Of a DNA stretch of 35,585 bases, positions 1 to 35,585 are shown in pieces (positions within the stretch are counted from its first letter, which is position 1; each line of letters begins with the position of its first letter). Location: positions 1 to 35,585 of the forward strand of contig JAPKXR010000233.1 of assembly GCA_026394715.1 (NCBI GenBank), written 5' to 3'. A program made the position numbers and the translations under genes. This stretch comes from Methanomicrobiales archaeon. GTDB lineage: Archaea > Halobacteriota > Methanomicrobia > Methanomicrobiales > Methanospirillaceae. The notes beneath the pieces were generated by a model. That model was not told where the DNA came from. It worked only from the letters and a program-made list of their open reading frames with translations, and did no database searches.

Positions 1-1
1 C

Positions 2-598
2 ATGCAGCTTTCGACTGCAGCCGCAGTAGCCTTCCTGATCTATGCACCGTTTGAGTTTATTCCCTCCTTAGGGAACTGGCTGATCTCGGTAGTGGTCGGG
101 CAGGTATTCTACGTGCTGAATGTAATCCATTATGATACCCTGCTGGTCGCCTGGGACATGTTTCAGCGGTATGGGTATCGGATACAGATTATTCTCGCCT
201 GTACGGGGATCCAGGGGATCGCAATTATGCTCGGTGTCGCCTGTGCTGTCCCATCCAGCTGGCGGCAGAAAGTGCTCTCGTTTCTCCTGGTGGTACCGAC
301 CATCTATCTCCTCAATATTGCACGAAATGTGGCGGTAATTATCGCCTATACCGAACAGTGGTTCCCCTACCTGCCTGAAATAGCGGGGAACGGCGAAATT
401 GGGTATGAAAGCTTTTTCTGGGCACATAACGTCATTGCAGAAGGACTTGCCCTGGTACTGCTTATTGGCATCGCATATGGGTTGTTCAGGATCAATCCCG
501 GGCTCGCGGAATTTGCACGTGACCTGACCGACCAGTATTACCGAGGGGTGTACCGGCTGGCAGGCAAGACACCCCCGGTATCCCCGCCGCCAGAATAA
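2..598 (+). CDS. artA: Archaeosortase A-like membrane transpeptidase, 5' truncated
   Basis: This is the C-terminal part of an archaeosortase/exosortase, a multi-pass membrane enzyme that cleaves the C-terminal sorting signal (PGF-CTERM type for ArtA) of surface proteins and joins them to lipid. Visible in the 198 residues are several hydrophobic helices and the family's conserved residues: Cys67 in ACTGIQ, Arg108 in NIARNV and His142 in AHN. The Cys-to-Arg spacing (41 residues) fits archaeosortase. The family is normally nearer 280-300 residues, so the ATG at position 2 is probably internal and the gene begins before the window. A polar Pro-rich tail ends the protein. No target protein with a PGF-CTERM signal lies in this window. 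The family call is firm; the A subtype is inferred. Confidence 0.85.
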   Translation: MQLSTAAAVAFLIYAPFEFIPSLGNWLISVVVGQVFYVLNVIHYDTLLVAWDMFQRYGYRIQIILACTGIQGIAIMLGVACAVPSSWRQKVLSFLLVVPTIYLLNIARNVAVIIAYTEQWFPYLPEIAGNGEIGYESFFWAHNVIAEGLALVLLIGIAYGLFRINPGLAEFARDLTDQYYRGVYRLAGKTPPVSPPPE

Positions 599-1026
599 AT
601 CGGGCTGTGACTTCCAGGGGCAAATTACAATTTTTCAACCGGTTGGAAGACACTGCGTCCGTCACAATAAATGGGCATATTTTTAATTCAGGTGCGCGTA
701 AACGTAAATCTCCTTAAAACCGGTACGGCAACGGTAAAAAAACCTAAACATACGTAACAATTTACAGAAAAGGGTACGGAGTCCGAATTTCAAAAGCTGG
801 TGGACACACCCATTTTCTGGTTTTGCCATGTGCCTGGCAACGGCAGGGTGCAGTTAACCCGGACCATTAAAGGCCCGGACCCTACGAAAACAAGGTGTAA
901 TCGGGGTTGTTTTAAAATAAGGCAGATAATTATCTATTACCCGAAAAGGGAAAGAATAACAGACAGAAGGACTCAAAATCTGGGCACTGGCAGGAAGGGA
1001 GTTAGTAACCTGAATAGCGGAGATGT
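599..1026. other. Gene-free AT-rich spacer between artA and the insertion sequence
   Basis: About 430 bases with no convincing gene. The one open frame (about 800-1054) has low-complexity, basic composition, resembles no family I know, and runs into the IS end. Short repeats of cccggacc near 858 and 876 are the only internal structure seen. It is probably a spacer in a region that tolerates insertions. Confidence 0.5.
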
Positions 1027-1036
1027 GGTACACTAC
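1027..1036. repeat. Left terminal inverted repeat of the IS
   Basis: ggtacactac; it is the reverse complement of 2832-2841 and overlaps the transposase stop codon (1033-1035 on the minus strand). Confidence 0.6.
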
Positions 1037-2724
1037 ACCGCCGCAATCCTGTGAACTGCGAAAAGATTTTTCATACCAAGAGCCACAAGTTGATCCTTGA
1101 CATCATTCGTCACGTTGACATAGAAAATCTCTACCTCTTTTCCCAGATTAGCCTCTAATTTCTCAACCCGAGATAACTTTTTTAAAAATTTTGATTCAGA
1201 TAACGTGACATCCTTTGATTCTGATGAATTAATCTTCCAACGAAGAGCTGACAGGAGCCTGTAAGCAAGAGTGGCGATAAAAATAATCGCCCGAACTCTG
1301 GACTCCAACCGATGTCTAATCGGTTTAAGTTCCTCATCTGTCTTAATTGTCCGAAATACCTTTTCGATAAAGTCTTTTTCCATATACATCCTGACTATCT
1401 CCTGGGCTGTGAGCGATTCTTCGGTTGAATAGATGAGAAATTTGCCATCCATCGATTTCGCTTCAGCAACCCTTTTTTCAATAATTGACCAGGAAAAATC
1501 TACGATCGCTTCATTATCAGGATATTCTGTAAGAAAAAAACTGCTCCATCCGCTGAGGGTGCCTTTGATAGCACTTTTCAGATCTTTTTGTGAACTGAAT
1601 CCTCCTTTTTCTTTCAAACGGGTTAATTCATTTGAAATCTCAAAAATAGCCCTGTTTCTTCTAACAAGACTTTTTGTGGCATTTTTTACATTCCGGTACA
1701 CCGCAGCCTCGCAAATCCGGCCAAATAATGGAGCACGGATTTTACATGCATATAACTCCCCTACATTTTTGCATGGAACTATGAATTCGGTCGTCTCTGG
1801 TATTTCCGTAGCCATAACCATTTCTTTTGCATTTTGAGAAATTTTAGGCACTCCGCAAATTACCTTCCAATGCATCCCTTCAAGTGCGTTTACGGTTTTT
1901 TCCGATGTGTTTCCCCTATCCCATATCATCGTACCATCGTGAATTGAAAAATCGGATAATCGAGGTACCAGGTGCTGCATTGTTGTCATCGATGCATGGT
2001 TTCCCGGGTGGACCATATGTGCCAGGGGGTAGTGGTCATATTTTGAAACCAAAAGAGAGAGATTGAATTGTTGATGTCTCCATTTTTCAGCATTATAGCC
2101 TTTTTCTGCTAAAGGACAGGTTTTACTATAAGTCATCATTGAGGTCATATCATAGGCGAGTAATTCTTTCTCACCTTTTGGTAGTGGATTTTTATTACGC
2201 CAGATTGCATAGAGCTCCTCTTCAATAGCTTTCGTATTGTCCTTAATTTTCCCTGTTGCCGGGTCTTCCGAACATACACAGTCCAGGGCCGCATAAAATG
2301 CATCCTTATTGGAACCGTTTAAGGATAATCCGGAAATTTCAGGGAGGATTGTTCCATCGATCCAATCTTCAAGTTGGGTTGCACTTTCCGGTTCCAGGGC
2401 ACGGTTAATTGCCCATAGTGTGAGGAGTTTTCCCGGGCTATTTGCTTTTTTCCTCCCCTTTTTCCCGCAAACCCTATCAATTGTCTCTGCTAAACGCATT
2501 TCCTGAGCAATTTCCCAGAGGACTGAGACATCTCCGGCTCGGGCTGAGCGGTCTGGAGTTTTCCAGTCGATAAGACTCTTTTTTGGAAGAGGTATTTTTT
2601 CATGCTCGCTCTCTACCCCAAGATATCTGACAAACTCACTTTTCACCTTCTTCCCCACTCTGACACTCCGGTATTCACTGAGGTGGATTTTATTGCCTTT
2701 TTTCATACGCCGAATCCAGGTCAT
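1033..2724 (-). CDS. IS1634-like DDE transposase
   Basis: This 563-residue protein catalyses cut-and-paste movement of the surrounding element. It has the IS4-superfamily layout: an N-terminal region with the opening typical of IS1634 relatives (HLSEYRSVRVGKKV), a first catalytic Asp192 in LLAYDMTS, a second Asp269 in IWDRGN, a long beta-strand-rich insertion, and a C-terminal block around Glu454 in the form YMEKDFIEKVFRTIK, corresponding to the YREK signature. The start ATG (2722-2724) lies just upstream of the WIRRMKKGNK segment. No frameshift or stop is seen, so the element may be active. The AT-leaning codon use differs from its neighbours. The family assignment rests on motif pattern only. 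Confidence 0.85.
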   Translation of the reverse strand: MTWIRRMKKGNKIHLSEYRSVRVGKKVKSEFVRYLGVESEHEKIPLPKKSLIDWKTPDRSARAGDVSVLWEIAQEMRLAETIDRVCGKKGRKKANSPGKLLTLWAINRALEPESATQLEDWIDGTILPEISGLSLNGSNKDAFYAALDCVCSEDPATGKIKDNTKAIEEELYAIWRNKNPLPKGEKELLAYDMTSMMTYSKTCPLAEKGYNAEKWRHQQFNLSLLVSKYDHYPLAHMVHPGNHASMTTMQHLVPRLSDFSIHDGTMIWDRGNTSEKTVNALEGMHWKVICGVPKISQNAKEMVMATEIPETTEFIVPCKNVGELYACKIRAPLFGRICEAAVYRNVKNATKSLVRRNRAIFEISNELTRLKEKGGFSSQKDLKSAIKGTLSGWSSFFLTEYPDNEAIVDFSWSIIEKRVAEAKSMDGKFLIYSTEESLTAQEIVRMYMEKDFIEKVFRTIKTDEELKPIRHRLESRVRAIIFIATLAYRLLSALRWKINSSESKDVTLSESKFLKKLSRVEKLEANLGKEVEIFYVNVTNDVKDQLVALGMKNLFAVHRIAAV

Positions 2725-2831
2725 AGTAGTGTACTATTAACGCTACTACTTGATAAGGATTGTGGTTCAATATGGAGTCAATTCATAATACAAAGAATGA
2801 AATGGTTATATCGCGCGATGCAGAAACTCTA

Positions 2832-2841
2832 GTAGTGTACC
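2832..2841. repeat. Right terminal inverted repeat of the IS
   Basis: gtagtgtacc; it is the reverse complement of 1027-1036. Nine of the ten bases (gtagtgtac) recur as a direct copy at 2726-2734. The roughly 95 bases between the two copies hold an AT-rich stretch suited to the transposase promoter (gatataac on the minus strand near 2808-2815). Confidence 0.5.
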
Positions 2842-3208
2842 CAAACTCCTTTGTTCAGGTTAGTAAATGGTAGTGCAATAAGGATAACCCGCTTATTTTT
2901 GGAATAATTGGGTCTGAAAATGGCCGAATATCCCACCTGGGATGACCCGGATTGAACTGGTATTTCCTTCAGGCTTCAGGCTTAAAAAAATTTGATTTTC
3001 CATTCCGGACCCCAAATATAAATATCGAATAACTAATTGCAACTTGACCTGATACATGAAAATACACGCAAAGATTGCATCATTTCCTGATGCAACCCAA
3101 CTTTTCCATTTGGATTTTTTGCTTAAAATTGGATAAGAATTTGACTCTTTTTGGGGCTCTGTAAGTGTGCCAAAAAAACCTTAATACGAAGATTATTTAG
3201 AATTGTCC

Positions 3209-3235
3209 CTCTCTCTAACGAGATAGAGAGTTTTT
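3209..3235 (+). terminator. Hairpin plus T-run
   Basis: The bases ctctctct and agatagagag around the loop aacg can form an imperfect stem, followed directly by ttttt. It has the shape of an intrinsic terminator, but no gene is seen upstream on this strand, so it may be chance or a relic. Confidence 0.25.
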
Positions 3236-3277
3236 ACTCCAAGCATATTTCCACGAAATTCATCAAAAAATCTCTAT

Positions 3278-3424
3278 CGAATTTGACAGTCATCGTGAAT
3301 TCGTGGGAACGCAAGGTCAAAAGTATGTCTAACCAACTTCGATGCCATTAACTCAATAATTATAAGGTGAAATTGGGGTATTTCATCCGGGAATACGTGA
3401 TGATTTACTGAACTGTCAAATTCG
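3278..3424. repeat. 12-base inverted repeat pair around a 123-base centre
   Basis: cgaatttgacag at 3278-3289 is the exact reverse complement of ctgtcaaattcg at 3413-3424, and similarity continues imperfectly inward (catcgtgaattc against catcacgtattc). It could be a miniature transposable element or a relic of IS ends. No transposase is present between the arms. Confidence 0.35.
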
Positions 3425-3857
3425 TTTTCCTGACAAAAAATTGGTGCCGATAGGTAGCATCTTTAGAATGTTATGGATCAGACTGGCAAACTTGGGATGC
3501 AAAAATCCAATACGATTTTTTTTGTGGGTGTGTGGGGTCTGTACAGTACTGATTCAATATTGAAATGATACCCCGAATGACAGTCTGGCGGGATTATTGT
3601 GTTGAAGCGTGACGTGCCGTTTGAGGGGACCATTTGTTTATTCTCCTAGTGAATGTTTAGACCAAAACCAATCATAAAAGAATCCGAACCGGCATTTTCG
3701 CATGTTTCTGGTGTGAAAGCGTAAGCGTTCATGCCCGTTCCAATGTGTTACCGATACCCGGGCTATACTACGAAGGTGGGACCGCCCTTTTCCGTTTCCG
3801 CCCTATATATTCCACAAATAAAAAAAGTAACGGGGCGGTACCAATGCGTTCGTAATT

Positions 3858-4490
3858 TCAGGAATAGGTCTTGTGCAGGTAGAATATCCTCTGCATGGCC
3901 GAAAGGTTGGCACACACGGCAATGATAATCACTGACAGCCAGATGAACCCGGTGATTCCCCCGAGAAGAATTACCAGCAGCGTTTCAGGTCTCCCGAAAA
4001 ATCCCACGCCTTCAAGCGGGTCTTCAATCTTTCCGTCAATACGCTCTTTGAAACCAATTTCGGCATAAGTGACTGGTTTAATGAACGTATTCATCAGTGA
4101 ACCGATGATGGCAAGCGCGACAACTCCAAAGTCCACGGCTGGATTGATGGGAATAAAACGGTTGATGATTGCAATCCCGGAGAGGCCTATACCGAGAAGT
4201 ACAAGTGCGTCGACATATTTATCGACTATCCAGTCAAATACCGCCCCGAATTTAGTCTGGCGGCCGATTTTCCTTGCAACGCTGCCGTCCACGAGGTCGA
4301 GAAGCGCCGAAATAAAAAGGAACATGCTGCCAAGAAAGAAATGGCGGTCAATAAAACATAGTGCACAGGCAATGCCAAACAAGAGGGACAGGAGTGAGAT
4401 CTGGTTGGGGGTGATTCCTGTTTTTACAAATATATCTGCGACCGGCTCCAGGTACCTGACAAATCTTGGCCTGAGCGCGGTAATGTTCAT
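3858..4490 (-). CDS. CDP-alcohol phosphatidyltransferase family protein (archaetidylinositol-phosphate synthase-like)
   Basis: This membrane enzyme joins a CDP-activated lipid to an alcohol head group during archaeal ether-lipid synthesis. The complete family signature is present: Asp65, Asp68-Gly69, Ala72-Arg73, Gly82, Asp86 and Asp90, with exact D-x2-D-G-x2-A-R-x8-G-x3-D-x3-D spacing. About six hydrophobic helices span the 210 residues. I chose the ATG at 4488-4490 (MNITALRPRF), because the 51 residues upstream in frame to 4643 are basic and unlike the family, and a TATA-like caatattaata lies 27 bases before this ATG. Archaetidylinositol-phosphate synthase is the best guess from size and the TPNQ motif; archaetidylglycerol- or archaetidylserine-type synthase are the alternatives. 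It is transcribed divergently from arfC. Confidence 0.85.
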   Translation of the reverse strand: MNITALRPRFVRYLEPVADIFVKTGITPNQISLLSLLFGIACALCFIDRHFFLGSMFLFISALLDLVDGSVARKIGRQTKFGAVFDWIVDKYVDALVLLGIGLSGIAIINRFIPINPAVDFGVVALAIIGSLMNTFIKPVTYAEIGFKERIDGKIEDPLEGVGFFGRPETLLVILLGGITGFIWLSVIIIAVCANLSAMQRIFYLHKTYS

Positions 4491-4511
4491 GTCATAATAC
4501 AAATGGAATCT

Positions 4512-4522
4512 CAATATTAATA
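4512..4522 (-). promoter_or_regulatory. TATA box for the lipid head-group transferase
   Basis: caatattaata, read on the minus strand as tattaatattg, is centred about 27 bases before the ATG at 4490. This fits a leaderless archaeal transcript and supports that start. Confidence 0.5.
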
Positions 4523-4724
4523 CTTGTTCTTTTACCTTCGTTCCGACGAAAAAAAGGTGATTCCTGCTTATTTTCGGGAGACTACTGTCTATTGCCTTCC
4601 CATTTTTCCCCCGGGGTTTATTGATAACTCTAAACCAAACCATTCATAATGACCATGGGTTAAGCGGGAGTTAGCCAACTTCTATTATCTTGCAGGTCGA
4701 TAACTGGGACAAGAAGGACCGGGT

Positions 4725-5417
4725 ATGGCAGATTCGAGAGAACGACCTCATGTACTAATGATGTCCGAGATCACCGCAGATGGAAAGCTGACGCTCAAGA
4801 AAGGGACTTCAAGCAAAATCCTGATGAAATATATGTCCCACGAGACTGAGCTCCTCCTCCACCGGACACGTGCTGAATGCGATGCAATTATGGTCGGCTC
4901 AACAACGATCAGGATCGATAATTCGTTCCTTACGGTACGTTATGTCACCGGGAAAAGCCCACTGCGTGTCATCCCGTGTAGTAATGCGGATATCCCCCTG
5001 GCCTCAAATGTGCTTGGACCGGGAGCGCCGACGGTTATCGGTGTGTCCGCGAATGCACCGGAAGAACGAGTCCGGGCAATCAGGGAAAAAGGGGCCCACG
5101 TGGTTCTGGCAGGTGAAGACCGGGTGGACCTGCCCCTCCTTATGCACCTGCTCTGGAAGGACTTTGGTGTCCGCCGCCTGATGTTAGAAGGTGGACCGAC
5201 CCTGAACTGGCATATGCTCCATCATCACCTCGTCGACGAGATACGGCTGATTCACCTTCCGTTCATTGTTGGTGGAGTGGATACCCCGTCACTGGTCGGG
5301 GGTATGCATATTGAGACAGAGGAAGAAATGATCCGGATCGGGCTGAAAAATTTCTATCTCTGTGGGACGAACCTTGTGACCGAGTACGATGTTGAGTACC
5401 GGGCACCTACAGGATAA
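4725..5417 (+). CDS. arfC: 2,5-diamino-6-(ribosylamino)-pyrimidinone 5'-phosphate reductase
   Basis: This is the archaeal RibD C-terminal-domain reductase. It uses NADPH to reduce the ribosyl side chain of the GTP-derived pyrimidine to ribityl, the second or third step towards riboflavin, FAD and the deazaflavin of F420. The 230 residues carry the family features: an N-terminal MSEITADGKL segment, RAECDAIMVGSTTIRIDNSFLT-like central block (around residues 48-68), and the nucleotide-binding LEGGPTLNWHML near 158-169. Length matches the stand-alone archaeal enzyme, which lacks the deaminase domain of bacterial RibD. It is convergent with truD, leaving 22 bases between the stop codons. Confidence 0.9.
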   Translation: MADSRERPHVLMMSEITADGKLTLKKGTSSKILMKYMSHETELLLHRTRAECDAIMVGSTTIRIDNSFLTVRYVTGKSPLRVIPCSNADIPLASNVLGPGAPTVIGVSANAPEERVRAIREKGAHVVLAGEDRVDLPLLMHLLWKDFGVRRLMLEGGPTLNWHMLHHHLVDEIRLIHLPFIVGGVDTPSLVGGMHIETEEEMIRIGLKNFYLCGTNLVTEYDVEYRAPTG

Positions 5418-5439
5418 TTTTCCGGAGAGTATTCCCGCA

Positions 5440-6705
5440 TTATATCATTTTGAGCGGGTCTGTTTTCATATATTCCCGGCAGACCGTGGTCGCATAATGA
5501 CCGGGAGGTAGAGTAAATTTCAATTGTACGGCGTCTCCTTCCAGCAGGGCCTCAACGGGTGTTATGAGACTGATCGGGCGGAGAGCCCCGTTGAACCGTG
5601 AATGAACAAATTGCTGTGCCTTTCCGAAATGGTCAGGGCCGATACCCTGTTCCTCCATGAGCTGTTCAATCGCACTGCCGGAATGTCCTGCTGTGGCCGC
5701 GAGGGAACCCGGCATAAAAATTGCAATGATACAGCGCCCCCGTTTGATATGCTGGGCGGCAATCTCCTGGTTCTGCACCGTTACGCGGTCTTCCCTGCCG
5801 TTTTCAAAGATCAACAGGTCGCCTGGGACTGGTTCATCAATGGCCGTACCCTGGTCGAACCGTATTGACAGGGCACTGTTAAATAACCAGGACTGGTATG
5901 CGGATACGAACATCGAGAGCAGCTTTGGTGGCAGGACTTTCAAGGCACCCTTGTAATCACCGGGGTGGCTAACGAGGTGATGGAGCATCGACCGCTCGTA
6001 GGACATCGAGACCGGGAGGCGGTGGAGTGCCAGAAGGGCGTCCCTCGTCTCGAAAAATATTGTCCTGGTTGCACGGTTCTCCTCTGGTTCCGATGGAAAT
6101 GACTGGCCTATATAGGTCATTGCGGCGCATTCATAGTCCTCTCGAAGGATCAGTTCACCGACACGGTGGGTGAGGGGGCGGATAACGCCAAACCGCTGGA
6201 CCCCGTAATAATTGGGAAGCCCGTAAGACGCAGTCCCGGTAACTGACTGTATCTGTCCTTTTATATCTTCACCAGATAATTCCCTGATGATAATATCGAA
6301 GCGGTTCCCTTTCAGGCTGCCGAGAGAGAGGGGAAACTGGGAACGGCCAAGCACTTCGAGCGCGATATCTTTCAGCCAGACACCAGCGATCTGTTCGGGT
6401 GTTATTTCGTAGAGTGATATCAACTGGCTCGTTACTGCATGCCGGTCTTTCGTGCCACCCCACCCGATACGGCGGTGACTAATCCCCAGTCGTTTTGCCA
6501 GTTCCTTGACCGCATGCTGGAGTTCCCAGTCTTTCTTGGTTAGTTTGCAGATAAGGTACGGCCCTGAATCACCAACGGCTACCGGGATCTCCTCGACTAA
6601 AAAATCTTCTGCCGTGGAACGGAGTTTCCCCCCGATACCCGGTGTATCACTTGCATAATAGCGCATCCCGAGCTCCTGCTCGAGTGGGAACGGGCTCTGT
6701 TTCAT
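5440..6705 (-). CDS. truD: tRNA pseudouridine(13) synthase TruD
   Basis: TruD converts U13 of tRNA (and other RNA sites in archaea) to pseudouridine. The 421-residue protein shows the TruD motif GGTKDRHAVTSQ, with the catalytic Asp at about residue 87, the NYYGVQRFG block near 165-173, and a C-terminal LPPGHYATTVCREYMK segment typical of the archaeal and eukaryal branch. The start ATG overlaps the end of pth2 by four bases (6702-6705), so the two are translationally coupled in the order pth2-truD. Both act on tRNA, which makes this a coherent translation operon. Confidence 0.95.
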   Translation of the reverse strand: MKQSPFPLEQELGMRYYASDTPGIGGKLRSTAEDFLVEEIPVAVGDSGPYLICKLTKKDWELQHAVKELAKRLGISHRRIGWGGTKDRHAVTSQLISLYEITPEQIAGVWLKDIALEVLGRSQFPLSLGSLKGNRFDIIIRELSGEDIKGQIQSVTGTASYGLPNYYGVQRFGVIRPLTHRVGELILREDYECAAMTYIGQSFPSEPEENRATRTIFFETRDALLALHRLPVSMSYERSMLHHLVSHPGDYKGALKVLPPKLLSMFVSAYQSWLFNSALSIRFDQGTAIDEPVPGDLLIFENGREDRVTVQNQEIAAQHIKRGRCIIAIFMPGSLAATAGHSGSAIEQLMEEQGIGPDHFGKAQQFVHSRFNGALRPISLITPVEALLEGDAVQLKFTLPPGHYATTVCREYMKTDPLKMI

Positions 6706-7064
6706 AGAAGGGAAAGGTCTCCGGTCAGTTTGTCGAGGGCTTCGGTCTTCGCAGGTCCAAGTCCGAGGGCGGTAAGGGTACCGGGTGCAATCTCGGTAAG
6801 CCCGGCGTCCTGGACGAGTGCCGCGGCAATACCCGCATTTTCGGCCAGTACTTTCAATTCAAAGAGGCTACGTTCCCCTGCAACTTTCAGGACAACTTTT
6901 TTCTGGCCTTCAGAAAACCAGCCTTTCCTTGCAGTACTATCCGCACGCTCATAAGCCAGTAGTACGGCATGACCGACCTGTGCGCACATTTTACCGCAGC
7001 TCATTTTGAGATCTGACCTGATCACCAGGCACTGTTTCCACTTGAATTCCGGTCCCTCTGCCAT
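6702..7064 (-). CDS. pth2: Archaeal-type peptidyl-tRNA hydrolase Pth2
   Basis: Pth2 releases peptides from prematurely dissociated peptidyl-tRNA. The 120-residue protein has the short Pth2 fold signature: VIRSDLKMSCGKMCAQVGHA near residues 14-33, with the conserved Lys, Gly-Lys, Ala-Gln and His-Ala positions, then QDAGLTEIAPGTLTALGLGP near 85-104. Length equals the family norm (115-120). It is the first gene of a two-gene unit with truD. The divergent flavoprotein gene starts about 110 bases away on the other strand. Confidence 0.95.
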   Translation of the reverse strand: MAEGPEFKWKQCLVIRSDLKMSCGKMCAQVGHAVLLAYERADSTARKGWFSEGQKKVVLKVAGERSLFELKVLAENAGIAAALVQDAGLTEIAPGTLTALGLGPAKTEALDKLTGDLSLL

Positions 7065-7171
7065 TATCAGTACATGGGGCTGTTAACAGAAATATCTGCG
7101 TGACACCTGCCAGATAACCCTGTGTAATCGTCCACAGCTTGATACGATTCCCGCACCCTTGGTATAATTGG

Positions 7172-8356
7172 ATGAACAACCGTGGGTCTGGACGACCGCC
7201 TGAATACGATGTTGTGGTCGTCGGGGCCGGCCCCGTTGGAAGTGCAGCCGCTTTCGCTTGCGTGGAATACGGGCTTTCTACGCTCTGTATAGAGGAACAT
7301 GGGACAATCGGGTACCCTGTGCAGTGTGCAGGGCTCCTTTCACAGAATGCCTTTCGTGAATGCGGGGTTTCCGGGAAATCCGTGTTAAACGAGGTATCAG
7401 GTGCAGAAGTAGTCACTGGTTCTGGTAACCGTCTCTTAATCGATGCGGGTGTGACGAAGGCGTTCGTGGTTGACCGTGGCATTCTCGACCGCGAGATGGC
7501 AGAACGTGCGGCGATGGCAGGTGCTGAGTTTCGGTTAAAGACCGCGGTATACCGCATGGAGGGGGGCCGGCTCTTCACCCGCGGGATTGATGGGCACGGG
7601 GAGGTTTCCTACAAGGTACTGATCGCGGCTGACGGCCCGAGGAGTACGATTGCGCGGTTACGTGGAATGAAACGTGCCGGGTTCTACCTTGGTGGGGTCC
7701 AGGCCGAGGTCCGGTGTGAAAGTGACCCCCGTTTTGTCGGGGTGTATCCCGACGCCTCGCCGGAATTTTTCGCGTGGCGAATTCCAATCGACCGGGGGCG
7801 GGCAAGGATTGGGCTGGCCGGGATGACCCGTGTGAAGGAGAGGTTCTCTTCATTTTCACAACAGTTCGGTGGTGCCTGCCTGGACTTTGTACTTGGCACG
7901 ATACCTATTGGTGTTATGCCGGTTACCTATGGTGACCGGGTCATGTATGCCGGTGATGCAGGTGGATTTGCCAAACCCACTTCCGGCGGGGGTGTATATA
8001 CCGGGATCAGGACTGCCCGCCACGCGGCTGCAACGGCGGACTCTTGCATCGAAAACCGGGCGTTTGATGATACCACCCTCTCCCGGTACGAACAACTGTG
8101 GAAACAGGACATAGGTACAGATCTCGAACGGGGACTGATGATGTTCCGGATGAGGCAGACGCTTGGCCCGGTGGAGACAGACCGCCTCGTTCGTGCCCTG
8201 TCGGACCCGGATATCCTCGGGGTAATCAGGCAGTACGGGGACATGGACAGGCCGGCAAGAGTGGTGAAAGAACTGTTGAAGAAGCCTGCACTATACCGGC
8301 AGTCAGGGATGCTCCTCCGATGTGGGATAAGGATGCTTACTGGTTATAACGGATAA
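7172..8356 (+). CDS. Geranylgeranyl reductase family FAD-dependent oxidoreductase
   Basis: A 394-residue flavoprotein of the family that saturates isoprenoid chains of archaeal lipids or quinones. It has the N-terminal FAD-binding dinucleotide fold VVVVGAGPVGSAAA, the substrate-site motif YPVQCAGLLS (Cys-containing PxxCxG form), the second flavin motif VMYAGDAGGFAKPTSGGGVYTG (around residues 266-287 of the long frame), and a helical C-terminus. I start at the ATG 7172 (MNNRGSGRPPEYDV), because the frame upstream (7139) adds eleven residues with no family resemblance. Methanogens often hold several paralogues, so the substrate (archaeol precursors or another isoprenoid) cannot be told from sequence. 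Confidence 0.85.
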   Translation: MNNRGSGRPPEYDVVVVGAGPVGSAAAFACVEYGLSTLCIEEHGTIGYPVQCAGLLSQNAFRECGVSGKSVLNEVSGAEVVTGSGNRLLIDAGVTKAFVVDRGILDREMAERAAMAGAEFRLKTAVYRMEGGRLFTRGIDGHGEVSYKVLIAADGPRSTIARLRGMKRAGFYLGGVQAEVRCESDPRFVGVYPDASPEFFAWRIPIDRGRARIGLAGMTRVKERFSSFSQQFGGACLDFVLGTIPIGVMPVTYGDRVMYAGDAGGFAKPTSGGGVYTGIRTARHAAATADSCIENRAFDDTTLSRYEQLWKQDIGTDLERGLMMFRMRQTLGPVETDRLVRALSDPDILGVIRQYGDMDRPARVVKELLKKPALYRQSGMLLRCGIRMLTGYNG

Positions 8357-8537
8357 TTGTGATATTCATCACCCGTTCACCGCTTTTCGTTGTAACCTCT
8401 CGTTGCTAAAACCCTTGGTCCGGACCCGGGATAAAAAAGGGAATTCGCAAGAAATGAATACGTTCCGGATACCGTTGAACAACGAAATGCTATTTGTAGA
8501 TCGAAAGTAACAAGGTGTACGAGTCCAGATCACTGGT

Positions 8538-8550
8538 AAGAGGAATTAAA
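8538..8550 (+). promoter_or_regulatory. Ribosome binding site deciding the nikR start
   Basis: aagagga at 8538-8544 lies seven bases before an in-frame TTG at 8551. The competing starts (GTG 8515 and ATG 8572) have no comparable Shine-Dalgarno sequence. Confidence 0.5.
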
Positions 8551-8973
8551 TTGACCAGCGAAAAAGAACTGATGCGCATTGGGATATCCCTGCCAAAGAA
8601 CCTGCTTGACAAGTTTGACGAAATAATAAATTATCGTGGATATTCATCACGTTCCGAAGGGATCCGGGATGCTATCAGAAGTTACATTACCCATTATAAA
8701 TGGATGTCAGATGTGAAGGGAGAAAGGCAGGGAGTTATCACCATGATCTATGACCATGGGCAACGGGGACTTCTTACCACCCTGACTGATATCCAGCACG
8801 AATTTATTTCGATCGTTCAGGCATCACTGCATTCCCATGTCACGCATGGTCGCTGCCTTGAAGTAATTCTCGTGAGAGGGGATGGTTCGCAGCTGAAATC
8901 TCTCGCTGAACGGCTGATGTCTCAAAAGGGTGTGGAATCGGTAAAATTAACGACTATTATGGTACGTGAATAA
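8551..8973 (+). CDS. nikR: NikR-family nickel-responsive transcriptional regulator
   Basis: This nickel-sensing ribbon-helix-helix repressor controls nickel uptake genes. With the TTG start it is 140 residues: an RHH DNA-binding segment at about 8-48 (MRIGISLPKNLLDKF, then SRSEGIRDAIRSY) and a C-terminal ACT-like metal domain. The four square-planar nickel ligands are all present as His83, His94, His96 and Cys102, with the same 11-2-6 spacing as His76, His87, His89 and Cys95 of Escherichia coli NikR. It lies immediately before the cbiM-cbiN-cbiO-cbiQ transporter genes on the same strand, which supports a nickel role and autogenous or local control. Start choice is uncertain (8515 GTG, 8551 TTG or 8572 ATG); the family identity is not. 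Confidence 0.92.
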   Translation: MTSEKELMRIGISLPKNLLDKFDEIINYRGYSSRSEGIRDAIRSYITHYKWMSDVKGERQGVITMIYDHGQRGLLTTLTDIQHEFISIVQASLHSHVTHGRCLEVILVRGDGSQLKSLAERLMSQKGVESVKLTTIMVRE

Positions 8974-9105
8974 TTCCCCCGTGCGGTTTTCTAAAAATTC
9001 CCTGTATCTGGCCAGGATCTGTTAAAATATACCCTGAATGAAACTGAATTTTTTGGCATTTTCGCAATAGTAGTCGTTGATTACCATGTGCAATTTTTTT
9101 GAAAA

Positions 9106-9155
9106 GATACTTTTAAAATATTAAATTAAAAACTATTAATACCTCTAAAGTATTA
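9106..9155 (+). promoter_or_regulatory. Promoter and candidate nickel operator before cbiM
   Basis: An AT-rich TATA-like run (acttttaaaatattaaa, about 9110-9126) is followed by the perfect inverted repeat taatac-N7-gtatta at 9137-9142 and 9150-9155. It lies some 37 bases before the cbiM ATG, where a repressor would block transcription start. NikR sites are palindromic half-sites, but this spacing is shorter than the enterobacterial operator, so binding is only inferred. Confidence 0.35.
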
Positions 9156-9191
9156 CAAATTATTTTAATTGTGCTACTTATGTGGACTTAC

Positions 9192-9848
9192 ATGCACATA
9201 GCTGGTGCATTTATCCCGATAAGGCAGGGCGGAATCTCCTGGGCGATTGCCCCTGGTCTTTGTGTACCTCTCCATACGGTGGGCAAAGAACGAGTTAAAC
9301 GAGGGAGAACTGCCCCTTGTTGCAGTGCTTGCAGCGGGAATTTTTGCGCTCCAGTCTTTCAACCTTCCCGTCTCGATGGGGATAAGCGGGCACCTGGTAG
9401 GCGGGGCACTGGTCGCAATTATCCTTGGTTCCCCCTTTGCTGCGGTCTTCATCCTTACGCTGGTGCTGATTGTCCAGGGTATTCATGTTCGGTAATGGTG
9501 GGATCACGACAATGGGCGTAAACATCCTCAACATGGGTGCAGTTGGTGGTTTTGTCGGGTTCTACAGCTTCAAAGGACTGAAAGCGGCAACCCGGAGCGT
9601 GCCGGTGTCCGCGTTCATCGCCGCATGGCTGGCCTGTTTAATTCCTGCGCTCTGTGCGTCTGTTGAACTCTGGCTTGCCGGGACCTTCCCGCTCGAGGCC
9701 GGCCTGGTTGCAATGGGAATTTACCATTGCGATCATCGGCGTCATCGAGGGTACCGTTACGGTCGCCGCCATTTACCTGATTATGAATGTCCGGCCTGAC
9801 ATGGTTGATGAAGGTCTGTTGCCTGCAAAAGGTGGTGCAGTGGCATGA
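9192..9848 (+). pseudogene. cbiM: Nickel/cobalt ECF transporter substrate-capture protein CbiM/NikM, three frameshifts
   Basis: CbiM binds the metal ion in the membrane as the S component of the nickel ECF transporter. The reading starts at the ATG 9192 with Met-His-Ile, the N-terminus whose His2 binds metal in NikM. Frame then shifts by +1 three times: in the cccc run at 9250-9253, near 9483, and around 9715-9722. Joined across the shifts, the protein reads MHIAGAFIPI..., LVFVYLSIRWAKNELNEGEL, FGNGGITTMGVNILNMGAVGG and FTIAIIGVIEGTVTVAA, a full-length CbiM with conserved helices. Each segment stays close to the family, so the lesions are very recent or are sequence errors. The final frame ends overlapping cbiN by four bases, as in intact operons. 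As written, no functional protein could be made. Confidence 0.85.
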
Positions 9849-10178
9849 TCGATAAGAAACCCCTGATTGCAGGTGGACCAATCCTCGCAATTTTTATAGG
9901 GGTTTTCGCCGTGTTCTTTGCATCGGGTGACCCGGATGGCCTGGAAAGTACCGCACTGATCATCCAGGGTGGGAAGATTCTGACCTGCCCTACTCCACCA
10001 GATGCAGAAATTGAGGGGAATATGGAAGGTAAGTCTGCTTATTCAGCTCCGCGGACTGATTATTCTCTCGGTGAAGGAAGTGGTCCGGGCGAGGGAATTC
10101 TGGCAATTTTCGGGGGGAACGGTCCTGGCAATCCTCGTTGCCATTGGCGTGGTATATGCATTAAAGGGTCGCAGGTAA
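9845..10178 (+). pseudogene. cbiN: Nickel/cobalt ECF transporter accessory membrane protein CbiN (PDGLE type), one frameshift
   Basis: CbiN is the small two-helix partner of CbiM that carries the PDGLE motif. The first frame gives a membrane helix (GPILAIFIGVFAVFF) followed by DPDGLESTAL, then MEGKSAYSAPRTDYSLGE. In the gggggg run at 10112-10117 one extra base shifts the frame. Removing one G restores GGTVLAILVAIGVVYALKG, the second helix, and a stop at 10176-10178. Without that correction the frame runs on into unrelated sequence to 10264 and overlaps the start of cbiO. ATG overlaps the cbiM stop (atga, 9845-9848), indicating translational coupling when both were intact. Confidence 0.8.
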
Positions 10179-10205
10179 GAAAAACCTACCCAAGGCAAAC
10201 CAATA

Positions 10206-10241
10206 GACATTTAATTTTTCTAATCCCAGTTCTCTCCACTC
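10206..10241 (+). promoter_or_regulatory. Possible separate promoter for cbiO-cbiQ
   Basis: The 63-base gap after cbiN holds a TATA-like catttaattttt (about 10207-10218), centred roughly 27 bases before the cbiO ATG with no ribosome binding site. That is the leaderless pattern seen elsewhere in this window, so cbiOQ may be expressed apart from cbiMN. Confidence 0.4.
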
Positions 10242-11075
10242 ATGCATCTTATCGAAACCCGTGATCTCTGTTATACATATCCTGGCAATGTCACAGCACT
10301 TCATCATGTCAATTTTATTGCCCCACGAAAAGCACGTATCGCCGTAATCGGGTCCAATGGTGCGGGTAAGAGTACACTTTTCAAACATTTTAACGGAATT
10401 TTTAAACCCACCTCGGGATCGGTGTTGGTCCAGGGTGAACCGATCACCAAAGAAAATATCCGTAACGTCCGTAAATTTGTCGGTATTGTATTCCAGAACC
10501 CTGATGACCAGATTTTTTCACCGACGGTAGAACAGGATATTGCATTCGGCCCCACGAACCTGGGCCTCGATGAGGAAATCGTACAGCACCGTGTCTGTGA
10601 AGCGCTCCGTATTGTCGGTATTGAACACCTTGCAAACCGTGTCCCACATCACTTGAGCGGCGGTGAAAAGAAACGGGTCGCCATTGCCGGTGTGGTGGCT
10701 ATGGAACCGCAGGTACTGGTCCTTGATGAACCAACTGCAGGCCTTGACCCCCAGGGTGTGCGTGATTTTAACAATTTTTGCAATTCCCTCTCCCAAAAGT
10801 ACGGCCTCACCGTGATCTTTTCAACCCACGATGTCTCCCTTGTACCTGAAATCGCCGATTACGTGTATGTAATGAATAAGGGGGCCATTGTAGCGTCCGG
10901 GACCATCGAAGAGATCTTTGTTCAGATGGAGATGCTCCAGTCAGTCCGGCTCGATGTACCGGTATTACCTAAATTAATTCGTTCCCTCCAGGAGCATGGT
11001 GTCGATATCAACATGGGATATACCTTTGGCGAAGTGGAAGCGGTATTCCTCGAGGCATTTGGGAAGAAGGCATGA
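10242..11075 (+). CDS. cbiO: Nickel/cobalt ECF transporter ATPase CbiO
   Basis: This ATPase powers uptake of Ni or Co by the ECF transporter. The 277-residue protein has an intact ABC core: Walker A GSNGAGKST (37-45), Q-loop Gln85 in VFQNPDDQIFSPTVEQD, signature LSGGE (138-142), Walker B VLVLDEP (158-164) with catalytic Glu, and the switch His in STHD. The IFSPTVEQDIAFGP stretch is typical of ECF-type ATPases. It overlaps cbiQ by four bases. Unlike the two genes before it, it carries no frameshift. Nickel rather than cobalt is suggested by the adjacent nikR. Confidence 0.95.
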   Translation: MHLIETRDLCYTYPGNVTALHHVNFIAPRKARIAVIGSNGAGKSTLFKHFNGIFKPTSGSVLVQGEPITKENIRNVRKFVGIVFQNPDDQIFSPTVEQDIAFGPTNLGLDEEIVQHRVCEALRIVGIEHLANRVPHHLSGGEKKRVAIAGVVAMEPQVLVLDEPTAGLDPQGVRDFNNFCNSLSQKYGLTVIFSTHDVSLVPEIADYVYVMNKGAIVASGTIEEIFVQMEMLQSVRLDVPVLPKLIRSLQEHGVDINMGYTFGEVEAVFLEAFGKKA

Positions 11076-11899
11076 TCGAAGAACTGTTTGACATCGAACG
11101 GTACGCCTACCGTGACAGCATTATGCACCGGCTTGATGCAAGGGCCAAGATCATCGTGGTGTTTGCCACCATCATCGCGATAGTCTCGGTACCTTATTCT
11201 CCCATAGTACTCACAATCGGAACGATTTTTTTTGTTTTTTTCATCGTGCTCTGGGCACTCACCGGGTTGTCCCCCGTGGTGTACCTGAAGCGTGCCTTGT
11301 TAATCATACCCCTGTGGGGCATTGTCATCCTGTTCCAGATATTTATTAAAAACCCCTATTACACCGAATACACGACGGTGGTTGCCCTGCCGTTCGGGAT
11401 CAATATTTACGCTGAATCTATCCAGTTTGCGTTCATCCTGCTGGTAAAATTTATTGTTACTATCTCATTCATTATCCTCCTCTCATCGACGACCAAGGTG
11501 CAGGACCTGCTTGATGGCGGAAGAAGGCTCGGGCTGCCCGCAGAATTTGCACTTGCCCTTGGTATGATGGTCCGTTACCTGTTTGTCTTTGGCTACATGT
11601 ACCGGAAGATCGTCCAGACGCTTGAGACCAAGGCGTTCGACCCGTTTGACCGGAACCTTCCCTATCGCTACCGGATGCGCCAGATCGGGTATACCATCGG
11701 GACCATGTTCATCAGGTCATACGAGCAGGGGGAGCGTGTCTACACAAGCATGCTTTGCCGGGGATATGGCCGGCACAGCCACCTCTTCTTAAAGAAAAAA
11801 GGATTTAAATTTTCGGAATGGATATTTCTCGCAGTCTGCTTAGGGTTTATTATCATTATCCCGGTAACGGTCTGGTTGAAACAGGTATCCTGGTTCTGA
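11072..11899 (+). CDS. cbiQ: Nickel/cobalt ECF transporter permease CbiQ (T component)
   Basis: CbiQ is the transmembrane coupling subunit that links the ATPase to the substrate-capture protein. Its 275 residues show several strong hydrophobic helices (for example IIVVFATIIAIVSV near 27-40 and IFLAVCLGFIIIIPVTVW near the end). The cytoplasmic coupling-helix region carries LETKAFDP and SMLCRGYGR, matching the paired short motifs of T components. It is coupled to cbiO through the overlapping atga and lies last in the nickel block. Length is usual and the frame is intact. Confidence 0.93.
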   Translation: MIEELFDIERYAYRDSIMHRLDARAKIIVVFATIIAIVSVPYSPIVLTIGTIFFVFFIVLWALTGLSPVVYLKRALLIIPLWGIVILFQIFIKNPYYTEYTTVVALPFGINIYAESIQFAFILLVKFIVTISFIILLSSTTKVQDLLDGGRRLGLPAEFALALGMMVRYLFVFGYMYRKIVQTLETKAFDPFDRNLPYRYRMRQIGYTIGTMFIRSYEQGERVYTSMLCRGYGRHSHLFLKKKGFKFSEWIFLAVCLGFIIIIPVTVWLKQVSWF

Positions 11900-11946
11900 A
11901 TGGGACAAAAGGAGTATTTTAATCCCTGTCCTGTATACCTATTGTC

Positions 11947-12255
11947 ATGGGAAGCAGATTTGGTCGCGGGTTTATTGTTAACCTGTCCTTGATAAACCGT
12001 CATTTTGCATTATCTCCTGAACAGGCATGGTACGGGGCTGCTGACCATCTTGATGAGATGGTCCTGCCGCTGTCTTTTAAAGGCACCGAAGTGGAACAGC
12101 TGGTCGGGAGCCTCCGGAAGCATATCATCTGGCATGTCCCGGGTACCAGTGACAAGGAAGATGCAAAAGAAGTCAACCGGTTACTGGACCGTCTTGCTGT
12201 GGCGATTGATAATAATCTCGGGATAAAAGATGCGGAATTAGGCGATTTTCACTAA
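11947..12255 (+). CDS. Small hypothetical protein, unknown function
   Basis: I do not recognise this 102-residue protein. It begins MGSRFGRGFIVNLSLI and is otherwise soluble, with amphipathic helices, a central EQLVGSLRKHIIWHVPGTSD and an acidic/basic C-terminal helix (KEDAKEVNRLLDRLAVAIDNN). No signal peptide, membrane segment or cysteine is present. Codon use is like its neighbours, and a TATA-like tattttaatcc lies roughly 25 bases before the ATG, so it is probably a real leaderless gene. It sits 102 bases before gyrB on the same strand, which may or may not imply a link to DNA topology. Confidence 0.7.
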   Translation: MGSRFGRGFIVNLSLINRHFALSPEQAWYGAADHLDEMVLPLSFKGTEVEQLVGSLRKHIIWHVPGTSDKEDAKEVNRLLDRLAVAIDNNLGIKDAELGDFH

Positions 12256-12354
12256 TCCAGGTCGTCCGGACTAATCAGGATTAAGTGTTAAAACAACCAT
12301 TACTGTGTGTGATTGACGATCTGTTTACTGAAGAGTTTTTTTTGGTGGGGGTAA

Positions 12355-16792
<4,438 letters not shown>

Positions 16793-16798
16793 CCCCCA

Positions 16799-16817
16799 TT
16801 ATTTTTTTCATTTTTAG
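16799..16817 (+). terminator. T-rich terminator after gyrA
   Basis: ttatttttttcatttttag directly after the gyrA stop codon is the oligo-T form that archaeal RNA polymerase terminates at. Confidence 0.5.
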
Positions 16818-17071
16818 GATCGTAGTGGTTGATACACACCATTTTAAGGGTGGGATACACTTGTCGTCACTTCTCCCGTGGCCGGTATTCCAGGATTGGG
16901 GCCGCCAGATTTAATTGGGATTGGTTTACATTACCTGATTATGTCATGATCCGGTGATTTCACGGCGTATGTTTTTTTGCCACCCCATTGAGGGTTAACG
17001 GGGCCAGGATATTTCCTGCTCAAATGCAAAAAGTGGCAAGTGTTATCTCATTCCGGCTAAAAAGATTGCAT

Positions 17072-17485
17072 ATGTTCCAGCAGAGATTTGATCTCCAGAC
17101 GAAATGTGAAGGTGAGATGGTGAATATCACCCCCGGTGTGGAAAAAATTGTCCATGAGAGCGGTGTGATGAGCGGCCTTGCCAATATTTTTGTGACCGGT
17201 TCTACGGTCGCAATCACCACGATTGAATATGAGGACGGCGTCCTCGAGGATTTTAGGCGGGCCCTGTCCGTTCTTGCACCTGATACTATCCCCTATGTAC
17301 ATAATGTCAGGTGGGGAGACGGGAATGGGAGATCACATGTGAAGGCAGCGTGCATCGGCCCTTCTTTGACGGTCCCCATAGCAAACGGTGCACTCATGTG
17401 CGGGACCTGGCAGCAGGTCGTACTGGTTGAACTGGATGTCCGGTCAGGACGGAAAAGGACGGTTGTGGTGACCGTGGTAGAATGA
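17072..17485 (+). CDS. YjbQ family (UPF0047) protein, possible secondary thiamine-phosphate synthase
   Basis: The 138-residue product from the ATG at 17072 matches the YjbQ/UPF0047 fold: an N-terminal strand region, then NITPGVEKIVHESGVMSGLANIFV, the acidic DGVLEDFRRALSVLAP stretch, and the conserved WGDGNGRSHVKAACIGPSLTVPI and GTWQQVVLVELD near the C-terminus. These hold the family's conserved His, Glu, Asp and Asn residues. Members rescue thiamine auxotrophy weakly in bacteria, but the true activity is unsettled. I set the start at 17072, because the 28 residues upstream in frame do not belong to the family. It stands alone between gyrA and a convergent UPF0147 gene. Confidence 0.85.
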   Translation: MFQQRFDLQTKCEGEMVNITPGVEKIVHESGVMSGLANIFVTGSTVAITTIEYEDGVLEDFRRALSVLAPDTIPYVHNVRWGDGNGRSHVKAACIGPSLTVPIANGALMCGTWQQVVLVELDVRSGRKRTVVVTVVE

Positions 17486-17716
17486 TGTAAACGCCAGGCA
17501 GGGAAATGTATTTTTCCGGTGCCTGATTCCAAAACCCGGGATACCGTTAATTGGGTATAATCTAATTTTCTCGCAGTGCACGGGGAGCGGATAGCGTGAA
17601 AATGCCCTTGGATGATCCCTGAGAAAACAACATATACTCTTCCTCTTTCCTGTTAAATCTATGCGGTTAACCCCCGGGTATTCAAGGCAAAAAAAAGAAT
17701 GACCTCCCCGGTATGA

Positions 17717-17980
17717 TTAATCGAGTGGGATTGTCTCGAGCTGGGATACGAGTTCCCATATCCGGGTCCTTGCATGCACCGGCATGTTGGGATCATTGCT
17801 GATTTCGTCAATTTTTGAGATTGCCTCCGCGGCACGGAGACCGATCCCCTTATTTGGATTTGTGAGCAGCAACCGTGTTTCATCCGCGACGCGCCTTATG
17901 TTTCTCGGTATTGTGTTGTCATCCATGATGTGCTGCAGCATCTGGACACAGTTATCTATTGTTTTTTCTGGATTCGTCAT
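17717..17980 (-). CDS. UPF0147 family protein
   Basis: A small all-helical archaeal protein of 87 residues and unknown function. The conserved UPF0147 pattern is clear: [19 protein letters not shown] near the N-terminus, then [31 protein letters not shown]. Length equals the family norm (about 85-95). A ggtgat sequence precedes the ATG. The gene is transcribed divergently from the zinc-ribbon gene, and the roughly 78-base gap holds a TATA-like sequence for each direction. Confidence 0.92.
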
Positions 17981-18002
17981 GATATCACCATTCGTGAGCT
18001 TC

Positions 18003-18033
18003 TTTATTAATACTACTATCCTGCCTTATATAG
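18003..18033. promoter_or_regulatory. Back-to-back promoters of UPF0147 and the zinc-ribbon gene
   Basis: On the plus strand cttatatag (18025-18033) is centred about 29 bases before the GTG at 18059. On the minus strand tattaataaa (18003-18012) precedes the UPF0147 ATG by about 28 bases. Both fit archaeal TATA boxes at leaderless or short-leader distance. Confidence 0.5.
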
Positions 18034-18058
18034 TTTGATACACCAACCTAACAACCTG

Positions 18059-18439
18059 GTGATACTGATAACCGAGAAGAAACCCGATGATGTAATGGCA
18101 GAATACCTCCTGAAAGGGGCAAAAATGCTGGCAAAAACGTGCCCTGCCTGTGGATCGCCGATGTTCACCTACAAGGACCGGACATTTTGTGTAATGTGTG
18201 AACTGGAAGATCAGAAGTTATCAGGACCCGCAGGGAAACAACCACGGAACCCTGTTGCACTACCAAACGAAGAAGCCAGGGTGCATGCCTCAGCTCACGA
18301 ACTCGCCTGTGCACTGGAGACAACGTTGATCACGCTCTCCGGACGGATTGCCACTGAACCTGACCCCGGCCGCTGTCTTTCCCTGATGAGTACCATTAAA
18401 ATAGGGATCGAAGCCCTGAAGCTCCTCTCTCAGCCGTAA
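18059..18439 (+). CDS. Sjogren/scleroderma autoantigen p27-type zinc-ribbon protein
   Basis: A 126-residue protein with the archaeal p27 (SSSCA1/ZNRD2-like) layout: a leading helix DDVMAEYLLKGAKMLAKT, then a zinc ribbon formed by CPAC and CVMC fourteen residues apart, and a C-terminal helical tail. Function is not established in archaea. I prefer the GTG at 18059, which sits at leaderless distance from a TATA box. A TTG at 18035 and an ATG at 18095 are other options. The last ten bases overlap the end of hef, which runs the other way. Confidence 0.85.
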   Translation: MILITEKKPDDVMAEYLLKGAKMLAKTCPACGSPMFTYKDRTFCVMCELEDQKLSGPAGKQPRNPVALPNEEARVHASAHELACALETTLITLSGRIATEPDPGRCLSLMSTIKIGIEALKLLSQP

Positions 18440-20685
18440 GGGTGCCTCGATAATTCATATATCTTTTTTGCCCGTTTCTCCCCTACTCCCTGAACGCCGG
18501 ATAGTGCTTTTTCATCTGCGTTGACAATTCCCTGCACTGAACCGAAATGGTCAAGGAGCAGCCTTGCATTTTTAAGCCCGATTTCCGGGAAAGCACCGAT
18601 TATACTCTCCTGCTGTTCCATGTGTGAATGGTAGGGTTTCCTGATCGACGGCGTCCGGTCTCCACGCTCATCAAACTCCCGTTTTGCAATGACGAGAAGC
18701 ATCGCCGCCGTATCGGCCTCGTCTTTCGTTGTGAGCAATATCACCCCGAGGTCGATTGCAATCGCTGAAAGAGTCCCGCGGATTGCATTCGGGTGGATAT
18801 TTCTCTCCAGGTAGAGGTCACCCCCCTCGATGACCAGCACCGGTCGTATGCAGGCGGTTGCAAGTGACCGTAACTGCCCAAGAAGGTCGCGGTTGACAAG
18901 GGTGTCAGCAAAATCCCTCGTTGTCTTCCGTTCTACGATTATCCGGTCACCTATTGCATAATCGCCGATCTGCAACCTCTGGATACTGATCGAGGCACCT
19001 AATGCATGGAGAGATTCCACTACCTTGGATGAAGTCTCCCGGTCATCGACCACTATTGCCGGCCCTGTCCCGGCCGGGGAAACCGTGGCGGTAAACTCTT
19101 CAATACTCATCTGTGTTGCATTATTTTCCCCGGAAAACGGTTCCGGCAGGTCATCCCGGATCTGTTGTATCCCTTTTGCCATCGCCTGTTCCCGTGACTG
19201 GCTCACGTAACGGAAGGTCTCGTCCTGTGTCCCTTGTGTCACCAGGACGATAACTTTACCGTGACCACTCCGGCCGGTCCTCCCTTTTCTCTGTATGCTG
19301 CGGATCTCTGAAGGTACCGCCTCGTAAAACACGACCAGGTCCGTGGACGGAACATCAAGCCCCTCCTCCCCGACCGAGGTGGCGACAAGTACCCGGAACT
19401 CTCCTGCCCTGAACCTCCGCAGGGCATCAATCTGCTTTTTCTGGCTCAGCCCTTTCTCCGCATCCTTTGTAGCCTGCCCGACAAACCGTTCACACGGGAT
19501 TCCCTGCGAGGTCAGCTGGTCAACAATCAGCTGGACTGCGTCGCGGTAAGTCGCAAACACGATGATCCTGCTATCGGTAGAATTGTTAAGTTCTGATTTT
19601 ACAATCGCTTCAACGATTCCGAGTTTTGGGTGCAGCTCGTGGTCCCATCCGGCCACCCTGTCCATGAGACCTGTAAATACCGGGTCCTGGCCAAGTCTTC
19701 TGCTAGCCCTGGAACCGGAAGGTGATGTTGCTTCATCGGCAAGGCGGGAGAGGTAGACCTTTAATACCTTGCTCCCCTGTGACTCGGCTAGTCCCACCGC
19801 ATGTTTCAGCTTCATGATCTCCGCATAGACTGAGGCTGCTGCAAACCCGGACTGTTCCCGCTTCTGGATCTTCTCCTGCACCTGCGCATTGATGGCCGTG
19901 AGGGCTTTCATGGAGAGCAGCTGCCGTTTCGGGACCGTAAGTCCTGCTCCGGCAAGCATCTTCAGGCGGTCATCGAGGAGCCGGTTGAGGTGATCGCGGG
20001 CCCTCTCCAGTTCCGGGGGGAGTGATACGCTGATGATTTCGATCTCACGCTCATGGATATAAGGTCGTACATCGGGGTCATTCTCATTCCTTGTTTCTAC
20101 CTGCCCGATTCCGACATTGGCACAGACTTCCCGTACCTTCTCCTGCTGGCCGCCGGGTGACGCGGTCATGGCAAGAATTCTCGGGTTCTTCGCCTGGGCA
20201 CAGTACTGCTCTGCGAGGAATACGTATGCATAGTTTCCAATGGCCCGGTGACATTCGTCAATAATCATCAGGGTCACGTCTTCAAGAGAATAACGGCCTG
20301 CGAGGAGATCGTTCTTGATCACCTGGGGCGTTGCAAAAATAACGGTCGATTGTTCCCACTCACTGGTGCGCTGTTCACCCGGTGTCTCACCGGTAAACAT
20401 CACAAAGTTTTGTTTATTCCCGTTTTTATCCGGTAGAAGGAGCAGGTTTTCAAAAAACCTCAGGTGTTGCTCGACGAGCGGTTTTGTCGGGGCGAGCATG
20501 AGTACCTTGCCGCCCTCGTTATACAGCCGCGATGCCGCAACAATCAGTGCAACGGCAGTTTTCCCAAGGCCTGTCGGGAGGACAACGAGCGTATTTGTAT
20601 CAAGTGCCCGCATCGCGATTGTCAGTTGGTACTCCCGCGATTCAAGGCTGTCGGGCCGTATCAGAGGGTGGTTGATGGAGGTCAT
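18430..20685 (-). CDS. hef: Hef helicase/nuclease for branched DNA
   Basis: Hef is the euryarchaeal XPF/FANCM relative that unwinds and cuts stalled replication forks. The 751-residue protein has all three parts. The SF2 helicase has Walker A PTGLGKT (37-43), DECH (143-146), TASP (174-177) and the C-terminal helicase block VATSVGEEGLDVPSTD with QRKGRTGR. The ERCC4 nuclease has Asp547, GDY (574-576) and the catalytic ERK (585-587). Tandem helix-hairpin-helix motifs lie near 694-745 (IGAFPEIGLKNARLLL, LSGVQGVGEKRAKKI). It is intact. Its start overlaps the glyS stop by four bases, making a glyS-hef unit. Confidence 0.96.
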   Translation of the reverse strand: MTSINHPLIRPDSLESREYQLTIAMRALDTNTLVVLPTGLGKTAVALIVAASRLYNEGGKVLMLAPTKPLVEQHLRFFENLLLLPDKNGNKQNFVMFTGETPGEQRTSEWEQSTVIFATPQVIKNDLLAGRYSLEDVTLMIIDECHRAIGNYAYVFLAEQYCAQAKNPRILAMTASPGGQQEKVREVCANVGIGQVETRNENDPDVRPYIHEREIEIISVSLPPELERARDHLNRLLDDRLKMLAGAGLTVPKRQLLSMKALTAINAQVQEKIQKREQSGFAAASVYAEIMKLKHAVGLAESQGSKVLKVYLSRLADEATSPSGSRASRRLGQDPVFTGLMDRVAGWDHELHPKLGIVEAIVKSELNNSTDSRIIVFATYRDAVQLIVDQLTSQGIPCERFVGQATKDAEKGLSQKKQIDALRRFRAGEFRVLVATSVGEEGLDVPSTDLVVFYEAVPSEIRSIQRKGRTGRSGHGKVIVLVTQGTQDETFRYVSQSREQAMAKGIQQIRDDLPEPFSGENNATQMSIEEFTATVSPAGTGPAIVVDDRETSSKVVESLHALGASISIQRLQIGDYAIGDRIIVERKTTRDFADTLVNRDLLGQLRSLATACIRPVLVIEGGDLYLERNIHPNAIRGTLSAIAIDLGVILLTTKDEADTAAMLLVIAKREFDERGDRTPSIRKPYHSHMEQQESIIGAFPEIGLKNARLLLDHFGSVQGIVNADEKALSGVQGVGEKRAKKIYELSRHPYG

Positions 20686-22403
20686 GGACAGATTGTGGAA
20701 AAACTTCTTTTTCCCTCGATCAGGTCGCTGATGATGCCAGGTACACGGTCAACCGGTACTCTCACCTGTGCCATGCTGTCACGGTCCCGGATTGTCACGG
20801 TCTGGTCTTCCCTGGTATCGTAATCAACGGTGATGCAGAAGGGTGTACCAATCTCGTCCTGCCTCCGGTACCGCCGCCCGATAGCCCCTGAGTCATCGTA
20901 CTCGGCGAGGATATGGTGCTCGTGGAGCGTGTGGGTGAGTTGTTCTGCGATGGAGTCAAGTCCGTCACGGTTCATTAAGGGGAATACGGCAACCTGGACG
21001 GGTGCCACAAGGGGTGGGAGACGGAGTACACGGCGCTCTTCCCCGTCAACTATCTCTTCGTCATAGCTCTGCTCAAGGACGGCGTAGCACATCCGGTCGA
21101 TACCGTACGAAGGTTCTATGACATGTGGCCGGACCTCCTCACCCGGAAGGTCGACCTCCTCTTCAATTATTTTGTAGAGGTCCTTTGGCACAAAGAACTG
21201 TTCTGATCCTACGGTAACCGTAATCCCGTCCGGACCGGGGACTGTCGTTGCCAGTGCATCAGCGATATCTTTTGCCTTACCGCGATACTTCGGGCCGAGT
21301 GCACCCATGTCGGCGACGACTCTCCTCCTCTGCACCCGTTTCGGGGTCTCGTACTGGATAAAGACGGTGAAGGACTGGCCACTCTGTTTTTCGTGCGCCC
21401 GGAGGTCGTAATCAGTCCGGTCTGCAATCCCGACCGTCTCTACCCAGCCGAAGCGATCAGAGCGTACCTCTGCGTCCCAGCAGTCTTCGGCGTAATGCGC
21501 GAGTTCATCAGGAAGGTGTTGCCGGAACCTGAGCCTGTCAGGTTTCACACCGATCCGGACGAGGAGCTGGTGGGTCAGTGCGAGGTAATACGCAACATAT
21601 TCGTTCGCGATAATTCCCGTATCCACCGCTTCTCTCATGGTCATGACCAGCGGCGCCGAATTCTCCTGTTGCTGCGTCTGGCCGAAGAGTGGCACTTCGT
21701 AGCCGGCATACCGTGCAAAACGAGGGTGGTCCTTTTCGTCGGGATGAACAAAAATCTCGGCTTCAGCCTGGGTAAATTCCCGGAGACGAATCATCCCCTG
21801 TCTTGGGGATATCTCGTTCCGGTAGGACTTCCCAATCTGCACTGCCCCGAATGGCAGTTTATCGCGGTAAAAGCGGAGGAGCCGCTGGAAATCGGTAAAC
21901 ATTCCCTGTGCGGTCTCAGGTCTCAGGTAGCCACTCCGCTGCGAACCAGGCCCAATCGTGGTCTGGAACATCAGGTTGAATGGGAAGACTTCGACCGTTC
22001 CAATTACCTCTTCGCAGGCCGGGCAGGTGATCGGGGCGAGGGCTGCAGAAAGCTGCTCTTCGGACATCGTGGAAGCACCGGCAATTCCCCCTCCTTCAAC
22101 TACATGGTCGGCACGCAGGTATTCCTTGCAGTGCGGGCACTGGAACATCTTGTCTGAGAACCCCTTGACGTGTCCGGAGGCGATAAAAATTGACTCCTGG
22201 CCGATGGTTGGACATTCGATCTCGTAATATCCTTCCTGTATTACGTAAAAAGAGCGCCAGACATCTTCGATCCGGCGCTTCATCATGGAACCAAGCGGGC
22301 CATAATCGATAAATCCTGCGACCGCTCCGTAACACTCTGATGTCGGCCATACAAAACCGCGTCGTTTGGTAAGATCATTTATTTTATCGTATACATCGCT
22401 CAT
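20682..22403 (-). CDS. glyS: Glycyl-tRNA synthetase
   Basis: This class II synthetase charges tRNA-Gly. The protein is of the archaeal/eukaryal homodimeric type, about 573 residues from the ATG at 22403. Visible are the N-terminal KRRGFVWPTSECYG and FIDYGPLGSMMKRRIE, a zinc-binding insert with CPHC and CPAC pairs, motif 2 with GKSYRNEISPRQGMIRLREFTQAEAE, and a C-terminal motif 3 region with EPSYGIDRM followed by the anticodon-binding domain. The GTG at 22412 would add three residues (MID) and is less likely. It is the first gene of a unit with hef. Confidence 0.96.
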   Translation of the reverse strand: MSDVYDKINDLTKRRGFVWPTSECYGAVAGFIDYGPLGSMMKRRIEDVWRSFYVIQEGYYEIECPTIGQESIFIASGHVKGFSDKMFQCPHCKEYLRADHVVEGGGIAGASTMSEEQLSAALAPITCPACEEVIGTVEVFPFNLMFQTTIGPGSQRSGYLRPETAQGMFTDFQRLLRFYRDKLPFGAVQIGKSYRNEISPRQGMIRLREFTQAEAEIFVHPDEKDHPRFARYAGYEVPLFGQTQQQENSAPLVMTMREAVDTGIIANEYVAYYLALTHQLLVRIGVKPDRLRFRQHLPDELAHYAEDCWDAEVRSDRFGWVETVGIADRTDYDLRAHEKQSGQSFTVFIQYETPKRVQRRRVVADMGALGPKYRGKAKDIADALATTVPGPDGITVTVGSEQFFVPKDLYKIIEEEVDLPGEEVRPHVIEPSYGIDRMCYAVLEQSYDEEIVDGEERRVLRLPPLVAPVQVAVFPLMNRDGLDSIAEQLTHTLHEHHILAEYDDSGAIGRRYRRQDEIGTPFCITVDYDTREDQTVTIRDRDSMAQVRVPVDRVPGIISDLIEGKRSFSTICP

Positions 22404-22678
22404 ATCGATCACTGGTATCCAACATTATAGAACGCCTGGTATGAAAAAGTTGTTCAAATAAGGGACTATTGAACTGATGAAAAATTTCTCTCTCCATGCG
22501 ACTCCCGGGGCCTGCCAATAAAGTCTTCCGCGTATGCGGGAATTTACTATAATAAGGGAAGAATAACCCGATTGTGTCATATCTGTCCGTTATCCCGCGT
22601 ATAATCCGTGTATATTAAGATAGTATTAAATATTAATCCGCGCATCTATTCCGGTAATCTCTAGTGTGGTTTTCAAAC

Positions 22679-23287
22679 ATGCCGGAAGACAAACGCAAGA
22701 TTCAGCTTCTGGAATTGTTCACAAACATTACCAGCAAAACAAAGATCGTGGAACCGATGAAAAAGATCCACGGTTCTTTAAGAGACCGTGACGCAGTTGA
22801 ACGTGAAATTTCCCTGTTAATGCGGGAGATTCTTGATCTGGGATTCTTTAAGACCAAACTGAAGCCGATCCAACTCGCCAAGCTTGTCTCTGCCTACTAT
22901 CTCGGAAAAAACGACACTGAGATTGCCAGAGAACTTGGGGATGAGAAGCTGTCGAAGACCGTCGCCCGGGCACGGGTTCGCCTGAAACTTTTCCGTGACC
23001 TTGATTTCAAGATGCCATTTGACCGTGAGAAGATGGAAATACTCATGGAGTCAGGGAAGACGATGAAGGAGATCAGCGAAGAACTCGGGGTAAGCCCATC
23101 CACGCTCCGCGAATACCGCCACGTGATTGATCAACGGGATGATCATACCATTGATCAATACCTTGAGCGTATCAGGGATGTCATGGAAGACAGGGACCTC
23201 AGCGAGCAGATGACCAGGAGTGCCACGAAGGATAGCCTTGGGGACTCAATCGATATTACAGAAGCAGAATTAATTGATGTGGCCTGA
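22679..23287 (+). CDS. Helix-turn-helix protein similar to conditioned-medium-induced protein 4
   Basis: A 202-residue soluble protein that I place, with moderate confidence, in the archaeal Cmi4 group known from haloarchaea and methanogens. It has an N-terminal helical region, a first HTH-like segment around AKLVSAYYLGKNDTEIARELG, and a second around MKEISEELGVSPSTLREYRHV, ending in a charged tail rich in Asp and Glu. Two HTH units suggest a DNA-binding regulator, but no target can be named. I start at the ATG 22679 (MPEDKRKIQ) instead of the GTG 22664. An AT-rich tagtattaaatattaatcc upstream is a likely promoter. Confidence 0.75.
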   Translation: MPEDKRKIQLLELFTNITSKTKIVEPMKKIHGSLRDRDAVEREISLLMREILDLGFFKTKLKPIQLAKLVSAYYLGKNDTEIARELGDEKLSKTVARARVRLKLFRDLDFKMPFDREKMEILMESGKTMKEISEELGVSPSTLREYRHVIDQRDDHTIDQYLERIRDVMEDRDLSEQMTRSATKDSLGDSIDITEAELIDVA

Positions 23288-23472
23288 ACGCGGGTCAACC
23301 TGGGATGGATGAACTCCATCGTCTCAACGGAGTGGGGGCACTCACCCATTTTTTGATCCCCCCAGCGAATTGTCTCATCATCTGCTGGTGTCAACGGGGT
23401 TTCTTCCGGAATGATTTCGCCGGGCAAGAAGAGTTACGTTTTCATAGGTAGTGTGAGAATGTCGTACCTGAT

Positions 23473-24129
23473 ATGAGACTCACATGGTTTGGACATTCCT
23501 GTGTACGGTTATCCGGGACGAAAGACGTCATCGTGGACCCGTTTATTGGTGATGGGATAGAAGTCACCGCAGATTGTGATATTATTGCGGTCACCCATGG
23601 GCATGGTGATCACATGGGTGATACGGTCCGGCTTAAAAAAAAGACGGTCGCAATCAACGAAATCGCAAAATACCTGGCAACAAAAGGTATCCCTGTTGAA
23701 GGGATGAATATCGGGGGCTCTATCGATGTCGATGGCGTCCGTTTCACCATGACACCGGCGGTACATTCCTCGTGGCTCGAGGAGGGTGGTATCGGGTGCA
23801 ACGGGGGTGCTGCGGCCGGGTATGTCATCACGATGGACGGGAAGAAGGTCTACCATGCCGGAGATACCGCTCTCTTCTCTGATATGAAGCTGATTGGCGA
23901 TCTCTACCGGCCGGATGTTGCCCTCCTCCCGATTGGCGGGCGGTTCACCATGGGTCCTGACGAGGCGATGATTGCCGCCCAGTATATCGGGGCACCCCTG
24001 GTCGTCCCGGTCCATTACAATACCTGGGTAAAGATCGAACAGGACCCTTCACGGTTCAAATCTGCCATTGAACGGACGACCGATATGAAGGTCGCCGTAC
24101 TTTCACCCGGTGAGACAATTGACCTGTGA
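23473..24129 (+). CDS. UPF0173 metal-dependent hydrolase
   Basis: A 218-residue metallo-beta-lactamase-fold hydrolase of the UPF0173 family, whose substrate is unknown. It shows the opening MRLTWFGHSCVRL, the metal-binding motif THGHGDHMGD (His42, His44, Asp46, His47), YHAGDTALFSDM near residue 131, and the late His in VPVHYNTW. Length is the family norm (215-230). It stands alone between the HTH gene and a short membrane peptide. Confidence 0.92.
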   Translation: MRLTWFGHSCVRLSGTKDVIVDPFIGDGIEVTADCDIIAVTHGHGDHMGDTVRLKKKTVAINEIAKYLATKGIPVEGMNIGGSIDVDGVRFTMTPAVHSSWLEEGGIGCNGGAAAGYVITMDGKKVYHAGDTALFSDMKLIGDLYRPDVALLPIGGRFTMGPDEAMIAAQYIGAPLVVPVHYNTWVKIEQDPSRFKSAIERTTDMKVAVLSPGETIDL

Positions 24130-24511
24130 ACCGCACAGGCACATTTTTTCCTTTGCGTGGAACTTCTGATTTTATCCAGGTAATAATACTGCATATCGCT
24201 GTTTTTTATTACTTTCCAGGCATAAAAAGGTCCTGCTAACATCTAAAATCAATCTGGGTGAGACATTTCTTCTCTGCAATAATAACGCTTTGAAGAAGGG
24301 ATAAAACAAGGCTGTTGTACTTCAAATAGAAAAATTACCACGGGCGATTAGAAATCGGTCATCTTTCTGTACAGGCTGTGTTGCAGTCAGTATAATATTT
24401 TATGTGTATATTGCTTAATATCCGATCGTCTGTCTGTGTCCGTGTATGTTCCGTTAATTCAGCTCCAATACAAAGCGGTATCCGTATTATCCAGAACATC
24501 ATTTCACTCGT
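24130..24511. other. Gene-free spacer of about 380 bases
   Basis: No open frame or structured RNA stands out. A ttttttccttt run at about 24144 could terminate the UPF0173 transcript. An AT-rich stretch (agtataatattttatgtgtatatt, about 24389-24412) is TATA-like but lies 100 bases before the next gene. Confidence 0.4.
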
Positions 24512-24715
24512 ATGGATCGACAGAAAATACTATTCCTCGGACTGTGGTGCATACTGCTTGTGATTACAGGCTTTCTTATCTGGATAGTAAAACTGGTATC
24601 CGGTTCCAGTGATCAGGTCCTGATAATCATCTATTATGGGTGCGCGATGGCGGCGGTGATTGCGCTGTGTTTACTTATTCTCGCCGTGGCAACAGTTAAA
24701 ACCAAAGAACCGTGA
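24512..24715 (+). CDS. Small two-helix membrane protein, unknown
   Basis: The 67-residue product has a short charged N-terminus (MDRQK), a first hydrophobic helix at about 6-28 (FLGLWCILLVITGFLIWIV), a short polar loop (SGSSD), a second helix at about 35-62 (IIIYYGCAMAAVIALCLLIL) and a basic-acidic tail. I recognise no family. The clear two-helix pattern and a proper ATG make a real gene likely. It is the only gene in a roughly 800-base stretch, and nothing nearby suggests its role. Confidence 0.6.
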   Translation: MDRQKILFLGLWCILLVITGFLIWIVKLVSGSSDQVLIIIYYGCAMAAVIALCLLILAVATVKTKEP

Positions 24716-24926
24716 GTTGTCGTACCTTGCTCAAAAGAGTATGTGATACGAGTTTTTTCCTTCCATCCGAAGGAAAACTTTCCAAAGATCGGTCCAATGC
24801 AAGACAACTTCATGGAGCGGGCCGTCTGTCCTGCCGAAAGGCATGCACTATCGATATTTTATAAAATGTGACGGCCCGGTATTTTCTCATACCGCCAAAA
24901 AAAATGTTTTTTATAATACTGGCCGA

Positions 24927-26108
24927 CTAGAAATCGGTCATTACCCTGAACTGGTCAATCTCTTCCCGGTTCAGGTTTTCAAGGAATATTTCAGCCGCGG
25001 AACGGATATCTTTGCTCGCGGTGATTGCCCGCCCGACGACAAGGATGTCCGCACCTGACTTCAGTGCATCCTTTACGACCTCTGCCCTGATTCCGCCGGC
25101 AGTTGCCACGAGGAGTTTCCCACCGGCTGCCTTCTTTAACGCGGCAATATTGCCCCACGCGTGTTTTGTTTCCTCAGCATCGATCGCCCGGTGAAGCTCA
25201 ACAATATCCGGCTTCACCGACAGCCCTGCAATCAGCTTGACCGGGTCGGCCACGTTTAACATATCCACGATGGAATAGATACCGGTCTTCTTCGCCTCGA
25301 TAATCGCTTTCTCAAGCGTTGAGACGGGTGCGAGACCCGAAATTACAACGGCGTCGGCGGATGCATCGGCTGCCATCCGGGCCTCAAGATTTCCGGTGTC
25401 AAGAATTTTTAAGTCTGCAATAATGAATGCATTCGGTCTGATCTTCCGCATTTCAGAGATCACGTTCAGGCCGAACCGCTTGATCAGCGGTGTCCCTGCC
25501 TCGATGATAAGGTGGTCATTGGCCGGGAGCTCGGTGAGCACCTGGGTGACTTTGTTCATATCGACCAGGTCAAGGGCGACCTGCAGGTAGGGCGGGTCCC
25601 AGAGCCGCTGTACCTTAAAGCCCATAACGGCATGCGCCGCGCGGTCCTTCTCGTAGATGAGGGTCTTTTTGTCTGGGAATGCATCCATTGCCCGGGTGAT
25701 GGCAAGTTTCATCGCCCCGTAGTTGTAGCGGTAAATTTTATTGTAGTCCGCCGCTGCCGGGTCGAGGTAGACACTTGCAAGGACCACGATCTGTTCGATA
25801 TCCTGGTCTTTAAATGCCCCTTCTTCAACCGAATCTGCGACTGCCTTTGCCACTGCTGCCTGCACCGGCCCGAACATCTCCCGTACCTGGCCCTCTTTCT
25901 TCATCGTGACTTTCGGGATCACGAGTGTGACAGGTTTTGTCAGCAGGTTTGGTCTTATGACTGCGAGTAACGGTGTATGCCCTGCAGAAAGCTGCGAGAG
26001 TGCATTCGCAAATGCGGCCCCGACAGCCCCTTCCTTATCTCCTATCATCAGGTCGATGTGGGCGAGCTCCGGCCCGTCCCCGACGAGTGCTTCTCCTATA
26101 AGATACAT
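24927..26108 (-). CDS. fae-hps: Bifunctional formaldehyde-activating enzyme/3-hexulose-6-phosphate synthase (Fae-Hps)
   Basis: The 393-residue fusion links one-carbon and pentose metabolism. The N-terminal Fae part (about 1-165) joins formaldehyde to tetrahydromethanopterin, and the C-terminal Hps part (about 170-393) interconverts hexulose-6-phosphate with ribulose-5-phosphate and formaldehyde. Visible are the Fae catalytic His17 in ELAHIDLMIG, the GAMKLAITRAMDAFP end of Fae, then the Hps TIM-barrel motifs FIIADLKILDTGN and ATAGGIRAEV. In methanogens lacking the oxidative pentose pathway this enzyme supplies ribose phosphate. It is a single-gene unit. The fusion is typical of archaea. Confidence 0.97.
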   Translation of the reverse strand: MYLIGEALVGDGPELAHIDLMIGDKEGAVGAAFANALSQLSAGHTPLLAVIRPNLLTKPVTLVIPKVTMKKEGQVREMFGPVQAAVAKAVADSVEEGAFKDQDIEQIVVLASVYLDPAAADYNKIYRYNYGAMKLAITRAMDAFPDKKTLIYEKDRAAHAVMGFKVQRLWDPPYLQVALDLVDMNKVTQVLTELPANDHLIIEAGTPLIKRFGLNVISEMRKIRPNAFIIADLKILDTGNLEARMAADASADAVVISGLAPVSTLEKAIIEAKKTGIYSIVDMLNVADPVKLIAGLSVKPDIVELHRAIDAEETKHAWGNIAALKKAAGGKLLVATAGGIRAEVVKDALKSGADILVVGRAITASKDIRSAAEIFLENLNREEIDQFRVMTDF

Positions 26109-26320
26109 AAAATCTCTTCGTCTCCTGTTAACTATGTGGCCCCATTATATGATAAATGTTTTAATTTTAGGGGCGGTCCGGAAAAAATGAGGTGCAGCTG
26201 CAATTCCCGGTGGTGTTGCTCTCAACGAGGGGTGGTAACCTGATACATTCAGGCGAAAAATCCAGGGAAATTAAAAAGGATGCAAAAATTTTCCCTGAAA
26301 AATTGCTATGTGGTTACGGT

Positions 26321-26710
26321 TCAGCTCAACCCCTGCCGGTCCCGCTCGGCGAATACGTCTTTTGCAACAGCCATGCCGTTCAGAGCAGCAGGAAAACCCG
26401 CATATACAGCCATCTGGGTGATGATTTCTACTATTTCCGCACGGGTACAACCCACGTTCAGCGCCATGGAAATATGTGCATTCAACTGGACTGGCGCATT
26501 ACCCAGTGCAGTGAGCGCCGCAACGGTGGCTACCTGGCGTGATTTGATATCAAGGCCCGGCCTGCACACCACGTCTCCATACGGGAATTCAACCGTGTAA
26601 CGGGCAAGGTCCGGTGCAATCCCAACCAGTTTTTCGAGCATCGCATCAACGCCCACGCCGCTCATTGTTTCCAACTGTTTTTTTCCACGTTCAAACCGAT
26701 CGTTATCCAT
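26321..26710 (-). CDS. Carboxymuconolactone decarboxylase family protein
   Basis: A protein of about 129 residues with the CMD/AhpD-like all-helical fold. The opening FERGKKQLETM, then RQVATVAALTALGNAPVQLNAHISMALNVGCTRAEIVEIITQMAVYAGFPAALNGM, is the CMD core with the conserved His and the EIxE pattern. Only one cysteine (in NVGCTRAE) is present, instead of the CxxC of peroxidase-type AhpD, so peroxidase activity is doubtful. I prefer the ATG 26710 with ggag nine bases upstream; 26725 and 26809 are alternatives. It precedes tRNA-Trp on the minus strand map, but no functional link is apparent. Confidence 0.85.
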   Translation of the reverse strand: MDNDRFERGKKQLETMSGVGVDAMLEKLVGIAPDLARYTVEFPYGDVVCRPGLDIKSRQVATVAALTALGNAPVQLNAHISMALNVGCTRAEIVEIITQMAVYAGFPAALNGMAVAKDVFAERDRQGLS

Positions 26711-26818
26711 ATCATGTATCTCCATGATCCTGGTTATCTCCGGATAGTGATGAAACATGGGGTAAATCCGTTGGGAAAAAGGGCAATCGCTACCGGATCG
26801 GAGTCGCAATAAAAAATG

Positions 26819-26979
26819 TGGGGTCGGTGAGATTTGAACTCACGATCGACGGGTCTCTCCGACATGCGTCAGTGCTCCAACGGATCATCACCATTCAGAA
26901 GACCCATTGTTCATCATTCGCACAGAAGACGCGAAAGACCGCTGGAGCCCGTCGCCATTCCGGACTAGGCCACGACCCC
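26819..26979 (-). tRNA. trnW: tRNA-Trp (anticodon CCA) with an 87-base intron
   Basis: The acceptor strands GGGGTCG (26973-26979) and CGACCCC (26820-26826) pair perfectly, with A73 at 26819. The D-arm GCC/GGC, anticodon stem ACGGG/CCCGT with anticodon CCA at 26943-26945, and T-arm GTGAG-TTCAAAT-CTCAC are complete. The intron (26855-26941) lies between G37 and A38. The splice sites form a bulge-helix-bulge: bulges AGC and AGA around the four-pair helix CTCC/GGAG, as cut by archaeal endonuclease. The mature tRNA is 74 bases and CCA is not encoded. A TATA box lies about 30 bases upstream. Confidence 0.95.
26855..26941 (-). ncRNA. Box C/D 2'-O-methylation guide RNA within the tRNA-Trp intron
   Basis: The intron has all four boxes in order: C AUGAUGA (26911-26917), D' CUGA (26895-26898), C' GUGAUGA (26885-26891) and D CUGA (26869-26872). 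The guide before D (uuggagca) pairs with the anticodon loop, and the fifth base from box D faces C34. The guide before D' (augggucuu) pairs with the 3' exon junction, and its fifth base faces position 39, here a C. This matches the self-guiding tRNA-Trp intron known from Haloferax volcanii, which directs methylation of C34 and U39. Confidence 0.9.
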
Positions 26980-27006
26980 GATGTTGTAGATTAAATCGTA
27001 TTTTCG

Positions 27007-27015
27007 AGATATAAG
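27007..27015 (-). promoter_or_regulatory. TATA box for tRNA-Trp
   Basis: agatataag (cttatatct on the minus strand) is centred about 32 bases before the 5' end of the tRNA. Confidence 0.6.
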
Positions 27016-27105
27016 TGTTCGCATAAAGAAACACCGGCAAGGTCTATGTTCCAGTGACCTGCCAGATGTCGCCGCCACTTGGGTTTTTCATGCGAAATCA
27101 GTAAT

Positions 27106-27113
27106 CATATATC
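27106..27113 (+). promoter_or_regulatory. TATA box for the acyl-CoA ligase gene
   Basis: catatatc is centred about 27 bases before the ATG at 27138, with no ribosome binding site between them: a leaderless arrangement. Confidence 0.5.
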
Positions 27114-27137
27114 TTTTCTCACGCCATAACCTGATCA

Positions 27138-28838
27138 ATGGTGAAGATCAGTTACGATTGTGGAATCTCTTCATTTCCGTTGATTGGCGAGACTATCGGT
27201 TACATGTTCAACCGGATCGCAAAAGAGAACCCTGATAACGAAGCCGTTGTTTCCGTCCACCAGGGGATCAGGTGGACATACCGTGAGTTCCAGGGTCATG
27301 TGGATAACCTGGCAAAGGGGCTGATGGCGCTTGGTGTCGATAAAGGTCACAGGGTAGGGATATGGGCGATGAACTATGCCGAGTGGGTCCAGGTACAATT
27401 TGCCACGGCTAAAATCGGGGCTATTATGGTGAATATCAACCCCGCGTACCGGACGTACGAGCTCGATTATGTGTTGAAACAGGCAGAAATCCAGACCCTC
27501 ATCATCCAGGGGCGGTTCAAGACATCAGATTATGTTGGCATGTTTTACGAGGCCTGTCCTGAAGCATATGAATCACGTCCTGGCCACGTCAAGAGCGACA
27601 AATTCCCCTTCCTTAAAAACATTATTTTCATGGGGGATATCCCTTACAACGGGATGTTTGTCTGGGAGGACTGCATCAGGAAAGGTGATGAAATCAGTCA
27701 TGATGAGCTGATCGACCGCGAGGAGTCCTTAGAGTTCGATGATGCCATCAATATCCAGTATACAAGCGGGACCACCGGTTTTCCAAAGGGGGTCGTCCTC
27801 AGCCATCACTCGGTGCTGAATAACGGGTACATTATCGGGGAAGGGATGGGTTTTACCCCGGCTGACCGCCTCTGTATCCCGGTCCCGTTCTATCATTGTT
27901 TTGGCATGGTGCTCTCAAACCTTGCCTGTGTTACGCACGGGTCGACCATGGTAATACCGTCACCTGTTTTCGATGCGGGAGAAGTGCTGAAAACGATCCA
28001 GAATGAGAAATGTACCGCGCTGCATGGTGTCCCTACGATGTTCATCGCCGAGCTTTCGCACCCGGAATTCTCCCGTTACTCGATGAGCACCCTTCGTACC
28101 GGGATTATGGCTGGTTCTCCCTGTCCTATCGAGGTGATGAAAGAAGTCTCAAAGAAGATGAATATGACTGATATTGTGATCGTGTATGGCCAGACCGAGA
28201 CCTCTCCTGGTGTTACGATGACCACAACAAAAGACCCGATTGAACGACGGGTATCTACCGTGGGCAAGCTCTTCCCCCATACGGAATTGAAATTCATCGA
28301 CCAGAAGACCCAAAAAATTGTCCCGCGGGGTGAGATCGGGGAGATCTGTGCACGTGGATATATGACCATGAAATGTTATTACAACAACCCGAATGCTACC
28401 CATGGAACTCTGGACCATAACGGCTGGAATCATACGGGGGACCTTGGTACTATCGACGATGAGGGGTATGTAAAAATCGTGGGCCGTTTGAAGGATATGG
28501 TCATCCGCGGCGGGGAGAATATTTACCCGCGCGAAATCGAGGAATTCCTGCACCACCATCCAAAGATTGCAGATGTATACGTTATCGGCGTTCCAGATCT
28601 GAAATATGGTGAGGAACTGGCGGCCTGGGTGAAAATTGTGCCCGGTCAGACGGCAACAGAGGACGAGATCAAGGATTTCTGCAAGGGAAAGATTGCCCAT
28701 TACAAGATCCCCCGGTATGTCAGGTTCACGGATGATTTCCCTGTTACCATATCTGGCAAGATCCAGAAATACAAGATGCGTGAGGTCTCGGTGAAAGAAC
28801 TGCACCTCGAATCTGCCGACGAGATTAAAACCGCGTAA
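27138..28838 (+). CDS. AMP-forming acyl-CoA synthetase
   Basis: The 566-residue protein belongs to the ANL superfamily and activates a carboxylic acid, probably a fatty acid, through an acyl-adenylate to acyl-CoA. Motifs seen are the P-loop [12 protein letters not shown] (about 208-219), [20 protein letters not shown] (about 348), TGDLG, the hinge [16 protein letters not shown], and the catalytic Lys541 in SGKIQKYK. The overall layout resembles medium- to long-chain ligases (FadD/AcsF type) more than acetyl-CoA synthetase. Substrate cannot be set from sequence. It stands alone with its own leaderless promoter. In a methanogen it may serve syntrophic-acid or lipid salvage, which is inference. 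Confidence 0.9.
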
Positions 28839-29061
28839 GAATATTACCTGATACATTCAAAGGGCCAAATAAATGCCCCTGATCTTTTTCCCCTGCACCT
28901 TTTTGAAATTGAGACTACTTACAACCCGGCTGTCTGAACGGGGTAACCACCATCTGACCGTACCATAATGAGGTCACCATCGAGGTTGGGAGGAAAAAAC
29001 CCGGTGTCGGGATTACCCCACGCTTGGTGAAACGCTGTTCATCCGTGGGGTGAAACGAGTG

Positions 29062-30033
29062 TTATGCGGGGGCTGATGTCGGAATGCTATCAACAAACGG
29101 GTACATGCCGTTCTTCGCAGTCTCAATCGAGAATTTCATTCCGTCCGTTCTGACAACGGTGCTGCCATCAGTATCGGTCCGGAATATCAGCGCCCCAGAA
29201 TCTTCCAGGCGCCGCAGTGTGTCTCCTGCAGGGTGGTAATAGGGGTTTCCTGCGCCAACAGAGATGATGGCCGCTTCTGGTCGTACCCGTTCGAGAAAGG
29301 CACGACCAGTCCCATGCGGGCTCCCGTGGTGTGCGACTTTCAGGACCTGGCTTTCGAGTGGGAGCCCGGAATTTACCATCAATTCTTCTGTCGTGATGCC
29401 TGCATCCCCTTCGAACAGGATATTCATCCGCCCGATTGAGGCTCTGAGTACGATCGACCCGTCATTTGGGTCCTGGTCTTTGCTCCCGTCCGGTGCTGAA
29501 AGTACAAGCATTGTCAGTCCCGGGGCAGGACTAAAAGAATCTCCCCGTTGAACGGTTGAGTACGGGATATTCTTACGGTCAATTGTCTCAAGGAATTTCT
29601 GGTAGGTGGTCGTGGTGTACGGCATGCCGCTGTCAATGACGCTGAGTACATCAAAATTTTTGAGGACTTCCTGCATACCCCCGATATGATCGCTGTGCGG
29701 GTGAGTGGCGACCAGGATATCAATATTCCTGACCCCCTGGTGTTTCAGGTAGGTAATAAGGCCGGGACCTTCATCCGCCTCACCGGCATCGATCAGGATG
29801 GTGGTCCCGTTATATTGAATAAGTGCAGAGTCTCCCTGTCCGACATCAATAAAATGGACCACTAACCGGCCGTCATTGAGTCCATACGAAGGTGGAATGA
29901 CATTGGTTCCTGCATGACTACTGATTCCGTGGAATGCGCATCCCGCGACAACGATGCAGGCCAGGAGGAGAAGGGCAGGGAGGAAGGAATAAACGCTCCT
30001 GACTGTCCGCACGCGCGGCTTTACCGGGCTCAC
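29062..30033 (-). CDS. ComEC/Rec2-type metallo-beta-lactamase lipoprotein
   Basis: A 323-residue extracytoplasmic hydrolase. It has a basic N-terminus, a hydrophobic signal (SFLPALLLLACIVVAGC) and a lipobox-like VAGC with Cys32, so it is probably membrane anchored outside the cell. The MBL domain follows: VHFIDVGQGDSALIQ, the metal motif THPHSDH (His111, His113, Asp115, His116), FEGDAG near residue 210, and LKVAHHGSPHGT. This is the stand-alone form of the ComEC hydrolase domain without the membrane channel, and its substrate may be a nucleic acid or nucleotide. It starts with GTG overlapping the dadD stop by three bases, so it is translated with the purine-salvage genes. Confidence 0.88.
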   Translation of the reverse strand: MSPVKPRVRTVRSVYSFLPALLLLACIVVAGCAFHGISSHAGTNVIPPSYGLNDGRLVVHFIDVGQGDSALIQYNGTTILIDAGEADEGPGLITYLKHQGVRNIDILVATHPHSDHIGGMQEVLKNFDVLSVIDSGMPYTTTTYQKFLETIDRKNIPYSTVQRGDSFSPAPGLTMLVLSAPDGSKDQDPNDGSIVLRASIGRMNILFEGDAGITTEELMVNSGLPLESQVLKVAHHGSPHGTGRAFLERVRPEAAIISVGAGNPYYHPAGDTLRRLEDSGALIFRTDTDGSTVVRTDGMKFSIETAKNGMYPFVDSIPTSAPA

Positions 30034-31343
30034 GACCGGGAACGCCTCACCAGCTGAATAGCAGCTTCAGCGGAGCCGTTAAGGACCTCTTCTTCGTTGA
30101 GCACGTGCCGCTCATGCATCAGGACGCGACCGTTGCAGATGGTTGTATCGACGGATGACCCGCTGCATGCATAGACCAGGTTAGAGGTCTGGTTGTGAAG
30201 GGGGATGTTGCAGGCGGTCCGGGTACTGATGAGGATGATATCTGCAGGTGCACCGGTTGTCAGCGAACCGGTACCGGTCGAAAGTGCTCTTGCACCGTTT
30301 GAGGTTGCCATTGCCAGTGCTTCAGGGGCAGGCAGGACGGTCGGGTCATTCCAGAAAAATTTCTGGAGAAGTGCGGCGGTTTTCATCTCCTCGAACATGT
30401 CGATGTTGTTGTTCGAGGCGCAGCCATCGGTACCAAGACAGACATTCACTCCTGCTGCTTTGAGCCAGTGATATGGCATGGCCCGGTGCGTGGCGAGTTT
30501 CATGTTGCTTGCCGGGTTGTGGGAGATGTTGACGTTCCGCTTCCCCATGAGGGCACATTCGTCTTCATCGAGCCAGCAGCAATGGGCAGCGATGGTGGAA
30601 GGCGTCAGGATACCGCAGTCATCAAGGTGGCAGGCAGGACGTTTTCCATACTGGCTGATGCAGTCCTGTACTTCCTTTTCCGTCTCTGAAAGGTGAATAT
30701 GGGTGCCGATCTTCTCCGATGCAGCAAAATCAGCACACCAGTTCAATCCTTCGGGAGAAACTGTGTATATCGCATGGGGGCCGACAGCTGCCCTGATCCG
30801 CCTGTTGTTCATGGATTTAATGGAAGAGACGAGCTTTTCGGTTGCCCTGCATTCATTTTCTCTTTTATCCGGAAGGTTCAGGTCGATGAAACCGTGAGAA
30901 AGTACTGCCCTGATACCTGCTTCATCAACGGCCCGGGCTGCATCCTCCATAAAGAAATACATGTCATTGAATGCGGTGGTACCGGTTTTTATCATCTCAA
31001 GGCAGGCAAGTTTTGTCCCCCAGTATACATCCTGTCCTGTAAGGTGTGCCTCGAGAGGCCAGATTCTTTGGGTAAGCCAGTCCTGGAGGACCATGTCATC
31101 GGCGTAACCCCTTAAGAGGGTCATCGCTGCATGGGTGTGGGTATTGACCAGTCCCGGCATGGCGATAGAACCTTTCCCATCGATGATAAACTCTGCTTCG
31201 GTCCGGTATTTTTCTGCGATACCATCCCCGGTATCTGCAATCGTCCCGGTCTCGTCGATAAAAATATCTCCCCGCTCGCCGTTTACCATGATGTCCCTGA
31301 TGAGCAGCGCCCCGGTATAATCCAATATATCACGATGTTCCAT
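30030..31343 (-). CDS. dadD: 5'-deoxyadenosine/S-adenosylhomocysteine/methylthioadenosine deaminase
   Basis: The 437-residue amidohydrolase removes the amino group from 5'-deoxyadenosine, SAH or MTA, giving inosine-type products. Metal-site motifs of the ATZ/TRZ-type amidohydrolases are present: NTHTHAAMTLLRG, the GPHAIYTVSPEGL segment, HLSETEKEVQD, AAHCCWLDEDE and CLGTDGCASNNNIDMFEEM. Length matches the methanogen DadD (about 420-440). It starts two bases after the thioinosine phosphorylase gene, which provides the next step. That pairing favours the DadD function over guanine or cytosine deaminase. Confidence 0.92.
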   Translation of the reverse strand: MEHRDILDYTGALLIRDIMVNGERGDIFIDETGTIADTGDGIAEKYRTEAEFIIDGKGSIAMPGLVNTHTHAAMTLLRGYADDMVLQDWLTQRIWPLEAHLTGQDVYWGTKLACLEMIKTGTTAFNDMYFFMEDAARAVDEAGIRAVLSHGFIDLNLPDKRENECRATEKLVSSIKSMNNRRIRAAVGPHAIYTVSPEGLNWCADFAASEKIGTHIHLSETEKEVQDCISQYGKRPACHLDDCGILTPSTIAAHCCWLDEDECALMGKRNVNISHNPASNMKLATHRAMPYHWLKAAGVNVCLGTDGCASNNNIDMFEEMKTAALLQKFFWNDPTVLPAPEALAMATSNGARALSTGTGSLTTGAPADIILISTRTACNIPLHNQTSNLVYACSGSSVDTTICNGRVLMHERHVLNEEEVLNGSAEAAIQLVRRSRS

Positions 31344-31345
31344 TG

Positions 31346-32023
31346 CTATCCTCCCATTTTCTCAATAATTGTTGTAACAATTTCACCCGTTCTTTCACGG
31401 AATAACCGTGCGGTCCCGACGATGTGCTCATACGAGAGCACTTCGGTCCCAAGGCCATTCGCATAATTATCTATCGTGCACAACGCGGCAAACTCAATAC
31501 CCAGCTCGCAGGCGAGGGTTGCCTCGCTCGCAACGGTCATCCCGACAATGTCTGCAAATTTTGCAAGGGCGGCAACTTCTGCCACTGTCTCAATTCTCGG
31601 CCCCCGTGTCTGCACGTAGGTCCCGCCAACCCGGGCATGAGGGAACTCGTGCCCAAGTTCCCTGATGAGTTTTGCCGAAATTACCGGCATGACATGGGAA
31701 ATCGCATGGTTGTGGATTGAGGGTATATCAGACAGGCTCATGTAATCGTCGGGTACCATGATTGAACCGGGCGCAATCTCTGCCTTCAATGAACCCGAGG
31801 ACCCGAATGAGATGGCCCTGTCGACACCGAGAACAGCAAGCGCCGCCATATTTGCACAGAAATTGATCCGGTGGGGCGGAATATTGCCCTGGTGGCGCAA
31901 CAGGATTGTCACATCACCTGCCAGCACCTCCACCCTGCCAAACGGTGTGCTGACCACCTGTTTTTCAAGTGGTGGAAGATCCGTAAACAGGAGGCTCGTC
32001 CCCCCGATAATTCCAAGGGACAT
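31346..32023 (-). CDS. S-methyl-5'-thioinosine (or purine nucleoside) phosphorylase
   Basis: The 225-residue protein is of the MTAP/PNP family. It begins MSLGIIGGTSLLF, with the phosphate-site GGT and RHQGN, and continues through ISFGSSGSLK, the VQTRGPRIETVAE region and DIVGMTVASEATLACELG. It is shorter than eukaryal MTAP. Methanogens use a deaminase (DadD) and then phosphorolysis of methylthioinosine to hypoxanthine, and the adjoining dadD supports that specificity over adenosine. A purine-rich gaggaggcaggatag precedes the ATG, which directly abuts the stop of a possible upstream small ORF. Confidence 0.9.
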   Translation of the reverse strand: MSLGIIGGTSLLFTDLPPLEKQVVSTPFGRVEVLAGDVTILLRHQGNIPPHRINFCANMAALAVLGVDRAISFGSSGSLKAEIAPGSIMVPDDYMSLSDIPSIHNHAISHVMPVISAKLIRELGHEFPHARVGGTYVQTRGPRIETVAEVAALAKFADIVGMTVASEATLACELGIEFAALCTIDNYANGLGTEVLSYEHIVGTARLFRERTGEIVTTIIEKMGG

Positions 32024-32122
32024 CTATCCTGCCTCCTCTATCCTGCGCTCCCTGCCCCTCGCTACATCCATTGCGATGGAACGTAACAGCAGCCGCAGCC
32101 AATAATCAATGAGCCCACGCAT
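32024..32122 (-). CDS. Possible 32-residue leader ORF before the phosphorylase gene
   Basis: An ATG at 32122, preceded by a weak aggga, opens a 32-codon frame (starts MRGLIDYWLRLLL, ends RERRIEEAG) whose TAG stop touches the phosphorylase ATG. The first half is hydrophobic and aromatic with several Leu, and the second is basic then acidic, giving an amphipathic helix. The tight abutment suggests coupled translation, and the coding of the Shine-Dalgarno site of the next gene lies within its end. I recognise no family, so it may be a small protein, a leader peptide or chance. Confidence 0.3.
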   Translation of the reverse strand: MRGLIDYWLRLLLRSIAMDVARGRERRIEEAG

Positions 32123-32226
32123 AATCCCTGGTACAGGTATTTCAGCGCCTGCTACATATCCCTGTCCATTCTCGCCAGGGATGAAATTTGCATACCGTAA
32201 TACCCATCCGGTGCACCATTACCTGT

Positions 32227-33399
32227 ATGGGCCTGTTTGAGATAGTCGATGAGGAAACGATTAAACGAGGGGGATGTACCGATATCTATTTTCTCCGTAG
32301 CGAGGAGGTACTCCGAAAAGAAGGTAAAAATCCCCGCGTTGTAATGGAGGTGACTGCGGTAGGACTCCCCGATGAGTGGGGTGTGTTCTGCGGCCTGGAA
32401 GATGTGATAGCACTTCTTACTGGTCTTCCCGTGACGGTCGATGCAATGCCGGAAGGGACGATGTTCCTGCCGAACGAACCTGTCGCCAGGATATCCGGGC
32501 GATACCTGGACTTTGCACGGTACGAGACGTCAATCCTCGGGTTCTTATGCCACGCATCAGGCATTGCCTCGGCCGCCGCACATATCAGGGTCTGTGCAGA
32601 AGGCCGCCCTGTCTATTCATTTGGTTCGCGCCGGCAGCACCCGGCCATCGCATCCATGATCGAACGTGCCGCATGGATCGGTGGGGTAGACGGGGTTTCC
32701 AATACCTGTGCACATCCGGACATCCCGAAATCAGGGACTATGCCCCATGCGTTTGTCATGTGTTACGACAGCCCGGAAGAGGCGTTTGCATCCTTCAATC
32801 GCCATGCGTCGCCGGATGTTCCGAGGATCATGTTGTCCGATACGTTCTGCGATGAGAAACGTGAGTCCCTGGTTGCTGCAGGGCAGGGTGCAACGGCAGT
32901 CAGGCTTGATACCCCGCGGTCCCGCCGTGGTAACATGAGGGCGATTATCAATGAAGTGCGCTGGGAACTTGATGTCCACGGGTACGCTCGTGTGCAGATT
33001 TTCCTTTCTGGCGGCGTGACGAGAGATGATGTAATCGAATACCGGGATATTGTCGATGCATTTGGTATTGGCGGGGCCATTGCCAGTGCCCCTGTTATCG
33101 ATTTCGCCATGGATATCGTGGAAATCGAAGGTACCATGTGTGCAAAGTGCGGAAAGCGGAGCGGCGTAAAAGAGGTTTATGAACTGCCCGACCGCTACCA
33201 TGTCGTCCTCCCGGAGAGCGCTCAGGCCCCGGCCCATGCAACACCGCTCCTTGTCCGGTACCTGACGAACGGTACCGTGACGTCGGGCAGCAACCTTTCC
33301 GAAGCCCGTGACCGTTTTCTTGGTTCATTTGACAGGGGCCGGTGCACCTGCGGGTCACCTGAATGCGGGGAAGGACACGACCATCATCGCGCGGTGTGA
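32227..33399 (+). CDS. pncB: Nicotinate phosphoribosyltransferase, archaeal type
   Basis: The 390-residue protein makes nicotinate mononucleotide from nicotinate and PRPP for NAD salvage. It resembles the archaeal NAPRTase group of the quinolinate-PRTase fold: YDEETIKRG-like start (MGLFEIVDEETIKRGG), FGSRRQHPAIASMIERAAWIGG, DTFCDEKRE, and the phosphate-binding IFLSGGVTRDDVIEYRD and FGIGGAIASAP. I start at ATG 32227; the TTG at 32188 adds 13 residues with no support. The tail is unusual in cysteine and histidine: Cys305/Cys308 in CAKC, then Cys373, Cys375, Cys380 and a run of His near the end (GHDHH), which could bind zinc. Confidence 0.88.
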   Translation: MGLFEIVDEETIKRGGCTDIYFLRSEEVLRKEGKNPRVVMEVTAVGLPDEWGVFCGLEDVIALLTGLPVTVDAMPEGTMFLPNEPVARISGRYLDFARYETSILGFLCHASGIASAAAHIRVCAEGRPVYSFGSRRQHPAIASMIERAAWIGGVDGVSNTCAHPDIPKSGTMPHAFVMCYDSPEEAFASFNRHASPDVPRIMLSDTFCDEKRESLVAAGQGATAVRLDTPRSRRGNMRAIINEVRWELDVHGYARVQIFLSGGVTRDDVIEYRDIVDAFGIGGAIASAPVIDFAMDIVEIEGTMCAKCGKRSGVKEVYELPDRYHVVLPESAQAPAHATPLLVRYLTNGTVTSGSNLSEARDRFLGSFDRGRCTCGSPECGEGHDHHRAV

Positions 33400-33512
33400 A
33401 ATGTTGCGGCGGGTTGCAGCCTGGTGGCATTGGGTTTGTGCCTGTAAATGTGGCCCATACCCTATGCGATGAAACAATTGTTTTAACCAATGGCACCCCA
33501 CCTATGTAAAGC

Positions 33513-33559
33513 GGGTCGGTTGATCAGGGGTAGAACGCTGCCTTGATATGGTGCAATCC
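33513..33559 (+). pseudogene. tRNA-like 5' half (relic)
   Basis: GGGTCGG is followed by a D-arm with the conserved A14 and GGTA, and an anticodon stem-loop CTGCC-TTGATAT-GGTGC (anticodon position GAU, degenerate stem: C27-C43 mismatch, wobbles at 28 and 29). Roughly 33 of 47 bases match tRNA-Ala(GGC) downstream. No T-arm and no matching acceptor strand (CCGACCC) follow, so the 3' half is missing. It looks like a degraded tRNA gene. Confidence 0.45.
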
Positions 33560-33603
33560 AGATTGGCCCTGTATCAGGCAAACCTGTTGCAGACACGTTT
33601 CGC

Positions 33604-33675
33604 GGGCTGGTGGTAAAGTGGTATTACGCTCCCTTGGCATGGGAGAGGCCGCGGGTTCAATTCCCGCCCAGTCCA
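33604..33675 (+). tRNA. trnA: tRNA-Ala (anticodon GGC)
   Basis: Acceptor GGGCTGG (33604-33610) pairs with CCAGTCC (33668-33674). This includes the G3-U70 wobble that is the identity mark of tRNA-Ala. The D-arm GTAA-AGTGGTA-TTAC, anticodon stem CTCCC/GGGAG with loop TTGGCAT (anticodon GGC), and T-arm GCGGG-TTCAATT-CCCGC are all intact. Length is 72 bases with A73 at 33675; CCA is not encoded and there is no intron. No TATA box lies at the usual distance upstream; the nearest (ttgttttaac, about 33478) precedes the tRNA-like relic, so both may share one transcript. Confidence 0.93.
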
Positions 33676-33680
33676 TATTC

Positions 33681-33721
33681 TGGCATGGGAAAGGCCGCGG
33701 GTTGAATTCCCGTTCGTTCCC
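33681..33721 (+). repeat. Second copy of the tRNA-Ala 3' half
   Basis: From TGGCATGGGA (33681) onward, the sequence repeats tRNA-Ala 33635-33675 at a distance of 46 bases. The first 32 positions have two mismatches (G/A and C/G), and the acceptor part diverges (cgttcgttccc against cgcccagtccA). It is a 3' half copied from the anticodon loop to the acceptor, with no 5' half attached. It resembles an attachment-site remnant or tandem tRNA decay. Confidence 0.7.
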
Positions 33722-33761
33722 ATACATTTTTTCGAAATATCCATGCGATTACGGCATAAAA

Positions 33762-33770
33762 TTTTTATAG
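33762..33770 (+). promoter_or_regulatory. TATA box for the DUF47-pit operon
   Basis: tttttatag is centred about 33 bases before the ATG at 33800, within an AT-rich stretch that follows the repeated tRNA 3' half. Confidence 0.5.
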
Positions 33771-33799
33771 TCACATGCATAGGATATGACTGAACAGTC

Positions 33800-34429
33800 A
33801 TGCGCATACGCGATTTGATACTCCCTGAAGACCGGATTTTTTTCACCCTCTTTCGGGACATGGCAGCAAAAATCAGCGAAGCGTCAGCGACCCTTAACGA
33901 GATCACCCACGAGCTTCCCCGGGGGACGGAAAAAGGGCATAAAGTACGTCAGCTGGAACACCTTGCCGACGAGGTGACCCGGCAAATCTATGAGAAACTG
34001 AACGAATCCCTTATTACCCCTCTTGAACCGGAAGAGATTGCACGGCTTGCCCCGGCCCTGGATGACGTGATGGACCGTATCGACCGGGTTACGCACCAGA
34101 TCTGCAATTATGGGATACCTGGGTCCAACGACCTGCTGAAGGAATTTTCCTACCTGATGATACTATCCAGTGCAGAGATTTCACATGCAATCGATGACCT
34201 CGCTACCCTTAAAAAGGCTGATGAAGTTGCGAAGCATGCGAGCGAGACGAACCGCCTCTACAACCTCTCCACGGAGCTGCTGTCACGCTCGGTCATTGAG
34301 CTGTTCAGGAACGATGACCTGCTCCTGATAATAAAACTCAAGGATATCTACGAGGGGATGGCCCGGGTCATGGAAATGTATAACGATGTCGCCCATGTCC
34401 TCAGTGATATCGCGCGTAGTCACACCTGA
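33800..34429 (+). CDS. DUF47 family (PhoU-like) phosphate transport accessory protein
   Basis: The 209-residue, all-helical protein is of the PhoU-related DUF47 family, commonly encoded next to Pit phosphate transporters. It begins MRIRDLILPEDRIFFTLF and has the conserved GHKVRQLEHLADEVTRQIYEKL, DDVMDRIDRVTHQI and KLKDIYEGMARVMEMYNDVAHVLSDI. It is probably cytoplasmic and modulates the transporter. The stop is six bases before the pit ATG, so the two are one operon. A TATA box lies upstream. Confidence 0.92.
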   Translation: MRIRDLILPEDRIFFTLFRDMAAKISEASATLNEITHELPRGTEKGHKVRQLEHLADEVTRQIYEKLNESLITPLEPEEIARLAPALDDVMDRIDRVTHQICNYGIPGSNDLLKEFSYLMILSSAEISHAIDDLATLKKADEVAKHASETNRLYNLSTELLSRSVIELFRNDDLLLIIKLKDIYEGMARVMEMYNDVAHVLSDIARSHT

Positions 34430-34435
34430 GTCAGA

Positions 34436-35585
34436 ATGGAACCCTTCGTCCTGTTTGGTATTATCCTCGCACTCGCGTTGAATTTTGTGAACGGTTTAAA
34501 CGATGCCTCGCACTCCATTGCGACGGTAGTGGCGACGAGGGCACTCTCCCCGGTAAAGGCCGTTTTTTCGACAGCCCTTTGTAACCTGGTTGGACCGTTT
34601 CTCTTTTCAACGGCAGTCGCGGCGACTATCGGGACTGCTATCGTTAACGAAAATGGCCTGACCCCGCTATCCATCGTGGTCGCAATGGGTGCAGCCATTG
34701 TTCTCGTTTTTGTTGCGACGCGGGGGGGGATCCCCCTCTCAAGCAGCCACGCGATGGTCGGCGGGTTGCTGGGTGCGGCAATTGCCGTCGCAGGGCTGTC
34801 TGCCATTATCCTTCCCGGCTGGGACATGGTGGTCCAGGTCACTATCTACGGGTTGATCGGGGCAGTAGCAGGCGCCATCATTCTTGGACTGTTCACTGCA
34901 TCATTCCACGAGGATATCCGGATGGGTATCGTTCTCGGAGCGGTTTGCGGCATCTCACTGATTATCCCGTTCCTGATGCTTGCAGGTGTACTGAAAATCA
35001 CCGGACTTTTTGCAATTGTCCTGTTTATCTTCATTTCCCCGGTGTTCGCCATGACCGGGGCATTTATCTTCGATATCATTATTTCACAATTATTCAATCA
35101 TTCCCGGCAGAACCGGATGAAACGTATTTTTCAGCCCCTCCAGGTGGTCGCATGTTTCGCCCAGGCCACGGCCCACGGGGCCAATGACGGACAGCATGCC
35201 GTCGGTATTATTACTGCACTTTTATTATCCGCTGGGGTCCTGTCATCATTTGATGTACCGACGTGGGTAATCCTCGCATCAGCGATCGCAATCGCCCTCG
35301 GTACCTGTTTTGGTGGATGGCAGGTAGTAGACAAAATGGCAAAAGGTATCACCAAAATCCGCCCTTACCAGGGCTTTTGTGCTGCGACAGTCAGTAGCGT
35401 CATCCTTGTCGGTGTAACTGAACAGGGTATTCCGGTCTCGTCAACCCATGCCATAAACGGTGCGATAATCGGGGTTGGTGCGACACGGGGTAAAAATGCC
35501 GTGCAATGGAAGGTCGTGCGGGAGATGATGACGGCGTGGATCATCACCATCCCGATTGCCATCGTCTGCGCCTGGGCCGGATACC
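34436..35585 (+). CDS. pit: Inorganic phosphate transporter of the Pit family, cut at the window end
   Basis: This low-affinity, cation-coupled phosphate permease is read from ATG 34436 for 383 codons, with the frame open at the window end. The two inverted PHO4-type repeats are visible: FVNGLNDASHSIATVVATRALSP near the N-terminus, and QATAHGANDGQHAVGIITALLLS in the second half. The paired PLSSSHAMVGGLLGAAI and PVSSTHAINGAIIGVGATRG motifs are also present. About nine or more hydrophobic helices are present, interrupted by the polar segment HSRQNRMKRIFQ. The protein lacks only its end. It lies six bases after the DUF47 gene. Confidence 0.95.
   Translation, partial: MEPFVLFGIILALALNFVNGLNDASHSIATVVATRALSPVKAVFSTALCNLVGPFLFSTAVAATIGTAIVNENGLTPLSIVVAMGAAIVLVFVATRGGIPLSSSHAMVGGLLGAAIAVAGLSAIILPGWDMVVQVTIYGLIGAVAGAIILGLFTASFHEDIRMGIVLGAVCGISLIIPFLMLAGVLKITGLFAIVLFIFISPVFAMTGAFIFDIIISQLFNHSRQNRMKRIFQPLQVVACFAQATAHGANDGQHAVGIITALLLSAGVLSSFDVPTWVILASAIAIALGTCFGGWQVVDKMAKGITKIRPYQGFCAATVSSVILVGVTEQGIPVSSTHAINGAIIGVGATRGKNAVQWKVVREMMTAWIITIPIAIVCAWAGY

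Follow-up and report, generated by a model that had tools for sequence, protein, structure and literature searches.

Does a methanogen that needs nickel lack the substrate-capture component of its nickel transporter? This question arose from the window analyzed here, a stretch of 35,585 nucleotides that is the entire contig C11 of draft genome G000 (3.25 Mb in 402 contigs; 98% complete, 0.9% contamination), in which the two S-component genes of an ECF transporter operon are broken. The mcrA gene was found in this genome, which marks the organism as a methanogen that needs nickel. The evidence below favors, with a probability of roughly 0.78, a reading in which nikM and nikN are recent pseudogenes of a redundant S component, decaying neutrally at the locus of a NikR-associated nickel ECF operon.

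Organization of the locus and gene names

The nearest relatives were the uncultured Methanomicrobiales bins G001 (locus contig C216, CAIJED010000216) and G002 (C46, CAIKOD010000046), both of which carry the orthologous nikR-nikMN-cbiOQ locus intact. The features of the window copy are as follows.

8551..8973, + strand: intact nikR of 140 aa, read from a conserved ATG, a nickel-responsive regulator of the ribbon-helix-helix type (Pfam NikR_C 8e-30, RHH_1; NCBIfam NF002169 above cut-off)
9149..9176, + strand: probable NikR operator, 7-14-7 inverted repeat GTATTAC-N14-GTGCTAC, 12/14 against a perfect palindrome
9192..9847, + strand: nikM (first annotated as cbiM), probable pseudogene with three +1 insertions and missense losses (PF01891 in two frames)
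9845..10206, + strand: nikN (PDGLE domain; first annotated as cbiN), probable pseudogene with two +1 insertions (PF13190 1.5e-11, broken frame)
10242..11075, + strand: cbiO/nikO, ECF ATPase, intact and constrained (NF010171 above cut-off; 0/88 invariant residues lost)
11072..11899, + strand: cbiQ/nikQ, ECF T component, intact and constrained (PF02361 3e-33, TIGR02454 above cut-off; 0/83 invariant residues lost)

The T component and ATPase were intact and above curated cut-offs, while PF01891 was recovered only as pieces in different frames, so that no intact CbiM/NikM-family S component is encoded at the locus as printed. For NikN, PF13190 covers the 5′ part only, and the frameshift removes the second hydrophobic segment.

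Although the first-pass annotation had called the broken genes cbiM and cbiN, the names nikM and nikN fit better, since nikR lies beside them and the second, smaller gene has its Pfam match in PDGLE (PF13190), the NikN family. Pfam CbiN (PF02553) gave no match in the small gene of the window, and within G000 it matched contig C397 only. The NCBIfam PRK06287 models label the PDGLE/NikN family CbiN, and all fell below cut-off here. In a survey of nickel and cobalt systems, NikN and CbiN were without significant similarity (PMC2667541). With nikR adjacent, the 7-14-7 repeat upstream as a putative operator, and a PDGLE NikN, the operon is best called nickel-type, nikMN-cbiOQ. The nikR orthologues of G001 and G002 are 94-95% identical to the window copy, and the repeat upstream of nikM is a perfect palindrome in both congeners. 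Operator decay was set aside as evidence because the window score of 12/14 lies inside the range of other species' copies (8-14).

Five single-base insertions in nikM and nikN

The window nikMN was aligned with seven congeneric copies, namely the locus copies of G001 and G002 and five stand-alone copies. Exactly five window-only columns were present in nikMN, each of one base, and no window deletion was found in this alignment.

9250..9253, + strand: insertion 1, extra C, CCCC against CCC in 7/7 congeneric copies
9482..9483, + strand: insertion 2, extra T, GGTATTCATG against GGTATCATG-type
9727..9728, + strand: insertion 3, extra T, CCATTGC against CCATGC
about 10107..10117, + strand: insertion 4, one base added within TTTTCGGGGGG, most simply a G, although its identity is ambiguous
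10163..10168, + strand: insertion 5, extra base within AAAGGG near the 3′ end of nikN, altering the NikN C-terminus

The four +1 frameshifts originally reported are real features of the sequence, are single extra bases, and are confined to these two genes, and a fifth near the 3′ end of nikN raises the count to five. At least two had been placed in homopolymers (CCCC at 9250-9253 and a G run at 10112-10117), which holds for the first, while at the second the inserted base is ambiguous. Every insertion can be read as a short run lengthened by one base, which at 9482 and 9727 amounts merely to a T becoming a TT. Downstream of insertion 5, the window returns to the frame of its congeners and ends in KANQ-stop, as in both orthologues, the congeneric nikN frame ending at about 10206. 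As printed, the frame from ATG 9192 encodes 109 aa, of which about 20 are native, and that from ATG 9845 encodes 139 aa, of which about 88 are native. The overlap of the two genes (ATG/TGA), recorded in the first-pass annotation, is present. These disruptions are without counterpart in the orthologues, and NikM was full length in 59/59 other different sequences examined from the order. Apparent stops in NikM or NikN of some relatives (L039, L015, L052) were rejected as breakage, as they sit at the very end of the protein and resemble ordinary termination points.

That all five indels are insertions was unexpected and counts against the pseudogene reading, since five of five would occur by chance at 0.2-1% if insertions make up 30-40% of pseudogene indels, and at 0.2-3% over shares of 30-50%; a literature search on pseudogene indel spectra returned no match giving the usual insertion share in archaea. 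The same uniformity would suit a patch of clustered errors, made in sequencing or assembly, over a nikMN that is intact in the living cell, and the draft state of the assembly fits that explanation as well, although two of the insertions yield merely a doublet. The C4 and G6 runs at two of the sites also bring to mind ribosomal or transcriptional slippage, by which the frame would be restored and NikMN still made. However, this would take five separate events within about 920 bases, the extra bases are present in 0/7 congeneric copies, and NikM is damaged at invariant residues too, so that slippage is very improbable.

Frameshift background elsewhere in the genome

No single-base frameshift was found in the rest of the window, where aligning congener genes lie in single frames, and nikR, cbiO, cbiQ, gyrB, and gyrA are all intact, as had been noted at the outset. 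An error process would have had to strike nikMN alone, whereas the other G/C runs of at least 6 in the window break no gene. A codon-based scan of sampled other contigs of G000 (146 kb, 107 kb of it predicted coding), a method that can miss shifts in short segments, gave two spots that resemble frameshifts, but at neither was a shift by a single base clear. One lies beside a stretch of ~110 bases that is absent here and present in G002, and the other lies within a repeated, fragmentary family.

At the first spot (C330, L120, about 2570), a U32-family-peptidase-like gene switches frame where G002 carries the ~110 extra bases, and a deletion may have turned it into another pseudogene of this genome. 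At the second (C360, L121, 400-1100 and 2868-5502), nucleotide-sugar-dehydrogenase-like fragments have broken frames; such fragments recur many times, also on C353 and C122 of G000 and on C359, C343, and C218 of G001, and were not found in G002 or G003. Within the window itself, an intact 563-aa ORF at 1033-2724 looks like an IS-element transposase and lies in a region (600-3854) without alignment to G001 C216.

Loss of invariant residues in NikM

Window NikM was compared with the 59 other different sequences of the same order, and 5/60 residues invariant among those 59 were lost (P4A, D5G, Y16S, T64I, D101N). This is the highest count of any copy, the next having 3 and the median being 0. By alignment, three of the lost residues lie in motifs that the solved NikM2 structure 4M58 also has: P4 in MHIP, T64 in GTxxH, and D101 in FGDGG. 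In this family, Met1, His2, and His67, near these residues, form the metal site. CbiO and CbiQ lost none of their invariant residues (0/171 together; Fisher p = 0.001 against NikM); had they lost them as often as NikM, about 14 would have changed. At the invariant positions of NikN, the window copy was not an outlier, which counts against the pseudogene reading.

A three-branch dN/dS comparison of the window, G001, and G002 orthologues was tried as a test of relaxed selection and rejected, as it did not separate the window from the intact G001 copy, whose nikM branch is no slower, and the trio does not look tree-like for nikM. Invariant-residue losses were used instead, and on these residues the constraint on window NikM appears to have been relaxed. 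Pairwise dN/dS of window nikM was 0.04-0.10 and synonymous changes dominate most of the gene, indicating that selection maintained the gene until recently.

Such recent selection would also be seen if the insertions were sequence errors. Errors, however, would also need to have hit five invariant residues of NikM and none of the 171 in the adjoining cbiOQ. The suggestion of clustered errors in the first-pass annotation is accordingly judged less likely because of these missense losses, though it is the main rival to the pseudogene reading.

Other nikMN copies in the genome and genus

A second nickel transporter (another CbiM/NikM or NikABCDE) had been proposed as something to look for elsewhere in the genome, and further CbiM-family genes were found. 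Four CbiM-family genes lie outside the window, on C397, C59, C96, and C388, and all are intact. Contig C96 carries a stand-alone nikMN, 86% identical to the window copy and followed by its own nikR, and this copy keeps the MHIP, GTxxH, and FGDGG residues that are mutated in the window. It is the intact counterpart that a pseudogene reading predicts. Loss of the S component, one of the two alternatives first put forward, is supported for the window locus, but the nickel-capture crisis that this seemed to imply is not, since the intact C96 copy indicates that the organism itself has not lost nickel capture.

The remaining three copies differ in context. Contig C388 carries a second stand-alone nikMN pair, C397 carries a CbiM in a cobalt-type operon with Pfam CbiN and CbiQ, and C59 (L080 17-921) carries a more distant relative of NikM followed by a small partner gene, with no cbiOQ on the contig. 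The other three genomes of the genus gave no CbiM hit equivalent to the C59 gene. Over 2045 bases of C388 (L078, 3448-5492), nikMN included, the sequence is 100% identical to the end of G002 contig C182, though the two species differ by about 15%, so that C388 may have been binned with the wrong genome or transferred very recently. Because its origin is doubtful, the argument for a backup rests on C96, whose best relative, G001 C190, is 82% identical, a normal distance.

Stand-alone nikMN pairs are present in all four genomes of the genus (G000 C96, G001 C190, G002 C182, G003 C59), with cbiOQ beside them in 0/4. In the tree, the nikMN copies of the genus form one clade (100/100), with the window copy sister to the intact G001 locus copy, which places the duplication of nikMN within the genus. 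The locus copy of nikM in G002 (C46, L082 863-1513) groups with the stand-alone copies and apart from the remaining locus copies; one guess as to its placement is gene conversion between the two kinds of nikMN pair.

Probable loss of a redundant S component and proposed use of CbiOQ in trans

These results are consistent with neutral decay of nikMN in a Methanoregulaceae lineage through five one-base insertions and missense changes at invariant residues, a loss that would have been tolerated through the prior duplication of nikMN in the genus. Only two CbiQ genes are present in G000, that of the window and that of C397. Since the latter sits in the cobalt-type operon, the C96 NikMN probably relies in trans on the window CbiOQ, as judged from the gene inventory of a draft genome of 402 contigs. 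The stand-alone C96 NikMN, with its own nikR, would then work with a CbiOQ that is still under selection, and such use would explain why cbiOQ remains constrained. The earlier idea that cbiOQ might serve another S component fits this arrangement. Across the genus, a division of the dedicated group I nickel ECF transporter is conceivable at somewhat below even odds, in which a stand-alone, NikR-associated nikMN feeds the CbiOQ of the old operon and one species has discarded the operon's own nikMN.

In a variant of this reading, the whole nikR-nikMN-cbiOQ operon is on its way out, with cbiOQ merely not decayed yet and no use in trans. The loss of nikMN is recent on the sequence scale, and untranslated nikMN could lower cbiOQ expression through polarity, both of which suit such a course. 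Against it, the losses expected in cbiOQ at the NikM rate are missing altogether, and among the three orthologues N/S is lowest on the window branches of cbiO and cbiQ, making decay of the whole operon unlikely. Some 25-30 bases 5′ of the cbiO start, at about 10209-10219, lies an AT-rich ATTTAATTTTT that G002 shares; judging from its position, it could act as an archaeal promoter within the operon and spare cbiOQ from polarity.

Comparison with known systems

Read as the loss of a redundant S-component copy, the locus no longer poses the apparent paradox of a methanogen that depends on nickel yet has no S component to capture it. It also points to a case, open to testing, in which a duplicated S component shares the energizing module of a group I ECF transporter, and cautions that a single broken operon in a draft genome can mislead about the loss of a transporter where stand-alone paralogues exist.

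The locus resembles the group I NikMNQO/CbiMNQO ECF transporters of methanogens (PMC2667541, PMC10617489) in its nikM-nikN-cbiO-cbiQ order, NikR neighbor, operator-like repeat, and PDGLE NikN, but differs in that nikM and nikN are broken in the window and the matching S component is found elsewhere as a stand-alone nikMN. Window NikM belongs to the CbiM/NikM family and aligns with NikM2 (4M58/4M5B) over nearly the full length, including the MHIP, GTxxH, and FGDGG motifs; unlike NikM2, it is mutated in all three motifs and frameshifted. Small indels, missense changes, and an intact paralogue are shared with ordinary prokaryotic pseudogenes of duplicated genes, from which the window copy departs in that its indels are all insertions (5/5). 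The case as a whole is most likely one of ordinary evolution by loss of a redundant copy, its distinctive point being a dedicated ECF module that is apparently served in trans.
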